From: Streptacidiphilus rugosus AM-16
GTDB lineage: Bacteria; Actinomycetota; Actinomycetes; Streptomycetales; Streptomycetaceae
NCBI RefSeq assembly: GCF_000744655.1
Contig: NZ_JQMJ01000004.1
Span: 3,534,001 to 3,598,000 of the forward strand
Reading direction: 5' to 3'
Length of the DNA stretch: 64,000 bases
The notes beneath the pieces were generated by a model that saw nothing but the letters and a program-made list of their open reading frames with translations, ran no database searches and was not told where the DNA came from. Shown piece after piece: positions 1 to 64,000 of this stretch. The translations under genes were made by a program, and so were the position numbers. The number at the start of each line of letters is the position of its first letter. Position 1 is the stretch's first letter.

Positions 1-138
1 GCCCAGTCCTTCGACTGCGCGGGACCGGTCGGCTGCCAGGTGGTGATCGGGACGACGCAGTACTACCCGATCCGCTTCAACCACCGGCTGGCCTTCGTCC
101 GCGCCTCCGACGTCCAGCTGATCACCCCCGCGGGCTGA
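1..138 (+). CDS. C-terminal fragment of an unidentified, probably secreted protein
   Basis: An open frame enters from the left edge and stops with TGA at 136-138, leaving the last 45 residues. The piece has two closely spaced cysteines and ends in a beta-rich stretch (YYPIRF...LAFVRASDVQLI). That ending resembles the C-terminal tails of secreted cell-wall hydrolases in Streptomyces, but this is only an impression from a short fragment. A strong hairpin terminator follows immediately, so this is the end of its transcription unit. The function cannot be assigned from the part that is visible. Confidence 0.6.
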   Translation, partial: AQSFDCAGPVGCQVVIGTTQYYPIRFNHRLAFVRASDVQLITPAG

Positions 139-142
139 TCCT

Positions 143-174
143 GTCCGGGTTCCCCGCCTGCGGGGAACCCGGAC
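143..174 (+). terminator. Rho-independent-type hairpin terminator
   Basis: A perfect 14-bp stem (143-156 with 161-174) closes a 4-nt loop five bases after the upstream stop codon. There is no U-tract, which is usual for actinobacterial terminators. Confidence 0.75.
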
Positions 175-246
175 GGCGCCCGCCACGTCCCAGGGCCGAC
201 GAGAGCCGGCGGCACGCGGCCGACGGCGGGTCCCGGGGGTGCCGAG

Positions 247-849
247 ATGGCGGATCCACGCAGAAGAGCAGCCCGACGCGCGACGGCCACGGCACTCGCT
301 GTCGCAGCGCTGCTGACGGGCTGCGGCCTCGGCGGCCCGCAGTCGCAGACGACGGACCGGACCGCCGTCGCCGCCGCGCTCACCGCGGTGCGCACCGGCC
401 ACTGCCCGGCCCAGCCTCCCGACCTGCAGGCGACCGATGTCACCGGCACCGGGGACACACTCGAACCGCTCGTCTCGGACCGGCTGCTGCTCTGCGGCTA
501 CGGCCGCCCGCCCGGAGCTCCCAACGGCAGGGTGCTGCTCGCCTCCGCGGCGCTGACCGACCGAACGACGATCGAGGGCTTCCGGGTCGCCCTGGACGGC
601 CTCGGGAAACCCCCCGGCGGCAACTGGAGCTGCCCCGGCGCCACCGGTGCCGGGGTGCTCGAGATCTTCACCGACGGCCGGCGCGAGGTCGAACTCGACC
701 AGGACCTCAGCGGCTGCCAGGAGGTCACCAACGGCGTCAGGGACGGCTGGGTGGGCACCTCGGACCTCGCCTCGCGGGTCCTCCGCCTGATGCCGAGGAG
801 CTTCTGCGCCGCGATCTGGGGGCCGAAGGAGTGCGCCTTCCTCGGCTGA
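247..849 (+). CDS. Putative secreted lipoprotein of unknown function
   Basis: 200 aa. The N-terminus has an Arg-rich n-region, a hydrophobic core and a lipobox (LLTGC, Cys about residue 27), so it should be lipid-anchored on the outer face of the membrane. The mature part contains six further cysteines and no motif I recognise. It appears monocistronic, with a terminator upstream and a 256-nt gap downstream. The ATG at 247 fits the signal peptide, although no strong Shine-Dalgarno sequence is visible. Confidence 0.7.
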   Translation: MADPRRRAARRATATALAVAALLTGCGLGGPQSQTTDRTAVAAALTAVRTGHCPAQPPDLQATDVTGTGDTLEPLVSDRLLLCGYGRPPGAPNGRVLLASAALTDRTTIEGFRVALDGLGKPPGGNWSCPGATGAGVLEIFTDGRREVELDQDLSGCQEVTNGVRDGWVGTSDLASRVLRLMPRSFCAAIWGPKECAFLG

Positions 850-1040
850 CGCGGCGAGCGCTCTCCTCCGGTTCGGGAAGGCGGCCAAAGCCGGAGCCGG
901 TCGGTCGGTCGGGAGCGTCAGCGGGCCCGGGCCGCCCCGCGACATCAGCGGCAGATCGCTCGTTCAGTGCCGCGGGCCTCGGTCGGCCACATGATGCGGG
1001 ACGGCTCACGTCGGGGCACTCTGGACACGGAGGCTACCGC

Positions 1041-1066
1041 CGATTAACTTAACGTTCGTTCGACAG
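1041..1066 (+). promoter_or_regulatory. Possible regulatory site upstream of the acyl-CoA dehydrogenase gene
   Basis: Within the GC-rich gap 850-1105, a locally AT-richer stretch holds repeated half-sites (TTAACGTTCGTTCG, with CGTT occurring twice). TetR-type repressors commonly control acyl-CoA dehydrogenase genes in actinobacteria and bind sites of this kind. The site assignment is inference. Nothing else was seen in the gap. Confidence 0.25.
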
Positions 1067-1105
1067 GTTGTCTGACAGCCCAGTCCGTCCGAGAGGAGCG
1101 CCGTC

Positions 1106-2263
1106 GTGCGCCGCACCGTTTTCACCGAGGACCACGAGGCGTTCCGGGAGACCATCCGCGACTTCATCGCCAACGAGGTCGTGCCGGTCTACCCCGAGTG
1201 GGAGCAGGCGGGCCGCGCGCCCAAGGACTTCTACCTGAAGCTCGGCGAGCTGGGCGTCTTCGGCATCGAGGTGCCCGAGGAGTTCGGCGGGGCCGGCATG
1301 ACCGGCTTCAAGTACCAGGCCATCGTCACCGAGGAGTGCGCCCGCGCGGGCGTCAGCTTCGGCTCCGCCGGCGTGCACACCGGCCTCTGCCTGCCGTACA
1401 TCATGGAGTACGCCAACGAGGAGCAGAAGAAGCGCTGGCTGCCCAAGTTCGTCTCCGGCGAGATGATGACGGCCATCGCCATGACCGAGCCGGGCACCGG
1501 CTCCGACCTGGCCGGCATGACCACCACGGCCAAGCTCTCCGAGGACGGCACGCACTATGTCCTCAACGGCGCCAAGACCTTCATCACCGGCGGCGTCCAG
1601 GCCGACCTGATGCTGGTCGTCTGCCGCACCTCCCCCGCCTCCGCCGAGGACCGCCGCGGCGGTCTGTCGATCCTCTGCGTCGACACCACGCTGCCGGGCT
1701 ACTCGGTCGGCCGCAAGCTCGACAAGATCGGCCTGCGCACCTCCGACACCGGGGAGCTGGCCTTCGTCGACGTCAAGGTCCCGGTCGAGGACCTGCTGGG
1801 CGAGGAGGGCAAGGCGTTCTCCTACCTGGCCCACAACCTGGTCCAGGAGCGCCTGGCGATCGCCGTCGGCGCCTACGCCGCCGCCCGCGCCGCCGTCGAC
1901 CTGGCCGTCGCGTACACCAAGGACCGCAAGGTCTTCGGCCAGTCCGTGGCGTCCTTCCAGAACACCAAGTTCGAGCTGGCGGCCTGTGAGGCCGAGGTCG
2001 ACGCCGCGCAGGCGGTCGTGGACCGCGCCCTGGAGCACTTCGAGACGGGCGACCTGTCCGCCTCGGACGTGGCCAAGGCGAAGCTGTTCACCACCGAGGT
2101 CTGCTCCCGCGTCGTGGACCGCTGCCTCCAGCTGCACGGCGGCTACGGCTACATCCTGGAGTACCCGATCGCCCGCCTCTACGCGGACAACCGCGTCTTC
2201 CGCATCTACGGCGGCACCAGCGAGGTCATGAAGATGGTCATCGCGAAGTCGCTCGGCCTGTAA
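1106..2263 (+). CDS. Acyl-CoA dehydrogenase
   Basis: 385 aa, the normal length for the family. It oxidises acyl-CoA thioesters to trans-2-enoyl-CoA using FAD and passes electrons to ETF. The family signatures are visible in order: MTEPGTGSDLAG (about 130-142), GAKTFITGG, the TSDTGEL strand, the helical C-terminal domain, and QLHGGYGYILEYPIAR followed by RIYGGTSEVMK at the C-terminus (flavin and substrate pocket). The GTG start at 1106 has GAGAGGAG at a suitable distance. The substrate chain length cannot be read from sequence. It is monocistronic, ending in a terminator shared with the convergent MerR-PP2C gene. Confidence 0.95.
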   Translation: MRRTVFTEDHEAFRETIRDFIANEVVPVYPEWEQAGRAPKDFYLKLGELGVFGIEVPEEFGGAGMTGFKYQAIVTEECARAGVSFGSAGVHTGLCLPYIMEYANEEQKKRWLPKFVSGEMMTAIAMTEPGTGSDLAGMTTTAKLSEDGTHYVLNGAKTFITGGVQADLMLVVCRTSPASAEDRRGGLSILCVDTTLPGYSVGRKLDKIGLRTSDTGELAFVDVKVPVEDLLGEEGKAFSYLAHNLVQERLAIAVGAYAAARAAVDLAVAYTKDRKVFGQSVASFQNTKFELAACEAEVDAAQAVVDRALEHFETGDLSASDVAKAKLFTTEVCSRVVDRCLQLHGGYGYILEYPIARLYADNRVFRIYGGTSEVMKMVIAKSLGL

Positions 2264-2293
2264 GGCCCCTGGAGCCCCACGGCCCACCGCCGC

Positions 2294-2322
2294 ACGGCCG
2301 CGCCCGCACCGGGCGCGGCCGT
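2294..2322. terminator. Bidirectional terminator between convergent genes
   Basis: A perfect 12-bp GC stem (2294-2305 with 2311-2322) with a 5-nt loop lies between the stop codons of two convergent genes and could serve both. Confidence 0.75.
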
Positions 2323-2346
2323 CCGTCGTCCTCGGCCCCTCGCGGG

Positions 2347-3417
2347 TCAGCGCCCTCCGCTCTCCTCGACGTCCGCCACCGCGCAGGCGACGTTGTCAGG
2401 GCCGCCCGCGCGACGGGCGAGGACGACCAGTCCGCGCACGGCCGCGTCGGGGTCCTCCGCGCCCACCAGCACACGCCGGATCTCCGGCTCGGGCAGGACC
2501 GCGGAGAGCCCGTCCGAGCAGAGCAGGTAGCGGTCGCCGGCCTGGACCTGGCGCAGCACCAGGTCGGCCCGGCTGTCGGCGCGCCCGTCCAGCGCACGGG
2601 TGAGCAGGGCGCGCTGCGGGTGTGCGGCGGCCTCGTCCGCGGTCAGCCGGCCCTCGTCGACCAGCGTCTGCACGTGGGAGTGGTCCGTGGTGATCCGGAA
2701 CAGCTCGCCGCCGCGCAGCAGGTAGGCCCGGGAGTCGCCGACGTGCACCAGGGCCAGCTCCGATCCGGTCCAGAGCAGGGCGGTGAGCGTCGATCCCGAC
2801 TCCTCCAGCGCCCCCATGTCCCGGTTCGCGGCCGCGACGGCCTCGGCCAGCGCGTTGAGCACGTCGCCCTGGCCCGGCGGCGGCCCCGTCAGCGGCTTGA
2901 GCGCGTCGACGGCGAGCGCCCCCGCCCTGGCCCCAGCGGCGCCGAAGCCGTCCGCGACGGCGAGCAGGCCGGGGCCGGCGTAGGCGGTGTCCTGGTTGGC
3001 CTCCCTGACCAGCCCGGTGTCCGAGGCGGCGGCGCAACGGAGGGTGAGCGTGGTGTTCTGACGGTTCGACATGGTCGCGGGGTCCTTCCCTTCCAGGTGG
3101 TCCGCGAGGAAGAGGGCCAGTCGGCGCCGGGACTCGGTGTCCTGCTCGACCTGCGCCCAGTAGGCGCCGACCTCGGCCGCGGCCTCCGCCGGCGGCAGCG
3201 CGCCGACGGCAGCGATCCGCGCCAGCGGCATGCCGAGCAGCCGCAGCCAGGCCACGAGCCGGGCCTGTTCCAGCTGGTCCGTCCCGTAGTACCGGTAGCC
3301 GGACGCCGGATCGACCCGCGCCGGGCGGAGCAGCCCGAGCTCGTCGTAGAGCCGCAGCGCCTTCGGCGTGAGCCGGGCCAGCCGGGCGAACGCGCCGATC
3401 GTCAACAGCTCCGTCAT
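2347..3417 (-). CDS. MerR-type HTH fused to a PP2C serine/threonine phosphatase
   Basis: 356 aa. Residues 1-75 are a MerR DNA-binding head (LTIGAFARLARLTPKALRLY, then GYRYY), followed by a short helical linker to about 118. From about 120 to the end is a compact PP2C phosphatase with its metal-binding motifs present: NQD, VADGFG, HVGDSRAYLL, LCSDGL and GGPDNV. The protein could bind a promoter and also dephosphorylate Ser/Thr-phosphorylated partners. An in-frame upstream extension to 3750 was rejected because it is low-complexity repeat translation; the ATG at 3417 begins the canonical MerR N-terminus. MerR-PP2C fusions are known in actinobacteria but uncommon. Confidence 0.85.
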   Translation of the reverse strand: MTELLTIGAFARLARLTPKALRLYDELGLLRPARVDPASGYRYYGTDQLEQARLVAWLRLLGMPLARIAAVGALPPAEAAAEVGAYWAQVEQDTESRRRLALFLADHLEGKDPATMSNRQNTTLTLRCAAASDTGLVREANQDTAYAGPGLLAVADGFGAAGARAGALAVDALKPLTGPPPGQGDVLNALAEAVAAANRDMGALEESGSTLTALLWTGSELALVHVGDSRAYLLRGGELFRITTDHSHVQTLVDEGRLTADEAAAHPQRALLTRALDGRADSRADLVLRQVQAGDRYLLCSDGLSAVLPEPEIRRVLVGAEDPDAAVRGLVVLARRAGGPDNVACAVADVEESGGR

Positions 3418-3519
3418 GGCCCCATCCTCCTCGCACCGGGTCCGTCCGGAACCCGGTGCCCCGATGCTGGGCCTTCCCCCGAGGTCAAGGTCAACAGCGG
3501 GGCCGAGACCGGGGTCAGG

Positions 3520-3735
3520 GACACCGCGTGGCGGTGCGGCCAGGCCGGAGCCGAGGCAAGTCGGCCGGGCCAGAGCAAGGGCCAAGCCGCCGGGCCGAGC
3601 TGGAACCGGGCCAAAGCCCCCGGGCGGGCTGAAGCCTGGCCAAAGCGGCCAGGCCGGAGCCGAGGCAAGTCGGCCGGGCTGGAGCCGCGCCAAAGCCCCC
3701 AGGCCGGAGCCGGGGCGGCCAGGGATGACGGGGGT
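3520..3735. repeat. Degenerate GC-rich repeat region with an exact 35-bp duplication
   Basis: The gap 3418-3815 has no gene. It holds imperfect copies of motifs such as GGCCAAAGC and GCCGGAGCCG. One 35-bp segment occurs exactly twice (3536-3570 and 3645-3679), 109 bp apart in the same orientation, and a third partial copy starts near 3699. No coding periodicity is convincing. Confidence 0.7.
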
Positions 3736-3815
3736 GGGATCCGGCGGCACGGCGCGTGCCGAGGCGGCGAGGCCCCGCGTTCGGGTCGGGTACGGCGCAG
3801 GCAGGAGCGCCCGGG

Positions 3816-4469
3816 TCAGGGGTGGGGTTGTTGGCGCAGGGGGCGGATGAAGTCGAGGCGGACCACCGGCCGCTTCTCGCGGCGGCGGCGCACCTCGCGG
3901 AAGCCGGCCCGCTCGAACATGCCCGTCGTCCCGGTGTAGAGCGACGCGGCCGTGCCCCGCTCGCCCTTGGTGTCGACCGGATACGCCTCCAGCGCCGTCG
4001 CTCCGCGCTCGCGCGCGTGGGCGACGGCCGCCGTGAGCAGCGCGGTGGCGACCCCCCGGCCGCGCCGGACCCGCGGGATCCAGAAGCAGGTCAGCGCCCA
4101 GATCCCGGCCTCGTGGTCCGGGTCCACCGCGCCCGCCTCGGGATCAGGCCTGAGCGTCGGGGAGCGGAGCAGCCGCGGGTACTGACCGCGCGGAGCGAGG
4201 CCGACCCAGCCGACCGGCTCGCCGCTCCCGTCGTAGCCGAGCAGCCCGGGCTCCGCCCCCTCACCGGTCAGCCGCTCCAGCAGCGTCCGGTTGCCGGCCC
4301 CGCGCTCCGCGCAGCCCGCGTCGAACTGCGAGCCGCTGACCCGCCACCAGACGCACCAGCAGTGCGAGTAGGCGCCGCTCGGCCCGAAGAACGCCTCCAG
4401 CTCCGGCCACAGCTCGGGTGTGACCGGGCGGACGCGGACGACGGCCTCGGACGGTTGGGCGGCGCTCAT
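3816..4469 (-). CDS. GNAT-family N-acetyltransferase
   Basis: 217 aa. The acetyl-CoA-binding core is visible in the second half: a beta4 strand (GIWALTCFWIPR) followed by RRGRGVATALLTAAV, the R/Q-x-x-G-x-G/A pyrophosphate loop and alpha3 helix, then FERAGFREVRRR at the C-terminus. Substrate unknown. It starts 19 nt downstream of the tyrosine phosphatase gene on the same strand, with CTGGAGGAC before the ATG, so the two are probably co-transcribed. Confidence 0.85.
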   Translation of the reverse strand: MSAAQPSEAVVRVRPVTPELWPELEAFFGPSGAYSHCWCVWWRVSGSQFDAGCAERGAGNRTLLERLTGEGAEPGLLGYDGSGEPVGWVGLAPRGQYPRLLRSPTLRPDPEAGAVDPDHEAGIWALTCFWIPRVRRGRGVATALLTAAVAHARERGATALEAYPVDTKGERGTAASLYTGTTGMFERAGFREVRRRREKRPVVRLDFIRPLRQQPHP

Positions 4470-4488
4470 GGGTCAGTCCTCCAGTGGG

Positions 4489-5235
4489 TCAATCCTCCAG
4501 CAGCGTCCCGCGCAGGCGGCGCAGCAGCGCGTCGTCCACGCCGAGCCGTTGCTCCGCGTAGCCGCGGACGGAGCCGTAGCGTGCGGCGAGCCCGGCCAGG
4601 AACAGCTCCATGACCTCGCCCGGCGCCGTCCCGTAGCCGGGCCAGCGCGGCTCCTGGCCGTTGCCGTGGGCGGCGGACCAGTCGGCGCGCAGACGGGCGG
4701 TCGCCAGGCCGGTGAGGGCGAAGTCGGCGACGATCTCGGCCTCGTCGACCTCCAGCAGCGCCAGCACGGTCGCCGCGAGCTGCCCGGTGCGGTCCTTGCC
4801 CGAGGCGCAGTGGAAGACCAGCGGCCCGGACTCCGGGTCGGCGATCACCTCCAGCGCCTGCCGGATCTCCGCGACGCCGTCCTCGGCGATCTCCAGGTAC
4901 TTCCCCGACAGGTAGGGCCCCACCTCGACCTCGGGGCCCTGGCCCGGCTGGTCGTACCACTGGTGCTCGATGCTCAGGTGGTGGTACGTCACCCCGGCCC
5001 GCTCGGGGATCCGGCCGCGCGCCTCGAGCTCGAAGCCGTGCCGCAGGTCGATCACGGTCCTGATCTTCAGCGCCTCGAACACCGCCCAGTCCGCCTCGCT
5101 CGCCAACTTGCCCAGCGAGTCCGCCCGGTAGAGCCGGCCCCAGCGCACGGCGCGCCCGTCCCCGGTGCGATAACCGCCCAGGTCGCGGAAGTTGATGAGG
5201 TCGTCGAAGCGGATGTGGCGCGGCGTCGTCGTCAT
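4489..5235 (-). CDS. Tyrosine/dual-specificity-type protein phosphatase
   Basis: 248 aa. The N-terminal FRDLGGYRT motif and the P-loop HCASGKDRTG (C-x5-R, nucleophilic Cys about residue 145) match the bacterial tyrosine phosphatase family related to IphP and LipA, which acts on phosphotyrosine or phosphoinositides. A GTG three codons upstream (5244) is possible, but the ATG at 5235 is preferred because AGGG lies at the right distance. Likely first gene of an operon with the GNAT gene. No signal peptide, so cytoplasmic. Confidence 0.85.
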   Translation of the reverse strand: MTTTPRHIRFDDLINFRDLGGYRTGDGRAVRWGRLYRADSLGKLASEADWAVFEALKIRTVIDLRHGFELEARGRIPERAGVTYHHLSIEHQWYDQPGQGPEVEVGPYLSGKYLEIAEDGVAEIRQALEVIADPESGPLVFHCASGKDRTGQLAATVLALLEVDEAEIVADFALTGLATARLRADWSAAHGNGQEPRWPGYGTAPGEVMELFLAGLAARYGSVRGYAEQRLGVDDALLRRLRGTLLED

Positions 5236-5275
5236 GTGGATCACCCTAACGAGGCGGCGCGCCGGGCGGGGCCGC

Positions 5276-5430
5276 TCAGCGCGGCATCGTCCGCGCCGCC
5301 CGGGTCAGCGGGAGCCACCGGGCCTCTGCGGCGAGCGGCAGGCAGATCCAGTCCTTCATCGGACGGCCGCCCATCGGGTCGAAGAGGTGACTGCCGGGGA
5401 CCCCGAGGGCGGCGGCGTGCTCATCGGCGG
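5276..5430 (-). pseudogene. Remnant of a TfoX/Sxy-like protein (C-terminal fragment)
   Basis: About 50 codons ending at TGA 5276-5278 read DEHAAALGVPGSH...GGRPMKDWICLP. The GRPMKDW element resembles the C-terminal half of TfoX/Sxy N-terminal-domain proteins (GRPM-x-GW). There is no start codon or ribosome site for it, and the frame runs into the 3' end of the neighbouring TIGR03086 gene. I read it as the tail of a deleted gene. The fragment is too short to be sure. Confidence 0.3.
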
Positions 5431-6026
5431 CTGCTCCGTCCGGTGAAGGCGAGCAGCCGTTCGAGGGCGGTCGCGTCGGCGGCGGGGGCGAGCTCGGCGC
5501 CGAACGCGCCGCTCCGCCGCGCGCCGGAGCCGATCTGCTCGGCGACGGTCGCGGCGGTCGCGACGACGTCGTCCTCCGCCTTGAAGGCCTGACCCGTCGC
5601 CTGTGCCAGGTCCCAGCCGTGAACCGTGAGCTCCATGACGGTCATCATGCCCGCGAATCGCGCCGAACACACGTGCGAATCGAAGGACGTGTCGCCCTCC
5701 CAGGCCTCGGGCTTGGACCACCCGGCGACCAGCCGGTCCACGACCGGCGGGTAGGCCCGCCAGGGCGCGTCGGTCAACGTGCGCGGCGCGTCCACGGGGA
5801 GCGGACGCTTGGCTGCCGCGTGGGTGCTGGCGACCATCGTGCCGAGCAGATGCTCGCACAGCCGGTGCACGTCGAACTCGGCGCAGGGCGTCGGGAGTTC
5901 GCGCTTGCCGTTCAGCTCGCGCTCGGTGGCGTGGGCCAGCAGGTTGCGCGCGGCGCGGGTCAGCTGGTCGGCCAGCTCGACGGGGGTGGCCGGGTTCGCC
6001 GGCGACACAGCGGGGGTGGTGCTCAT
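5421..6026 (-). CDS. TIGR03086-family (DinB/maleylpyruvate-isomerase-like) protein
   Basis: 201 aa. The four-helix DinB-like fold is suggested by a conserved N-terminal helix (LADQLTRAARNLLAHA), the HRLCEHLLGTM helix and the hallmark ELTVHGWDLAQATGQ near residue 135. Relatives bind a metal through histidines and often use mycothiol as a cofactor, but the reaction of this subfamily is not established. The ATG at 6026 has AAAGGA at about 9 nt. It is divergent from the SRPBCC gene across a region holding an ArsR remnant. Confidence 0.75.
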   Translation of the reverse strand: MSTTPAVSPANPATPVELADQLTRAARNLLAHATERELNGKRELPTPCAEFDVHRLCEHLLGTMVASTHAAAKRPLPVDAPRTLTDAPWRAYPPVVDRLVAGWSKPEAWEGDTSFDSHVCSARFAGMMTVMELTVHGWDLAQATGQAFKAEDDVVATAATVAEQIGSGARRSGAFGAELAPAADATALERLLAFTGRSSRR

Positions 6027-6088
6027 CCGGGTCTTTCCTTTCTCGATCTGGGGACCAGTGTGTCCGGGCCCGCCCCGGTTCGCTCGCT

Positions 6089-6308
6089 CACGGTGACACC
6101 GCGGTCACGCCCAGGACCGCCTTCCCGCACCTCGGAGCGCTGCGCGACGCCGGGCCGGTCGTCGTCCGAAAGGACGGCGCCGAGCGGTACGAGCTCGCGG
6201 ACCATGCTGGGATGGGACCACCGGCCGACCGCCCGGCGGCCGTCGGGGCGGCCTCGCCGGACACCCTCGCCGCCCCGGAAGAGCGGGCGGAGAAGGAGGA
6301 GCGGAACC
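6089..6308 (+). pseudogene. Decayed ArsR-family regulator upstream of the SRPBCC gene
   Basis: In one frame, codons from about 6104 read VTPRTAFPHLGALRDAG and then VRKDGAERYEL. This corresponds to the recognition helix and wing of ArsR repressors (typically S-x-HL-x-VLR-x-AG-L-V ... YEL). An Ala/Glu-rich tail (LAAPEERAEKEERN) follows. No start codon, N-terminal helices or stop is present; the frame runs on through the next gene. ArsR-SRPBCC gene pairs are common in actinobacteria, which supports the reading as a pseudogene. Confidence 0.5.
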
Positions 6309-6782
6309 GTGACGAGCAGGGACGAGGGCGGCGTCGTCCTCCGGCGCCGGATCAGGGCCGCCCCGGAGACGGTGTTCTCCTTCTTCACCGACCACGACCG
6401 CAGGCTCTCCTGGCAGGGCGCCGAAGGCAGCTTCGATCCGCGGCCGGGCGGCGCCTACCGGATGCGGGTCGTCGGCGACGCCGTCGCCTCCGGCGAGTTC
6501 GCCGAACTGACCCCGTACCGCCGGATCGTCTTCAGCTGGGGCTGGGAGAACGAGGGCGACCCGGTCCCGCCGGGCAGCAGCCGCGTCGAGATCGACCTGA
6601 CCCCGGTGGCCGAGGGCACCCTGCTCACCCTCACCCACTCCCAACTGCCCGAGAACGCGCGGGCCCCGCACGAGGCCGGCTGGGAGCACTACCTCAGCCG
6701 CCTGGCCGTTCGCGCGGAGGGCGGCGACCCCGGCCCCGACCTGTGGCTGCAGGAGGCGGAGGAGGCCGAGGACAACGACTGA
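6309..6782 (+). CDS. SRPBCC (AHSA1-like) domain protein
   Basis: 157 aa. The AHSA1 pattern is clear: an early ETVFSFFTD segment, DPRPGGAYRMRV, RIVFSWGWE near the middle, and a final helix with HEAGWEHYLSRLA. The fold forms a hydrophobic ligand cavity, and bacterial members are usually small stress- or detoxification-linked proteins of unknown ligand. The GTG at 6309 is chosen because GGAGGAG precedes it closely; the longer upstream frame is the ArsR remnant region. The usual partner regulator appears to be lost. Confidence 0.8.
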   Translation: MTSRDEGGVVLRRRIRAAPETVFSFFTDHDRRLSWQGAEGSFDPRPGGAYRMRVVGDAVASGEFAELTPYRRIVFSWGWENEGDPVPPGSSRVEIDLTPVAEGTLLTLTHSQLPENARAPHEAGWEHYLSRLAVRAEGGDPGPDLWLQEAEEAEDND

Positions 6783-6841
6783 CCGGCCGCCGCGCCGGAA
6801 AAGCGTTCGCCCTCGCGGTCGGCTTCGCCGAGGATGCCCCC

Positions 6842-7543
6842 ATGGTCGATTTCGCGCAGTTCGACACCCGCGGCTACCCCGTCGTCGACGTCCGGACCGG
6901 TTACGCCGCCTGGGTCGGCATCTACGAGGACACCGTCGAGGACCTGATGGATCTCGACGTGCTGGCCGGACTCACCGTCCCGCGCTGGAGCACGGTCCCC
7001 CGCGCCGCCGACCTCGCCTGCGGCACCGGCCGCACCGGCGCCTGGCTCAGGGACCGCGGCGTCGCGGCCGTGGACGGCGTGGACCTCACCCCGGAGATGC
7101 TCGCCGTCGCCCGCGAGCGCGGTGCGCACGCCCGTCTGGTCGAGGCCGACCTCGCCGCGACCGGCCTGGACGCCGCCGCCTATCCGCTGGTGATCACCTC
7201 ACTCGTCGACGAGCACCTGCCCACCCTCGGCCCGCTCTACCGCGAGGCTCACAGACTGGCCGCGCCCGACGGACTGTTCGTGCTGGTCGGCCTGCATCCG
7301 CAGTTCATCATGGCGGCCGGCATGCCGACCCACTTCACCGCCGCCGACGGCACCGAGGTCGCCATCACCACGCACGTCCACCTGGTCAGCGACCACGTCG
7401 CCGCGGCCTTCGCCGCCGGCTGGCGGCTGGCCGAGCTGCGCGAGGCCGTGGTGGGCGACGACTGGGTGGCACGCAAACCCACCTGGGAGCGGTTCCGCGG
7501 ACAGCCGGTCTCCGCCGCCTACGTCTGGAGCAGGGCGGACTGA
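6842..7543 (+). CDS. Class I SAM-dependent methyltransferase
   Basis: 233 aa. Motif I is DLACGTGRTG (about 57-66), followed by motif II GVDLTPEML and a motif-III-like strand LVEADLA; the C-terminal part is less conserved. The fold uses S-adenosylmethionine to methylate an unknown small molecule or protein. It starts 59 nt after the SRPBCC gene on the same strand and could share its transcript. ATG at 6842; no strong Shine-Dalgarno sequence. Confidence 0.8.
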   Translation: MVDFAQFDTRGYPVVDVRTGYAAWVGIYEDTVEDLMDLDVLAGLTVPRWSTVPRAADLACGTGRTGAWLRDRGVAAVDGVDLTPEMLAVARERGAHARLVEADLAATGLDAAAYPLVITSLVDEHLPTLGPLYREAHRLAAPDGLFVLVGLHPQFIMAAGMPTHFTAADGTEVAITTHVHLVSDHVAAAFAAGWRLAELREAVVGDDWVARKPTWERFRGQPVSAAYVWSRAD

Positions 7544-7589
7544 ACGCCGGCCGACGCGCGTAGCTCGCCGAGGACGGTCCCTGCACGCA

Positions 7590-7605
7590 ACTTGTCCAGA
7601 CAAGT
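7590..7605 (+). promoter_or_regulatory. DasR-like (dre) operator candidate
   Basis: ACTTGTCCAGACAAGT is a near-perfect palindrome. It resembles the GntR/HutC-type DasR site ACTGGTCTAGACCAGT, differing at three positions, two of which are symmetric. It lies about 100 bp before a secreted phosphoesterase gene. Control by a GntR regulator is inference. Confidence 0.35.
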
Positions 7606-7703
7606 CGCGCGATCTGTTTCGCTCGAGTTCTTCAAATCGTCGCCCTGCGCCGGTAATCATGTCCCGTTCAGTTCAGCTGACCCCACGGGATGAGGTTCAC
7701 GTA

Positions 7704-9503
7704 ATGCGACTGCGGTGGAGATCCCTCGGCGGACTTCTCGCCCTCCTCGGCGCGCTGCTCGTCACCACCAACGCTCCGGCCGGCGCGACGGCGAGCAGCG
7801 GCAATCTGATCGTCAACGGCGACGCCGAGTCGGGTGGTTACTGCACCACCGACTGGGGCTCGGCCGGCACCCTGCCGGGCTGGACCGTCGAGTCCGGCAG
7901 CCCCGACGCGATGTGCTACTCGTCCGGCAGCTTCGGGCTGCCCAGCGGCGCCACGCCCGGCCAGGCCTTCTTCGCCCCGGGCAACCAGGGCGACGGCGCG
8001 ATGACCCAGACCGTCGACGTCTCCTCCGCCGCCGCGGCCGTCGACGGCGGTGGCGTGATCTACAACCTCTCCGGCTGGCTGGGCGGTTGGACCGTCTACA
8101 GCGGCTACGTCCAGGTCAGCCTGCACTTCCAGGACGCGAACGGCCGCCCGGTCGGCGCGACGGCCAAGCTGCCCACGGTGTCCACCACCGACCGGCTCTC
8201 CGTCACCAAGTTCCTGGCCCGCAGCGCCACCGGCAGCGTGCCGTCCGGCACCCGCTCGATCCAGGTGGAGGTGCAGTTCCTCTCCAGCTCCAACGAGTCC
8301 GGCTACCTGGACAACCTCTCGCTGACGCTGAACACCCCCGTCGCCGCGCCGACGCTGGCCCCGCCGGTCTCCAAGGTGCCCGGCTACGACCACGTGTTCA
8401 TGGTCATGATGGAGAACACCGACTACTCCCAGATCATGAACGACCCGACCGACACGGCGTACATGCACAGCCTGATGTCGCGGGGCGCCACACTGACGGA
8501 CTACCACGCCGTCTACCACCCCAGCGACGAGAACTACCTCGCCGTCGCGGGCGGCGACACCTACACCAAGGGCGCCACCTACTGGCCGAACATCAACTCC
8601 CCCGAGCGCAACCTCGGTGACACCCTCGAGGCCGCCGGCAAGAGCTGGAAGGCCTACGAGCAGGGCATGGGCGCGCCCTGCACCGCGGCCAAGGGCGGCG
8701 CGGACAGCTACTACGAGCCCGACGACGCCCCGTTCATCAACTACACCGACATCAGCGGCAACGCGGCCCGCTGCGCGGCGCACCTCTTCGACACCACCCA
8801 GCTGACCACGGACCTGAAGTCCGCCGCGACGACGCCGAACTTCTCCTGGATCGCAGCCGACGACTACTACGACGGCGAGGCCTCCGGCAACGGCAGCGCC
8901 ACCAGCCTGAAGACCCAGGACGGCTGGCTCCAGCAGACCCTCGCCCCGGTGCTGGCCTCCCCCGCCTGGACCCAGCAGAAGTCGCTGCTCATCCTGACCT
9001 GGGACGAGAGCGAGAACGAGGGCTACAACCACGTCGCCACCGTCGTTCTCGGCTCGCAGGGCACCGTCCCCGCCGGCACCAGCAGCCCGAGCCACTACGA
9101 CCACTACAGCACCGGCCGCACCATCGAGGCGGCGCTCGGCCTGCCGGGCCTGACGGCCAACGACAGCTACGCGACCCCGCTGAACGACGCCTTCGCGCCG
9201 TCCACGGCGGGCACCCCGACGCTGACCGGCAACCAGGCCGCGGTCGCCAACGGCGGCAACGTCACGCTCCGCTACAGCGTCCCCGCCGCGCAGGCCGGTG
9301 CGAAGAACTGGGTCGGGATCTACCCGGCGGGCGTGCTTCCGGGCCAGAAGTCCTCGCTGACCTGGTCCTACGCCCCCAACGCCAGTGGCGCGCTCACCTT
9401 CTCGACGAGCAAGCTCTCCGGCGCGGGCACGTACAACGCCTACTTCCTGGCCAACGACGGCTACTCGGTCCTGGCCGGGCCGTTCCCGCTGACGGTCGGC
9501 TGA
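7704..9503 (+). CDS. Secreted PF04185-type phosphoesterase with lectin-like N-terminal domain
   Basis: 599 aa. The signal peptide is about residues 1-32 (ends PAGATA). Residues 35-215 form a beta-sandwich beginning NLIVNGDAESGG, as in DUF642/CBM-like domains. The phosphoesterase core starts at YDHVFMVMMENTDYSQIM, has HPSDENYLA and LTWDESENEG (metal/catalytic region) and HYDHYSTGRTIE. A beta-rich C-terminal module of about 95 residues follows. Family members include phospholipases C and acid phosphatases, so the likely role is extracellular phosphate-ester cleavage. The ATG at 7704 has GATGAGG upstream. Confidence 0.85.
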   Translation: MRLRWRSLGGLLALLGALLVTTNAPAGATASSGNLIVNGDAESGGYCTTDWGSAGTLPGWTVESGSPDAMCYSSGSFGLPSGATPGQAFFAPGNQGDGAMTQTVDVSSAAAAVDGGGVIYNLSGWLGGWTVYSGYVQVSLHFQDANGRPVGATAKLPTVSTTDRLSVTKFLARSATGSVPSGTRSIQVEVQFLSSSNESGYLDNLSLTLNTPVAAPTLAPPVSKVPGYDHVFMVMMENTDYSQIMNDPTDTAYMHSLMSRGATLTDYHAVYHPSDENYLAVAGGDTYTKGATYWPNINSPERNLGDTLEAAGKSWKAYEQGMGAPCTAAKGGADSYYEPDDAPFINYTDISGNAARCAAHLFDTTQLTTDLKSAATTPNFSWIAADDYYDGEASGNGSATSLKTQDGWLQQTLAPVLASPAWTQQKSLLILTWDESENEGYNHVATVVLGSQGTVPAGTSSPSHYDHYSTGRTIEAALGLPGLTANDSYATPLNDAFAPSTAGTPTLTGNQAAVANGGNVTLRYSVPAAQAGAKNWVGIYPAGVLPGQKSSLTWSYAPNASGALTFSTSKLSGAGTYNAYFLANDGYSVLAGPFPLTVG

Positions 9504-9532
9504 CACTCCGGCCGCCGTTCGTGAGTCCCTGA

Positions 9533-9568
9533 GCGAGGGGCCTGCCCGCACCCGGGCAGGCCCCTCGC
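9533..9568 (+). terminator. Strong hairpin terminator
   Basis: A 16-bp perfect stem (9533-9548 with 9553-9568) and 4-nt loop lie 30 nt after the phosphoesterase stop codon. Confidence 0.85.
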
Positions 9569-9694
9569 GCTGTGCGGAGCCCCGGACCGAGCTGTGCCTG
9601 CGTTATGTCTTGACGCTTCGTCAGCCGACCGCTGAAATGCTCATGGCGTTGAACTTCGTTCGGTCATGTTGAGTTGTGTCACAAAGGGGTTCCC

Positions 9695-11881
9695 ATGCAC
9701 CGGAGAGTCCGCACCCTGCTCGCGACCTGCGGTGCTGCCGCAACCGCACTGCTCGGCCTGCTCCCGTCCGCGCCGGCGGCCCATGCCCAGGCGAACGGCG
9801 TCGCACTGACGCCGCCGATGGGCTGGAGCAGCTGGAGCTTCATCCGCAAGAATCCCACCGAATCAAACATCGAGGCCCAGGCGCTGGCGATGAAGACCAG
9901 CGGCCTGGTCGGCCACGGCTTCTCCTACGTCAACGTGGACGACTTCTGGTACCTCAACCCGGCCGGCACCGTCGACTCCTACGGCCGCTGGGTCACCGAC
10001 AGCAGCCGGTTCCCCGACGGGATGGGCGCACTCGGCAGCTACATCCACGGCCAGGGCGAGAAGTTCGGCATGTACCTCACCCCCGGCATCCCGGTCGCCG
10101 CCTACAACCAGAACACGCCCATCCAGGGCACCTCGTTCCACGCCCGGGACATCGTCTCCGACACGAGCCGCTACGAGACCAACTACAACTTCGGCAGCGG
10201 CTCGATGTACTACATCGACTACGCCAGGAACCCGGCCGCCGCCCAGGCCTACCTGAACTCCTGGGCCGACCAGCTGGCCTCCTACGGCGTGGACTACCTG
10301 AAGATCGACGGCGTCGGCGACTGGGACGTCGCCGACGTCCAGCACTGGTCCCAGGCGCTGAACCAGTCCGGCCGCCCGATCCACCTGGAGCTCTCCAACA
10401 GCCTGGACGTCGCCAACGGCGCGACCTGGCGGCAGTACGCCAACGGCTGGCGGATCGACGGCGACGTCGAGTGCTACTGCGGCTCCAGCTCCTACCCGCT
10501 GACCAGCTGGAACTCGGTCTCCTCCCGCTTCACCGACGCCCCGAGGTGGACCGGGTTCGCGGGCCCGGGCGGCTGGAACGACCTCGACTCGGTCGAGGTC
10601 GGCAACGGCTCGAACGACGGCCTGACCCTGGACGAGCGCCGCACCCAGCTCACCCTGTGGGCGGTCGAGGGCGCCCCGCTGCTGCTCGGCACCGACCTCA
10701 CCCACCTCGACCCGACCGACCTCTCGCTGCTCACCAACGACCAGGTGATCGCCGTCGACCAGGCCGGCAACCCGGCCCGCCCGGTCGACCAGGTCAGCCG
10801 CCAGCAGGTCTGGTCGGCGGCCAACCCCGACGGCAGCTACACCGTGGCCCTGTTCAACCTCGCCTCCGGCAGCGCCACCGCCACCGCGCACTTCGCCGAC
10901 CTCGGCTTCAGCGGCACGGCCGACGTCCGCGACCTCTGGAGCAACACCGACCTGGGCAGCTCCACCGGCTCCTTCGGCGCGACGCTGGCCGCGCACGCCT
11001 CCCGACTGCTGCGGATCACCCCGGGCGCGGGCGCCGGCTTCACGACCATGCGCTACAACCTGGTCAACGCCGCCACCGGGCAGTACCTCGACGTCTCCGG
11101 CGCGAGCACCGGCAGCGGCGCGAAACTGCTGACCGGAACCGCGAACGGCGGCGCAGACCAGCAGTGGCAGCTCGCGGCGGCGGGCAACGGCGTCTACCGG
11201 ATCGCCGACGTCAACAGCGGGATGCTCGCCAACATCCCCGGCGGCAGCAGCACGCCTGGCACCCAGCTGATCCAGTACCCGGACGACCACGCCGCCAACT
11301 CGCAGTGGACCTTCACCCCGAACGGCAGCGGCTCCTACCAGGTCACCTCCCGGCTGACCGGCCAGGCGCTGGACCTGAGCGGCACAGCCGTGGTCGAGCA
11401 ACCCGCGAGCGGCGCGGCCACGCAGCAGTGGAAGCTGGTGCCCGTCCCGGTGGCCGGCGCCCAGTACCGGCTGGTCAACGGCGCGACCGGGGGACGGATG
11501 GACGTGGACGGCGACTCCACCGCCGACAGCGCGCACATCCTGCAGTGGCAGGACAACGGCGCGGCGGACCAGCGCTGGTCCTTCGTCCAGCAGAGCGGCG
11601 GCGCCTACACCGTCGTCAACGCCAACAGCGGCAGGCTGCTGAACATCCCGGGCCCGACCACCGGCCAGGGCACCCAGTTGATCCAGTACCACGACGACGG
11701 CAACAGCAACTCCCGCTGGACGATCACCGACGCCGGTCCGAACCTGGTGCAGTTCCGCAGCGTCTACGACGGGCAGCTGATCGACCTGAGCAACAGCAGC
11801 CTCTCGAACGGCGCGTCCGTCCTCCAGTGGCCGGCCGACGGCGGCGCCAACCAGACCTGGACGCTCCTCGCCCCCGAATAG
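9695..11881 (+). CDS. Secreted GH27 alpha-galactosidase with ricin-type lectin repeats
   Basis: 728 aa. The signal peptide ends near AAHAQA. The GH27 TIM barrel starts at LTPPMGWSSWS and contains the nucleophile segment YLKIDG (Asp about 204) and the general-acid segment WRIDGD (about 250-256). An all-beta domain ends near residue 445. Two beta-trefoil lectin (CBM13/RicinB) modules follow, with repeated Q-x-W motifs (QQWQL, SQWTF, QQWKL, QRWSF, SRWTI, QTWTL). The enzyme should release terminal alpha-galactose from plant polysaccharides or oligosaccharides outside the cell. The ATG at 9695 follows AAAGGGG; an upstream GTG in frame would spoil the signal peptide. Confidence 0.9.
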   Translation: MHRRVRTLLATCGAAATALLGLLPSAPAAHAQANGVALTPPMGWSSWSFIRKNPTESNIEAQALAMKTSGLVGHGFSYVNVDDFWYLNPAGTVDSYGRWVTDSSRFPDGMGALGSYIHGQGEKFGMYLTPGIPVAAYNQNTPIQGTSFHARDIVSDTSRYETNYNFGSGSMYYIDYARNPAAAQAYLNSWADQLASYGVDYLKIDGVGDWDVADVQHWSQALNQSGRPIHLELSNSLDVANGATWRQYANGWRIDGDVECYCGSSSYPLTSWNSVSSRFTDAPRWTGFAGPGGWNDLDSVEVGNGSNDGLTLDERRTQLTLWAVEGAPLLLGTDLTHLDPTDLSLLTNDQVIAVDQAGNPARPVDQVSRQQVWSAANPDGSYTVALFNLASGSATATAHFADLGFSGTADVRDLWSNTDLGSSTGSFGATLAAHASRLLRITPGAGAGFTTMRYNLVNAATGQYLDVSGASTGSGAKLLTGTANGGADQQWQLAAAGNGVYRIADVNSGMLANIPGGSSTPGTQLIQYPDDHAANSQWTFTPNGSGSYQVTSRLTGQALDLSGTAVVEQPASGAATQQWKLVPVPVAGAQYRLVNGATGGRMDVDGDSTADSAHILQWQDNGAADQRWSFVQQSGGAYTVVNANSGRLLNIPGPTTGQGTQLIQYHDDGNSNSRWTITDAGPNLVQFRSVYDGQLIDLSNSSLSNGASVLQWPADGGANQTWTLLAPE

Positions 11882-11890
11882 ATCCGGGTC

Positions 11891-11916
11891 GGCAGTCGCC
11901 CGTGATGGCGACTGCC
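11891..11916 (+). terminator. Hairpin terminator after the alpha-galactosidase gene
   Basis: A perfect 10-bp stem (GGCAGTCGCC / GGCGACTGCC) with a 6-nt loop starts 9 nt after the stop codon. Confidence 0.8.
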
Positions 11917-11933
11917 CGTGATTGCATGGGGCC

Positions 11934-12461
11934 GTGACCGCCGAGAAGATCGTCACGGCCCTCCGTGCGCACACCACCCTCACCCTCGCCTACGTGGACG
12001 CTGAGGGCCCCCAGGCCTGCGCGGTGCTCTACGCGGTGACGCGGACCGGCTCGCTGGTCTTCGTCACCTCCCCCGGCACCCGCCACGGCCGCGCTCTGGC
12101 CGCCGGGCGCGGCCCAGGACCCGGAGCCGCGCCCCGTGTGGGGCCCGGCTCCGGGCCCGACTCGGCATCGGCTGCGGCGCGGGTGGCCTTCACGGTGCAG
12201 GCGGACGGCCAGGAGTGGACCGAGCTCACCGGCGTCCAGGGCCGGGGCGAGGTGATCGGGCTGGCCGACGGCAGCCCGGAACGCGCCGCGGCCTGGGCCG
12301 CCTACACGGAGCGCTTCCCCTTCGTCACCGAGGACGACCGGCTCGGCGCCGCCCTGGCCGCGACCGCCCTGTGGGAACTGCGGCCCGACTGGCTGCGGCT
12401 CGTCGACAACAGACTCGGGTTCGGCTCGAAAGAGGAGTGGGCGAGTCCGCCCAGGGGTTGA
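11934..12461 (+). CDS. Pyridoxamine-5'-phosphate-oxidase-like flavin-binding protein
   Basis: About 175 aa. The split-barrel PNPOx-like fold is indicated by TLTLAYVDAEGPQACAVLYAV, LVFVTSPGTRHGRAL and, further on, ELTGVQGRGEVIGL and RFPFVTEDDR. Members bind FMN, F420 or haem; the cofactor and substrate here are unknown. A Gly/Pro/Ala-rich insertion (about residues 62-80) replaces the usual short turn after the second strand pair. The GTG at 11934 is preferred to a TTG at 11922. No operon partner. Confidence 0.65.
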   Translation: MTAEKIVTALRAHTTLTLAYVDAEGPQACAVLYAVTRTGSLVFVTSPGTRHGRALAAGRGPGPGAAPRVGPGSGPDSASAAARVAFTVQADGQEWTELTGVQGRGEVIGLADGSPERAAAWAAYTERFPFVTEDDRLGAALAATALWELRPDWLRLVDNRLGFGSKEEWASPPRG

Positions 12462-12552
12462 ACTCCCCGGCACCGGGCATGACGATGGAATCGGCAGCCT
12501 CGTTCCACGAGGACCGATGCCTCTGGGCGGGAGGGCAAAGGAGGCGGTGGCC

Positions 12553-13125
12553 ATGGCCACGCCGTCAGTCGCGCCACAACCGTCCGCGCCGGTTCCACGA
12601 CGCGGTAATCCGCTGCACCGGCGCAGCGACTCGCTGCGTGTCTGGTTGCGTGTGGGCTTCTCGCTGGCTCTGGCGCTGGCGGTCGGCCTGACAGTCCTGC
12701 TCGGCCTCAAGCTCTACGCCGACGGCCGCGCCGCGGCGGCCCGGCAGATCGCCGGCCTGCACCAGGTGAACGCCGTGGCGGTGGGCGAGCCCTCCTCCGC
12801 CGGCGTGGGCGCCTGGGTGGCTCCGCTGCGCTGGACCGACGCCGGAGGCGTCCACACCGCGAACGCGGCCGTCCCGGTCTCCACGGTCTCGGGCCAGCAC
12901 GTGATGCTCTGGATCAACGCCCAGGAGGACCCGCAGCCCGGTCCGATCCCCGCCGTCCAGAGTGCGGGCAGCGCGGCGACGTACTCGCTGGCGGCCTTCG
13001 CCGCGGCGGCGATGGCGCTCAGCGGGCTCTACGCGCTGGCCAGGCACCGGGTCGACTCCGCGGCGTGGAAGTCCTGGGAGAGCGAGTGGGAGCGCGTCGA
13101 GCCCGAGTGGACCCACCGCCGCTAG
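12553..13125 (+). CDS. Rv1733c-like two-pass membrane protein
   Basis: 190 aa. A Pro-rich cytoplasmic N-terminus precedes a first membrane span (about 34-54, GFSLALALAVGLTVLLG). An extracytoplasmic domain of about 75 residues and a second span (about 144-163) follow, then a charged tail. This layout matches the actinobacterial Rv1733c family, which has no established biochemical role. The ATG at 12553 has AAAGGAGG at good spacing; an in-frame upstream start (12517) lacks one. Confidence 0.75.
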   Translation: MATPSVAPQPSAPVPRRGNPLHRRSDSLRVWLRVGFSLALALAVGLTVLLGLKLYADGRAAAARQIAGLHQVNAVAVGEPSSAGVGAWVAPLRWTDAGGVHTANAAVPVSTVSGQHVMLWINAQEDPQPGPIPAVQSAGSAATYSLAAFAAAAMALSGLYALARHRVDSAAWKSWESEWERVEPEWTHRR

Positions 13126-13204
13126 GGCCCTGTCCCAGTCCCGCTCGCCCGCCCACGTGCCGCCGCGCCCACCCGCCGACCTGCAGCCGTCCTCCGACGC
13201 GACG

Positions 13205-13233
13205 CCGCCCCCGGGCCCGAATCCCGGGGGCGG
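13205..13233. terminator. Bidirectional terminator between convergent genes
   Basis: An 11-bp GC stem (13205-13215 with 13223-13233) with a 7-nt loop lies between two convergent stop codons. Confidence 0.7.
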
Positions 13234-13253
13234 TCCGTGCGCGTGCGTACCCG

Positions 13254-14846
13254 CTAGGCCAGCGTCACGTCGTCGTAGCGCGTGTAGGTCGGGTCACCCG
13301 CATAGTTGTCGTCCTTGCTGACCAGCGTCAGCGTGTAGCTGTGCCCGGCCGTGACGGCGGTGCTGACCTGCTTCCAGCCGGAACTGGAGACGCAGGTCTT
13401 GGCCAGCACCGTCTTCGTCGTGTTGGCCGTGTTGTCCTTGAGGGTGACCGTCGCCCAGTCGTAGGTCACCGTGTCCGGGCAGGTCACGCTGTACCAGAAG
13501 GAGAGCGTCGAGCTGCCGGTCGGCGCGGTGAAGGTCTGCGCGGCGGTGGAGTTGCCGTTCGTCGGCGCGGTGCTGCCGAGCTGCGCGGCGTAGCCGCCCG
13601 AGTGCGCACCGGAGTTGACGACGCTGGTGGTGCCGGTCGTGGTCCAGCCGCTGAAGCTGCCGGTCTCGAAGCCGCCGTTGACGATGCCGCCACCGGTGAC
13701 CACCGGGTTCACGGTCCAGCCGAAGCTCGCGCTGCCGCTCGCACCGGTCGTGTCGGTCGCGGTGACCTGGACCGTGGAGGTTCCCGCGGTGGTCGGCGTG
13801 CCGGAGACGAGACCGGTGGCCGGGTTCATCGAGAGCCCGGCCGGCAGACCCGTCGCGCTGTAGCTCAGCGTCTGTCCGGCGGCGGAGTCGCTCGCGCTGA
13901 TCTGGAGCGAGGCGGCGGTGCCGACCGTCCCGGTCTGGCTGCCCGGATTGGTGACACTGACGGTGTTCGCGCCGCTGCCCGTGCCGAAGACGTCGGTGAT
14001 CGGGGCGGCGCCGGCGCTGTTGCCGACCGGGGCGAGGCCGAAACTGTCCTCGACGGTGCGCAGCACGTTGTCGTGCGTGACGGTCTCGGCGTAGTTGCCC
14101 GGCGTGACGCCCGCGCCGACCATGAGGGTCGGGATCTGGTTGCTGGCGCTGGAGTCGTCCTCGTCCCAGGTGACGACGAGCAGGCTGTTGTGGGTCTTCG
14201 CCCACTGCGCGTAGCCGTCGATGTTGTTCCGCAGCCAGGTGTCGCCCTGCTGGACCGTGCCGTCGTGCATGTCGTCGTTCAGGTTCGGCACGACGAAGCC
14301 GAGCCGCGGCAGCTGGGTGTAGTCGGTCGGGAAGGCCGAGAAGGTCCGGTTGCTCGCGGCGGGCACGTCGGTGAAGTCGACCCAGGGGTTGTGCTTGCGC
14401 GCGTAGGCGCCGCTGGTGCAGCCGGTGTAGCCGTCGGAGGGCATCGTCTCGGAGTAGCCGGTGAAGCTGACCGAGGCGGCGATCGCCTCACCGCCGAGAT
14501 CCGGCCCGGAGAAGCTGTGCGGGCAGCTGTCGTCGGAAAGTCCCTGCGTCGAACCCGAGAACAGCTCCAGGTAGTTGGGCTCACTGGGGTGGGTCACGGC
14601 GAACGACTGCGTGAACACGGCGCCCTGGCCGGCCAGGCCGTTGATGTACGGCGCGGACGAGCTGCCGATGATCTCGTTGAACGCGTGGTTCTCCTCGATC
14701 ACCACGAGCACGTGGTCGAAGTGCGGCACCGTCGTCGCGGCGTGGACCGCGGGCGCGGCGGTCACCGCCGCCGTGCCGAGGCCGACCAGCGAACCGGCCA
14801 GCACCGCGGCGGCGGCGGAGAGGGTGGTGACGGTCTTTCGGATCAC
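13254..14846 (-). CDS. Secreted PF04185-type phosphoesterase with Ig-like and C-terminal beta-sandwich domains
   Basis: 530 aa. The signal peptide is about 1-38 (ends AVHAA). The phosphoesterase core runs from FDHVLVVIEENHAFNEII to about 270, with HPSEPNYLELFSG and LLVVTWDEDDSS as metal/catalytic segments and a late THDNVLRTVEDSFGL. A He_PIG-like Ig domain follows (SYSATGLPAGLSMNPATG, about 310-395), then a beta-sandwich starting NGGFETGSFSGW that may bind carbohydrate. It is the second member of this family within 8 kb. The GTG at 14846 has GGGAG upstream; the longer frame to 14969 would displace the signal peptide. Confidence 0.85.
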   Translation of the reverse strand: MIRKTVTTLSAAAAVLAGSLVGLGTAAVTAAPAVHAATTVPHFDHVLVVIEENHAFNEIIGSSSAPYINGLAGQGAVFTQSFAVTHPSEPNYLELFSGSTQGLSDDSCPHSFSGPDLGGEAIAASVSFTGYSETMPSDGYTGCTSGAYARKHNPWVDFTDVPAASNRTFSAFPTDYTQLPRLGFVVPNLNDDMHDGTVQQGDTWLRNNIDGYAQWAKTHNSLLVVTWDEDDSSASNQIPTLMVGAGVTPGNYAETVTHDNVLRTVEDSFGLAPVGNSAGAAPITDVFGTGSGANTVSVTNPGSQTGTVGTAASLQISASDSAAGQTLSYSATGLPAGLSMNPATGLVSGTPTTAGTSTVQVTATDTTGASGSASFGWTVNPVVTGGGIVNGGFETGSFSGWTTTGTTSVVNSGAHSGGYAAQLGSTAPTNGNSTAAQTFTAPTGSSTLSFWYSVTCPDTVTYDWATVTLKDNTANTTKTVLAKTCVSSSGWKQVSTAVTAGHSYTLTLVSKDDNYAGDPTYTRYDDVTLA

Positions 14847-14973
14847 GGTGGTCTCCCGAAGGCTTCCCGACATCGCTCCGAGGCGACCGGGTCCGGCCGC
14901 CTCGGACACGGTGACGGGGGTCCGCGCGAGCCGACAAGGTCGTCCCCGGAGTCTTGCACGGAAATTCACCTGT

Positions 14974-14990
14974 TGTGAACATGATGAACA
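14974..14990 (-). promoter_or_regulatory. Possible PHO-box-like direct repeat upstream of a phosphoesterase gene
   Basis: On the minus strand GTTCA occurs twice nine bases apart (TTGTTCATCATGTTCACAAC), 130 bp upstream of the start codon. Streptomyces PHO boxes are 11-bp direct repeats of a GTTCACC-type core, so the spacing is not canonical. The gap 14847-15120 otherwise shows nothing. Confidence 0.2.
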
Positions 14991-15120
14991 AATCCGCGAA
15001 GAACGGGCGACCGAACGGTCGGCCGACCCGCCCCACCTGCACGTTCCGCCCGGTCCGACCCCGGCTCCCCACGGGCACCGTCTGCCGAGTCCCGCTACCG
15101 CCGACCCATGCCGGCGAGTC

Positions 15121-15753
15121 TCAGCGGCAGGCCCCGAAGACCACTCCCGCCGTGACCGCGCCCACCACCGCCCCGACCACCGTCTGAGCCGCGGTGTGGT
15201 CCCGCAGCACGACCCGCGACCAGGCGATCACCGCGACCACCAGGTACCCGAGCAGCCACCACACCCCCAGCGCCACGGCCAGCATCGCCACCGCCCCGCC
15301 GGAGGCCGCCGTGTGGATCGAGACCTTCCACTTCAGCGCCGCCGTGATCACCAGAATGGGCACCAGCGTGGCGAGCATCGCCAGAATCGTCGCGATCACC
15401 TCGCGCGGCGCGCCCAGCAGCCACATCAGCGTCAGGCCCACGGCCACGGACAGCCCCAGCACGGGCAGCACCTTCGCCCGCTGCGAGCGATCGCCGACGT
15501 ACCGGTCCCCCAGCCTGCCGCGCCGCATCCCGAACTTGATGATCCCCTGCGGTATCACCCCCGCGAACAACGCGGCGAACAGCGCCCACCCCACCCCGCC
15601 CCACCCGTGATGCGCCGCGCCGATCACCACCAGCACACCCACGATGATGTTCTGCGGGTCCAGCCCCCGCGTCACCACCCGCGCCGCCAACGGCGCCTCC
15701 GGCACGGACGACTCGGCGGGGGCGGGGGCGTCGGTGGCCGTGACGGCATCCAT
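15121..15753 (-). CDS. PAP2-superfamily membrane phosphatase
   Basis: 210 aa with about six membrane spans. PAP2 motifs are recognisable, if weaker than in secreted members: KFGMRRGRLGDRYVGDRSQR (early basic motif), KVSIHTAASGG (central His motif) and WSRVVLRDHTAAQ (R-x5-D-H-T, catalytic His). Relatives dephosphorylate phosphatidic acid or undecaprenyl diphosphate. ATG at 15753. It is the last host gene before attL, separated from it by the original tRNA terminator. Confidence 0.75.
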   Translation of the reverse strand: MDAVTATDAPAPAESSVPEAPLAARVVTRGLDPQNIIVGVLVVIGAAHHGWGGVGWALFAALFAGVIPQGIIKFGMRRGRLGDRYVGDRSQRAKVLPVLGLSVAVGLTLMWLLGAPREVIATILAMLATLVPILVITAALKWKVSIHTAASGGAVAMLAVALGVWWLLGYLVVAVIAWSRVVLRDHTAAQTVVGAVVGAVTAGVVFGACR

Positions 15754-15858
15754 GCGGCGTGCGCTCCAAGGCTGTTCGGGACGGATCGACTGCTGCCCGC
15801 GTCACCGCGGAGCCGGTGAAGACTAACCGAGCGGGCCTCCACCGCACGGACCGACGCA

Positions 15859-15896
15859 CGAAGGCCCCCGGACCGATCACGGTCCGGGGGCCTTCG
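15859..15896 (-). terminator. Terminator originally serving tRNA-Arg(CCT)
   Basis: A perfect 17-bp stem (15859-15875 with 15880-15896) and 4-nt loop lie just beyond the 3' end of the tRNA remnant in attL. Before phage integration this would have ended the tRNA-Arg transcript. Confidence 0.8.
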
Positions 15897-15904
15897 GTTG
15901 GTCG

Positions 15905-15958
15905 CTGCTGTGCCCCATGCAGGATTCGAACCTGCGACACCGGCTTTAGGAGAGCCGT
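15905..15958. other. attL (54-bp core with tRNA-Arg 3' remnant)
   Basis: The sequence is identical to 53403-53456. It contains the 3' part of tRNA-Arg(CCT) on the minus strand, from the anticodon stem-loop to the discriminator base (15911 onward), without the 5' half. It lies 24 bp from the integrase stop codon, as is usual. Confidence 0.9.
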
Positions 15959-15982
15959 AGTAATCAAGGAAATTGACGGTCC

Positions 15983-17365
15983 CTAACCCGCTCTGACCTG
16001 CTGCCGAGCCCGACGCCCCACCGGCAGAGTGATCATTTGGGCGGTATTTGGGAGATCATCTGCAGGGGTCCACTTCAGCAGGTTCACCCGGCCCCAGAGC
16101 GACTCCCAGCCGAGCGTCCGCATGCCGCGCTCGAAGATCTCCTGCAGACCCTCCAGCCGCTCGACCCGCATGGGCACGGTCGGGTGCTGGTACACCGCTT
16201 TGATCCCGGGGCGCTTGTGGCCGGCCTGCTCGTAGGCGAGCGCCGGCCGCACGCCGATCTCGTCCTGCCACGAGTCGTGGGTGTGCCGCAGGATGTCCAT
16301 GGAGAGACCGGGCATGAGGGGCGCCCAGGCCTCCTTGCCGGCTGTCCCCTGGCGGCGCTTCTCAGCGACACGGCCGTTGACCGCGGGCCGCATCACCTTT
16401 GACCAGTTCGAGCGGCGCCAGAACGTCCCCTTGCTGTCCGGCGAGAACACGTAAGGCCAGGGCCAGTCCGCCAGGTGATGCCGCAGCAGGATCGCCAGGA
16501 ACGGCGGCACATCGATGTCGCGGACCGAGTAGTCGTTCTTCGGCGGCTCCAGCCCCAGGAACGTGCCGAGCTTGTTCCCGTCCTCGTCGCGCTCCTCGTA
16601 CTCGGCGAGCTCGCCGACATCCGGGTCTATCCGGATCACAGGACAGCGCCAGACGCCGGCGCCGTAGCGCTCCTCCCGGAACAGCAGCACGTTGTCGCGG
16701 TGCAGCCCGCAGCCCTCGCCCCAGCGCAGGCCGCTGAACGCCGTTGCGAGGACGTGGATACCGCGCGCCGGGCCGAGGCGCTCGGCGACCTGCAGCACGA
16801 TCTCGGGCGTGGCCGCGCGCTTCTCCTTCTGCTTCGCCACACTCGCGGACTTCTTCGCCTTCGCCGCGGTGTTGCCCGTCGACACGGACCGCCGGCGGCC
16901 GTAGAGCGGATTGACGAGCAGGTGTTTCCGGTCGACCGCGGCCGTGAGGATGGTGGACATGAGGGAGACCGAGTGGTCGACTTCGGTCTCGTGCGCAGGG
17001 TGTGAGTTGGCCCAGGCCTCGACGTCGAACCAGTTGAACGCGATGAGCGGGGTGTGCTCCCACTTCGGCAGGATGACGCTCTCCAGCATCCGCCAGCGTG
17101 TGCTCACCGTGTTCCCGCGCGGGTTGCGCGCCTTCATGAACTCCCGGGCGAACTCGCCGAACGCTTTCCGCATCAAGTCAGGGTCGATCCAGCGGCCGGC
17201 CCTGATGGCGGCTTCCTGCTCCTCGCCCCACGCGACAGCGAGCTTCTTCGTCGCGAAACCGGGCTCGCTGCCGAGGGTTCCGTCGGGTCTCATGTAGCGG
17301 GCGCGCCAGGAGACTTTCCCTTTGCTGCCCTTGGCCGTGCTGACTCGCTTCTCCGCGTATGCCAC
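15983..17365 (-). CDS. int: Tyrosine-family site-specific integrase
   Basis: 460 aa, typical for actinophage and integrative-element integrases. The catalytic core shows the first Arg in FSGLRWGEGCGL (about residue 210), the H-x-x-R-type box ILRHTHDSWQDEIG (about 355-368), and AGHKRPGIKAVYQH with the likely nucleophilic Tyr near 394. The N-terminal part carries an AP2-like/arm-binding region (GKVSWRARYMRPDGT) and a SAM-like core-binding domain. It catalyses integration and excision at the adjacent att site. The GTG start at 17365 has GGAGG about 8 nt upstream. Confidence 0.95.
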   Translation of the reverse strand: MAYAEKRVSTAKGSKGKVSWRARYMRPDGTLGSEPGFATKKLAVAWGEEQEAAIRAGRWIDPDLMRKAFGEFAREFMKARNPRGNTVSTRWRMLESVILPKWEHTPLIAFNWFDVEAWANSHPAHETEVDHSVSLMSTILTAAVDRKHLLVNPLYGRRRSVSTGNTAAKAKKSASVAKQKEKRAATPEIVLQVAERLGPARGIHVLATAFSGLRWGEGCGLHRDNVLLFREERYGAGVWRCPVIRIDPDVGELAEYEERDEDGNKLGTFLGLEPPKNDYSVRDIDVPPFLAILLRHHLADWPWPYVFSPDSKGTFWRRSNWSKVMRPAVNGRVAEKRRQGTAGKEAWAPLMPGLSMDILRHTHDSWQDEIGVRPALAYEQAGHKRPGIKAVYQHPTVPMRVERLEGLQEIFERGMRTLGWESLWGRVNLLKWTPADDLPNTAQMITLPVGRRARQQVRAG

Positions 17366-17428
17366 GGGTCGATCCTCCAGCCCTGGGGGCGGGGTCTTCG
17401 CCGGACCCCGCCTACCCCAGAGACCTAC

Positions 17429-17617
17429 TTACGAAGCAGCAACCGCGATCAGCAGATCCAGGAGCGACGGGTCGTCGTCGAGGCGGCGCTGAAGGAAGTA
17501 GGCCTCACTCTCGGTAAAGACCCGCTCGTCCAGCAGCAGCACTGACTCGTCACCGCCTTCCTGCTCAACTCTCACTTCGCCGCGGGGGTTGTGGACGCGT
17601 TTGACCTGGAACCGCAT
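17429..17617 (-). CDS. Small protein of unknown function upstream of the integrase
   Basis: 62 aa, mildly acidic, with a predicted strand-rich N-terminus (MRFQVKRVHNPRGEVRV) and a helical C-terminus (DPSLLDLLIAVAA). It is co-directional with int across 63 nt, so it may be co-expressed. Position would suit an excision or regulatory role, but no HTH is seen. Function not recognised. Confidence 0.5.
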   Translation of the reverse strand: MRFQVKRVHNPRGEVRVEQEGGDESVLLLDERVFTESEAYFLQRRLDDDPSLLDLLIAVAAS

Positions 17618-17728
17618 GCGCGGGCCCCCCTTGTCACCTGGAGAGTGACCCCCCTCTCAGGTAACCGGAAGCCAACCACACGCTTGCTCACTGTCACACC
17701 AAGAACACACAAAACCTTCAAGAATTGG

Positions 17729-18274
17729 CTACACGGCGGAATCGTCCTCCTCGGCGAAGATCTCGCGCGCGGCCTGCTGCAGACGCGCCCACTTGCGAAG
17801 TTCCGCGCGGCGGCGCTCCGGTGAGTCATCACCGGTGCCCCGCTTGAAGATCAGCACCGCCGCCGTGTCCTCGCCCGTGGGGAGGTCGATCACGTCCGAG
17901 TCGACGGTGCGCCCGCGCAACAGCGCGTCGATCGCCCGCTCGGACAAGCCGGCCGCCAGCTCGCCGCGGATCACGTTGACCGCCAGCTGGCGCGGTGAGT
18001 TGGTCGGACGCGCACCGTCGCCCGCATCAGGCTCGGTCTTGATCGGCTCTCCGCCGGCGAGCACGCGCTCGATCGACTCGGGGGCCCAGCCGTAGTACGT
18101 GGCCGCGAGGCGCTGGAGGGCGGCCACCTTGGCCCAGTCCGCGCTCTCGCGCTCAAGCTTCTGCACCGACGATCGGCTCACGCCAAGAGCTTCGGCGAGG
18201 TCGTCTTGCGACATGCCGGCGACCCTTCGCTCCTTGGCGAAGGTGCGCGCGAGATGCGCCCAGTCCAGGTCCAT
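17729..18274 (-). CDS. XRE-family HTH protein, probable prophage repressor
   Basis: 181 aa. An XRE helix-turn-helix occupies about residues 6-65 (ERRVAGMSQDDLAEALGVSR, then SVQKLERESADW). The C-terminal half has no LexA-like autopeptidase signature. It is transcribed leftward, divergent from the early genes, which is where an immunity repressor sits. The first ATG (18298) lacks a good ribosome site; the ATG at 18274, nine codons later, follows GAGG and is preferred. It likely binds the 18270-18500 interval. Confidence 0.75.
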   Translation of the reverse strand: MDLDWAHLARTFAKERRVAGMSQDDLAEALGVSRSSVQKLERESADWAKVAALQRLAATYYGWAPESIERVLAGGEPIKTEPDAGDGARPTNSPRQLAVNVIRGELAAGLSERAIDALLRGRTVDSDVIDLPTGEDTAAVLIFKRGTGDDSPERRRAELRKWARLQQAAREIFAEEDDSAV

Positions 18275-18301
18275 GCACTCATCATGCCTCAAATCCATGC
18301 A
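18270..18301. promoter_or_regulatory. Phased CATGC repeats, candidate repressor operators
   Basis: CATGC occurs at 18272, 18283 and 18296 (spacings 11 and 13 bp), with TCCATGCA repeated exactly at 18270 and 18294; another CATGC lies at 18385. They overlap the repressor start, which suggests autoregulation. This is a reading of the pattern, not a match to a known operator. Confidence 0.35.
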
Positions 18302-18500
18302 ACCACTAAGGCTCGTTCCAGCCTTTTGACCAGCGCTTAAGGCTCAGATAACGCGCACATGGTTTCATCGCGCCCCTCTGTTCGCATGCCTCCTCACGCC
18401 GCACTGTGGTCACTGCAAGCTTTCCGCGTCGGCCGAGAGTGTCCTCAAAGTGGACGCAGAGTGCTTGCAACACAAGCTTGCGTCGTGCTTACCTGTTTCC

Positions 18501-18707
18501 GTGACACCGAACGGCACAGCGATTCGCTGCTTCCGCAAAGCTCGTGGTCTGAGCTTGCGCCACATGGCTGCGGTGACCGAGCGATCCAGGGGATTCCTCT
18601 CGCTCGTCGAACGAGGCCAAGCGGGTGCGAGCAGGGACACGCTGTGCCGGATCGCCGACGCCCTTGAGATCCCCGTGGCTGCGATCAACAGAGAGGAGAT
18701 GTCGTGA
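18501..18707 (+). CDS. Small XRE-family HTH protein (Cro-like candidate)
   Basis: 68 aa from the GTG at 18501; essentially a lone HTH (AIRCFRKARGLSLRHMAAVT, then GFLSLVERGQAGASRDTL). It is the first rightward gene opposite the repressor, a position typical of Cro or an early activator. A longer frame from GTG 18450 exists, but the extra residues do not resemble the family. No strong Shine-Dalgarno sequence precedes 18501. The gene ends in a GTGA overlap with the next. Confidence 0.7.
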   Translation: MTPNGTAIRCFRKARGLSLRHMAAVTERSRGFLSLVERGQAGASRDTLCRIADALEIPVAAINREEMS

Positions 18708-18970
18708 ACACGAAGGCCAGCGCCAAGACGCCCGTCCCAGAGCTCCCATTCGCGCTGACCGCCGAGGAGAGGCTGCGGCACTACACGCCGGAGGAGGTCG
18801 TCGAGCTCAGGCTGCTCCCGGTTGGCGTGCGGTGGCTGAAACGGAACGCGAACGCCAAGCGGATCCCGCACACCCTGCTCGGCGAGCGGATCACATTCCG
18901 GCTTGAGCACCTCTACGCGATCTCCCTGTCCCGGGAGATCGACCCCGCGCTCCAGGGCCGCGTGGCCTGA
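18704..18970 (+). CDS. Excisionase-like/helix-turn-helix DNA-binding protein
   Basis: 88 aa. After a flexible N-terminus, the segment YTPEEVVELRLLPVGVRWLK is followed by RIPHTLLGERITFRLEHL. This is the pattern of MerR/Xis-like winged-helix proteins that act as excisionases or early regulators. Its start overlaps the previous stop (GTGA), so translation is coupled to the Cro-like gene. Excisionase or transcriptional role cannot be distinguished. Confidence 0.6.
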   Translation: MNTKASAKTPVPELPFALTAEERLRHYTPEEVVELRLLPVGVRWLKRNANAKRIPHTLLGERITFRLEHLYAISLSREIDPALQGRVA

Positions 18971-19057
18971 GCGCACGCGGGCCGTCCCGAGATCTGCAGT
19001 CCCGGAACGGCCCTGGCGATCAACCCAACCAACACCACTGAACTGGAGGGGACCGCT

Positions 19058-19543
19058 GTGCACCCCATGATCTCTCATCAGGCGAGCGCCACGGTAGCTC
19101 GCCGGCCCGTTGTCCCGGTCGAGCGGACCGTGCCCGAGGCCCGCCCCTACGTCGCCTTCGCCGACACCCACAACCCGGACCCGCAGGAATGGCCGACGAG
19201 CGAGCGCGCCGAGTACCTCGCCTTCGCCAAGGTTTTCGTGGCGCCCACCGCCTCCGGCTGGGAGGTGACCGAGCGCGCGGCGCACGAATCCCGCTCCCGC
19301 GTCTTCCCGACGGCCCTCGCGGCCGAGACCTGGCGCGACCGCCCCCATCGGCCCGCGATGACGTCCGGCTGCGCCTGCGACGGCGTCATGCACGCCCTGG
19401 ACGCCGACGACCGCCAGCGCACCCGCAAGGCCCTGGACCGGGCGCTCGACCGCGGCCAGCACGACGTCGCCGCCCACTGCGAGATGCGCCTGACCCAGTG
19501 CCCGACCGGCCGCCCGACGAACGACACGGAGACTTCGCGATGA
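19058..19543 (+). CDS. Early-region protein of unknown function
   Basis: 161 aa. GTG start with GGAGGGG at ideal spacing after an 87-nt gap. It contains YLAFAKVFVAPTASGWEVTERA and a helical C-terminus (RQRTRKALDRALDRGQHDVA), with three cysteines near its second half. No family recognised. It is the first of three coupled genes ending at 20542. Confidence 0.6.
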   Translation: MHPMISHQASATVARRPVVPVERTVPEARPYVAFADTHNPDPQEWPTSERAEYLAFAKVFVAPTASGWEVTERAAHESRSRVFPTALAAETWRDRPHRPAMTSGCACDGVMHALDADDRQRTRKALDRALDRGQHDVAAHCEMRLTQCPTGRPTNDTETSR

Positions 19544-20013
19544 CCGACACCACGCTCGTGCGGAAGGCCGCCGAGGCATTGCCCGCGTCGACGGGCGCCC
19601 ACATGCACCGCGCCGCCGTCCTCCTGGCGGTCCTGCAGCGCCTGGACGACCCGGCCCTGCCCGAGATCGCGACCTGGTCGAGCGAGTGCCGCACCTACCG
19701 TGATGGCGCCCTCGGCGGGCCTGCGCTGACCGGCCTCTTCGCCGGCTACTTCCAGATCGAGAGGGCCCGTGAAGCCGTTCGGGCGTGGGCGGCCGCGTTG
19801 GGCACGACGATGACCGAGCGGTACATCGAGGACCACGGCCGCCGGGTGGAGCTGCACGCCGCGGCCGAGGTCGACGGTGTGCTGATCCAGGTGGGGCACT
19901 CGATCGGCGTCTACGACAGGTGCCCGGGCTGCGGCGGCCCCGCGATCGGCGACACCGTGCTGCGGCACTACACCGACGCGCCGTGTGCCGGCGCCCGCGC
20001 GCTGCAGGCCTGA
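19540..20013 (+). CDS. Early-region protein with a C-terminal zinc-finger-like motif
   Basis: 157 aa, ATGA overlap with the preceding gene. Mostly helical; near the C-terminus CPGCGG, with another Cys about 20 residues later, could hold a zinc ion. Function not recognised. A hairpin (20031-20065) follows. Confidence 0.55.
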   Translation: MTDTTLVRKAAEALPASTGAHMHRAAVLLAVLQRLDDPALPEIATWSSECRTYRDGALGGPALTGLFAGYFQIERAREAVRAWAAALGTTMTERYIEDHGRRVELHAAAEVDGVLIQVGHSIGVYDRCPGCGGPAIGDTVLRHYTDAPCAGARALQA

Positions 20014-20030
20014 GCCTCGCCCCTTGTGCT

Positions 20031-20065
20031 GCCGGGCGGCGCCGCTCCCCCCGCCGCCGCCCGGC
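20031..20065 (+). terminator. Hairpin between early genes (possible attenuator)
   Basis: An 11-bp stem (GCCGGGCGGCG / CGCCGCCCGGC) with a 13-nt loop lies in a 79-nt intergenic gap. It may lower expression of downstream genes. Confidence 0.4.
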
Positions 20066-20092
20066 TCCCCATCGTCCTGCCTGGAGGCAGCC

Positions 20093-20542
20093 ATGTTCGG
20101 GAGCAAGACAGACCGGATCAACGACCTGACCGAGCGATGCGACGACCTGCTGGAGGACCTGGAGACTGCCCGCAAGAGGGCCCGCACCTGGGAATTCAAC
20201 TACAAGCGGCTGTTGCGGCGCGTCGAGGCGCTGGAGTCGGAGAACGCCGTCCAGGCCTCGAAGCTCGCCGCGGTGCAGCCCCCGCCTCCCCCGGTCCGTG
20301 AGCGGGTGCGGCTGACGAAGGACTTCGACGTCTCCGGCGCGAACGTCCGCCGACGGGACGAGCCCGTTGACCAGGGCGACGAGCTGGCCCGGGCCCGGGC
20401 GCACGCCGCCCGGCTCGAGGAGCGCCTGGCCGAGCTGCAGGCCGCGAACGAGTCCGCCTACGCCGAGCTCGCCCGGCGCGCCGGCACCGCACCGTCGCCG
20501 GACGCGGCCGCCGCCGACGAGGCCCTGGCGGCGACCGCATGA
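20093..20542 (+). CDS. Coiled-coil protein of unknown function
   Basis: 149 aa. Two coiled-coil segments (about 6-58 and 95-130) flank a Pro-rich linker. The start ATG has CTGGAGG. No catalytic motif; possibly a structural or DNA-associated accessory. ATGA overlap with the next gene. Confidence 0.6.
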   Translation: MFGSKTDRINDLTERCDDLLEDLETARKRARTWEFNYKRLLRRVEALESENAVQASKLAAVQPPPPPVRERVRLTKDFDVSGANVRRRDEPVDQGDELARARAHAARLEERLAELQAANESAYAELARRAGTAPSPDAAAADEALAATA

Positions 20543-20790
20543 ACCCGGACGTCTACGGCGTCGGCGCGGCCGCGGTCGGCTTCGGTCTGCCGTGCCTCCT
20601 CGCGGTCTGCCGGACGCTGCACCGCCGTCCCACCAGCCAGTCCCGCGGGGAGCTCTCGCCGGGCCCCGTGGTGACCCGCTTCCGGGCCTGCCCCAACTGC
20701 CGCCGCACCCAGGCGTGCTCCGTGCACCGCGACGGCTCCTTCACCTGCCTCACCTGCATGACCACCGAGCGAGCAAGGACGAACCGATGA
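20539..20790 (+). CDS. Small membrane-anchored zinc-ribbon-like protein
   Basis: 83 aa. A short hydrophobic N-terminal stretch (GVGAAAVGFGLPCLLAVC) is followed by a Cys-rich module CPNC-x7-C and CLTC that looks like a zinc ribbon. Overlaps both neighbours by ATGA. Function not recognised. Confidence 0.55.
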   Translation: MNPDVYGVGAAAVGFGLPCLLAVCRTLHRRPTSQSRGELSPGPVVTRFRACPNCRRTQACSVHRDGSFTCLTCMTTERARTNR

Positions 20791-21092
20791 ACCGAGAGAA
20801 GCTCATCAGGATTCTGGCGAAGGACGCACGGATCGGCGGCCCGCACCAGGCCGCGGCCGCGCTCGCCGCGATCGAGGAGGCCATCGGCGGCGAGCTGCAG
20901 CGCGGCCGCCCCGTCTGTCTGGACCGCTTCGGGACCTTCGCCACCGTGCTGCGCACGACGGACGCCCCGTCGGCCGAGGTCGGCAAGCCGGGCCCGCCGC
21001 GCGTGCACAAGGTCCCGATCTTCCGCGCCGCGACCGAGCTCCGCTCGCGCGTCAACGGCATCGCCCCGACGGCCGAGCAGAGAACCGCGTGA
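20787..21092 (+). CDS. HU-like DNA-binding protein
   Basis: 101 aa. The N-terminal two helices (MNREKLIRILAKDARIGGPH, QAAAALAAIEEAIGGELQRG) and the strand VCLDRFGTFATV correspond to the HU/IHF fold, where the equivalent is V-x-L-x-GFGTF. The DNA-contacting arm (around RVHKVPIF) is degenerate. It could bend or compact phage DNA or assist replication at the origin about 1.4 kb downstream. ATGA/GTGA overlaps on both sides. Confidence 0.65.
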   Translation: MNREKLIRILAKDARIGGPHQAAAALAAIEEAIGGELQRGRPVCLDRFGTFATVLRTTDAPSAEVGKPGPPRVHKVPIFRAATELRSRVNGIAPTAEQRTA

Positions 21093-21463
21093 GCCGCCCG
21101 GGCGCGCACCGGCGCACCCCGGAGGCCTGGGAGCAACTGCGCGAACGCCTGTACCGCGCGCAGTGGGACGTCCTGGAGCTCGGATTCACGCTCACCGAAG
21201 AGCGCCAGCTGCGCCAGCAGTCCGACGCCCTGATGGGTCCTCTGGTGACCCGGGCCGAGGACGCCGAGGCCCGCGCGGCCGCCGCCGAGGAGGACCTGGA
21301 GATCGAGCGCGGGCGGCTGACCAAGGCCATGGAGCTGATCTCCGTCCTACGCAAGCAGCTCGCCGGCCCCCAGCCGCCGTCCGACCAGCAGCAGACCCAG
21401 GAGATCCGGCGGACCGTCGTCCCGCTCGGCTCCCCGACCTGGCACGCCTCCCAGTTCACCTGA
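21089..21463 (+). CDS. Coiled-coil protein of unknown function
   Basis: 124 aa. The region 20-95 is strongly helical with heptads (RAEDAEARAAAAEEDLEIER). GTG start overlapping the previous stop. No motif beyond the coiled coil. Confidence 0.6.
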   Translation: MSRPGAHRRTPEAWEQLRERLYRAQWDVLELGFTLTEERQLRQQSDALMGPLVTRAEDAEARAAAAEEDLEIERGRLTKAMELISVLRKQLAGPQPPSDQQQTQEIRRTVVPLGSPTWHASQFT

Positions 21464-21529
21464 CGTCCGGGCACCGGAAGCGCACCACACCGACACCCCG
21501 CCATCCATCCCGCCAGGAAGCAGAACCTG

Positions 21530-21973
21530 ATGACCACGACCAACTACCAGCCCGCACCGCCCAGCCCGGAGCGCCTCGATCAGATCCGCGAGGCCCTCGC
21601 CCGGCTCGCCAACCCCGACGTCGCCTTCGCTCGGCCGCACACCTGGGCCGCGATGCTCCGCGACACCATGGCCGGCCTCGACCAGCTCACCGCCCAGCTC
21701 GCCGCCGACCGGCCCGCGTACCGGCTCCTGGTCGGTGACATCTCCTGCGGCTACTACGCCGCCCTCGAAGCCGCCCAGGAACACGCCATGGACGTCGCCA
21801 CCACGGCGGAAGGCCTGCCGCTCAAGGATCCGCACTGGGTGCCCGAGAGCGGCGAGGAAGACGCCGCCCAGGAGCTGTGCCACGTCGACGGTCACATGGA
21901 CTCCGTCGGTACGGGCTACCGGATCCGGCCGGTCACCATCCACGCCGCATACGACCCCGCCGCCGCGTGGTGA
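21530..21973 (+). CDS. Early-region protein of unknown function
   Basis: 147 aa. Helical N-terminal half (SPERLDQIREALARLANPDV, WAAMLRDTMAGLDQLTAQL), acidic C-terminal half with CHVDGHMDSVGTGYR. ATG with a weak purine-rich leader (AGGAAGCAG). It precedes the replication-initiator-like gene by 63 nt. No family recognised. Confidence 0.6.
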   Translation: MTTTNYQPAPPSPERLDQIREALARLANPDVAFARPHTWAAMLRDTMAGLDQLTAQLAADRPAYRLLVGDISCGYYAALEAAQEHAMDVATTAEGLPLKDPHWVPESGEEDAAQELCHVDGHMDSVGTGYRIRPVTIHAAYDPAAAW

Positions 21974-22036
21974 GCGCGTTACCGCGGCCGCCGCCGCGCC
22001 CCGCACCAACTCCGCACCAGGGAAGGCCTTTCGCTC

Positions 22037-22909
22037 TTGTCCGGCTCACCCGACTCCGCCCGCACCGAGAGTGTCCGCAACGCCTGGACCCGCATGCTGC
22101 GCAACGAGATCATCCGCACCGGCGACAAGGCCGTCGCCAGGATCGCTCACGTCGGCGTGTGGCTCGCGACCTACGGCAACGCTGACGGGAGCAACTGCCT
22201 CCCTCACACGGACACTCTGGTCACGCTGACCGGCACCTCTGAGGAGACCGTCGGCCGCGCGCTCCGGGTCCTCCGCACCCTCGGACTCATCACAGGGAAG
22301 CGCCGGCCGAACGACACCACCGTCTACCAGCTACACATGCCCATCGGCGGCCAGGTCGACTGGCAACCCCATCTCCACCTCTTCACCGAGACGCGACAGA
22401 AACGGGCCTGGGCCAAGCGCAAGCAGGCCGAGATCGCCCAGCACCTCGACGCTCGGAACCCGTCCACGGACGGACTCCGGAACCCGTCCGCATCGGGGGT
22501 TCCGGAACCCGTCCGCAGTGGGGGTACCAACCCGCCGGTAACCGACCCGAAAGAGCCCCGGAACCCGTCCGTGGACGGGTACGGAACCCGTCCACGGACG
22601 GACTCCGGAACCCGTCCGCATCGGGGGGGAGACAGTTACCTACCTACCTCCGGTAGGTACACCCCCTCTTCTGACCCGGAGATGGCTGATCACTCACCTC
22701 AGCCACAGGCCGCGCGCGAGAGCCCGCCGCGAAGAGCAATTCAGCCGCCGCTCATGACGTCCGTGCCGACCGCGGCCCTGCGGGAACCGGACACCCCCGA
22801 TGCACCCGCCGGAGGCCTGGCCGAGTTCCTGCGCGCCAGGGCGGCCGAGCATGACCGGCTCGGTGTCCGCCCGCCCCTACCTGAACGAGAACGGAGGCCC
22901 GCGTCGTGA
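22037..22909 (+). CDS. Winged-helix replication-initiator-like protein with internal iterons
   Basis: 290 aa. Residues about 15-105 form a winged HTH (ARIAHVGVWLATYG...LTGTSEETVGRALRVLRTLG, then GKRRPNDTTVYQL), as in O/DnaD-like phage replication initiators. The middle (about 140-205) is low complexity because the DNA there is a repeat array, and the C-terminus is Pro-rich. In lambdoid phages the origin lies inside gene O; the same layout is proposed here. TTG start at 22037 with GGGAAGG upstream; GTGA overlap with the next gene. Confidence 0.65.
   Translation: MSGSPDSARTESVRNAWTRMLRNEIIRTGDKAVARIAHVGVWLATYGNADGSNCLPHTDTLVTLTGTSEETVGRALRVLRTLGLITGKRRPNDTTVYQLHMPIGGQVDWQPHLHLFTETRQKRAWAKRKQAEIAQHLDARNPSTDGLRNPSASGVPEPVRSGGTNPPVTDPKEPRNPSVDGYGTRPRTDSGTRPHRGGDSYLPTSGRYTPSSDPEMADHSPQPQAARESPPRRAIQPPLMTSVPTAALREPDTPDAPAGGLAEFLRARAAEHDRLGVRPPLPERERRPAS
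22454..22627. repeat. Iteron-like array, candidate phage replication origin
   Basis: GGAACCCGTCC occurs six times, at 22455, 22479, 22504, 22560, 22583 and 22607 (spacings 24, 25, 56, 23, 24). A 46-bp block is exactly repeated (22454-22499 and 22582-22627). The two blocks are offset by 128 bp, so the enclosing gene reads them in different frames (RNPSTDG versus GTRPRTDSG). Conservation at the DNA level, not the protein level, argues for protein-binding sites. Confidence 0.7.
22641..22659. promoter_or_regulatory. Inverted repeat beside the iteron array
   Basis: TACCTACC-TCC-GGTAGGTA is a perfect 8-bp inverted repeat just after the last iteron, in a locally less GC-rich stretch. It could be part of the origin (unwinding or binding element). 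Confidence 0.4.
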
Positions 22910-23226
22910 CGATCTCCCGCTACGGGCTCGGCGTCTGCGGCCAGTGCGGCCAGCAAATCCGCTGGAGTCTCACCGAGGCCGGCAAACGCCAGCCCCTGGA
23001 CCCCGAACCGAACAGCGAGGGCAACACCGTCGCGCGGCTCTCGTCGACCAGGACGTGGCTGTCGCGCGTCCCGACGGCCGAGCTCCCGCAGATGAGCTAT
23101 GAGCGGCGCTTCATGCCCCACGCGGCGACCTGCCGGGGCCTCAAGCCCGTGCAGCCGCCGCTGGTGAACCTGCCCAGCAACGTCACCCAGCTCGCCCACC
23201 GTCGCGGCCGCGGCGGCCGACGGTGA
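22906..23226 (+). CDS. Small CxxC protein of unknown function
   Basis: 106 aa. It starts with a CGQCGQQIRW zinc-knuckle-like motif and has a basic C-terminal tail (RRGRGGRR), suggesting nucleic-acid contact. GTGA overlap upstream and GTGA overlap downstream indicate tight coupling with the initiator gene. Confidence 0.6.
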   Translation: MTISRYGLGVCGQCGQQIRWSLTEAGKRQPLDPEPNSEGNTVARLSSTRTWLSRVPTAELPQMSYERRFMPHAATCRGLKPVQPPLVNLPSNVTQLAHRRGRGGRR

Positions 23227-23411
23227 TCCGCCTCGACTTCGACCTGCCCGACCTGGACGCGGCCGCCGACCTCGTCGACGTCCTGCAGAACGCCGCCGGC
23301 GTCGCCGACCGCCGCAACCGCCAGGAACGCGCCGCCCTCTGGCGCCGCCTGGCCGCCAGCATCACCGACGGAATCGACACCCTCGACCAGCTCTACACAC
23401 ACCCGGAGTAG
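23223..23411 (+). CDS. Small helical protein of unknown function
   Basis: 62 aa, acidic N-terminus (LDFDLPDLDAAADLVDVL) and amphipathic helices. GTG start overlapping the previous stop. Function not recognised. Confidence 0.5.
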   Translation: MIRLDFDLPDLDAAADLVDVLQNAAGVADRRNRQERAALWRRLAASITDGIDTLDQLYTHPE

Positions 23412-23415
23412 GCCC

Positions 23416-23769
23416 ATGCTGATCCGACTCCTCGCCCTGGCCGCCGTCGCGGTGGCCTGTATCGCCCTTGTCCGGCGCGCCCGACGCTTCAGCGGCTACC
23501 CGGCCGCCCCGGACCCCTACGAGGCCGCTGACGACGCCACAGACGATCTCGGCGAGCCCGCCGAGCAGCGGGTCGACGTCCCCGAGCCCAGCGCGCCGCC
23601 GCCCGCGGCCGCCGTCGGTCCGAGGCGCACGCTTCCCCGCCGGCTGCGCAGTGTGCCGATCCAGTTCCCGCCGCACGTCGACCCGCCGCTGACCGATGAG
23701 CAGCTGGCCGTCGTCCGCGCGCGCTGGCCGCTGCTCGTCAGCCTCCTCCTCCGCGACGACGCGAACTGA
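23416..23769 (+). CDS. Small single-pass membrane protein
   Basis: 117 aa. One N-terminal hydrophobic segment (LIRLLALAAVAVACIALV) followed by a Pro/Ala-rich and acidic domain. Starts 4 nt after the previous stop. Role unknown. Confidence 0.55.
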   Translation: MLIRLLALAAVAVACIALVRRARRFSGYPAAPDPYEAADDATDDLGEPAEQRVDVPEPSAPPPAAAVGPRRTLPRRLRSVPIQFPPHVDPPLTDEQLAVVRARWPLLVSLLLRDDAN

Positions 23770-23795
23770 CGCCCCACCGAACCAGGAGAAACACC

Positions 23796-24014
23796 ATGCC
23801 GACCGAATCGCCTGTGAAACCCACCGTCAGCCCCACCGAGCTCGCCGTCCTCCAGCTGGTGGCCGAGGGCCAGAAAAACCACCTGATCGGCGCCGCCCTC
23901 GGCCTCTCGCCGCTCACCGTCAAGACCCACCTGGCCAACATCGGCCGCAAGCTCGGCACCGGCAACCGCGCCGGCATGGTCGGCGTCGCGTTCCGCCGCG
24001 GCCTCATCCGCTGA
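23796..24014 (+). CDS. Stand-alone LuxR/GerE-type HTH protein
   Basis: 72 aa consisting almost entirely of a GerE DNA-binding domain: SPTELAVLQLVAEGQKNHLI, then LGLSPLTVKTHLANIGRKLG. There is no sensory domain. It may regulate phage or host promoters. ATG with CAGGAG upstream. Confidence 0.75.
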   Translation: MPTESPVKPTVSPTELAVLQLVAEGQKNHLIGAALGLSPLTVKTHLANIGRKLGTGNRAGMVGVAFRRGLIR

Positions 24015-24067
24015 CCACCCGACGCAACCGCGGCCCCGCCTGCATCACAACAACCCGGAGGAAACCG

Positions 24068-24988
24068 TTGAGCATCCACACCCCGACCGTCGACGAGGCC
24101 GGCTACGCCCCGGGGCCCGACCTGGCCGCGCGCCTGGACGTCGCCCTCGGCACGATCGGCGCCCCCGAGCTCGCGGGGCTGATCCTGACGGCCGGCCTGG
24201 CCACGGTCTACGAGCAGCTGCAGCGCACCCGCAAGCTGCTCGGCGACGGCGTCGGCAACGAGATCGCCCTGCACCGCGACAAGGCTCACCTGATCAGCGA
24301 AGCGCGCCGCTGGAAGAGCCGCTGGAAGGGCGCCGTCGCCCAGGCCCGCAAGGAACACGCCCGCGCCGACGCGCTGGCCCGAACATGCCCGCCAGAGTGC
24401 GCCAAGGCCCACCTTTACGACGGCGCTTGCCTGCTCGACCCGATGCTCGTCGCTGTCATCGCCTACTACGGCAGCGGCGGCGAATACCCGGGCTGGTCGT
24501 GGTCCTGCAGCACCGACGAAGGCTGCGGCATTTTGAGTCTCAGCCACTCCAGCGCCGCCGCCGCACGACGCAGCTATGAGCGTCACCTGCAGAGCGCCAC
24601 TCACCAGGAGTACGCCGCCGAAGCTGGCATGACCGCCCACTTCACCACCCTGCGACAAGAGAACGAGCGGCTGCGGGGCAGGCTGGCCGCCGAGGAGCTG
24701 GCGAACGAGGAGCTGCGGGGCGAGCGCGCCGATCTGCGCCTGGCGCTCAGCGAGTTCGAGGGCGCCAAGGCCCGGGCGGCAGCGACCGAAGCGACCGAGC
24801 CACTGTCGCCCCCCGCCCTCTTCTCGCCCGCGATGCTGCGCCAGGCCGCATCCGCCATCGCGGACGCCGCCGACCGCGGCGACAAGACCGGCGTCGTCCG
24901 GATCTACCTTCGCGACCTCGCCCGCAAGCTCCGCCAGGTCGCCGAAGGACGAGAGGCCTACGAGCAGGAACAGGACACGGACGGATGA
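24068..24988 (+). CDS. Early-region coiled-coil protein of unknown function
   Basis: 306 aa. An N-terminal helical part (LAARLDVALGTIGAPELAGL) leads into a segment with four cysteines (CPPECA, CSTDEGCG). Long helices follow (about 195-240 and 255-300; HFTTLRQENERLRGRLAAEE). The TTG start at 24068 has GGAGG 8 nt upstream; the longer upstream frame is antisense-like. ATGA overlap with the next gene. No family recognised. Confidence 0.55.
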   Translation: MSIHTPTVDEAGYAPGPDLAARLDVALGTIGAPELAGLILTAGLATVYEQLQRTRKLLGDGVGNEIALHRDKAHLISEARRWKSRWKGAVAQARKEHARADALARTCPPECAKAHLYDGACLLDPMLVAVIAYYGSGGEYPGWSWSCSTDEGCGILSLSHSSAAAARRSYERHLQSATHQEYAAEAGMTAHFTTLRQENERLRGRLAAEELANEELRGERADLRLALSEFEGAKARAAATEATEPLSPPALFSPAMLRQAASAIADAADRGDKTGVVRIYLRDLARKLRQVAEGREAYEQEQDTDG

Positions 24989-25578
24989 GCGGCGACCTGC
25001 GGATCACGCCCTGGAAGTGCCCGTTCTGCATCGGCGGCCTGGCCACCGCGGATGGCGGCCGGTGCCTGCACTGCTCCGGCAGCGGCCTGACCGACGACCC
25101 GTGCGGGCCCGCCCAGCGGGCTCCGCGGCCGCCAGCCGTGATGCGCGCAGCCTGCGCGGACTGCGCGTTCCGCCCGGGCTCGCCCGAGCTGGAGGCCGCA
25201 GGCGCGAGTCTTCCCGAGGACGAGCCGTTCTTCTGCCACCAGGGCCTGCCCGTCTCCGCGACCGGCGCCTACGAGCCCGTCGCGACGTTCCGCGGACTCC
25301 CGCTCGGCGCGATGGTCTGCGCCGGCTGGTGGGCGATGCGGACCGGCGAGCAGCTGCCCGGCCGCCCGTACCGCGAGGTCCCGATCACCGAGGACCAGGT
25401 CGAGGAGCGCTGGGGAGCCGTCCCGTACGCGCTCACCGGGCAGCAGCTGACGCCCGACCAGATCGCGGCCATCAAGGCCAGCGGGATCCTCGACCAGCTC
25501 GACCCCGGCGGGTTCCTCACAGCGGCTCTCGTCAACGAGGCCATCGACCAGCTTCGCCAGGAAGGACCCACCTCATGA
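24985..25578 (+). CDS. Zinc-ribbon-containing phage protein of unknown function
   Basis: 197 aa. The N-terminus has two CxxC pairs (CPFCIGG, CLHCSGSG), a DnaJ-type zinc-finger look. CADCAF lies near residue 57, and a helical C-terminus (LTPDQIAAIKASGIL) follows. ATGA overlaps on both sides. Likely nucleic-acid or protein binding; enzymatic role unknown. Confidence 0.6.
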   Translation: MSGDLRITPWKCPFCIGGLATADGGRCLHCSGSGLTDDPCGPAQRAPRPPAVMRAACADCAFRPGSPELEAAGASLPEDEPFFCHQGLPVSATGAYEPVATFRGLPLGAMVCAGWWAMRTGEQLPGRPYREVPITEDQVEERWGAVPYALTGQQLTPDQIAAIKASGILDQLDPGGFLTAALVNEAIDQLRQEGPTS

Positions 25579-25871
25579 GCGACCAGAGGACGCACGTCCC
25601 CGTCCCCATCCCGGACGTCGACGAGGGCCAGGACGACGCCGACGGCTGCCGCTCGGGCGTCTGCTACGACCGCGAGGACTGCGGCTGCTACGGCGAGGAC
25701 GACTACTGCACGTTCTGCGGCGGTAGCGGCGAGCGCGTCCCCGATCACTGCTGCGACTGCGGAGGCGGCGTCTACGACTGCACCTGCTGCGGCCAGTGCG
25801 GCGGCTCCGTCGAGACGTGCTCCTGCCCGCTGACCGTCCAGCGCGCCGACGGCAGCACCCTCACCGTCTGA
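25575..25871 (+). CDS. Very cysteine-rich small protein
   Basis: 98 aa with 15 cysteines packed between residues 24 and 86, many in CxC, CC and CxxC arrangements (HCCDCGGG, DCTCCGQCGG, CTFCGGSG). The pattern suggests several zinc sites, as in DnaJ-like zinc fingers, rather than disulfides, because there is no signal peptide. Function unknown. Confidence 0.6.
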   Translation: MSDQRTHVPVPIPDVDEGQDDADGCRSGVCYDREDCGCYGEDDYCTFCGGSGERVPDHCCDCGGGVYDCTCCGQCGGSVETCSCPLTVQRADGSTLTV

Positions 25872-25944
25872 CACACAACCAGAACGGGCCAGGCACGGGG
25901 ACTGACACCCCGGCCCGGCCCTTGACCACGGAGGAATCAGCTCC

Positions 25945-26814
25945 ATGATCCGACCGCAGGCTACCGCGCCCCAGGGCCGGTCACGCACCCGAACGCTGTA
26001 CCGCCAGGTCCCGCACACCATCAACGGCCGCACCCACACCGTCACCGAGGCCTACGAGGTCACCGTGCCGCGGCCGCCGGCCGACTGGGACCGCATCGTC
26101 GCCGCCGCCGTCACGACCGCCATGTCCCTCTTCGTCGTCGCGTCGATCGCCTGGACCACGGCCAGCGTCGGGGCACTCCTCGCCCGCACCGTCCCCGCGC
26201 CGATCGGCTACGCCGCCGCGAGCGGCTTCGATCTCGCCTGGATCATCTGCATGGGCCTGGAATGGCTCGACCGCCACGAGCCCGACCGCGCCGCCGGCGC
26301 CCGCCACGCCGGGCACGTCTTCCTCGCCCTCGCCATGGCCGCGGTCTTCGCGCACGGCTGGCTCGCCGCATCGATCTGGGCCGGCCTGTTCGGCTGCACC
26401 ATCTCCGCGATCGCCAAGTGGCTCTGGACCCTCACCCTGGCCCGCCACGCCCGCCCGCTCGACCCGCACACCCAGCAGTGGTACGCGCAGGAGGCCGGAC
26501 AGCTCGCCGCCGAGCTCGCCCTGACCGCCCTGCACCGCCAGCTCAACCGTGCCCGCGGCAACATCGCGGCCGAGCAGCTCGCCCTCGCCGCGGACAGCCA
26601 GGACAACGACGGAGACAGCGAGGACAGCACGTCAGGGGCACTCTTCACCCCCGACACGGAGACAATCACGGACACGGTCCGACGCCTGATCGGACAGGGC
26701 GTCACCAAGCAGCATCTTGTCGTCTTCGGCGTCCAGGCCGTCCACGGACCCGACGTGAACGCCAAGAGCGTGACCCGGATCCTCAACCGCGAGCTCCCCG
26801 GCGGCCAGCCGTGA
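25945..26814 (+). CDS. SpdB-like membrane protein (conjugative spread-protein type)
   Basis: 289 aa. The N-terminal motif VTEAYEVTVPRPPADWDRIV is followed by about four membrane spans (about 52-72, 84-102, 122-142, 147-165). The segment YAAASGFDLAWIICMGLEWL and the helical cytoplasmic part match Spd-type (also annotated protein transporter Sec) proteins of Streptomyces plasmids and integrative conjugative elements, which help intramycelial plasmid spread. A C-terminal 55-residue extension is phage-specific. It begins a four-gene coupled module. Family recognition is from memory; presence in a phage is unusual. Confidence 0.55.
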   Translation: MIRPQATAPQGRSRTRTLYRQVPHTINGRTHTVTEAYEVTVPRPPADWDRIVAAAVTTAMSLFVVASIAWTTASVGALLARTVPAPIGYAAASGFDLAWIICMGLEWLDRHEPDRAAGARHAGHVFLALAMAAVFAHGWLAASIWAGLFGCTISAIAKWLWTLTLARHARPLDPHTQQWYAQEAGQLAAELALTALHRQLNRARGNIAAEQLALAADSQDNDGDSEDSTSGALFTPDTETITDTVRRLIGQGVTKQHLVVFGVQAVHGPDVNAKSVTRILNRELPGGQP

Positions 26815-27068
26815 CCAACCGACTGATCCGGCACGCGGCGGCCGCGAGCATCGCCCTCCTGGCCCTCCCGGCCGCCCGCAGCGTCCTGCACATCGCCGGC
26901 GACGGCTACGCCTTCGCCTGGGTGCTCTTCGCCCTCACGGGCTTCGCCTACCGGCGCCGCGGCGGCCTGTTCTGGCTCACCCTGGCCTGGCTCGCGCTCC
27001 TCGCCGCCGTCACCGACCTCCGCGTCGTCGCCGACACGATCACCGAGCTGACGGGAGCGCGCTGGTGA
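26811..27068 (+). CDS. Small membrane protein in the Spd-like module
   Basis: 85 aa with two or three hydrophobic segments (ASIALLALPAARSVLHIA; FAWVLFALTGFAY; LAWLALLAAV). Start overlaps the preceding stop (GTGA) and its stop overlaps the next start. Function unknown. Confidence 0.55.
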   Translation: MTNRLIRHAAAASIALLALPAARSVLHIAGDGYAFAWVLFALTGFAYRRRGGLFWLTLAWLALLAAVTDLRVVADTITELTGARW

Positions 27069-27607
27069 ACACCATCACCGTCGGCGGCGTCCTGGTCGGC
27101 CTCCTGGCCGCCGCGATCGTCGTCGTCCCCTGGTGGCGCAAGGGCGGCGGCGCGAAGCCGGCCGATCCGCTCGCCAAGGGACCCGCGAAGAGCTCCAAGG
27201 GCCGGAACTGGAAAGCCCTCGGCCCGTTCGGCTCCGCGCTGTCGTTTGGCACGCTCTGCGCGCTCTGCACGGGCGGCCTCCTCGGTCAGGCCGCGCACCG
27301 GCTTGGCCAGGGCTCCGACACGCTCGGCGACAAGCTGCTCTCGACGCTCACCGGCTCCAACAGTCCCGCCGTCAGCCACCAGGGCCTCGCGATGCTCCAA
27401 CCCGGCGGCGCGGTGGTGCTCATCCTGCTCATGGTCGGCATCATCATCTGGTGGCGCGGCTCCGGCCGCACGATGCGCCGAGACATGCTCCTCGGGCTGC
27501 TCTCCGGCATCACCCTGGGCCCAACGGCCGGCCTGGCAGGCCTCGCGGGCCTCCTGCTCGCCCCAGCGGCCAATCAGGTCGGCGCGTGGGTGGTGGGACT
27601 GCTGTGA
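27065..27607 (+). CDS. Multi-span membrane protein in the Spd-like module
   Basis: 180 aa. About four to five hydrophobic spans: an N-terminal one (VGGVLVGLLAAAIVVVPWW), a basic linker, then segments near 60-80, 117-132 and 145-178. Similar small membrane proteins accompany spd genes in Streptomyces conjugative elements. GTGA overlaps on both sides. Confidence 0.55.
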   Translation: MNTITVGGVLVGLLAAAIVVVPWWRKGGGAKPADPLAKGPAKSSKGRNWKALGPFGSALSFGTLCALCTGGLLGQAAHRLGQGSDTLGDKLLSTLTGSNSPAVSHQGLAMLQPGGAVVLILLMVGIIIWWRGSGRTMRRDMLLGLLSGITLGPTAGLAGLAGLLLAPAANQVGAWVVGLL

Positions 27608-28158
27608 GGGCTCTCCCGTGGCTCGCCGAGCTCCTCAAGCGGCTCGGCGAGCGCACCGGACGCGGCGCGGCCGCCATCGGCTGGCGAATCGCCGCCTGGA
27701 CACTCCGGAAAGGCCCGCCGAAGGTCCGGATCGGCCGCCTGGCCGTCGCCGCGGCCGCCGTATGGGCCGGCGAGCGCGTCCTGGCTCATCAGCGCCTCGC
27801 CGCCGCCCTGATCGCCATCTTCCTGGTCGTCAGCTACCGCGAGGGCGCCGCGCAAGCCACCCAGGCCGCACCGGAGCCCGAGGAATGGCCTAGCGCCGAC
27901 GAGATCCTCCTCGGCATGGTCCTCGACCTCATCGGCGACGCCCCGGGCATCCATCTCGCCGATCTCCTCGTCGAGGTCCGCAAGGCCGGCCCGGACTGGG
28001 CCGGATTCGAGCTCCCGGAACTCCGCGAGATGCTCGCCGCGATCGGCTGTCCCATCCGCCGCCAGCTGCGCGTCGGAGACCGCACCGGCATCCCCGGCGT
28101 ACACCGCGACGACGCCCAGGCCGCCCTCAACCGCCTGAACCACTCCCCCGACCTGTAG
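27604..28158 (+). CDS. Integrative-element-type protein with a C-terminal winged-helix-like domain
   Basis: 184 aa. The N-terminal half has an amphipathic and a membrane-like segment (LAAALIAIFLVVSY). The C-terminal half, EILLGMVLDLIGDAPGIHLA...GCPIRRQLRV...IPGVHRDDAQ, follows a pattern I associate with hypothetical proteins beside spd genes in actinomycete integrative elements (IGDAPGVHL...GVHR). Probably DNA or protein binding. Last gene of the module; a repeat-rich gap follows. Confidence 0.5.
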   Translation: MRALPWLAELLKRLGERTGRGAAAIGWRIAAWTLRKGPPKVRIGRLAVAAAAVWAGERVLAHQRLAAALIAIFLVVSYREGAAQATQAAPEPEEWPSADEILLGMVLDLIGDAPGIHLADLLVEVRKAGPDWAGFELPELREMLAAIGCPIRRQLRVGDRTGIPGVHRDDAQAALNRLNHSPDL

Positions 28159-28238
28159 CCCACCCCGTAGAAGACGCGTAGGCCCAGGTCGTAGCACCTG
28201 GGCCACACGCCGTAGCCGCAACCGTAGGACCGACGTAG
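28154..28238. repeat. Helically phased CGTAG repeats around an inverted repeat
   Basis: CGTAG occurs at 28166, 28177, 28190, 28211, 28223 and 28234, preceded by TGTAG at 28154. Spacings are mostly 11-13 bp with one of 21. A 9-bp inverted repeat (28181-28189 with 28196-28204) is centred on the third copy. This fills most of the gap 28159-28348, the longest non-coding stretch of the early region. It resembles a multi-copy protein-binding array. Confidence 0.65.
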
Positions 28239-28348
28239 CAACCCCGACTGGGAACCTGCTGACCTCGCCGCAGCATCCGCGACGAGGGACCCTTGATCAC
28301 GCGGCCATCCCACGCACCACGGATCCAACCCACCGAGGGGACGAACCT

Positions 28349-29065
28349 GTGACTGCCTGGACCCTGCACCAAGCCGACGCACTCACCACGCTCACCGCGC
28401 TCCCCAGCGGCAGCGTCGACGCCACCATCACCGACCCGCCCTACAACAGCGGCGGCCGCACCCCCAACGACCGCACCGGCGCCAGCGCCCGCGACAAGTA
28501 CGTCAGCGGCGACGCCAAGCACCAACTGCCCGACTTCGCCGGCGAAAGCCGCGACCAGCGCGGCTACCTCGCCTGGATGACCCTCATCCTCACCCAGTGC
28601 CTCCGCGCAACCACCACCGGCGGACCGCTGCTCCTGTTCACCGACTGGCGCCAGCTCAACGTCAACTCCGACGCCCTGCAGGCCGCCGGCTGGATCTGGC
28701 GCGGCGTCGTCCCCTGGAACAAGCCCATCGCCCGCCCCACCCCCGGCGGATTCCGCCGCTCCTGCGAGTACATCCTCTGGGCCAGCAACGGCCCCGTCGA
28801 CGCCACTCGCAACCCGATCTACCTGCCCGGCCTGTTCACCTGCAGCCAGCCACGCGGCAACCAGCGCCACCACATCACCCAGAAGCCCGACGAGCTGATG
28901 GACGAGCTGGTGAAGATCTGCGCCCCGGGCGGCACCGTGCTCGACCCGTTCGCTGGATCCGGCTCAACCGGGGTAGCAGCGCTGCGGTCTGGGCGCGCGT
29001 TCGTCGGCATGGAGATCACTGAGCAGTATGCCGCTGTCGCCCGTGCGCGCCTCGGCGCTGCGTAA
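28349..29065 (+). CDS. DNA adenine methyltransferase (beta-class)
   Basis: 238 aa. Motif IV TDPPYNSGG lies near residue 28 and motif I DPFAGSGSTG near 203. The catalytic-before-SAM order defines the beta class. DPPY points to N6-adenine, though N4-cytosine cannot be excluded. No cognate restriction enzyme is adjacent, so it is an orphan enzyme, probably protecting phage DNA from host restriction. The GTG start has GAGGGGACG upstream. Target sequence not predictable. Confidence 0.9.
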   Translation: MTAWTLHQADALTTLTALPSGSVDATITDPPYNSGGRTPNDRTGASARDKYVSGDAKHQLPDFAGESRDQRGYLAWMTLILTQCLRATTTGGPLLLFTDWRQLNVNSDALQAAGWIWRGVVPWNKPIARPTPGGFRRSCEYILWASNGPVDATRNPIYLPGLFTCSQPRGNQRHHITQKPDELMDELVKICAPGGTVLDPFAGSGSTGVAALRSGRAFVGMEITEQYAAVARARLGAA

Positions 29066-29077
29066 GGGCCCAGAACC

Positions 29078-29365
29078 TTAGTGGTCGCCAGGAAGGTTGA
29101 GGGCGAGCTCCGAGAGGTATTCGCGCGACTTGGCGAGCAGCTCGTCCCTGTTCCTGGCGCCACGCTCCTTGCCGATTTCCAGGAGCATCAGTTGACCGAG
29201 GTTCAGCAGGCCGGCGATGACCAAGTTGGAGTCGGGCGCATCGTCGGTATGCAGCACCTCGACGATGTGCTCGGCGGCAGCGTGCCGGTCCATGTCCATC
29301 CACACGTTGAGGAATTCGATCGCGAGCCGGGTGGAATCCTGCGGGCCTTGGTAGGAGTAGCTCAT
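29078..29365 (-). CDS. Small antisense-oriented protein of unknown function
   Basis: 95 aa on the opposite strand to its neighbours. Composition and helices (STRLAIEFLNVWMDMDRHAA, LNLGQLMLLEIGKERGARNR) look like a genuine soluble protein, and the plus-strand alternative does not. Possibly a lysogenically expressed moron. The ATG at 29365 lacks an obvious ribosome site. Confidence 0.5.
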   Translation of the reverse strand: MSYSYQGPQDSTRLAIEFLNVWMDMDRHAAAEHIVEVLHTDDAPDSNLVIAGLLNLGQLMLLEIGKERGARNRDELLAKSREYLSELALNLPGDH

Positions 29366-29439
29366 CTGACCAGCGTAGATTCGGCCGAGCGTACCGTGGG
29401 CAGCGTCGGGCCCGGGTCACTCGAAAGCGGGAGCAAGCC

Positions 29440-29787
29440 ATGCCGAAGCGCTTCTGCCTGGACTGCCGCGCCCTGTTCGACGCGGCCACCGGCAAGTCAC
29501 GCTGCCCGACCTGCCAGGACCGGATCACCAAGGTCATGGACGCCAAGCGAGGCAGCACCACCGAGCGCGGCCTGGGCTGGTCCCACCAGCAGCGGGTGAA
29601 GCGCGAGGTCGACAAGACCGCGGCCTGCTGGATGTGCGGCAAGCCGGGCACCCCGGCTGACCCCATCACCGCGGACCACGAGACACCCCGCGCCGCTGGC
29701 GGTGTCGACTCCCCCCTGCTCCCTGCTCACCGGTCGTGCAACGCTCGTCGGGGCGGCGCTCGTCAGCAGCGCGGCGGGGCACACTGA
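29440..29787 (+). CDS. HNH endonuclease
   Basis: 115 aa. Two zinc knuckles (CLDC...CPTC and CWMC) and the HNH core ITADHETPRAAGG ... LLPAHRSCNARRGG are evident. Phage HNH proteins next to terminase genes often nick or cut DNA during packaging of cos-type phages. It lies 115 nt before the small terminase gene. Confidence 0.85.
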   Translation: MPKRFCLDCRALFDAATGKSRCPTCQDRITKVMDAKRGSTTERGLGWSHQQRVKREVDKTAACWMCGKPGTPADPITADHETPRAAGGVDSPLLPAHRSCNARRGGARQQRGGAH

Positions 29788-29902
29788 GGGCGGACGATCT
29801 TTTGGCAAGATCGTCTTCCTGACCCGCGCCCTTGGCTCCATTTTTTCGTGGTACCAAAGCCGCGCGTTTTTTGTCCGCGCGTCTTCGGCCGAGGAGGACC
29901 CA
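29788..29902 (+). promoter_or_regulatory. Terminase leader region: hairpin and T-rich tract, possible cos region
   Basis: A 9-bp stem (GACGATCTT / AAGATCGTC, 29793-29801 with 29807-29815) is followed by an unusually AT-rich stretch with two T6 runs and a direct repeat CCGCGCGT. Such features between HNH and terminase genes often mark cos or a late promoter. Which of these applies cannot be decided from sequence. Confidence 0.35.
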
Positions 29903-30412
29903 ATGCCCAGGACGAAGAAGCCCGCCGGGACCGTTGCGGACCGGCGCAACGGCCGCCGCACCGAGCTGACGGCCGTTCAAGGCGCGCGGCTGGCGCTCCC
30001 AACGCCGCCACCTGGTGTGGAGTGGTGCGATGATGCTGTAGCGGCGTGGGAGCGTTACTGGGATGATCCAGTTGCGCAGGCACTCACGCCTGCTGATGGT
30101 GTGCTGGTCCTGCGATGGCTCGAGGCCGTCAACAGGCACCTGATCACCTCGCGCGAGGCCGACAAGTCACCTCTGTCGGTGGGCTCGCAGGGCCAGATGG
30201 TCCTCAACCCGCTCTACAAGGCCGCCGAGATGGCGCTGCGCACCGCTGAAGCGTGCGAACGGCAACTCGGGATCGGGCCGGCGCACCGGGCTTCCCTCGG
30301 TATCGCCCTTCTGACCGAGAAGCGCACGCTGGCCGATCTCAACACGGCGTACCGAGAGGCGGTGGCCCATGACGACGACGTCGACGAGGACCCCCGCCTC
30401 GGCGCGCACTGA
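29903..30412 (+). CDS. Phage terminase small subunit (P27-like)
   Basis: 169 aa. A basic N-terminal DNA-binding part and a helical core with LNPLYKAAEMALRTAEACER and LGIGPAHRASLGI fit the P27-type small terminase. It recognises phage DNA and recruits the large subunit. The ATG follows GAGGAGG; the gene overlaps the large subunit gene by 44 nt. Confidence 0.75.
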   Translation: MPRTKKPAGTVADRRNGRRTELTAVQGARLALPTPPPGVEWCDDAVAAWERYWDDPVAQALTPADGVLVLRWLEAVNRHLITSREADKSPLSVGSQGQMVLNPLYKAAEMALRTAEACERQLGIGPAHRASLGIALLTEKRTLADLNTAYREAVAHDDDVDEDPRLGAH

Positions 30413-32006
30413 ACCAGGCTGCAGCAACTGCGGCTGGGAGCCCGCCCCCGGCGCGCTGTGGCCCACCTTCGGGCGGATGGCCTGCAGGTGGATCGAAGAG
30501 AACTGCATCTGCGGCGAGGGTGACTTCTACGGGCAGCGGATCATCCTGCGCCCCGATCAGAAGGCCTTCGTGTACCGCTGGTACGAGTACTGCCCCACGT
30601 GCGATTACTGGCGCTACGACGAGGCGATCCGTACCGCGGCCACCGGCGACGGCAAGACGACGTTCATCGGAGCCCTCGCGGTCCTGGAGTTCGCCGGCCC
30701 GCCGGAGGTCGCGCCGGCGTCACCGAACATCGTCATCAGCGCCGCCTCGTACGAACAGGCCGACCTGCTCTACACCGTCGCGGCGACGATGCTCGGCGGC
30801 CGCGACCAGATCGCCACCGAGTCCCCGCTGTGCGGCTTCTTCGAGGTCTACGACGCCAAGGCGTCCTTCCCCGACGACCGCCCCGGCCAGCTGCTGCGCG
30901 TCGCCGCGGTCGCCGGCACCAACGAGGGCGGCTTCCCGACCCTGTTCCTGGGCGACGAGCTGCACGAGTGGGGCGACGTCGGCTCGAACAAGGCCCGCGT
31001 GTGGACCGTGATCGGCAAGTCCACCAAGAAGCGTCGCATCCGGTACGACATTCCGCAGAACGACGGCACAATCCGGGCCGTTTTCCGCGGTCCTGGGCGC
31101 CGTCTGGCCCTTTCCACGGCCGGATTCGACATCTACCGCAGCCTGTTCGGGCAGATGGTCATCCACGCCCGGCGGGCCGAGCAGGACCCCGACGTCGCAC
31201 CCAAGCTGCTCTTCGACCACTTCGAGGCCCCCGACGGCCTGGACTACGAGAACCCCGCCGATCGGCGCCTCGCGGTCGAGGCGGGCTCGCGCGCGGCCGG
31301 GGTCCTGTGGGACGTCGAGGCCCGCGTGAACGAGTGGGGCACGCCGGCCATGCCCAAGCACGAGTGGCTGCGCTACTACGCCAACGCCTGGGTCGACCAG
31401 GCCGCCGAGAGCTGGCTCTCGGACCACCCCGGAGCCTGGGACGCCTGCGCCGGCTCCTGGGAGCTGACCGGCGAGGAGCCCGCGGTCCTGGCCGTCGACA
31501 TGGCCCTCAAGCACGACACCGTCGCCGTCGTCGAACTGCGCGCCCTCGAGGACGGCCGGTACGCCGCGACCGCCCGTGTGTGGGAGCCGGGCGACGGCCG
31601 GATCAACCACCGCGCGGTGTTCGCGTACATCGCCGAGCGAGCCGCCGAGCTCGGCCCGGCGTTCTGCGGCCTGGTCTACGACCCGCGGTTCTTCGAGCTG
31701 CCCGCCCGAGACCTGGAGGACGACGGACTGCTGGTCATCGAGATGCCCCAGTCCCCGGAGCGGATGATCCCCGCCGTCGGCCTGGCCTACGAGTCGATCG
31801 TCGGGCAGCAGCTGGTCCACGACGGCAACCCGGAGTTCACCGCGCAGGTCAAGGCCGCCGTCAAGCGCCCGGGCGAGCGCGGCTTCACGCTCTCCAAGGG
31901 CAAGTCCCGCCGCCACATCGACGCCGCGGTGGCGATGTGCATGGGCCTGTGGACGCTGGCCGAGCTGGCCGGCACCACACCGAGTGCATCGGAGTCGATC
32001 TGGTGA
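30369..32006 (+). CDS. Phage terminase large subunit
   Basis: 545 aa. The ATPase has Walker A ATGDGKTTF (about 92-99) and Walker B TLFLGDELHEW (about 190-199). The nuclease half carries acidic positions at AVDMALKHD (about 376) and at HIDAAVAM near the C-terminus. It packages DNA into proheads and cuts it to length. Several cysteines near the N-terminus (CSNCGW, CICGEG) form an extra zinc-binding-like segment. Confidence 0.9.
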   Translation: MTTTSTRTPASARTEPGCSNCGWEPAPGALWPTFGRMACRWIEENCICGEGDFYGQRIILRPDQKAFVYRWYEYCPTCDYWRYDEAIRTAATGDGKTTFIGALAVLEFAGPPEVAPASPNIVISAASYEQADLLYTVAATMLGGRDQIATESPLCGFFEVYDAKASFPDDRPGQLLRVAAVAGTNEGGFPTLFLGDELHEWGDVGSNKARVWTVIGKSTKKRRIRYDIPQNDGTIRAVFRGPGRRLALSTAGFDIYRSLFGQMVIHARRAEQDPDVAPKLLFDHFEAPDGLDYENPADRRLAVEAGSRAAGVLWDVEARVNEWGTPAMPKHEWLRYYANAWVDQAAESWLSDHPGAWDACAGSWELTGEEPAVLAVDMALKHDTVAVVELRALEDGRYAATARVWEPGDGRINHRAVFAYIAERAAELGPAFCGLVYDPRFFELPARDLEDDGLLVIEMPQSPERMIPAVGLAYESIVGQQLVHDGNPEFTAQVKAAVKRPGERGFTLSKGKSRRHIDAAVAMCMGLWTLAELAGTTPSASESIW

Positions 32007-32230
32007 AACGACACCTCAGCAACCTCGCCGGAGGCCTCGCCACGGCCGCCGGCCACAGTGTCCGCCTCGGCCGGACCGCGCTGCGGTACCTGCCCGGCTG
32101 GGCCGGAGCCGCTCTGGTCAGCGTCGGCGCGTGGCAGGCCTGGCACCCTGCCGGGTTCATCACCGGGGGCGTGTTCCTCCTCGCGATGGACGCGATGATC
32201 CCCGTCCGCCGCCCGGGAGGCGAGCCCTGA
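32003..32230 (+). CDS. Small membrane protein between terminase and portal genes
   Basis: 75 aa. One clear hydrophobic region (about 33-60, GWAGAALVSVGAWQAW and GFITGGVFLLAM). GTGA overlap upstream and TGATG overlap with the portal gene. Role unknown. Confidence 0.6.
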   Translation: MKRHLSNLAGGLATAAGHSVRLGRTALRYLPGWAGAALVSVGAWQAWHPAGFITGGVFLLAMDAMIPVRRPGGEP

Positions 32231-33420
32231 TGGCCGTGTTCTTCCGCCAGGGCCTGGGCCGACGCGAGCAGCGCGCCCTGACGTTCATCGCGCCGCCGAT
32301 CGGCGCGCACATCCAGGCCGCCGAGGACTACGCCGCCGGCAGCGTCGAGGGCGCCATGCGGCACCACGCCGTGTGGAAGTGCGTGCGCCTGGTCTCCGAC
32401 GTCGTCTCGTGCATGAGCCCGATGGTCTACCGCGGTCAGCCCGGCGTCCCCGGTGCCGAGCGCCTGCCCAACCCCCTGGTCCTGACCCAGCCCATGGCCT
32501 CGGCCGACGTCAACGACTTCGTGTACATGGGCCTGACTTCCGCGTTGCTGCGCGGCAACATCTACGGCGAGATCCTCGAAGTCTCCGGCGGCCTGCCCAC
32601 GCAGATCGAGCTGCAGCACCCTGACCGGGTGAGGGTCACCGTCAACAACGACGGCACGACGACCTACAAGTACGGCAGCCGGACCATGAAGCCGCACGAG
32701 GTCTGGCACAAGATGGCCTACCGGATGCCCGGCTCCCACCTGGGCCTGTCCCCGATCAGCTACGCCATGGCGACGGTGCGCCAGTCCATGGCCGCGCAGC
32801 GGTTCTCCACCGACTGGTTCGACGCCGGCGGCCACCCGACCGGCGTGATCACCAACCCGAACACCAAGAAGCTCGTCGACCAGGACGAGGCGAACACCAT
32901 CAAGCAGCGCTTCCTCGCCGCGTCTCGCTCGCGCGAGGTCGTGGTGATGGGCGGCGGCTGGGACTGGCGCGAGATCAAGATCTCGCCGGAAGAGTCGCAG
33001 TTCCTCGCCACCCAGAAGCTCACCGGTTCGCAGATCTGTGGGTACTTCGGGGTGCAGCCGGAGATGGTCGGCGAGGCCTCGGAAGGCTCCGCGATCACGT
33101 ACGCGAACGTCGAGTCCCGGTCGATCGACTTCTCCAAGTACGGCCTGGCCGGCTGGATCGGCCGCTGGGAGCGCTGGTTCGGCCAGCTCACCCCGCGCGG
33201 CCAGTACGTCCGCCTGGACAAGTCCGCGCTGCTGCAGGGCGACACCATGACCCGCTACCAGGCCATTCACATGCTGGTCGCGGCCCGCATCATCACCCAG
33301 GACGAAGCCCGGGCGATGCTCCTCGAACTGCCCCCGCTGACCCCCGAGCAGCGCGCGATGGTCGACGCCCTGGTGGTGTCGACGCCGCCGCCGATCGGCT
33401 CCCCGAAGATCGGATCCTAG
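32230..33420 (+). CDS. HK97-family portal protein
   Basis: 396 aa. Family signatures: HHAVWKCVRLVSDVVSCM near the N-terminus, GNIYGEILEVSGG, HPTGVITNPN, and the late SQICGYFGVQPEMVGEASEG with IDFSKYGLAGWIGRWERWF. Forms the dodecameric DNA channel at one capsid vertex. ATG overlaps the previous stop. Confidence 0.9.
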   Translation: MAVFFRQGLGRREQRALTFIAPPIGAHIQAAEDYAAGSVEGAMRHHAVWKCVRLVSDVVSCMSPMVYRGQPGVPGAERLPNPLVLTQPMASADVNDFVYMGLTSALLRGNIYGEILEVSGGLPTQIELQHPDRVRVTVNNDGTTTYKYGSRTMKPHEVWHKMAYRMPGSHLGLSPISYAMATVRQSMAAQRFSTDWFDAGGHPTGVITNPNTKKLVDQDEANTIKQRFLAASRSREVVVMGGGWDWREIKISPEESQFLATQKLTGSQICGYFGVQPEMVGEASEGSAITYANVESRSIDFSKYGLAGWIGRWERWFGQLTPRGQYVRLDKSALLQGDTMTRYQAIHMLVAARIITQDEARAMLLELPPLTPEQRAMVDALVVSTPPPIGSPKIGS

Positions 33421-33429
33421 GAGGCCCGC

Positions 33430-34737
33430 ATGCCCACCAGTCCTCTGCAGGCCCGCCCGGCCCTGCACACCACCACCGCCCCCGCGCTGCTCGCCGAGCG
33501 CCGCTCCGCGATGCGCGGCCAGCGCGAGACGCGCCGCCAGCACATCCCCGCCGCGTTCGAGTTCCGCGCGAACCCCGACAGTGCCTCCGGTCCCTCCTTC
33601 CGGTTCTCCGGCTACGCCGCCACGTTCGAGCAGCCCTTCGAGATGTGGGACATGTGGGGCGACCCCTACCTGGAGACCCTCGCCGCGACCGCCTGCGCCC
33701 GGACCCTGGCCAACCAGGCCGACTGCCAGTTCCTCGTCGGCCACGACACGGCCGGAATCCCGATGGCGCGCACCAAGTCCGGCACCATGACGCTGACCGC
33801 GGACTCCACCGGCCTGCAGGTGTCCGCTCCTAACCTGGACGGCCGTAACCCGCAGGTCCAGGCCCTCGCCTCCGCCATGGAGCGCGGCGACATGGACGAG
33901 ATGAGCATCGGGTTCATCGCGCTCGCGCAGCAGTGGTCTCCGGACTTCATGGAGCGGCGCATCACCGAGATCTCGTTGCACCGCGGCGACGTCTCGATCG
34001 TGTGCTGGGCCGCGAACCCGAACGCCGCCGGCGCCACCCTCACCACCGCGCTGCCGGTTTCCGAGGCGGCCGCCCGGGCGGCCGGCGGCGGCCGCGAGGC
34101 ACGGACGCCGACCGCCCCGTACTCGGCGAAGGGCGGCGAGGACGCCGAGTGCCCGCAGTGCCACTCCATGAACGACCCGGCGGCCGCCTACTGCGACCAG
34201 TGCGGTACCGCCGTGCGCGCCACCGCCACGCAGGCGGCCGCCGACGAGGAGCTCACCCAGCGCTGCAGCTGCGGCACCTGGAACGCGGACGATGCGAAGT
34301 TCTGCAGTCAGTGCGGGCAGAACATCGCCTCGGACCGCGACGCGGACAACGGCGGCCGCGGCAACGGCAACGCCGACGACACCACGAGCAGCTGGTGGGA
34401 CTGGAACGCGCAGCGTCAGGGCGGCGAGCGGCGCGCGATGCCGGCGGACGGCGAGCAGCCCGACTTCAGCGGCAAGCCCGCGCACGACCCGGGCGCGCAC
34501 GGCGACGGCTCCCCGCAGTGCCCCAATGAGGCTTGCGGCGCGGCGAACGCCGCCGACGCCGGCTACTGCGACCAGTGCGGCACGCTCCTGTACGACCAGG
34601 GCGGCCTGGTCGCGTCGGTCGGCTCCATGGATGACGTCGTGTCGGACGCCTCGGGCATCGTCGAGATCGACCAGGACGAGGCCCTCGCGGACGCCCGCGC
34701 CCGCGTCCGCGTGCTGCAGCTGGCGGCGCGCCGCTGA
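33430..34737 (+). CDS. HK97-type prohead protease with three C-terminal zinc ribbons
   Basis: 435 aa. The protease (about 35-205) shows FRFSGYAATFEQPF, the catalytic His in FLVGHD (about 105) and the catalytic Ser in MDEMSIGF (about 159). The rest is unusual: three CxxC...CxxC zinc-ribbon units at about 240-257 (CPQC, YCDQCG), 279-296 (CSCG, FCSQCG) and 363-383 (CPNEACG, YCDQCG), separated by disordered Gly/Asp/Asn-rich linkers, then a short helix. Ordinary members are around 200 aa. The start has AGGAGG. The protease matures the capsid; the ribbon tail may act in scaffolding or be cleaved off. Confidence 0.85.
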   Translation: MPTSPLQARPALHTTTAPALLAERRSAMRGQRETRRQHIPAAFEFRANPDSASGPSFRFSGYAATFEQPFEMWDMWGDPYLETLAATACARTLANQADCQFLVGHDTAGIPMARTKSGTMTLTADSTGLQVSAPNLDGRNPQVQALASAMERGDMDEMSIGFIALAQQWSPDFMERRITEISLHRGDVSIVCWAANPNAAGATLTTALPVSEAAARAAGGGREARTPTAPYSAKGGEDAECPQCHSMNDPAAAYCDQCGTAVRATATQAAADEELTQRCSCGTWNADDAKFCSQCGQNIASDRDADNGGRGNGNADDTTSSWWDWNAQRQGGERRAMPADGEQPDFSGKPAHDPGAHGDGSPQCPNEACGAANAADAGYCDQCGTLLYDQGGLVASVGSMDDVVSDASGIVEIDQDEALADARARVRVLQLAARR

Positions 34738-34925
34738 GATTTCCTACTCCACCGCTGGCCACCGGCGGTGCTAGCCTGATGAACTGATCAACAGTTTGGC
34801 CGGAAGACCCGGAGCACCTGCGCCCCGCCGACCCCGACCCCCACCAGATCCCGGGGGCACGACTCGGCCCGCAGCCCGCCACCACTCCTCGCGGCTACGT
34901 CACCCATCGACGTAGAGGAGTGGCT
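34738..34925 (+). promoter_or_regulatory. Leader of the major capsid gene
   Basis: This 188-nt gap is the longest in the head genes and probably holds an extra promoter (TAGCCT at about 34773 as a -10 candidate) and a leader allowing high capsid expression. No start-stop coupling is used here, unlike neighbours. No other feature is seen. Confidence 0.3.
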
Positions 34926-36671
34926 GTGCCCACTGCACCGACTACCGACCCCCTTGCCCAACTGCGCGAGCGGCGCTCGGCGCTGGTCGCCGAGATGTCC
35001 ACGCTCACCGCGGCCGCCATGACCGCCGAGCAGCGCGCCCGCTTCACCGAGGCCGACGCCGAGGTCACCGAGCTCGACGGCGAGATCGAGCTGCGCGAGC
35101 GCCAGGCCGAGCGCGAGACCCGGGCGGCCGCCGCCCGCGCCGCGTCCGGGAACACCGGCACCGACGCACCCGGCACCGCCGAGCAGCGCTCCGGCAGCGG
35201 CTGGACGGTGGGCGACGAGCCCACCACCTACGGCCGCGGCTCCGGACACTCGTACTTCCTGGACATGGCGCGCGTCGCCGCGAAGCAGGGCATGGGCGAC
35301 GGCGGCGTCGTCGCCTCCGAGCAGCGCCTGCAGCGCCACGCGACCGAGCTTCGCACCGACCTGCCGCGCCGAGCCGAGCGCCGGGCGGCCGCGGCCGCCC
35401 GGGCCTTCGAGCGGATCCACGAGACCGGCTCGCCGGCCGAACGCCGCGCCCAGGCCCGCGCCATGGCGATGATGGACCGCGAGGGCGTCTCCCCGTTCGA
35501 GCGCGAGAGCCGCGCCCTAAACCGGACCGACGGCACCGGCGGGTACCTGGTCCCGCCGCTGTGGCTGATCGACGAGCTGATCCCGTACCTGCGCGCGGGC
35601 CGGACCTTCGCCGACCTGTGGCACGGCATGCCGCTCCCCGCAGGCACGGACTCGATCAACGTGCCCCGCATCACCATCGGGACCGCGACAGGCCCGCAGG
35701 TCGCCGACGGCGGCGTGGTGCCCGGCCGCGACATGACCGACAACTTCGTCAACGCCCGCGTCATGACGATCGCCGGCCAGCAGGACGTCGGCCTGCAGCT
35801 GCTGGACCAGTCGCCGATCTCCTTCGACGAGATGATCCTCGCGGACCTCGCCAGCGACTACAACAGCCAGCTGTCGGGGCAGTGCTTCGTCGGCTCCGGC
35901 ATCGCCGGCCAGCTCCCCGGGGTGTGGCCGGGCGGCGCCATCGCCAACACCAGCGGCATCTACATCCCGAACACCAACAACACCGCGGCCCAGACCTGGG
36001 TCAACGGCGGCGGCGCGTCCCCGTCGGTGACCGGCTCGGTGTTCCAGTCCGGCGGCCAGATGCTCTCCCTGGTCGCCCGGACCCGCCTGCGGCCGCCCAC
36101 CCACCACGTGTGGCACCCCTGGGTCTGGTACTACCTCCTGACCCAGGTCGACGGCCAGCAGCGCCCCCTCGTCGTGCCCGGGACACCGAACAACGTCGGC
36201 TACAACCAGGTCGCCGTCGACGACGACGGCCCCCTGGCCATGGGCATCGCCGGCTACTACCAGGGCCTGCCCGTCGTCCTGGACCCCAACGTCCCGGTGA
36301 CCTTCCCGTCCTCGGGCGGCACCGTCCCGCAGATCACCACCGTCAGCAGCGGCCAGTTCGCCCCGGCCCCCGGCTCCGGCGTCTTCACGCCGCTGCTCAC
36401 GGGCCTGTGGGACGACCTGTTCCTGTGGGAGGGCGAGCAGCGCACCCGGGCCCTGACCGAGGTCCTGTCCGGCAACCTGCAGGTCCGGTTCCAGCTCTAC
36501 AACTACGTCGCCGCCATGCCGAACCGATACCAGGCGTACGCCGACGTCCAGACCGGCTCCGGACCCACCACGGTTGCCAAGGCGGGCTCCTCGGTGTCCT
36601 ACGCCACCCTCACGCAGTACTCCGCCACGGCCGGCAACTCGGTCCTGAACATGATGAACCAGGGGTTCTGA
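34926..36671 (+). CDS. Major capsid protein (HK97 fold) with N-terminal scaffold domain
   Basis: 581 aa. The first ~100 residues are a charged coiled coil (LAQLRERRSALVAEM...) like the delta/scaffold domain removed by the prohead protease. A second helical stretch follows to ~195, and the capsid fold starts near TGGYLVPPLWLIDELIPYL. GTG at 34926 is chosen because GAGGAG lies 5 nt before it; a GTG at 34920 would overlap that ribosome site. Encodes the icosahedral shell. Confidence 0.85.
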   Translation: MPTAPTTDPLAQLRERRSALVAEMSTLTAAAMTAEQRARFTEADAEVTELDGEIELRERQAERETRAAAARAASGNTGTDAPGTAEQRSGSGWTVGDEPTTYGRGSGHSYFLDMARVAAKQGMGDGGVVASEQRLQRHATELRTDLPRRAERRAAAAARAFERIHETGSPAERRAQARAMAMMDREGVSPFERESRALNRTDGTGGYLVPPLWLIDELIPYLRAGRTFADLWHGMPLPAGTDSINVPRITIGTATGPQVADGGVVPGRDMTDNFVNARVMTIAGQQDVGLQLLDQSPISFDEMILADLASDYNSQLSGQCFVGSGIAGQLPGVWPGGAIANTSGIYIPNTNNTAAQTWVNGGGASPSVTGSVFQSGGQMLSLVARTRLRPPTHHVWHPWVWYYLLTQVDGQQRPLVVPGTPNNVGYNQVAVDDDGPLAMGIAGYYQGLPVVLDPNVPVTFPSSGGTVPQITTVSSGQFAPAPGSGVFTPLLTGLWDDLFLWEGEQRTRALTEVLSGNLQVRFQLYNYVAAMPNRYQAYADVQTGSGPTTVAKAGSSVSYATLTQYSATAGNSVLNMMNQGF

Positions 36672-37315
36672 TGGATCTTGCAGGCGGGCGCTACCCCGAC
36701 TTCGAGCAGGAGTGGCTGCTGGACGGCCAACCGTCGCAGCCCTACCGCCGCAGCATCAGCCGCGGCGACATCAACACCGCCGCCGTCACCGGCGCCGCGA
36801 CGCAGGTCCCCTACGTCGTCGCGGTCCCGGCCCAGATCGGCGACGTCATCAACTACGTCACCTTCGGGATCGGCACGCTGGCCGGCACGGCGGGCAACAG
36901 CTCGTTCGTCGTCGTCTACTCCGGCATGCCGACCGCCTCGGCGGCCGTCACCGTCCTCGGCGTCTCGGCCACCACGACGTTCACCGCGGGCGCGAACAAG
37001 GTTGCCCTGTCGGCGCCGGTCGTGGTCGCGGGCACCGTCGGCACGCCGCAGAACGCCGTCGTCTCCGGCATCCCGAACGCGCCGATCGTGCTGGGCGTCG
37101 CGATCGTCGAGGCCTGGACCACCACCGGCTCGCAGTACGACGCCATGGCGGGCGGCAGCGCCGCGTTCAAGGGCCTGCTGACCGGTCAGATCCCGCTGGT
37201 CACCAAGCTCCCGACCCTCGGCGGCACGCCGCCCGCGGTCGGTGCCAGCTCCGGCACGACCGTCACCGCGCCGACCACCGGCCTGGTCCCGTACGTGGTC
37301 CTGAGCCGGTCCTGA
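36671..37315 (+). CDS. Putative head decoration or minor structural protein
   Basis: 214 aa, beta-rich and hydrophobic with Thr/Val/Ala repeats. ATG overlaps the capsid stop, and a strong terminator follows, so it is made with the capsid. The size and position fit a decoration protein, but no family is recognised. Confidence 0.6.
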   Translation: MDLAGGRYPDFEQEWLLDGQPSQPYRRSISRGDINTAAVTGAATQVPYVVAVPAQIGDVINYVTFGIGTLAGTAGNSSFVVVYSGMPTASAAVTVLGVSATTTFTAGANKVALSAPVVVAGTVGTPQNAVVSGIPNAPIVLGVAIVEAWTTTGSQYDAMAGGSAAFKGLLTGQIPLVTKLPTLGGTPPAVGASSGTTVTAPTTGLVPYVVLSRS

Positions 37316-37320
37316 GACAT

Positions 37321-37361
37321 GCGACGGGTCCGGCCCGGGGATGGCCGGCCGGACCCGTCGC
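37321..37361 (+). terminator. Terminator after the capsid operon
   Basis: A perfect 14-bp stem (37321-37334 with 37348-37361) and a 13-nt loop start 5 nt after the stop codon. Confidence 0.75.
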
Positions 37362-37397
37362 AGCAGCCATCCCCTGCACACCGAGAGGACTCCCACC

Positions 37398-37643
37398 GTG
37401 GCGTGGACCGACCCGACCAAGGCCGCCGGCCTGCTCTGCCTGACGTGCATCGTCGAACGCAAGTCGGCCGAGGCCAAGGGCCACCCCGAGGCCGAACTGC
37501 CGCCGCTGCGACCGGCCGTGACCCTGCTGGCCACACCGCACCTGGGGCCGTGCGCACCGCACTGCTACGAGCACATCCAGGTCGGCACTCCCTCCCAGCT
37601 GGCCGTCGCCGGCCCGGGGGCGCTCGCCGGGCTGCGCGGATGA
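37398..37643 (+). CDS. Small protein of unknown function in the head region
   Basis: 81 aa, GTG start after GAGAGGA. Contains CLTCIV and CAPHCYEH, possibly metal-binding. ATGA overlap with the next gene. Confidence 0.55.
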   Translation: MAWTDPTKAAGLLCLTCIVERKSAEAKGHPEAELPPLRPAVTLLATPHLGPCAPHCYEHIQVGTPSQLAVAGPGALAGLRG

Positions 37644-37933
37644 AGCGCACCGACCCAATCCCGCCCCCGGTGCCGCGCGGCGACGCCGTCGGCGTGCTGC
37701 GGCGCGAGCTGTGGATCGCCGAAGACGCCGGCGAGAGGGTCCTCGCCGCGCAGCTGCGCCGGCGCCTGGCCGAGCTCGACCAGGACCAGGCCGCCGCACC
37801 GTCGCACGAGACCGCCGCCGCGCAGCCTCCCGAGCGGCAGACAGCCGCCCGCACCACCGCGAAGAAGACCGCGGCCAGCAAGCCCGCCCGTCCCAAGCCC
37901 GCAAGGAGCAACCGCCATGTCCCTCGCCAGTGA
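37640..37933 (+). CDS. Small Ala/Lys-rich protein
   Basis: 97 aa. A helical acidic-basic N-terminal half (DAVGVLRRELWIAEDAGERV) and a Lys/Ala/Pro tail (TAKKTAASKPARPKPARS) suggestive of DNA contact. Overlaps the next gene by 17 nt. Confidence 0.5.
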   Translation: MKRTDPIPPPVPRGDAVGVLRRELWIAEDAGERVLAAQLRRRLAELDQDQAAAPSHETAAAQPPERQTAARTTAKKTAASKPARPKPARSNRHVPRQ

Positions 37934-38336
37934 CCTGCTCTCCGTCCTCGGCCGCGTCCGCGGCCACTTCGCCTCCCTGGTCAACTCCGGTGTCCTGGTG
38001 ACCCTGGACGACCACATTGCCCAGATCGCCGCCGTCGTCGACCACGACGTCGACGCCGCCGAGGCCAAGGCGAAGGACATCGTGGGCGCGCTCTACAACG
38101 CGCTCCACGGCGCGCCCGCCACCGACCCGCTGCCCGTCGCCGTCCAGCCGCCGGCCGACCCGGCCCCGGTGACCCCGGCCGCCCCCGTGCCGGTCGAGGC
38201 CGACCCCGCTCCGGCCACCCCGGTCGAAGCGACGCTCGCCTCGCCGCTGCAGGCCGACCCGGGCGCCGTCCAGGCCGACCCGGTCCCGGACGAGAGCGCC
38301 CTGGCCGACGTCGCCGAGCAGCCCCCGGCGAGCTGA
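37917..38336 (+). CDS. Structural-region protein with Pro/Ala-rich tail
   Basis: 139 aa. Residues 1-65 are helical (SLASDLLSVLGRVRGHFASL), the rest is a Pro/Ala/Val repeat. ATG with AAGGAGC. Function unknown. Confidence 0.5.
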   Translation: MSLASDLLSVLGRVRGHFASLVNSGVLVTLDDHIAQIAAVVDHDVDAAEAKAKDIVGALYNALHGAPATDPLPVAVQPPADPAPVTPAAPVPVEADPAPATPVEATLASPLQADPGAVQADPVPDESALADVAEQPPAS

Positions 38337-38337
38337 C

Positions 38338-38805
38338 GTGCCCAACTTCCAGGTCTCCACCACCACCGCGACGCTGGTCGCCTCGACGGCGTATACCGCG
38401 ATCGAGCTGCGCACCTCCAGCAGCACACCAATCAAGATCATCAAGTGGTGGTGCGACTTCAACTCGTCGACGTCGACAGACAAGCCGCTGCTGGCCGCGG
38501 CCGCGCGCTTCACCGCCGCGGTCACCACGGCCAGCGCGGCCACACCGATGGCTCTGTCGTTCGTCGGCTCGGACAGCACCGCCTCGACGTCGGCGAGCGT
38601 GAACACGACCGTCGAGGGCGCCGGCGCGATCTCCGGCATGCCGGAGTCGCACTACGTCGCCGCGCAGGCCGGCCTGTGGGCGGCCTGGGAGACGGACGAC
38701 AGCGCGCTGTGGGTCGCCACCAGCTCGTTCTGGCGGCTGCGCATCACGCCGGGATCCGCCATCACCTCCACGACCGCGAACTGCGGCGTGGTCTGGGTCG
38801 AGTAG
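38338..38805 (+). CDS. Minor structural protein, beta-rich
   Basis: 155 aa, predominantly Thr/Ser/Ala strands, with WWCDFNSSTSTDKPLLAAAA in the centre. GTG start 1 nt after the previous stop. Likely virion protein from position; no family recognised. Confidence 0.5.
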   Translation: MPNFQVSTTTATLVASTAYTAIELRTSSSTPIKIIKWWCDFNSSTSTDKPLLAAAARFTAAVTTASAATPMALSFVGSDSTASTSASVNTTVEGAGAISGMPESHYVAAQAGLWAAWETDDSALWVATSSFWRLRITPGSAITSTTANCGVVWVE

Positions 38806-38820
38806 CGAAGGGAGGACGGC

Positions 38821-39678
38821 ATGTCCTACGACCTGGGCGGCGTGGCCGTCCTCAGCTTCACCGCGACGGATACCGCCGGGACTCCAGCGACCCCGGCGGG
38901 CATCACCGTCACGGTCACGCTGCCGGACGGCAGCACCGCCACGCCCACGCCGCAGCTGGTGAGCACCGGCGTCTACCAGGCGCTGTACCTGACCACCCAG
39001 GCCGGGCGGCACACCTACCGGTGGCTGGCCACCGGCGTTCCCGGGCCCGGCGTCGGCGTCGGCGCGCTCACCGACTCCTTCGACGTCGAGCCCGCGGTCG
39101 CCGGCACCGTGCTGTCGCTGCAGGACTGCCGCGACACCCTGAACGTCACCAGCACCGCCACGGACGCCAAGATCCGCACCTACAGTGCCGCGATCACCGG
39201 CGTGCTGGAGAAGCTCTGCGGGCCGATCGTCGTGCGGCAGGTCACCGAGCGCTACCTGGAGTCCGGCGAGTCCGAAGTCCTCATGCTGCGCAAGACTCCG
39301 GTTTTCCAGCCCGCCGGCCAGGCCTACCCGATCGCCGCGATCACGCCGGTGCTGACCTACGGCGTGACCTACGACGTGTCGCTGCTGACCGTCGACAAGA
39401 GCACCGGCCTGCTGCGGCATGTCGCGGGCATCCCGTTCTGGAACGGCCCCTACGACATCACCTACAGCTGCGGGCGGCCGGTGATCCCGGACAACATCCT
39501 CACCGCCGCGCGGATCATCCTGCGACACCTGTGGTCCCTCGAGCGCGGCGGCGCGGGCGCCAACTCGATCGGCTACCCGGCCGACGACGCCGTGATGCTC
39601 TACGGCTTCAGCATCCCCAACCGAGCCCTGGAGCTCCTCGACGGCCCCGGCACCCGCGACCCGGGAGGCATCGCGTGA
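38821..39678 (+). CDS. Head-tail connector (gp6-like) with an N-terminal Ig-like domain
   Basis: 285 aa. Residues 1-95 are an Ig/BppU-like beta-sandwich (ITVTVTLPDGSTATPTPQLV). The second part, SLQDCRDTLNVTSTATDAKI with a helical middle and NILTAARIILRHLWS near the C-terminus, matches the adaptor family placed between portal and tail. Start has GGGAGGA. Confidence 0.65.
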   Translation: MSYDLGGVAVLSFTATDTAGTPATPAGITVTVTLPDGSTATPTPQLVSTGVYQALYLTTQAGRHTYRWLATGVPGPGVGVGALTDSFDVEPAVAGTVLSLQDCRDTLNVTSTATDAKIRTYSAAITGVLEKLCGPIVVRQVTERYLESGESEVLMLRKTPVFQPAGQAYPIAAITPVLTYGVTYDVSLLTVDKSTGLLRHVAGIPFWNGPYDITYSCGRPVIPDNILTAARIILRHLWSLERGGAGANSIGYPADDAVMLYGFSIPNRALELLDGPGTRDPGGIA

Positions 39679-39860
39679 TCGCGCTCCTGCACCGCTGGCT
39701 CTACGAGGACCTGTGGCTCCCGATGTGGCCCAACGTCTTCGCGCCCAGCATGCCCTCGCTGCTCGCCATCGCCTGGCACCACCTGCAGCTGCGACGACAC
39801 GTCACCAACACGGCGGCCGCGCACTGCCCGGGCTGCACCTGCGGGGGTGAGCACCCGTGA
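39675..39860 (+). CDS. Small protein between connector and neck genes
   Basis: 61 aa. Trp-rich N-terminus (LHRWLYEDLWLPMWPN) and a Cys cluster HCPGCTCG at the end. GTGA overlaps both sides. Function unknown. Confidence 0.5.
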   Translation: MIALLHRWLYEDLWLPMWPNVFAPSMPSLLAIAWHHLQLRRHVTNTAAAHCPGCTCGGEHP

Positions 39861-40342
39861 CCACCTCCGCGATCAGCGCCGCCGTCGACTACCTGGTCAC
39901 CGCCGCCACCACCGCCTACGGAACCAGCGCGCACGTCTTCGACGGCCCGCCAGCCACCGACACGGCCCTGGATCTGGACGACCGGATCTGGATCGGCTTC
40001 GACCCGGTCAACGAAGGCGTCCCCGCGGTGACCGGCGACCAGGAGTTCGCCGCCCTGGGGGCGCGCTCGCGCAACGAGACCTTCGAGATCGTGTGCGCGG
40101 TCGAGCACTGGTCCGGCGACAGCACGTTCCGGGGCCTGCGCGACGGCGCGTTCGCCCTGCTCGCCCAGGTCGAGATGCTGCTGCGCGGCACCGGCGGGCA
40201 ACCGGGCGACTGCACGCTCGGCGGCGCGGTGCTCTACGCGCAGGTCTCCGGCGGGATCGAGCTCCACCAGTCCTCGACAGCCAACGGCGCCGCCGTCCTG
40301 GTCCTGTTCCACATCTCCTGCCGCGCGCGGCTCACCAGCTGA
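39857..40342 (+). CDS. Tail-terminator/neck-like protein
   Basis: 161 aa. DDRIWIGFDPV and EIVCAVEHWSGD...RDGAFALLAQVEMLLR match the alpha/beta organisation of tail-completion proteins from siphoviruses; position between connector and tail tube supports this. GTGA overlap. Confidence 0.6.
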   Translation: MTTSAISAAVDYLVTAATTAYGTSAHVFDGPPATDTALDLDDRIWIGFDPVNEGVPAVTGDQEFAALGARSRNETFEIVCAVEHWSGDSTFRGLRDGAFALLAQVEMLLRGTGGQPGDCTLGGAVLYAQVSGGIELHQSSTANGAAVLVLFHISCRARLTS

Positions 40343-40351
40343 GGAGCACTC

Positions 40352-40636
40352 ATGGCCCGCTTCCGCAACGACCACGGCGAGGACCGCATCGTCCCGACCC
40401 TGGGCTACATCCTGGTCCCCGCCGGCACCGAGGTCACCGTGCCCGACGACGAGTGGGAGCACTGGGAGGCAGGCGGCTGGACCCCGCTCACCCCCGACCC
40501 GCGACCCGCCGACGAACCCGCCGCCGCGCCTGCCCCGGTGGCCGCGGCCGCGCCCGCCAAGACCGCTGCCCCCGCGGCCGCCCCTGCCCCAGCCAGTGCG
40601 CCGACGGCGCCCGCCGAGAGTGAGGCCACCCGATGA
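40352..40636 (+). CDS. Small structural-region protein with Ala/Pro tail
   Basis: 94 aa. A compact N-terminus (LGYILVPAGTEVTVPDDEWE) reminiscent of small head/neck proteins, then Ala/Pro low complexity. ATGA overlap with the tail tube gene. Confidence 0.5.
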   Translation: MARFRNDHGEDRIVPTLGYILVPAGTEVTVPDDEWEHWEAGGWTPLTPDPRPADEPAAAPAPVAAAAPAKTAAPAAAPAPASAPTAPAESEATR

Positions 40637-41751
40637 CCCTGACCACCGTGGGCGCCGGCATCGGCGCCACCCTCGGCATGGTTCCCGAGACCAGCTACTC
40701 CGGCGTCGTGGGCTCGCCGACGTGGCAGTTCTTCGAGCCCAACACCATCACCCCGAAGAAGATCAAGACGACGAAGCAGAGCAGCGGCCTCGCGGGCGGC
40801 CGCATGGTCGACGTCACCGCGCGCCGCGTCGTCGTCGAGCGCTCCGCCACCGTCGATTTCCCCATCGACTGGTGCCAGAGCGGGCACTTCACCACCCTGC
40901 TCAACCAGATCAGTTCCAGCTACACCAGCGGCGCGGCGGGCTCCCAGACCGCGTCCGGCGGCATCTGGTCCGCCGGCGCGCGCCTGACCCCGGCCACGCC
41001 CGTCTACGGCTACACGCACACCTTCCGCAACTCCATCGCGGGCCGCTCGGCGGCGCTGCAGATGGGCATCCCGACCACCGACGGAATCGTGCGGCAGTAC
41101 GACGCCCTCGGCTCGAAGATGACCAAGCTCGCGTTCACGTGCAAGAGCGGTGAGCTGCTGGTCGCGACGACGTCGTGGGACTGCCGTTACCTGGCGGACC
41201 CGCTGATCGACACCCTGTACCCGACGGCCACGACCGGCGGCAGCACCCAGACCCCGTACACGCAGGCCACCCCCAGCTATGCGGCTGCGATCCCGTGGGA
41301 CTTCGCCAACGCGCAGATCCAGATCGGCTCCACCATCGCCGGCGCATCGGCCGCATCGCCGGTCGACGGCGTCACCGGCTTCGACTTCACCATCGAACGC
41401 CGCATGAAGACCGGCCGCCAGTACTACGGCAACGCGGGCCTCAAGGACGAGCCGGTCACGAGCGACGAGGTCCTGCTGACCGGCACCTTCACCAGCGACT
41501 TCGTCAACAAGACGTACTGGGCTGACGCGTTCTACTCGGACACGCCGATCTTCGCGATCATCACCTTCGGCACGATGGCGGCCAACGCCCCCGCGGCGCA
41601 GTTCGTGCTGTCGAACCTGTTCCTCAACGACGGGTCACCGGCCGCCACCAACAAGGACGTCGTCAACACCAGCTTCCCGTTCGCCTGCACCTACGACCTG
41701 ACGAACGAGCCCGCCTCGATCATCCTGCAGACCGCGGACGCGACGGTCTGA
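40633..41751 (+). CDS. Major tail tube protein
   Basis: 372 aa. GAGIGATLGMVPETSYSGVV at the start, a conserved SGLAGGRMVDVTARRVVVER segment and repeated beta elements agree with actinophage tail tube proteins. Position before the gp10-like gene and the tail chaperone also fits. ATGA overlaps with neighbours. Confidence 0.8.
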   Translation: MTLTTVGAGIGATLGMVPETSYSGVVGSPTWQFFEPNTITPKKIKTTKQSSGLAGGRMVDVTARRVVVERSATVDFPIDWCQSGHFTTLLNQISSSYTSGAAGSQTASGGIWSAGARLTPATPVYGYTHTFRNSIAGRSAALQMGIPTTDGIVRQYDALGSKMTKLAFTCKSGELLVATTSWDCRYLADPLIDTLYPTATTGGSTQTPYTQATPSYAAAIPWDFANAQIQIGSTIAGASAASPVDGVTGFDFTIERRMKTGRQYYGNAGLKDEPVTSDEVLLTGTFTSDFVNKTYWADAFYSDTPIFAIITFGTMAANAPAAQFVLSNLFLNDGSPAATNKDVVNTSFPFACTYDLTNEPASIILQTADATV

Positions 41752-42311
41752 TGGCCGGCATCCGGATCGAGGGAGCCGAGCAGCTGCGCGAGCTCGGCCT
41801 GCGCCTGGCCGAGGCCGACAAGTCCGTCGGCCAGGAGCTCGGCAAAGGCCTGCGCGCCGCCGCGAAGCCCGTCGTCGCCGAGATGCGGGCCACCGTCAAG
41901 GAGGGCGGCGGCGGCACGCGCGGGTCCGGCGCCCGGGCCCGCGCGGCATACCGGCTCTCCCGCTCGAAGAGCAAGCGCGAGACCGCGGCGGCGTCAGCCG
42001 AGCGCCGCTCCGGCCTGCGCGCCACCATTGCGGCCGCCACCGGCTCCACCGTCTCCACCGCAGGCAAGCGCACCAACCTCACGTTCCGCATGAAGTCGAC
42101 GCAACTGCCGCCCGACCAGCGGACCCTCGGCAAGCGCTGGAACTCCCCGAAGGGGTGGCGTCACCCGGTCTTCGGCCACAACGCCTGGGTGACCCAGCTG
42201 GGCCGCCCCTACTTCGACAAGGTCATCAAGGACAACCAGGCCGTCCTCGAGGCGGGCATCGCGCAGGCGATGACCGTGCCCCAGCGCGTCCTCGACGCCG
42301 GCCGACTGTAA
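41751..42311 (+). CDS. HK97 gp10-like tail-completion protein
   Basis: 186 aa. IEGAEQLRELGLRLAEADKS at the N-terminus and GWRHPVFGHNAWVTQLGRPY followed by FDKVI near the C-terminus are gp10 hallmarks. Helps join tail to head. Unusually placed after the tail tube gene. ATG overlaps the previous stop. Confidence 0.75.
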   Translation: MAGIRIEGAEQLRELGLRLAEADKSVGQELGKGLRAAAKPVVAEMRATVKEGGGGTRGSGARARAAYRLSRSKSKRETAAASAERRSGLRATIAAATGSTVSTAGKRTNLTFRMKSTQLPPDQRTLGKRWNSPKGWRHPVFGHNAWVTQLGRPYFDKVIKDNQAVLEAGIAQAMTVPQRVLDAGRL

Positions 42312-42328
42312 CGAAAGGGCCATCCCCC

Positions 42329-42832
42329 GTGATCACTCTGATCATCAACGGCGTCGAGCGCCGGTACGACAACTCCCGGCTGATGTTCTCCGAATCCATG
42401 GAGATCCAGAAGGCCACCGGCCTTGGCACCGCCGCCTACGAGAAGAGCCTGGGCGAAGGCGACGCGCTCGCCTGGGCGGCCCTGTACTGGGTGGTCGAGG
42501 TCCGCGTTCTGGCCGCCGAGCAGAACCTCTCCTTCCGGGAGGCGGCCGGCCTGATGCCGTTCGCAGACTTCGACGTGAACCTCAACGAGGCCAACGCCTC
42601 CATGAAGCGCGCCATCGCCGAGCAGGCGGAGGCGGCCGCCGAGGACCCTACCCCGGCGTCGGCGGACCCGAGTGGGCCGACGGCGCCCACGTCCCCCGCC
42701 ACGTCCGAGCCGGCCTCGCCGCAGACGACCTCGCCCGTCGTCAGCGCAGCCACCTCGGAGCCTTCGCCGAGCTCTTCGGAATCCGCCCCTGGGAGTGGGA
42801 TCTCCTCACCGTCGCCGACGTCGACGGCCTGA
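42329..42832 (+). CDS. Tail assembly chaperone, short (G-type) product
   Basis: 167 aa. N-terminal domain MITLIINGVERRYDNSR with SESMEIQKATGLG and a central FREAAGLMPFADFDV, then a Ser/Pro/Thr-rich tail read in the zero frame. Two chaperone products are normally made by frameshifting just before the tape-measure gene; see the -1 product. GTG start at 42329 with GAAAGGG upstream. Confidence 0.8.
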   Translation: MITLIINGVERRYDNSRLMFSESMEIQKATGLGTAAYEKSLGEGDALAWAALYWVVEVRVLAAEQNLSFREAAGLMPFADFDVNLNEANASMKRAIAEQAEAAAEDPTPASADPSGPTAPTSPATSEPASPQTTSPVVSAATSEPSPSSSESAPGSGISSPSPTSTA

Positions 42833-42882
42833 TCGCCTACCTCGACCGCCGCAACGCCGAGACCGCAGCCCAGTCCAGCTGA
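42329..42882 (+). CDS. Tail assembly chaperone, -1 frameshift (GT-type) product
   Basis: The -1 frame is open through the end of the short gene and stops at TGA 42880-42882. Its last part, HLGAFAELFGIRPWEWDLLT then VADVDGLIAYLDRR, is a typical T-domain of actinophage chaperones, while it lacks its own start. A ribosomal -1 slip would join it to the short product, giving about 184 aa in all. The slip site is not fixed; the C5 run at 42693-42697 (TCC CCC in the zero frame) is one candidate and any site from about 42640 to 42720 is possible. Confidence 0.75.
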
Positions 42883-42909
42883 CCCGCCCGCTCACCGAAG
42901 GAGGCCTCA

Positions 42910-45453
42910 ATGTCGGGTACCGACCTGGTGTTCCGCGTCCTCGCGATGAACGAGGCCTCCAAGGTCTTCAAGGAGGTCGCCGCGTCGGCGCGCGAGACCG
43001 CCGTCGCCGTCGACGAGTCGAACGCGGCCGCCGGCGTCTCGCTGGAGAAGACCGCCGCGAGGGAGGAAGAGGCCGGCGCGGGCATGGGCAAGGGCCTGAT
43101 GGGCGTCTCGCCGGTCCTGCTCGGCGTCGCGGCCGCCGCCGCGGTCATCGGCGCCAAGTCCGTCGAGATGGGCCAGGAGTTCGAGAAGGGCATCACCACC
43201 CTGGCGACCGGCGCGGGCGAGAGCCAGGCGAACCTGAAGAAGGTCGCCGACGGCGAGCTGGCGATGGCGACCCAGACCGGCACCACCACCGAGGCCCTGA
43301 CCAAGGGCATGTTCATGATCGAGTCTGCCGGGTTCCACGGCGCGGAAGGACTCACCGTCCTCAAGGCGGCCGCCGAGGGCGCGAAGGTCGGCAACGCCGA
43401 CCTGTCGACCGAGGCCAACGCCGTCACCGACGTCCTGAACGACTACCACCTCAAGGCCTCGTCGGCGACGCAGGTCACCGACATGCTGGTCAAGACGGTG
43501 GGCTCGGGCAAGACGTCCATGGAGGAGCTCGCCGGCTCCCTGTCCGCGGTCGTGCCGCTCGCGTCGTCCGCGCACATCGGGTTCGACCAGGTCGCCGGCG
43601 CGCTCGCGACGATGACCGCGCACGGCATGTCTGCCCAGCAATCCTCGCAGGACCTCGCCAGCACCATCGGGTCCCTGCAGTCCCCGAACGCGGTCGCCGT
43701 GCACGAGATGCAGCAGCTCGGCCTCAGCAGCAACAAGGTGTCGCAGGACCTCGGCCACAAGGGCCTGTCGGGCGTGCTCACCGAGCTCACCGGCGCGATC
43801 ACCTCCCACATGGGCCCGGCCGGCCTGGTCGTGCAGTCCGCGTTCAACAACAGTGCCGAGGCGGCGAAGAACGCCAAGACCGAGATCGCGAACCTGCCCG
43901 TCTCGCTCCGCTCGGCCGCGCAAGGCCTCCTCAACGGCACCACCTCCGCGAAGGAGTGGGCGGCGGCGACCAAGGGCCTGGACCCGATCAGCAAGAACCT
44001 GGCGCACCAGTTCCTGCTGACCGCGAAGCAGACCCACTCCTTCAACGACCTGCTGCACGGCGGCGGCCCGGCGGCGCAGACCTACAACGCGGCGCTGGAG
44101 AAGATGACAGGCGGCTCGACCGGCCTGGCGACAGCGCTGCTGCTGACGGGTGAGAACGCCGACCAGTTCGCCGGCAACGTCAAGGCCGTCGGCGAGGCCG
44201 GCAAATCGACGGGCAAGGACGTCACCGGCTGGTCCCAGGTCACCTCCACGCTCAGCTTCAAAATGGACCAGGCCAAGGAGGTCATCGAGACCACCGGGAT
44301 CAAGATCGGCTTGATCCTCATGCCCGCCGTCAAGCTCCTCGTCGGCGGCTTCACCGACGTCGCCCGGGTGGTCGGCTCCTCGATCGGCTGGCTGGAGCAG
44401 CACAAGACCGTCGCTGAGTCCCTCGGCATCGGGATCGCCGCCGTCCTGGTCCCCAGCGTCTGGGCCCTGGTCACCGCGCTCGGCGCGGCCGCCGTCGAGG
44501 CGGCCATCGCGGCCGCGCCGTTCATCGCCGTGATCGCGATCATCGCGGGCATCGCGTTCGGGATCATGGAGCTGGTCAAGCACTGGAAAGACGTCGAACA
44601 TGTGTTCGTCGAGGGCTTCGACTTCGTGAAAGATCACTGGAAGATGTTCGTCGCCGCGCTGCTGCCCGGCGTCGGCCTGATCATCGTCGGGATCACCGAG
44701 ATCGTCACGCACTGGAAGGACATCCAGCGTTTCCTCGGCGACATCTGGCACGAGACCGTGAAGTTCTTCGACGAGTTCTTCGTCTCGCCCCTGCAGCAGT
44801 CCTGGCACACCCTGGTCTCCTGGTGGGACACCGGGACCCAGTTCTTCAAGAACCTCTTCACCCGGGACCTGCCGTCCTGGTGGCGCGAGGGCATCCACCT
44901 CTTCGAGTCGTTCTTCGTCTCGCCGATCGAGTCGGCGATCCACCGCGTGCAGGGCGCCTTCTCCGCGGTGTTCTCCGCGATCCACGGCTTCGTCTCCGCA
45001 GCCTTCGAGGGCCTGATCGGCATCGTCAAGACGCCCATCAACGGCGTGATCTGGCTGATCAACAGCGCGATCTCGGCGCTCGACTCGATCTCGGTATCGA
45101 TCCCGTCCTGGGTCCCGGTCGTGGGCGGCCAGACCTTCGGCGTGAACATCCCCCACATCCCGACCCTCGCGGCCGGCGGCATGGTGATGCCCCGCCCGGG
45201 CGGATCCACCGTCACCGTCGCCGAGGCCGGCGAACCCGAGATCGTCACCCCGCTGCCCGCCATGCAGCGCGCCCTGACCGCCGCCCTCACCGCCTCCGGC
45301 GCCCACCCCGGCACCGCGCCGCTCGGCACCGCCGAGAACCCGCTGTACGCAGAGGTCGCGTTCAAGCTCGACGGCCAGGTGATCGACAAGCAGCTGGTCA
45401 AGTTCCAGACCAGGGGCGGCCGCCTGCAGTCCGTTGCGATGGCGGTGGGCTGA
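42910..45453 (+). CDS. Tape measure protein
   Basis: 847 aa. TP901-type tape-measure core with long helices (SKVFKEVAASARETAVAVDE), Gly/Ala hydrophobic segments (VSPVLLGVAAAAAVIGAKSV; FIAVIAIIAGIAFGIMELV) and repeated amphipathic stretches. It sets tail length and may aid DNA entry. The C-terminal region includes the Ala/Gly-rich GGMVMPRPGG. The stop overlaps the next ATG. Confidence 0.9.
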   Translation: MSGTDLVFRVLAMNEASKVFKEVAASARETAVAVDESNAAAGVSLEKTAAREEEAGAGMGKGLMGVSPVLLGVAAAAAVIGAKSVEMGQEFEKGITTLATGAGESQANLKKVADGELAMATQTGTTTEALTKGMFMIESAGFHGAEGLTVLKAAAEGAKVGNADLSTEANAVTDVLNDYHLKASSATQVTDMLVKTVGSGKTSMEELAGSLSAVVPLASSAHIGFDQVAGALATMTAHGMSAQQSSQDLASTIGSLQSPNAVAVHEMQQLGLSSNKVSQDLGHKGLSGVLTELTGAITSHMGPAGLVVQSAFNNSAEAAKNAKTEIANLPVSLRSAAQGLLNGTTSAKEWAAATKGLDPISKNLAHQFLLTAKQTHSFNDLLHGGGPAAQTYNAALEKMTGGSTGLATALLLTGENADQFAGNVKAVGEAGKSTGKDVTGWSQVTSTLSFKMDQAKEVIETTGIKIGLILMPAVKLLVGGFTDVARVVGSSIGWLEQHKTVAESLGIGIAAVLVPSVWALVTALGAAAVEAAIAAAPFIAVIAIIAGIAFGIMELVKHWKDVEHVFVEGFDFVKDHWKMFVAALLPGVGLIIVGITEIVTHWKDIQRFLGDIWHETVKFFDEFFVSPLQQSWHTLVSWWDTGTQFFKNLFTRDLPSWWREGIHLFESFFVSPIESAIHRVQGAFSAVFSAIHGFVSAAFEGLIGIVKTPINGVIWLINSAISALDSISVSIPSWVPVVGGQTFGVNIPHIPTLAAGGMVMPRPGGSTVTVAEAGEPEIVTPLPAMQRALTAALTASGAHPGTAPLGTAENPLYAEVAFKLDGQVIDKQLVKFQTRGGRLQSVAMAVG

Positions 45454-47666
45454 TGCCCTTCGCCACCAACCGGGTAATCCGGCCGCTGCCGCGCCGGCCC
45501 CGCCCGCGCCCCGCACGCCGGTACCGCTCCGTCGTGCCCAAGGGCACCGGCCAGACCCTCGCGCAGCAGCTGGGCGGCCTGGCGTTCACCGTCCAGGCTT
45601 ACATCTCCTTCGACCCGCCCACCACGGCCAACCCGGCCTGGGTGGAGATCACCGAGTTCGTCGACCAGGACCAGCCGCTCACCATCAGCCCGGGCCGCTC
45701 CGACGGCCTCTCTGACGCGAACGCCGCCACCTGCTCGCTGACCGTCGACAACACCGACGGCCGGTTCACCGCGACCAACCCGTCCGGGGCTTGGGTCGGG
45801 CAGATCCGCAAGGGCGCCTGGCTCCGCGTCGACGTGCTGCCGCTGTCCGGCGTCGTGAGTCGGCGCTTCACAGGCTTCATCACCTCACTGCCCACCACCA
45901 TCGACGGCTTCTCCGCCCAGTGCGTCATCAGCGCGTCCGACGTCCTGGTCCTGCTCGCGAACGCCCCGAAGTACAAGTCGATGATCGTCGAGGACTTTCT
46001 CAACGACCCGCAAGGTTCGCCGCTCATCGCCGGCTACTGGCCGCTGCACGAGCCCGCCGGCGCCGCCTACGCCTCCGACGTCTCCGGCATGGCCGCCGCC
46101 GGCTCCCAGTCCCTGACGCTGCGCTCCTTCGGCGTCTCCTCCGGCTCCGGCCTCACCTGGGCCAACACACCGGCTCCCGGCTTCGACGGCGAGTCCACCG
46201 TCACCTTCGCGCCCTCGGGTACGCCGCTGCCATACACCGGCGGCGGCAACACCGGAGCCCTGCCCAACGGCAGCTTCCTGCACGGCACCCTGCCGATCAC
46301 CAACGTTGCGCAGGTCACCATGTGGATCAAGACGACCGTCGCGCTGCAGCCAATCTGGTCCTGGGCCGACACCGCCCACAACTACGCCATGGGCATGGAC
46401 CTCACCCCGTCCGGTCAGATCCAGGTCTGGCAGGCCGCCATCAGCCCCGGCGGCACCGCCGCGAACGCCAAGTCAGGCGCCCTGTCTCGCACACCGCTCA
46501 ACGATGGCGTCTGGCACCAGATCAGCCTGAAGATCCAGCAGCCGGTGAACGGCTTCTCCTTCACCGCCACCATCGTCGACGGCGACGAGGTGAACTTCGC
46601 CTTCGGGCCCGCCACACCGACCACCGGCATCTGCCCGAGCAGCGCCATGAGCCGCTTCTTCCTCGGCGCGGCCGAGGGCTGGAACGAGGACACCAGCGGA
46701 TCCGGACTGGCGATGTTCACCGGCTCCATCAGCGACTTCGTCGTGCACCTGTACCAGGACTCGACCCTCAACCCGAACTGGTACAGCCCCTACCTGGCGG
46801 CCGCGAACGGGCACGCCCCGCAGAGCGCCGGGAACCGCGTCGCGCGCCTGGCGTGGCTGGCCGGCCTGCCCGTCCCCGTCGCCCCGTTCAACGGCCCGGG
46901 CACCACGATCACCATGTACGCGCCGACGACCGGCACCAGCAGCGCGGTGAACCTCGCCGCGACGGCGCACCAGTGCGGGCCGCAGTCCATCGTGGGCAAG
47001 AACCCGATCGACATGATGCGCCAGGCCGCGCACACCGAGAACATGCCGCTGTTCACCGACGCGTACGGGCGCATCACCCTGCAGTCGTCGACGCTGCGCG
47101 AGAACCAGACCGCCGCGTTCACGATCAGCGCCGTCGACCTGGACAAGTCGACCAACTTCCCCGACGACTTCCAGTACACCGTGAACCAGGTCGTGGTCAC
47201 GCCGTCCGGCCAGGGCTCCCTGACCGTCGACACGGGCGGCGCTGCCTCGGTGGCCAAGTACGGGACGTACTCCGTCTCGGTCGACTGCGCCAGCGCGTCC
47301 GCGGCCGACGCTGCCTCGCTGGGGGCCGCGATCATCGGCCTGCAGTCCGACCCGCCGCCGCGCCTGGCCCCGCTCGCCGTCGACGCCGGAACCCTCGCCC
47401 TGCAGGCCGGCTACGGGTCCGCCTGGTACGACGCCGTCCTGGCCGCGACCGTCTCCAGCCTCGTCGGCGTCACCGGCTGGGTCGAGCAGTCCCCCTACGG
47501 AACGAACGGCAGCAGCAGCCACATCGTCGAGGGCTGGACCGAGACCCTCACCGCCGGGAGCCACCTGTTCGCCTGGTCGACCAGCCCGCCGCATCCCCCG
47601 TCGTTCCAGCTCGACTCGCCCACCCTCGGGCTGCTCGACAACCCCGCCGTCGTCCTCGCGTACTGA
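45453..47666 (+). CDS. Tail tip protein with an inserted laminin-G-like domain
   Basis: 737 aa. N-terminal basic stretch, then a distal-tail-like beta domain (ITEFVDQDQPLTISPGRSDG). Residues about 185-445 contain a concanavalin/laminin-G-like fold (ATDTA-type WIKTTVALQPIWSWAD, DGVWHQISLKIQQPV), typical of carbohydrate-binding modules. The C-terminal half returns to tail architecture. Likely baseplate or receptor-recognition protein. ATG overlaps the tape-measure stop. Confidence 0.7.
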   Translation: MPFATNRVIRPLPRRPRPRPARRYRSVVPKGTGQTLAQQLGGLAFTVQAYISFDPPTTANPAWVEITEFVDQDQPLTISPGRSDGLSDANAATCSLTVDNTDGRFTATNPSGAWVGQIRKGAWLRVDVLPLSGVVSRRFTGFITSLPTTIDGFSAQCVISASDVLVLLANAPKYKSMIVEDFLNDPQGSPLIAGYWPLHEPAGAAYASDVSGMAAAGSQSLTLRSFGVSSGSGLTWANTPAPGFDGESTVTFAPSGTPLPYTGGGNTGALPNGSFLHGTLPITNVAQVTMWIKTTVALQPIWSWADTAHNYAMGMDLTPSGQIQVWQAAISPGGTAANAKSGALSRTPLNDGVWHQISLKIQQPVNGFSFTATIVDGDEVNFAFGPATPTTGICPSSAMSRFFLGAAEGWNEDTSGSGLAMFTGSISDFVVHLYQDSTLNPNWYSPYLAAANGHAPQSAGNRVARLAWLAGLPVPVAPFNGPGTTITMYAPTTGTSSAVNLAATAHQCGPQSIVGKNPIDMMRQAAHTENMPLFTDAYGRITLQSSTLRENQTAAFTISAVDLDKSTNFPDDFQYTVNQVVVTPSGQGSLTVDTGGAASVAKYGTYSVSVDCASASAADAASLGAAIIGLQSDPPPRLAPLAVDAGTLALQAGYGSAWYDAVLAATVSSLVGVTGWVEQSPYGTNGSSSHIVEGWTETLTAGSHLFAWSTSPPHPPSFQLDSPTLGLLDNPAVVLAY

Positions 47667-47693
47667 CCAACCGCCTCACGGAAGGAGGCCAGC

Positions 47694-48227
47694 ATGGCCG
47701 CCCGCACGCTGCCCACCCTGCCGACGTTCGCCGCCAACTCCGAGCTGACCTCCGCGCAGCTCACCCAGATCACGACCTACCAGAGCTTCTGGGCTAACCC
47801 GCCCATGTTCCGCGCCGAGCAACACAGCGTGCAGTCTGTCGCCTCCGGGACACCCACACAGGTCACCTGCGAGACCGTGATCCACGACAGCGACAGCGGC
47901 CTGGCCGTCGCCACCCCGTTCAGCTACGTCATTCCGTTCGCCGGCATCTGGGATCTCGCCGGCGGCGTCGGGTTCACCGGTGCTGCCACCGGCGTCCGGC
48001 TCGCAATGATCTTCCTCAACGGCGGCGCGATCAACGGTTCCGAGAACGAGTACGCCCCCTGTCCCAACTCGAGCAACTACCTGACCAACGCGCCCGGCAC
48101 CTCCTGCAACGTCGGCGACGTGATCGCCCTGTACTGCGAACAGACCACCGGCAGCGCACTGTCCACGGTCACCTCCGGCCTTGCCTCCTGGTTCACCGGA
48201 AAGCTCGTCTCCCTCAACACACCCTGA
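47694..48227 (+). CDS. Putative receptor-binding/minor tail protein
   Basis: 177 aa. Helical N-terminus (SAQLTQITTYQSFWANPPM) followed by a beta jelly-roll (SYVIPFAGIWDLAGGVGFTG) resembling C1q/TNF-like tips. Start with GGAAGGAGG. Position among tail-tip genes supports a fibre role. Confidence 0.6.
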   Translation: MAARTLPTLPTFAANSELTSAQLTQITTYQSFWANPPMFRAEQHSVQSVASGTPTQVTCETVIHDSDSGLAVATPFSYVIPFAGIWDLAGGVGFTGAATGVRLAMIFLNGGAINGSENEYAPCPNSSNYLTNAPGTSCNVGDVIALYCEQTTGSALSTVTSGLASWFTGKLVSLNTP

Positions 48228-48246
48228 CCCCGGGAAGGACCGCGTC

Positions 48247-48519
48247 ATGGCCATCCGCGCCAAGTTCCGCTGCATGACCGTCGAGCAGTCGACCGATCAA
48301 CCACGCACCGAGGAGCGCTACGTCAACGGCGAAGTCGCCTCGGTCTCCGTCTGGGCCCGCACGTACCGGTTCAGCGCGAACTACGCCCAGGACGTCCCCG
48401 AAGACCAACGGTTCTCCCTCGCCACCCCGGCCGGCAACTTGACCCTGGTCGTCGACAAGCCCGACGTCGTCTTCGAGCCGGGCCGCTCCTACTACCTCGA
48501 CTTCACCCCGGCCGACTGA
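48247..48519 (+). CDS. Small protein of unknown function in the tail-tip region
   Basis: 90 aa. Basic N-terminus (MAIRAKFRCMTVEQSTDQ) and beta segments (EVASVSVWARTYRFSANY). ATG with GGAAGG. Similar small proteins precede lysins in actinophages; role unknown. Confidence 0.5.
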   Translation: MAIRAKFRCMTVEQSTDQPRTEERYVNGEVASVSVWARTYRFSANYAQDVPEDQRFSLATPAGNLTLVVDKPDVVFEPGRSYYLDFTPAD

Positions 48520-48535
48520 CCGCGAAGGGCAACCC

Positions 48536-49255
48536 ATGACCCGCACCATGTACGACGCCGTCACCACCCTCAACGTCCCCGCCGGCGCGACGCTCGTTGC
48601 CGGGTACGGCGACGGCTACTACCAGAACATCGACGAGTTCAGGGCCCGCTTCCCGCGCGCCACCATCGTCGAAATCGCCGTCTCCTCGCACCACAACCTC
48701 GGCGTCGTCCTCGACGTCGAGACCGGCGACGCCACCCCCGCCGAGGCACCGGGCTGGGTGACCATGCGCCGCGCCGCCGGCGTCGACCCGACCGTTTACT
48801 GCAACTCCTCGACCTGGCCCGCCGTCCGCGCCGCGTTCCGCGCGGCCGCTGTCGCCGAGCCGCACTACTGGATCGCGCAGTACGACAACAACCCCGTGAT
48901 CTTCGCGGGGGCAGTGGCCAAGCAGTACGCCGACCCCGGCCCCTACGACCTCAGCACCGTCGCCGACTACTGGCCCGGCGTCGACCCGAAACCCCAGGAG
49001 GATGACATGCCCTACACCCCGCAGCAGTTGGTCCAGTTCGCCCAGCAGGGCGCGGCCGCCGCGCTCGCCGACCCCGCGTTCCGCCGCCTGGCCGTCGCGG
49101 ACAACCTCTGGTGGTGGGAGCACGCCCTCGCCGGCACCGTCCCGGCCAGCGCCTCCCCGGCGGCCGCCGCCGCGATCCAGGCAATCCACGCCGCGGTGAA
49201 GACGCTGGAGACCGAGCCGCAGCCGCCGAAGCCCGCCGTGAGCCAGGCCGGATAA
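48536..49255 (+). CDS. Endolysin, GH25-like lysozyme
   Basis: 239 aa. A GH25-type TIM-barrel pattern: VAGYGDGYYQNIDEF, the acidic pair in LGVVLDVETGDATPAE (candidate catalytic Asp/Glu near 62-64), VDPTVYCNSSTWPAV and YWIAQYDNNP. The C-terminal 80 residues (DMPYTPQQLVQFAQQGAAAA) are helical and may target the wall. No signal peptide; release would need the neighbouring holin candidate. Confidence 0.75.
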   Translation: MTRTMYDAVTTLNVPAGATLVAGYGDGYYQNIDEFRARFPRATIVEIAVSSHHNLGVVLDVETGDATPAEAPGWVTMRRAAGVDPTVYCNSSTWPAVRAAFRAAAVAEPHYWIAQYDNNPVIFAGAVAKQYADPGPYDLSTVADYWPGVDPKPQEDDMPYTPQQLVQFAQQGAAAALADPAFRRLAVADNLWWWEHALAGTVPASASPAAAAAIQAIHAAVKTLETEPQPPKPAVSQAG

Positions 49256-49309
49256 CCGTCCGTCCGTCCCGCCGCGACCAACCCGGACCACCCGAGCAGG
49301 AGAGCCAGC

Positions 49310-49624
49310 ATGACCCAGGCCATCACCAACTACGGTGCGCTGATCGCCGCGATAGCCGCCACAGTCGGCCTCCTCGGCTGGCTCTCCCACGCCACCCGGC
49401 GCATGCACCGCTCCGCCGACACTGTCGACCGCGTCGCACGCCTCCTGCAGCCCGACGACAACAGCCCCGGCCTCGCCGAGCGGCTGCGCGTCCTCGAGGA
49501 GCGCACCGCCCGGATCGAGGCCGAACTACACCCCAACGGCGGCAGGACCGCACGCGACGCCATCATCCGCATGGAACGCCGCCTCGACGAGCTAACCGGC
49601 CGCCCGCCAGCCAACCCGAGCTGA
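49310..49624 (+). CDS. Holin-like small membrane protein
   Basis: 104 aa. One N-terminal hydrophobic segment (GALIAAIAATVGLLGWL, about 9-25) and a charged coiled-coil tail (LAERLRVLEERTARIEAEL). Location directly after the endolysin gene fits a class III-like holin; the single span makes this tentative. Confidence 0.5.
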   Translation: MTQAITNYGALIAAIAATVGLLGWLSHATRRMHRSADTVDRVARLLQPDDNSPGLAERLRVLEERTARIEAELHPNGGRTARDAIIRMERRLDELTGRPPANPS

Positions 49625-49625
49625 C

Positions 49626-50177
49626 CTACGCGCGGGCGGGCCGGACCTCGTCGACGGCATCGAGCGCCAGCTGCCACGGGTATGCGTCGGGGTTCCCCTT
49701 GCCGGGCTCGTTGGGCTCGAACCCGCCGGGGCCGAGGAGCACCCGCACGCCGGCCCCGCGCAGCGCCTCGACGCTCCGGTCGAACTGGGGGTGCTCCGTG
49801 AAGGCCCTGTTGACGCACGGCATCGTCACCAGCGGGATCCCCTTGCCGATCGCCTCCGCCGCGAACCCGACCGCGAAGTTGTGCGTGATCCCCTGCGCCC
49901 AGCAGTTCAAGGTGTTGAACGTCGCCGGAGCCACCAGGACCGCATCGGCGGGCGGCCAGACGTCCGGCTGTCCGGGCAGCTTGTACCGGGACCGCACTGG
50001 ATGCCCGGTCAGCGCCGAAAGACCCGGCAGGTAGGCGTCGAGCCAGAGAGCCGCCGTCGGCGTCAGCCCCAGGCAGACATCCCACCCGCGGCGCTGCGCA
50101 TCCTCGATCACGGGGGTGACGTTCAGGATCGGCGGGGCCGCGGAGCCGAGCAGGTAGAGCACGCGATCAGTAGGCAT
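49626..50177 (-). CDS. Flavoprotein of the HFCD (phosphopantothenoylcysteine decarboxylase-like) family
   Basis: 183 aa. Rossmann-like N-terminus VLYLLGSAAPPILNV, then DAVLVAPATFNTLNCWAQGI with the active-site-like PATFNT-x-N and MPCVNRAFTEHP matching FMN-dependent HFCD decarboxylases (Dfp/EpiD type). Substrate unknown. The ATG at 50177 is preferred to an upstream start at 50210. It faces the XRE/TPR regulator across a 133-nt divergent region and is not needed for phage growth, so it is probably lysogenic cargo. Confidence 0.8.
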   Translation of the reverse strand: MPTDRVLYLLGSAAPPILNVTPVIEDAQRRGWDVCLGLTPTAALWLDAYLPGLSALTGHPVRSRYKLPGQPDVWPPADAVLVAPATFNTLNCWAQGITHNFAVGFAAEAIGKGIPLVTMPCVNRAFTEHPQFDRSVEALRGAGVRVLLGPGGFEPNEPGKGNPDAYPWQLALDAVDEVRPARA

Positions 50178-50214
50178 GCGGCACAGCCAACCCCGCGCCG
50201 TGCCAGACATGCAA

Positions 50215-50245
50215 CCGCCCCCGCTTCGAGATCAAGCGGGGGCGG
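50215..50245. promoter_or_regulatory. GC hairpin in the divergent promoter region
   Basis: A perfect 12-bp stem (CCGCCCCCGCTT / AAGCGGGGGCGG) with a 7-nt loop sits in the leader of the flavoprotein gene, 38 nt from its start on the minus strand. It could terminate, attenuate or bind a regulator. Confidence 0.45.
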
Positions 50246-50286
50246 AATGCTCTACTCCCAACGGCGGCCGGGAGTACCGTTCCAGA

Positions 50287-50296
50287 TGACTAGTCA
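50287..50296. promoter_or_regulatory. TGACTAGTCA palindrome, candidate operator
   Basis: A perfect 10-bp palindrome 14 bp before the regulator start codon. Likely autoregulatory site of the XRE/TPR protein. Confidence 0.4.
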
Positions 50297-50310
50297 GGAA
50301 CGGAGCCAGT

Positions 50311-51498
50311 ATGCCTCCTATGGACGAAGATCACATCGGACGGCGGATCGCGCACCTGCGCAAGCTGCGCCATCTCACCCAGCGAGGCCTCGCCGACCGC
50401 GCGCACATCTCGCTCGGCTACGTCCGGGCAATCGAACAGGGGACCAGGTCAGCGAGCCAAAGCACGCTCGGCACGATCGCCCGCGCGCTGTCCGCCTCAG
50501 TGGGTGACCTCCTCGGCCAGCCCTACCTCGTCGAGCTGCAGCAGGACCAGCTCGACGGCCTGATTCACCCGATCCGCGAAGCGCTCGACGTCTACGACCT
50601 CGGCGCAGACTCCGCGATCGAGCCGCGGCCGCTCGCCGATCTCGCCGCCGCCGGCGAGGAGGTCTGCAGGTCCATCCGCGCCACCGACCTCCGCGCCGCC
50701 GCAACCGAGCTCCCGGCGCTGATCGAAGAGCTCACAACCACGGCGCATCTCACCGAGACCGCGAGAGCCTGGGCCGCGCTGGCCACCGCCTACCGGTCCG
50801 CCCACGACGTCGCCACCAAGTTGGGGTTCCACGACCTCGCGTCCGTCGCTCTCGACCGGATGGCCTGGGCGGCGGAGCGCGCGAGCAACCCGGCCCTCGC
50901 CGGCCTGCGCCAGTACCTCCGCTCGCTCACCTACCTCCGCGCGGGCCAGTACCGGACCGGCCGGCGTCTCGCCGAGCTCGGACAGAAGACCGTGCTGCAG
51001 GCCGACCCGGGCAGCGAGCGCGACGCGGTCCAGGGCCAGTTGCACCTGGGCGCTTCCGTCCTCGCCGCGAGGGACCGCGACGAGGCCTCGGCGGCGGGCC
51101 ACATCGAGGAGGCGCGGATCCTGGCCCGGGCCACCGGCGAAGTGCCACGCATCCACTGGATGAGCTTCGGGCCCACAAACGTCGACGTGCACCACGCCAG
51201 CATCCTGATCGAGCAGGACCGCTACGCCCGGGCCCTCGATGTCGCCCGAGGCATCCGCGTGCCCGAGGACTGGGCAGCCTCGCGCGCGGCTCACCACCGC
51301 GCCGAGATCGCCCGCGCACTCCTGTGGACCGGGCGCGCCGACCAGGCCTTCACGCAGCTGCTGCAGGCCCGGCAGCTGGCCCCGCAGCAAACCCGCTACA
51401 GCCCGATGGTGCGTCAGACCGTCGCCGAGCTGGTCGCCACCCGGCGCGCCGCCCCCGACTCACTGGCCAACTACGCCCAGTGGCTCGGTGTCCGATAG
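50311..51498 (+). CDS. XRE-family regulator with a TPR-like C-terminal domain
   Basis: 395 aa. HTH at about 8-65 (RIAHLRKLRHLTQRGLADRA, then YVRAIEQGTRSASQSTLGTI). The remaining 300 residues are helical repeats in TPR style (WAALATAYRSAHDVATKLGF; ALDVARGIRVPEDWAASRAA). Such regulators are frequent in Streptomyces and usually sense a peptide or small molecule through the TPR part. ATG with ACGGAG. Divergent from the flavoprotein gene. Confidence 0.8.
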   Translation: MPPMDEDHIGRRIAHLRKLRHLTQRGLADRAHISLGYVRAIEQGTRSASQSTLGTIARALSASVGDLLGQPYLVELQQDQLDGLIHPIREALDVYDLGADSAIEPRPLADLAAAGEEVCRSIRATDLRAAATELPALIEELTTTAHLTETARAWAALATAYRSAHDVATKLGFHDLASVALDRMAWAAERASNPALAGLRQYLRSLTYLRAGQYRTGRRLAELGQKTVLQADPGSERDAVQGQLHLGASVLAARDRDEASAAGHIEEARILARATGEVPRIHWMSFGPTNVDVHHASILIEQDRYARALDVARGIRVPEDWAASRAAHHRAEIARALLWTGRADQAFTQLLQARQLAPQQTRYSPMVRQTVAELVATRRAAPDSLANYAQWLGVR

Positions 51499-51509
51499 CA
51501 CCCAGGGCG

Positions 51510-51529
51510 GTACCACAGATCTGTAGTAC
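51510..51529. promoter_or_regulatory. 20-bp near-perfect palindrome upstream of the right-end cassette
   Basis: GTACCACAGATCTGTAGTAC is self-complementary except for one base pair and directly abuts TTGACG (51530-51535), a good -35 candidate. It is the likely operator-promoter of the three genes that follow. Confidence 0.5.
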
Positions 51530-51592
51530 TTGACGCAGCGCGCTGCATCCACCCTGTGACTGTACGCACACAGCCGCAGGGAGATCACCGTG

Positions 51593-52000
51593 ATGACACG
51601 CTCCGGGCCTGCCTGGATGCCGCCACCCGGAACCATCAGCGCGCATCCGGCGGGCGAGGACTGGGACGCGATCGTCGTGCCGCAGACGCGCGGCCTCGAC
51701 GCTCTGCAGGTCCTCGACCACCGCACCGACCGCTACCCCGGCCCCGTGATCTGGGAGGTGAGCGCGCCCCAGGCGCGCCTGTACTTCCTGGTCCCCGCCG
51801 GCACTTCGGCGGAGTGGACGGTTGAGGGTACCCGGGCATGCGGGCGCGGCACGTTCATCGGCGTCCCCGGCCCCACCGTGATCGATCCGCCCGGGCCGCA
51901 CTGGCTGTGCCCGCCGGACCCTGACGACCCCGAGGGACTCGTCGACGCCGACGCCCTGCGAGACGCGCTGCTGCTCCTGGCGCCCGGGACCGCGGCATGA
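51593..52000 (+). CDS. Protein of unknown function in the right-end cassette
   Basis: 135 aa. IVVPQTRGLDALQVLDHRTD and LYFLVPAGTSAEWTVEGTRA with a Pro-rich C-terminal part (VIDPPGPHWLCPPDPDDPEG). It has the look of small proteins carried beside regulators in Streptomyces integrative elements (weakly reminiscent of primase-polymerase N-domains). GTG 51590 or ATG 51593; AGGGAGA precedes. ATGA overlap with the next gene. Confidence 0.6.
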   Translation: MTRSGPAWMPPPGTISAHPAGEDWDAIVVPQTRGLDALQVLDHRTDRYPGPVIWEVSAPQARLYFLVPAGTSAEWTVEGTRACGRGTFIGVPGPTVIDPPGPHWLCPPDPDDPEGLVDADALRDALLLLAPGTAA

Positions 52001-52170
52001 CCCCCACCCAGGACGACGCGGCCGCACCGCAGGCGGCGGATCCGGTCGTCGACCGCGCCGTGTGGCTGCGGCTGCGCGACGTCGCGCGCCGGGGCCAGCT
52101 TGAGTGGGAGGGCGCGGCACTCGTCGACGAGCTGCACGAGCTCTACCCGGCCTGGCGCGAGGAGTGGTGA
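51997..52170 (+). CDS. Small protein of unknown function in the right-end cassette
   Basis: 57 aa; acidic-basic, helical C-terminus (WLRLRDVARRGQLEWEGAAL, then VDELHELYPAWREEW). Start overlaps the previous stop (ATGA) and the next start is 1 nt after its stop, so all three are co-translated. Confidence 0.55.
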   Translation: MTPTQDDAAAPQAADPVVDRAVWLRLRDVARRGQLEWEGAALVDELHELYPAWREEW

Positions 52171-52171
52171 C

Positions 52172-52480
52172 GTGAGCGACAGTCAACCGCTTCCCAGCAT
52201 CATGGCCGAGATCGCGACGGCGCTGCCGTGGCCGCCGGCCGAGCCCACGGAAGACACCATCTGGTGCGCGCACTGCGATTTCCCGCTCAGCGCCACCGCG
52301 CATCACCGATGCTGCCTCGGCTACATCGTCGGCGCACCCGATCTGCCGCTGTGCTCCTGCCCGTGCAACGAGCCGCGGCGCCTGGCCGCAGCGCAGCGCC
52401 GCCCCGATCCCTTCTACGACCGGCCGCGCTGGTGGCAGGTACTGGAGGCCGACCGGACGACTGTGCGGCGCGGGACATGA
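52172..52480 (+). CDS. Small Cys-rich protein in the right-end cassette
   Basis: 102 aa from GTG 52172. CAHCDF, HHRCCLG and LCSCPCNEPRR could bind zinc; a tail with DRPRWWQVLEADR ends it. Function unknown. Confidence 0.55.
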   Translation: MSDSQPLPSIMAEIATALPWPPAEPTEDTIWCAHCDFPLSATAHHRCCLGYIVGAPDLPLCSCPCNEPRRLAAAQRRPDPFYDRPRWWQVLEADRTTVRRGT

Positions 52481-52514
52481 AGTTGACCATTGGGGGCACG
52501 CGCCGTCCGCGCGT

Positions 52515-52745
52515 TTGCGGACACCTCACCCTCGGAAGAGAGATGCCACCTGGCAGCTCGTCACACTTCCGCAGGCCGGTCCGTCAGAGACGCGGATACG
52601 TGCTCTGGTTGTCGGCCCTGGTGCCGCATGGACAGTTCCGGCCCTCGAAGATAGGGAGGCGCGCGCGATGGTCGCCACGATGCGCGCACGCGGCGTACAG
52701 CAGTCCTCCGACGCCCCCGCGGGCGGCCCCGGCTTACGCCGGTAG
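52515..52745 (+). CDS. Possible small gene at the right end
   Basis: 76 aa from TTG 52515, or a shorter version. Has ATWQLVTLPQAGPSETRIRA and REARAMVATMRARGV, which reads as a folded protein, but the start is weak and the 3' end overlaps the convergent XRE gene by 12 bp. Confidence 0.35.
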   Translation: MRTPHPRKRDATWQLVTLPQAGPSETRIRALVVGPGAAWTVPALEDREARAMVATMRARGVQQSSDAPAGGPGLRR

Positions 52746-53018
52746 TTCGCCGGCCGCCGGATCACCCTCGCGCTCGCTGGGCCGGTCGTCTGTGAAGAGC
52801 CAGGTGATAGGGACCTTGAGAGCCAGAGCGATGGCAATGATGTGGTCCACGCGGGTGCTGAACTGTCCGAGCTCGATCCTGTAGATCGTCTTGCGGCTCA
52901 GCCCCGTTTGCTCCGCGAGCGCCTCGGCCCGGACGTTCCGCCACGTGCGCAGCGTGCGGACCCGGCCGCCGATCGCGATGCGCTCCCGCACCACGCGGTC
53001 TGTCTGTTCCTGGTCCAC
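52734..53018 (-). CDS. XRE-family HTH protein near attR
   Basis: 94 aa. HTH with VRTLRTWRNVRAEALAEQTG, LSRKTIYRIELGQFSTRVDH and IIAIALALKVPI. It is leftward at the prophage end with an SOS-box-like site about 100 bp upstream, so it may act in induction or be a second immunity protein. GTG start at 53018; weak ribosome site. Confidence 0.7.
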   Translation of the reverse strand: MDQEQTDRVVRERIAIGGRVRTLRTWRNVRAEALAEQTGLSRKTIYRIELGQFSTRVDHIIAIALALKVPITWLFTDDRPSEREGDPAAGELPA

Positions 53019-53115
53019 CCTGTCACGTTGGGGTGATCATGGAACAGAATCAGCCCCAACAGGTTCCCGCTTGGTGATCACGGGGTATTGCCCGGACACC
53101 CAGCCCCCGCTACGT

Positions 53116-53131
53116 TCGAACATGTATTCGA
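53116..53131. promoter_or_regulatory. LexA/SOS-box-like site
   Basis: TCGAACATGTATTCGA matches the actinobacterial SOS box TCGAAC-N4-GTTCGA at 11 of 12 fixed positions. It lies in the non-coding 53019-53402 region upstream of the leftward XRE gene. GGTGATCA is also repeated nearby (53032 and 53073). Confidence 0.5.
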
Positions 53132-53193
53132 TCAGTTGCACACCCCACCCAAGATCGCGCGTTCGGGCTCAGAAGTGACCCCCCAGCCGGACG

Positions 53194-53240
53194 TGCAAGC
53201 GCCCCCGCCAGTTCGCCGCTGTCGGGGGCACTTTCTTGCA
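53194..53240. terminator. Compound hairpin near the prophage right end
   Basis: Outer arms TGCAAG / CTTGCA (53194-53199, 53235-53240) and inner arms GCCCCCG / CGGGGGC (53201-53207, 53223-53229). It could terminate rightward transcription at the prophage end. Confidence 0.5.
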
Positions 53241-53252
53241 GGTGGGAGGCTA

Positions 53253-53310
53253 GATCATTTGGGAGCGGAATGGGAGTGGATCTTGTGTATTGAGAGTGAG
53301 TTGATCTTGT
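53253..53310. other. Candidate integrase arm-binding repeats (attP arm)
   Basis: GATCATTTGGG at 53253-53263 is identical to 16031-16041 near attL, and GATCTTGT occurs at 53279 and 53303, 24 bp apart. Such directly repeated arm sites flank the core in tyrosine-integrase attP regions. Confidence 0.4.
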
Positions 53311-53343
53311 ACTCAGAGTGCGCGCAAAGTGCGCTCAAAAGTC

Positions 53344-53379
53344 AGGCCCAGCTCAGAGAACATGCTCTGAGCTGGGCCT
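53344..53379. terminator. Terminator downstream of tRNA-Arg supplied by the phage
   Basis: A 15-bp perfect stem (53344-53358 with 53365-53379), 6-nt loop, followed on the plus strand by TTT. It lies beyond the 3' end of the reconstituted tRNA and replaces the original terminator now stranded at attL. A second palindrome (AGGCCT-CAAA-AGGCCT) is adjacent. Confidence 0.7.
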
Positions 53380-53402
53380 TTAGGCCTCAAAAGGCCTGGT
53401 CA

Positions 53403-53456
53403 CTGCTGTGCCCCATGCAGGATTCGAACCTGCGACACCGGCTTTAGGAGAGCCGT
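53403..53456. other. attR (54-bp core)
   Basis: Identical to 15905-15958. It covers the 3' part of the intact tRNA-Arg(CCT) from the anticodon loop on, plus six flanking bases. Confidence 0.9.
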
Positions 53457-53481
53457 GCTCTATCCCCTGAGCTAATGAGGC
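53409..53481 (-). tRNA. tRNA-Arg (anticodon CCT)
   Basis: 73 nt without encoded CCA. The acceptor GCCTCAT pairs with ATGGGGC, T-arm GCAGG/CCTGC with TTCGAATC-type loop, and the anticodon arm is CGGCT-CTCCTAA-AGCCG, with CCT in the loop. It decodes AGG. Its 3' half comes from the phage attP, showing that integration preserves a functional tRNA. Confidence 0.95.
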
Positions 53482-53585
53482 AGCGGGTTGGACGAAGGAG
53501 TCCGTTTCCCCTGCTCAGCACCTGCGCGCTGGGCCTCCCCGGCCAGGCCGGGACGGCTCCGGACGCGCTGGTCCCGAACAAGGAC

Positions 53586-53591
53586 AGACTA
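53586..53591 (-). promoter_or_regulatory. Candidate -10 element of the tRNA-Arg promoter
   Basis: On the minus strand TAGTCT lies about 105 nt upstream of the tRNA 5' end. The spacing is long and no clear -35 was found. The remaining gap 53482-53683 shows nothing else. Confidence 0.2.
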
Positions 53592-53683
53592 GCGGATCAG
53601 TTGCCCCGGTCGCGGACCTTAGTCCAGGAGGGAATGGGCGACGAGCACCGGCCTGTCGCCTGACCTGCATTTTCATCCCGCGC

Positions 53684-55498
53684 TCAGCTCACCAGCGTGA
53701 TCACGGTGCCGAGGCCCTTGGGGCCCGTGTCGGCGTACAGGGTGACGTGCCCGTCGGCCCAGACGGTGAGCAGGTCGTCGGGGCGGCCGTTGCCGGTGTC
53801 GTCGCCGACCGTGGCGTCGGTCAGCGTCTGCCAGGTGGGGCCGGCCGGGGCGAGCGGTATCTCGGTGTGGGTGCCGGCGGTGTCGACGTCCGGGTAGAGG
53901 CCGAGTTCTCCGTCGGACCGGCGGACGACGAGGTCGAGGCCCTGGTCGCCGCCGAGGTCGCCGCCGGCGACGGTGCGGATGTCGGCCCAGACCGGGCCGG
54001 CGGCGATCAGCTGGATCTCGCCCGCCAGGGAGTGGGCCGCGAGCCGCGGGAACTCGCTGACGTGACCGTCGTCCCAGGTGACGACGAGGGCGTGGCCGGC
54101 GACTGCGACGGCCACCGCATGGGTCCATTGGGAGTGGGGTGCCGCGAGTTGGATCTCCCCGCCGATGCCGGCCGAGTCGACGTGGGTGTAGAGCGTGAGT
54201 TCGCCGTCCGACCAGCGCACCACCAGATCGGAGGCGGCGCTGCCTGAGGTGAACGCCCCGGCGGTGACGGAGACGACGTGGGTCCAGGTCGAGTTCGGGG
54301 CGAGGAGCCGCGTCTCGCCGGTGAAGTGGGCCTTGCCGTCGCCGCGGTAGAGGGTGACCTCGCCGTCGGACCAGACCGTGATCATGTCCTCGGCGCGGCC
54401 GTGGCCGGTGAAGTCCCCGGCCACCACCCGCCTGGCGTGCTGCCAGACGGCGCGGTCGCCCATCGAGTAGGCCGGAGGCGGCGGGGTAGGGCCGGTGTCG
54501 GCGGTGGCCTGCTGGTACAGGCTGAAGATCTGGTCGTCGTAGACCGGGCTGTAGGAGATCTCCTGGTACCGCGGGTCGTTCGGGTTGGCCAGGCCTCCGC
54601 CGTTGAGTCCGCCGACGTTGCCGATGATGTCGCCCGTCGCCCCGTTGAAGTTGATCATCCAGGGTCCGCCGGAGACCCCGTCCCAGAAGCCGCGGCAGTC
54701 GATCCGCAGCTGGGTCAGGCCCGCCCCGCCCAGGCGGGAGGTGGGCACGGTGCAGCGGATCGCCTGGTCCTTCGGGTCCTTGCTCTTCTCCGGGTAACCG
54801 ATCACGGTGACGGCGGGATTGGCGTACCCGGGGGTACGGGTCAGGGTGTTCCCGCCGGTGACGTCCTCCAGTTTCCGGCCGTTGAGATCCGCGACGACCC
54901 CGAAGGCGAAGTCCAGATTGGATCCGGCCCCGGTCGTCCCGTGTCCCGGCAGCGTGTAGCCGCGGGTGACCGCCCAGATCCCGAACGGCTCCGCCTTCCG
55001 GTCGTAGCCGGGGACGAAGGCGGCGCGGCCGTTGGGGCCCGGGCTGCAGTGTCCTGCGGTGAGGATCAGGTTCCTGCCCGGGCTGGTGACGACGCTGGCC
55101 GTGCAGTTGTGCGCGGCCTGGTCCTTGCCCAGGTAGTAGAGCGTGCCGACCGAAGGGACGCCGGCGAAGTGCTGGGCGGTCGGAACCGCGGCCCGCGCTC
55201 CCGGCCGGACGGCGGCGCGGTTCAGCGGAGCCGACGGGGGCGGCGGCGTGGCCCCGACGCTCTCCGGCACGGCAGTCGCCATGCGCTGGGGCGTCCAGAA
55301 CCTTTCGGCGTCGGCGCCGGTCCACCCGGCCCCGCCCCCGGCCCCCCACGGCGCACGCAGGGCCGTCGGCCCGGCCGACGGGTGGCCCGTGCGCGTGGGT
55401 GCGGGCGCGAGCGCGAAGACATCGGGGGTCGCGGGTGCGAGCGCCGCGAGGGCAAGACCCATGGTGACGGCGGCTCGGGCCGACCGGACGTAACGCAT
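53684..55498 (-). CDS. Secreted trypsin-like serine protease with C-terminal FG-GAP/VCBS-like repeats
   Basis: 604 aa. Signal peptide about 1-30. The S1-type protease has His in LTAGHC (about 146), Asp in SNLDFAFG (about 190) and Ser in DGVSGGPWM (about 270). From about residue 340, four or five beta-propeller-like repeats follow (VAGDFTGHGRAEDMITVWSD, ASDLVVRWSDGELTLY, LDLVVRRSDGELGLY, PDDLLTVWADGHVTLY), resembling FG-GAP/VCBS blades. Extracellular proteolysis; substrate unknown. ATG at 55498 with AAGGA. The longer frame to 56482 fuses it to antisense of the lipoprotein gene and is wrong. Confidence 0.85.
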   Translation of the reverse strand: MRYVRSARAAVTMGLALAALAPATPDVFALAPAPTRTGHPSAGPTALRAPWGAGGGAGWTGADAERFWTPQRMATAVPESVGATPPPPSAPLNRAAVRPGARAAVPTAQHFAGVPSVGTLYYLGKDQAAHNCTASVVTSPGRNLILTAGHCSPGPNGRAAFVPGYDRKAEPFGIWAVTRGYTLPGHGTTGAGSNLDFAFGVVADLNGRKLEDVTGGNTLTRTPGYANPAVTVIGYPEKSKDPKDQAIRCTVPTSRLGGAGLTQLRIDCRGFWDGVSGGPWMINFNGATGDIIGNVGGLNGGGLANPNDPRYQEISYSPVYDDQIFSLYQQATADTGPTPPPPAYSMGDRAVWQHARRVVAGDFTGHGRAEDMITVWSDGEVTLYRGDGKAHFTGETRLLAPNSTWTHVVSVTAGAFTSGSAASDLVVRWSDGELTLYTHVDSAGIGGEIQLAAPHSQWTHAVAVAVAGHALVVTWDDGHVSEFPRLAAHSLAGEIQLIAAGPVWADIRTVAGGDLGGDQGLDLVVRRSDGELGLYPDVDTAGTHTEIPLAPAGPTWQTLTDATVGDDTGNGRPDDLLTVWADGHVTLYADTGPKGLGTVITLVS

Positions 55499-55581
55499 CG
55501 ACAGTCCTTGTTCGGTGTTCGGGTTCGGCGGCGGAGCGCCTCGCGCGGCGGCCGGCCGCGGCGTGTCTCCGGGAACGGCGG

Positions 55582-56379
55582 TCAGCTCCGGGGCACCCTG
55601 CTGAGGTCGAAGGTCTGAGCGGCGGGAGGAACACGGAAGGCGACGGGCCTGCCGTAGTCGGTGAAGGACAGTCCGGGCCGGTCGCCCAACCGGATCGCGT
55701 AGGGGGTGCCCTCGGTCGCGATGTACGCCGTGTAGCTGCCCTTGCCCACGGTTTGGACCGCGACCACGTGGACGCCGCCGACGGTGGTCGGGCCCAGCTT
55801 CTGCGCGTTCTCGTCGCCCTCGTCGGGGATCGACAGCTCGAACGCGCCCCACCTGCACAGATCGCTGCTGTCGTCGCCGGGCGTATCGCCGGTCAGGTCG
55901 GCGAATCGGGGATCGTTGACCGGGCCCTTCAGGTACTTCCCGCTCAGCGTCGCCGCTGCCGCCGGGCCGAACTCCGCCGTGGCGAAGGCAGCGTCCGGCC
56001 TGACCCACATCGTCGTGCCCGAGGCGACCAACTCGGCGCTGCCGTGGCCCGCCAGCGTGACCTCGCCGACGCAGTGCCCACCGCGGTCCCAGGACAGGCG
56101 ACCCGACAGCGCGGCCTGAACGCGGCCGTACCGGTTCGGGTCGAAGCTGAAGGTCATCGTGAACGAGGACGCCGCGGCCCCCGCCTCCCGCGCCCGCTTC
56201 AGGATGTCCGGGCCCGACAGCGCAGCCGTCCCCGGCGCGGTCGCCGTCGCCGTCGCCGAGACGGAGGACCCCGCACCGACGCCGTGCCCCGGCGCGCCGC
56301 CGCTCGCACACCCCGTCAGCGCGACCGCCGTCGCGGCCGCGCAGGCCACCACGCCGGCCCGGACCCGCGAGGTCCGCAT
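55582..56379 (-). CDS. Putative lipoprotein, LppX/LprG-like
   Basis: 265 aa. Signal peptide and lipobox VALTGCAS (Cys about 23), then a Gly/Thr/Ala linker and a domain (DILKRAREAGAAASSFTMTF, YGRVQAALSGRLSWDRGGHC, TTMWVRPD) reminiscent of the LppX/LprAFG or Streptomyces DUF lipoproteins that carry lipids. ATG at 56379 after GGGGGA. Lies just upstream of the protease gene on the same strand (83-nt gap). Confidence 0.7.
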   Translation of the reverse strand: MRTSRVRAGVVACAAATAVALTGCASGGAPGHGVGAGSSVSATATATAPGTAALSGPDILKRAREAGAAASSFTMTFSFDPNRYGRVQAALSGRLSWDRGGHCVGEVTLAGHGSAELVASGTTMWVRPDAAFATAEFGPAAAATLSGKYLKGPVNDPRFADLTGDTPGDDSSDLCRWGAFELSIPDEGDENAQKLGPTTVGGVHVVAVQTVGKGSYTAYIATEGTPYAIRLGDRPGLSFTDYGRPVAFRVPPAAQTFDLSRVPRS

Positions 56380-56765
56380 GTGTTCCCCCATGTGCCTTGC
56401 CCGCCCGGGCCGGCGGTCTACCGGCGCGGGCACCGATGGTCGGCCTCGTACGGCCGGAACGAAGCGGTCCCCCCCCCGGCATGATGCCTGGTCACTCCCC
56501 TCGACCAGGCCGACCGACCGCGGGCTCAGACGCTACGGATCCCGACCCGGCACGGTCAATCCCGCCATTCGGCGGGGGCCGCCCCACCGACCGGCCACGG
56601 CCCCCGTCGGGCAGCGGACCGGCGCGGTTGGTCGCCCTTCCGGCCCAGGACGACCCTCCCCGCCCACACGGACCTCGCCCGGCGCCTCGCCTGCCGCTGA
56701 CGTCCACTCGGGGCGACGCTCCGCACACGCCGTCAGCAGCGTTACAGAACTGGCACGCTGAGGCC
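56380..56765. other. Non-coding divergent region between lipoprotein and AAC(2')-like genes
   Basis: 386 nt with no supported gene; the frames crossing it are GC-rich artefacts. GGCATGATGCC at 56477-56487 is a small palindrome. It should hold both divergent promoters, but I cannot place them. Confidence 0.5.
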
Positions 56766-57326
56766 ATGAAGGAGAACCGCGAGCCCCGCGCCGACCGGAT
56801 CGAGGTCCGTGTCGCGCACACCGCCGAACTGGACGCCCGCGATCTCGCCGAGGCGCGGGCGCTGCTGTACCGGGTCTTCGACGACATGGCCGAGGACGAC
56901 TGGGAGCACTCCCTCGGCGGCATGCACGCGCTGGTGCGGGAGGGCGGGCTCGTGGTGGCGCACGCGTCGGTGGTGCAGCGGCGGATGGTGCACCGGGGGC
57001 GGGCCTGGCGGGTCGGGTACGTCGAGGGCGTCGGCGTGGAGCGGCGGTTGCGGCGGCAGGGGTACGGCGCGGCGGTGATGGCGGCGCTGGAGGGGGTGAT
57101 CGCGCGCGGCTACGACTTCGGCGCGCTCGCGGCGACCGACGAGGCCATGGAGTTCTACGCCTCCCGCGGCTGGCGACGCTGGCAGGGCCCGACCTCGGCG
57201 CTCACGCCCGCCGGGATCGTCAGGACCGAGGACGCCGACGACTGCCTCTTCGTGCTTCAGGGAGACGCTCCGCTGGACCGGACCGGCGAGCTCACCTGCG
57301 ACTGGCGCGACGGCGACGTGTGGTGA
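56766..57326 (+). CDS. Aminoglycoside 2'-N-acetyltransferase-like protein (AAC(2')-I family)
   Basis: 186 aa, family length. Motifs typical of AAC(2')-I: DDWEHSLGGMHALV, RVGYVEGVGVERRLRRQGYG (acetyl-CoA loop), YASRGWRRWQGPTSALTPAG followed by IVRTEDADD, and the C-terminal ELTCDWRDGDVW. Enzymes of this family acetylate the 2'-amine of aminoglycosides such as gentamicin and tobramycin, but chromosomal actinobacterial copies may have another primary role. Resistance is not shown by sequence alone. ATG at 56766. Confidence 0.8.
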   Translation: MKENREPRADRIEVRVAHTAELDARDLAEARALLYRVFDDMAEDDWEHSLGGMHALVREGGLVVAHASVVQRRMVHRGRAWRVGYVEGVGVERRLRRQGYGAAVMAALEGVIARGYDFGALAATDEAMEFYASRGWRRWQGPTSALTPAGIVRTEDADDCLFVLQGDAPLDRTGELTCDWRDGDVW

Positions 57327-57519
57327 CGGTGGTCGTGCTGACGGACGGCCCGGGCGACGCCTCGCCCTCACCCGAACGGACCGGTTGGCGCAGCTGACCG
57401 AATTGAGACGCAGCCCTCACCAGCGGGCCGCTCCAGGACGCGTGTCCGTTCGCACGAAAAGCGCCCGGGTGACGGACACTCGTCAGACAGACGCGGGCGG
57501 CATGCGAGGAGGCGCGAGG

Positions 57520-57834
57520 ATGAGCACGAGAGAGACCGAGGCCGAGGTCATGGTCGCCGACGCGCCGGAGGCACAGCGCTTCGAGGCGCGCATCGAGGGC
57601 GATCTCGTCGGCTTCGCCTCCTACCTCAGGGACGACGTGCGCGTGGTCTACCAGCACACCGTCGTCGGCCCGGCCTACGAGGGCATGGGCATCGGGGGGC
57701 TGCTGGCACGCGCCGCGGTCGAGGACGGGATCAGCCGCGGCATCGAGGTGCGGGTGACCTGCCCGTTCATCAAGGCCTGGCTGACACGACACCCGGAGTA
57801 CCAGGACAAGTTGTCCGGTACTCCGGGTGCGTGA
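57520..57834 (+). CDS. Small GNAT-like N-acetyltransferase
   Basis: 104 aa. FEARIEGDLVGFASYLRDDV, HTVVGPAYEGMGIGGLLARA (acetyl-CoA loop) and VRVTCPFIKAWLTRHPEYQD match the compact YhcR/YidJ-like GNAT family of unknown substrate. ATG at 57520 after GCGAGGA; an ATG six codons upstream (57502) is possible. The end of the gene forms a long hairpin. Confidence 0.75.
   Translation: MSTRETEAEVMVADAPEAQRFEARIEGDLVGFASYLRDDVRVVYQHTVVGPAYEGMGIGGLLARAAVEDGISRGIEVRVTCPFIKAWLTRHPEYQDKLSGTPGA
57790..57829. terminator. Hairpin terminator embedded in the 3' end of the GNAT gene
   Basis: CACCCGGAGTACC(A)GGACAA pairs with TTGTCCGGTACTCCGGGTG: 19 bp with one bulged A and a centre of about one base. It covers the last codons of the GNAT gene and lies between convergent genes, so it can stop transcription from both sides. 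Confidence 0.65.
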
Positions 57835-57876
57835 ACAACGGGGGAGAGAACCCGTTCAGTCAGCCCGTCGAGAGCA

Positions 57877-59192
<1,316 letters not shown>

Positions 59193-59469
59193 TTTGCGTC
59201 GGGTGACTGCTGACATGACCGGTGGCAGGACTCGGCGTTCCGGAGATGTCAGTTCCGCTTAAGTGCGAATGACGGTGACCGTAGGCAGGTCCGACTTCAA
59301 ACCTCAAGTCGCCAAGACGCCAATGAGACGTCCATCACGGACGCGCTTCATGATTCACAGACAAGGGTCGGCGGAATGCCCGAATTGCCGTCCTGATATG
59401 GCGTCATTCATCTGATATGTCCGATTGACTATGCTTCCGCCGCCGTCGTCAGTCTCACAGGAACACAAA
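59193..59469. other. Non-coding region upstream of the Rpf riboswitch
   Basis: About 280 nt, locally less GC-rich (GATATG, CATTCATCTGATATG). It should contain the promoter of the Rpf transcript. No specific element was identified. Confidence 0.4.
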
Positions 59470-59507
59470 GGCCCGGGCCGACCCGCGCACGCGAGTCGAC
59501 CCGGGCC
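59470..59507 (-). terminator. Terminator of the D-Ala-D-Ala carboxypeptidase gene
   Basis: GGCCCGGG / CCCGGGCC (59470-59477 with 59500-59507) closes an inner four-pair helix; on the minus strand it is followed by CTTTGTGTT, 13 nt after the stop codon. Confidence 0.6.
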
Positions 59508-59520
59508 GAGCAGGTACCGA

Positions 59521-61824
59521 TCAGGTCAGCCGGGTGAGCTTCTCGCCGAAGCCGGGCGTGCCCAGGTCCGACTGCAGCGTGACGGGGACCGTCTGCGCGC
59601 CCGCCCCGCTGCCGACCACCAGCTCACCCACCGTCGTCCCGGCCGGCGCGCTGTGCGGGATGGTCGCGCCCGCGAGCGGCTTCAGCGACAGCTGGACGGA
59701 GAGCCCGCCCCAACCGGCCACCGAGACGTCCTGGGTGGCCACGACGGGCGTCCTGCCGCCCAGCCCGTCGTCCACGTAGCCGACGACGTCGCCCTTCTTG
59801 GCGATCACGTGCGACTGCAGCGCGGCCTCGGCGCTGATGATCAGTTTCTTGCTCTTGGCCAGCACCTGGGGCAGCCAGCCGCCGCCGTCCCCGCCGATCG
59901 CCGGCTGGCTCAGCACCACGCCGTAGAGGGTCTCCGTGGTGTCGCCTGCCTTCTGCCGCGCCGCCCACATCAGGTTGCCGAGCGCGGCGCTGCTGCTGCC
60001 GGTCTTCACGCCGATGACGCCGTTCCTCAGCAGCAGCCCGTTGTTGTTCTGGATCAGGCCGTTCTCCGGCGGCGTGAAGGACGCGGTGCCGACGATCTCC
60101 CTGAACACCGGGTCGGCCATGGCCGCCTTCTCCAGCATCAGCTGGTCGTTGGCGGTGCTCTTGGTGGTGCTGGTCAGCCCGCTGGGGTCGGTGTAGGTGG
60201 TCTTGGTCATGCCGAGCCCGACGGCGGTGGCCTGCATCTTCTGGACGAACGCCTCCTGGCTGCCGGCGTCCCAACGGCCCAGCAGACGGGCGATGTTGTT
60301 GGCGGACGGGATCAGCAGCATCTGCAGCGCCTGGTACTCCGTCAGCTGCTCGCCGACGGAGACCTTCATGACCGACTCCTGGCCGGCGGTGCCGGTGACG
60401 TAGTCGTTCACCGCCTGCTGGTCGACGGTGAGGGACGGGCCCTGCTCGCCCTTCTTGAGCGGCTTGTCGTGCAGGATGACGTAGGCCGTCATGACCTTGG
60501 TGACACTCGCCAGCGGCACCGGGTCGTCACTGCCGCTGTGACCCATCACGCCGAGACCGGGAACCTCCACCGCCGCCTGGCCCTTGACCGGCCAGTCGAG
60601 CTGCGGCGCCCCGCCGTCGAAGGCGAAGTTCGTCGCGGCGGTCATCGCGAGCTTGGGCGACGGCAGCGGACGGAACAGCTGCACCGCGCCGAGCACCACG
60701 ACGAGCACCAGCAGCAGGATGCCCCAGAGCCGGATGCGACGCAGCGCGATCCTCGCCGGGGTCATCGGCCGGGCGCTGAGGCCGGCCAGGATGTCCATCG
60801 CCTCGATCGTCGACTCCGGCGAGACCGCGACGGCCGTCGCCCCGGCGGGCGCGCCCGCCTCCGACTGGGTCGAGGTGCCGGCGCTCGGGAGCGGCGGCAC
60901 CGGCGGCAGCGGCACCCGCGGGAACGCGTTCATGGCACGCGTCTCCGCCGCCGCGCCCGGCGGCACGGCCGGACCCCGGCCGCCGTCGCGGCCGTCCCGA
61001 CCGGCGGCGCGGACGCCGGCGGATCCTTCGTCGCCGGACTCGTCGTCGGCCCCGTCGGACTCCTCGCCGGCACTGCGCGCGCTCCTGGCCGGGGCCGCGG
61101 CCGGCGGCGGAATGCGCAGGGTGCGGGTCGCGAAGTCCGGCAGCGGCTCCGCCTCAGGCTCCGCGGCCGACTCGGCAGCGGGCCGGTGCTCGGGCTCGGG
61201 CTCCGCGTCGGCCGCGGGCTCGGCCGGGAGGCGCGGATCCCTGATCGCGCGCTTCACCGCGACCGGCACCGGCGCAGACGCCGGCTCGGCCTCCTCGTCC
61301 GCCGCGGCCTCGTCCTCGGCCTGGGCCTCGTGCCGGGCCTCCTCGCCGTTCTCGCCGCTCTCGGCGACCCCGGCGTTCGCGCCGCCCTCGCCGTTCGCGC
61401 CGCTCTCGGCGTCCCCGGCGTTCTCGGCGTCCCCGGCGGAGCTCTCCTCCGCCTCGGCGGCCGAAGCGGAGGCGGCCTCGCCGGCCTCCTCCGTCTCCTC
61501 CGCGTCGTCGGTGGGGTGCTCGCGCGGGCCCTCGATGTCCTCCCTGCGCAGCGGCCGGGTCGGCGGGTCCACGTCCGCGCCGCTTCCGGCCGCCCGCTCC
61601 TCCGCCCGCCTCTCGGCGGCGTCCGCCGCGTCATCCTCGGCGGCGGCTCCCACGGAGGCCTCCGTGCCGGCCGTCCCGGCGCCCTCCTCGCCGTCCGCCT
61701 CGCCCTGCGACGGAGCCGGGGTCGGGTCGACGTCCGGCGTGGCGGACGCCGGGGTGTGATCCGCCCGTTCCGCCTCCCGCTCCTCGCCCGCGGTCCGGTT
61801 CGACCTGTCGGGGGACTCTCCCAC
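59521..61824 (-). CDS. D-alanyl-D-alanine carboxypeptidase with a long acidic cytoplasmic N-terminus
   Basis: 767 aa. About 1-390 is Ala/Glu/Asp-rich and disordered (EADGEEGAGTAGTEASVGAA and similar repeats). A single membrane span lies near 392-412 (GILLLVLVVVLGAVQLF). The external S11 transpeptidase-like domain has ASVTKVM (S-x-x-K, about 437), SANNIAR (S-x-N, about 508) and VKTGSSS (KTG, about 606), then a PBP5-type beta-rich tail. It trims pentapeptides in peptidoglycan. GTG at 61824 follows GGAGG; upstream in-frame codons to 62094 are unlikely. Confidence 0.9.
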   Translation of the reverse strand: MGESPDRSNRTAGEEREAERADHTPASATPDVDPTPAPSQGEADGEEGAGTAGTEASVGAAAEDDAADAAERRAEERAAGSGADVDPPTRPLRREDIEGPREHPTDDAEETEEAGEAASASAAEAEESSAGDAENAGDAESGANGEGGANAGVAESGENGEEARHEAQAEDEAAADEEAEPASAPVPVAVKRAIRDPRLPAEPAADAEPEPEHRPAAESAAEPEAEPLPDFATRTLRIPPPAAAPARSARSAGEESDGADDESGDEGSAGVRAAGRDGRDGGRGPAVPPGAAAETRAMNAFPRVPLPPVPPLPSAGTSTQSEAGAPAGATAVAVSPESTIEAMDILAGLSARPMTPARIALRRIRLWGILLLVLVVVLGAVQLFRPLPSPKLAMTAATNFAFDGGAPQLDWPVKGQAAVEVPGLGVMGHSGSDDPVPLASVTKVMTAYVILHDKPLKKGEQGPSLTVDQQAVNDYVTGTAGQESVMKVSVGEQLTEYQALQMLLIPSANNIARLLGRWDAGSQEAFVQKMQATAVGLGMTKTTYTDPSGLTSTTKSTANDQLMLEKAAMADPVFREIVGTASFTPPENGLIQNNNGLLLRNGVIGVKTGSSSAALGNLMWAARQKAGDTTETLYGVVLSQPAIGGDGGGWLPQVLAKSKKLIISAEAALQSHVIAKKGDVVGYVDDGLGGRTPVVATQDVSVAGWGGLSVQLSLKPLAGATIPHSAPAGTTVGELVVGSGAGAQTVPVTLQSDLGTPGFGEKLTRLT

Positions 61825-61854
61825 GTAACCCAGCCTCCTCAAGCTGCTCACGCC

Positions 61855-61896
61855 ACTGCGTGCGACCCACTGCGTACGACCCACCGCGTACGGCTG
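61855..61896. repeat. 14-bp tandem repeat upstream of the carboxypeptidase gene
   Basis: Three adjacent units: ACTGCGTGCGACCC, ACTGCGTACGACCC and ACCGCGTACGGCTG, at 61855, 61869 and 61883. They start 31 bp before the start codon in the 353-nt gap 61825-62177, otherwise without a gene. May be an operator or replication slippage product. Confidence 0.5.
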
Positions 61897-62177
61897 CTCA
61901 CCACTGCCTGCCACTGCCCGCGACTGCTCACGACAGCACGGCGCGCCTCCCGGTCTTCCGGGGCGCGCCGGACACCAGTCTCCTGCACTCGCGGGGGCAA
62001 TCCCGCTCACCAGGCCGCTGACCGGCGATTCCGCCGGGCGGACCCACTCCATGGGCAGACGCGGAGCCGCGCCCGAACGGTTCCGAAAGATCACGGAGTC
62101 GTGTCACTCTCCAGGCCCTCTCGACAGCAGGGTGTGAGAGGCGTCACTCTGTTGTGCATCCACGCGGGGAGGCTTGG

Positions 62178-62900
62178 ATGGGCAGGAGCCGCAGAACAAT
62201 TCCCGAGGAGCTGCTGTTGCTCGCTCTGGACCCGGCCACGGGTACCACGGCGCAGCCGCAGACGCTCGACCTCGGACTGGCCGGAGCACAGCTCGTCGAG
62301 CTGGCCATGGCCGGACGAATAGTCCCGGACGGGGACCAGATCACCGTGGTCAATCCACGGCCGACCGGGGACCCGACCCTCGATCACGCGTTGGAGCTGC
62401 TGCGCAGACGTGGCAGCGCCGTGCGCGCCGTGCAGTGGATCGGCGGCCCGAGACTGGGCCTACGCCAGACCTACCTGGCGCACCTGGAGCGGTGTGCCAT
62501 GGTCAAGGCGGTGCCGGGCCAGGTGTGCGGGGTCTTGCCGACGACCCGGTACCAGGCGTCGGACGACTGCACGAACAGCGCCATCAAGGAACGACTCGAC
62601 ACGGCGATCCGGACCGGCGTTCCGCCGGACCCGCGCACCGCCGCGCTCGCCGCCCTAGCCCACGCGGTCGGCCTGGGCAAACATCTCTACCCGGGCAACG
62701 AGGGACGCTCGTCCAGGTCGCGCCTGCGTGACCTGATTCGCTACGACCCCCTCAACGGCATGGTCGCGCACGCGGTCATGGACGTGCAGAACGGCCTGCC
62801 GGCCGCTCAGGTGCGTGCGGCGGGCGTCCGCCCGGCGCCGACACGCCCGACGTCACGACCCGCGGTGGTCTCCGGCATGGTCCGCGCGGCAGTCCGGTAG
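62178..62900 (+). CDS. GPP34 (GOLPH3-like) family protein
   Basis: 240 aa. Signature stretches: IPEELLLLALDPATG, LDLGLAGAQLVELAMAGRIV and LTDHALELLRRRGS-like DHALELLRRRG; helical throughout. Eukaryotic relatives bind phosphatidylinositol-4-phosphate; actinobacterial ones are abundant in Streptomyces and their function is unknown. ATG at 62178 with GGGGAGG. Confidence 0.8.
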   Translation: MGRSRRTIPEELLLLALDPATGTTAQPQTLDLGLAGAQLVELAMAGRIVPDGDQITVVNPRPTGDPTLDHALELLRRRGSAVRAVQWIGGPRLGLRQTYLAHLERCAMVKAVPGQVCGVLPTTRYQASDDCTNSAIKERLDTAIRTGVPPDPRTAALAALAHAVGLGKHLYPGNEGRSSRSRLRDLIRYDPLNGMVAHAVMDVQNGLPAAQVRAAGVRPAPTRPTSRPAVVSGMVRAAVR

Positions 62901-63156
62901 GAGCACCGGCAGCCGAAGCGCGCGAGCAGGTCGAGAGTGCACCGATGGAGCACCGACAGGCGGGACGTAGCACCACCCTGGTCGGGAGCGGCGGCGAACC
63001 ACCCTTCGCCGTCGCTCTCTCCATGTGTGGGCGCAGAATCGTTCCTTCTCGGACCTGATTCGTCAAGATCCGGGGTGATTGAGCCACATGAGGGCGTGTC
63101 GGGTGGCATTCTGCTGACACAGGGGCGTGCCACACCACCGATGCCCAGGAGAGACC

Positions 63157-64000
63157 GTGTCGACCGCCAGTGTCAATCCCACCGTCCGCCGCCGTCGTCT
63201 CGGTGCCGAGCTCCGACGACTGCGCGAGCAGAAAGGCCTGACCGCGGAGGAGGTCGCGCAGCAGCTGCTCGTCTCGCAGTCGAAGATCAGCCGACTGGAG
63301 AACGGCCGACGCAGCATCAGTCAGCGCGACGTCCGTGACCTGTGCGAGGTCTACGGCGTCAACGACTCGGCGATGATCGACGGCCTGATGACGATGGCCC
63401 GCGAGTCCCGGCAGCGAGGCTGGTGGCACGCGTTCGGCGACGTCCCCTACAGCGTGTACATCGGCCTCGAGGCCGAGGCGGTGGGCATTCGTACCTACGA
63501 ATCCCTCTTCATCCCCGGCCTGCTGCAGACCCGCGACTACGCGCACGCCGTCGTCACCGGCATCCAGCCGGAGGCCCAGCCGGCGCAGATCGACAAACGC
63601 ACGGACGTCCGGATGGTCCGTCAGGATCTGCTGCGCAACGGCGAGGAGCCGCTCCGGCTCTGGGCCGTCATCGACGAGGCGGCCCTGCACCGCGTCGTCG
63701 GCAGCCCGGAGACGATGCGCGGGCAGCTGGAGTCGCTCATCGAGACCAGTCTCCTGCCGCATGTGACCGTCCAGGTCCTGCCGTTCAGCGTGGGCGCGCA
63801 TCCCGGCATGACGTCCAACTTCTCCATCCTCGAATACCGCGACGCCTCCGACGCGACCGTCGTCTACCTGGAGGGCGTCACGAGCGACCTGTACCTGGAG
63901 AAGGAGACGGACGTGCGCGCCTACGCCACGCTCTACGAGCATCTGCAGGCGCAGGCGCTCGGCCCGGAGCAGACCCGCGAACTGGTCGACAGGGTGGCGA
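63157..64000 (+). CDS. XRE-family regulator (DUF5753 type), 3' end outside the window
   Basis: 281 codons visible. HTH at about 14-70 (LRRLREQKGLTAEEVAQQLL, then SQSKISRLENGRRSISQRDV). The following domain, RGWWHAFGDVPYSVYIGLEA, LFIPGLLQTRDYAHAVVTGI, LESLIETSLLPHVTVQVLPF and TVVYLEGVTSDLYLEKE, is the DUF5753 type linked to BldB/WhiJ-like developmental control. GTG at 63157 after CAGGAGAG. Confidence 0.85.
   Translation, partial: MSTASVNPTVRRRRLGAELRRLREQKGLTAEEVAQQLLVSQSKISRLENGRRSISQRDVRDLCEVYGVNDSAMIDGLMTMARESRQRGWWHAFGDVPYSVYIGLEAEAVGIRTYESLFIPGLLQTRDYAHAVVTGIQPEAQPAQIDKRTDVRMVRQDLLRNGEEPLRLWAVIDEAALHRVVGSPETMRGQLESLIETSLLPHVTVQVLPFSVGAHPGMTSNFSILEYRDASDATVVYLEGVTSDLYLEKETDVRAYATLYEHLQAQALGPEQTRELVDRVA

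Follow-up and report, generated by a model that had tools for sequence, protein, structure and literature searches.

A candidate prophage replication origin inside the gene for its own initiator

Why should an exact DNA repeat lie inside a phage gene and be translated in two different reading frames? The question is raised by a 46-bp block in the window, that is, the whole 64-kb stretch of Streptacidiphilus rugosus AM-16 DNA analysed here, in which both copies of the block fall inside a single ORF, in frames 0 and +2 (Table 1). The original prediction had taken this region for a phage origin embedded in a replication gene and bound by the HTH protein which that gene encodes. The exact repeat on which it was built was recovered letter for letter (22454-22499 equals 22582-22627), and so was the 128-bp offset; because this start-to-start distance is no multiple of three, the first copy reads as RNPSTDGLRNPSA and the second as GTRPRTDSGTRPH. 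The prediction had further counted six iterons about 24 bp apart. The count stood, since the 11-mer GGAACCCGTCC occurs exactly six times, at the iteron starts listed in Table 1, and the spacing stood except at one place, the successive distances being 24, 25, 56, 23 and 24 bp. The 11-mer was absent from the rest of the window, and dinucleotide-preserving shuffles of the window yielded it 0.09 times on average and once at most, versus the six copies observed. When synonymous codons were redrawn with the peptide held fixed (5000 trials), no 11-mer exceeded three copies, again versus six. No second copy of the array could be found when the whole host genome (9 Mb) was searched with it.

Judging by its profile matches, the ORF carrying the array encodes a prophage replication initiator of the O-like/DnaD-like winged-helix type. 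It matched replication initiation, O-like and DnaD-like families in PHROGs (E 1e-6 to 1e-4), the homology to O-like initiators (E 4e-6 and 1e-4) being confined to the N-terminal part, and it matched Pfam HTH_36 above the cut-off; no match to Pfam RepA_N was listed for it. The AlphaFold2 model of residues 1-140 had a mean pLDDT of 90 and placed the HTH helices at residues 58-65 and 69-81. Foldseek/VIA-align comparison with the PDB gave generic winged-helix matches and no decisive homologue. The C-terminal tail is highly divergent among relatives, and no helicase loader could be recognized beside the initiator gene.

The same window carries large terminase, head protease, major head and tape-measure genes (PHROGs), and in IMG/VR the element is a 35,590-base viral contig, with ends computed at about 17.4 and 53.0 kb of the window. 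Other genes of the element include an HTH_3 repressor-like protein at its left edge (17729-18298, minus strand), a stand-alone LuxR/GerE-type HTH protein of 72 aa (23796-24014, plus strand) and an ORF (28349-29065, plus strand) whose matches to models of CcrM-like adenine DNA methyltransferases stay below the cut-off. About 1 kb upstream of the initiator, the C-terminal 90 residues of the product of 20367-21089 (plus strand) match HU/IHF (PF00216), and about 140 further residues make up the rest of this fusion; in other systems, proteins of the HU/IHF type help origins to open.

Table 1. Features of the initiator gene and of the candidate origin, in window coordinates
Feature	Position	Strand	Basis
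Putative replication initiator ORF, 290 aa, TTG start, O-like/DnaD-like winged-helix	22037..22909	+	PHROGs, Pfam
Predicted N-terminal winged-helix DNA-binding domain, residues 1-140	22037..22456	+	AlphaFold2; codon-like constraint
Thr58 codon, candidate specificity column	22208..22210	+	Column/base agreement 40/40
Iteron 1, full dyad GGAACCCGTCCACGGACGG	22455..22473	+	GGAACCCGTCC count; dyad analysis
Iteron 2, half dyad and constant CGGGGG arm	22479..22499	+	GGAACCCGTCC count; architecture in relatives
Iteron 3, half dyad and GGGGG arm	22504..22524	+	GGAACCCGTCC count; architecture in relatives
Iteron 4, full dyad ACCCGTCC-GT-GGACGGGT, arms paired 8/8	22560..22579	+	Dyad analysis
Iteron 5, full dyad	22583..22601	+	GGAACCCGTCC count; dyad analysis
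Iteron 6, half dyad and CGGGGG arm	22607..22627	+	GGAACCCGTCC count; end spacings in relatives
Lowest-GC stretch of the gene (58-60%), candidate unwinding element	22625..22699		GC scan
Triloop hairpin TACCTACC-TCC-GGTAGGTA, candidate unwinding or priming structure	22641..22659		Pairing kept in relatives
Conserved DNA GGCTGA...CTCAGCCACAGG..GCGCGCG	22684..22718		Relatives; all three codon positions evenly conserved

Searches of genomes and viral contigs provided about 40 distinct relatives of the initiator, nearly all in Streptomyces/Kitasatospora-type prophages and most of them about 40-57% identical to it across the N-terminal domain. Collections of sequenced phages and plasmids held almost none: tblastn with the initiator protein gave no match there at 1e-5, and a relative surfaced only at E 9e-3. 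A first peptide scan of genome contigs also returned no match to the initiator. Two of the relatives are domain-identical to loci in Kitasatospora sp. MBT63 and Streptomyces scopuliridis, which were reached via the conserved downstream motif as a DNA probe; two further matches to this probe came without an initiator gene and were taken as chance.

Almost all relatives carry 6-8 repeats at the same place, just after the winged helix, with the array starting about 390-600 nt into the match. The letters of the repeat vary by lineage (GGACAGCGTCC, GGAACCCGTCC, GGACAGTGTCC, GGAAGGCGTCC, GGAAGTCGTCC, GGAACCCGTTCC, GAACACCCGTCG) and the architecture is kept. Two relatives keep the initiator protein and have lost all (L049) or most (L011) of the iterons, and no replacement array was found within 8 kb in L049; these are possibly defective prophages, or their origins have moved elsewhere. 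Among more distant actinobacterial viral contigs (L052-L057), analogous arrays with unrelated dyads could be recognized by eye. L121 belongs with them, again with dyads of quite different letters; several contigs of this group have DnaA-box-like sites, and a common ACGCAAC(C/T)CAC...GCGCGCGA-like element lies downstream.

The claim that selection acts on the DNA was borne out by these relatives, in which the three codon positions are evenly conserved across the array. Identity at codon positions 1/2/3 was 0.859/0.912/0.682 in the HTH domain, a normal coding signature, versus 0.864/0.850/0.846 in the array, where the codon-position bias is gone, and 0.843/0.859/0.879 in the 100 bp after it; these values come from 41 related pairs that are mutually non-independent, with the contrast visible within nearly every pair. 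Iteron copies occupy two to three reading frames in 32 of 32 arrays. A peptide conserved beyond its DNA in homologues, named in advance as evidence to the contrary, is not what the relatives show.

Gaps between adjacent iterons fall into classes of 22-26, 32-34, 44-47 and 56 bp, which are separated by about one helical turn, with only 20 and 36 bp as outliers. A circular statistic over all gaps peaked at 10.5 bp (R 0.836); the long gaps alone gave a best period nearer 12, and their R of 0.78 at 10.5 bp was reached in 0 of 20,000 random draws. Half or more of the gaps are no multiple of three; codon phase is thus ignored and helical phase kept. The last two gaps of the array, 23 and 24 bp, are nearly invariant. 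The first two of the last three copies are usually dyads, and the last is as a rule a half dyad, with a near-constant CGGGGG behind it that closes other half copies too. Dyad arms matched at 7.2 of 8 positions within their own locus, and at 4.0 of 8 when crossed between loci with a different left arm; the two arms thus seem to change together.

Directly after the last iteron, mean GC in 32 relatives reaches a minimum of 0.573, versus about 0.70 nearby, in the 25 bp beginning 25 bp past the start of the last iteron motif. This stretch is weakly AT-rich and, in absolute terms, not AT-rich. The hairpin with its three-base loop sits in the low-GC stretch, 22625-22699 in the window; all of the 26 distinct sequences keep Watson-Crick pairing at pairs 1-6, and five of these pairs show compensatory changes (examples are L010, with CCCCCC-TGC-GGGGGG, L023 and L051). 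Farther on, CTCAGCCACAGG followed by GCGCGCG is found mostly 53 bp past the hairpin. In 12 relatives the array contains or borders DnaA-box-like sites (TTNTCCACA); no DnaA box was found in the window array. An Rfam search of 21500-23500 gave chance-level matches only, under gathering scores. GC-skew, which had been proposed as a check, is almost uniformly negative across the prophage and does not change sign at the array, and it lends the origin no support.

The protein alignment was also compared with the repeat letters of the relatives. At the sixth base of GGAcaGcGTCC, all 27 relatives with G have Arg aligned with Thr58, whereas the 13 relatives with C or T have T, Q, V, A, P, G or N there and never Arg, so that this column agrees in 40 of 40 and is the only perfect one. 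Residue 58 opens the first HTH helix in the AlphaFold2 model and falls at 'tRQEIGQIVGCSRETV' in the CRP profile match; contacts between Arg and guanine are standard in base recognition. On a tree from which the Thr58 column had been left out, each trait needs four changes and only 3-4 independent changes are supported, and since the labels agree in every row, a single set of branches can account for both the residue and the base changes. In this residue-base state, L008 departs from its close relatives L006/L033, and L005 from L007/L034/L012. A formal independent-pairs sign test had only three pairs, so its p of 0.25 is non-significant by itself, and both the residue column and the base coding were picked post hoc, after the data had been seen. 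The coupling between residue 58 and the iteron base is therefore strongly suggested by the alignments, short of proof.

Taken as a whole, these sequence comparisons make it very probable, in line with the original prediction, that a temperate phage starts its replication at this array, within the gene for the initiator itself. The initiator coding sequence contains the repeats, which form several phased dyad iterons, candidate binding sites. This reading rests on an initiator-type gene, an array placed alike in almost all relatives, DNA-level constraint and phased gaps, and equally on matched dyad arms, the Arg/G coincidence, the GC dip, the covarying hairpin and the DnaA-box-like sites of relatives. 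The flat sign of the GC-skew, the weak AT-richness, the window array free of a DnaA box, and L049 and L011 count against it, as do the failure to identify a helicase loader beside the gene and the small number of independent changes on the tree.

The same array could be an operator at which a regulator binds its own gene to control early transcription, by autoregulation or as a roadblock. The winged-helix fold is indeed common to MarR/Fur/CRP-type regulators, and the residue-base coupling would fit any DNA-binding role equally well, but the array lies about 420 bp into the gene rather than at a promoter, the PHROGs matches are to replication initiators, and a low-GC hairpin region at fixed spacing just past the array suits an origin better, which leaves the operator improbable. 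A site for partition (centromere-like) or packaging (pac) that came to lie in the initiator gene by chance is very improbable: although phased dyad clusters are known at centromere-like sites too, the large terminase gene is about 8 kb off, at 30.4 kb, no partition protein was found among the genes tested, and the array always follows the initiator, with a base that covaries with an initiator residue.

It may also be asked whether a repetitive, low-complexity tail is selected as protein, with recent duplication leaving the DNA repeats as a side effect. We give this hardly any credence: in its favor, the 46-bp copies are exact and the tail looks disordered and is rich in Pro, Arg and Ser, yet the copies are read in different frames, the third codon position is as conserved as the others, synonymous redraws never reproduced the array, and the iteron gaps often break the triplet phase.

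The analogy with lambda-type origins drawn in the original prediction has its counterpart in the literature, as oriλ occupies a central position within gene O, where λ has four iterons and related lambdoid phages six; these are bound by the initiator and adjoin an AT-rich stretch (PMC7466680; PMC6022878). The window locus resembles oriλ in its repeats in mid initiator gene; the stretch beside them is a local GC minimum, though not AT-rich in absolute terms. It differs in that the iterons of its family are GC-rich, lineage-specific dyads and half-dyads with a near-constant CGGGGG arm, in its helically quantised gaps and conserved triloop hairpin in the candidate unwinding region, and in that no partner corresponding to the P protein was identified for its initiator. 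In the RepA_N plasmid pSK41, the origin is central in rep, the protein sequence encoded there is dispensable, and the N-terminal domain of Rep resembles DnaD (PMC5703833). Since oriλ lies in gene O and the pSK41 origin in rep, the principle of an embedded origin is already established. The initiator family resembles the RepA N-domain structures 4pql/4pt7 weakly (Z 7.6; profile E 0.006, at which RepA_N 4pql was tied with CRP), a similarity common to many winged-helix proteins, and the window system lies in a prophage whose actinobacterial host is GC-rich. A distant relative (38% over 68 aa) is the replication initiation protein gene of phage C72C1 (OQ984150), within which 24-bp tandem units TGACACAGTTGTGTCA-GGGGGTAC combine a dyad with the GGGGGTAC arm; it differs in its unrelated dyad letters and in that only two to three units were seen.

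The literature searched, which covered few subscription papers, yielded no account of an origin of this type in Streptomyces phages, and to our knowledge the lineage, helical spacing classes, near-constant GGGGG arm, triloop hairpin and residue-base rule are undescribed in that literature. The origins of temperate actinobacterial phages are, as far as we know, poorly described.

Initiator dimers would occupy the dyads of such an origin, and the fixed helical phase would stack them into one wrapped complex, so that the adjacent low-GC hairpin region could open. The host replicative helicase and primase would be loaded at the opened region, directly or through the variable C-terminal tail, which may, as a guess, carry helicase/primase recruitment. 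The peptide encoded by the array would be a spacer that the protein tolerates. A single DNA stretch would then have two jobs, with the DNA role outweighing the codon meaning.

On balance, we slightly favor the further possibility that these are naturally orthogonal phage origins, in which residue 58, Arg or not, sets one base per iteron and the rest is held fixed, namely the helical phase, the 23/24-bp end spacing, the near-constant GGGGG arm and the triloop hairpin. The residue-base rule is exact and testable, and about 40 natural experiments are at hand on how specificity shifts jointly in an initiator and its several binding sites. If this is true, a protein and its 6-8 sites, all in one gene, would switch specificity jointly, giving many mutually incompatible recognition codes on a shared scaffold, and the initiator family could supply mutually compatible replicons for Streptomyces.
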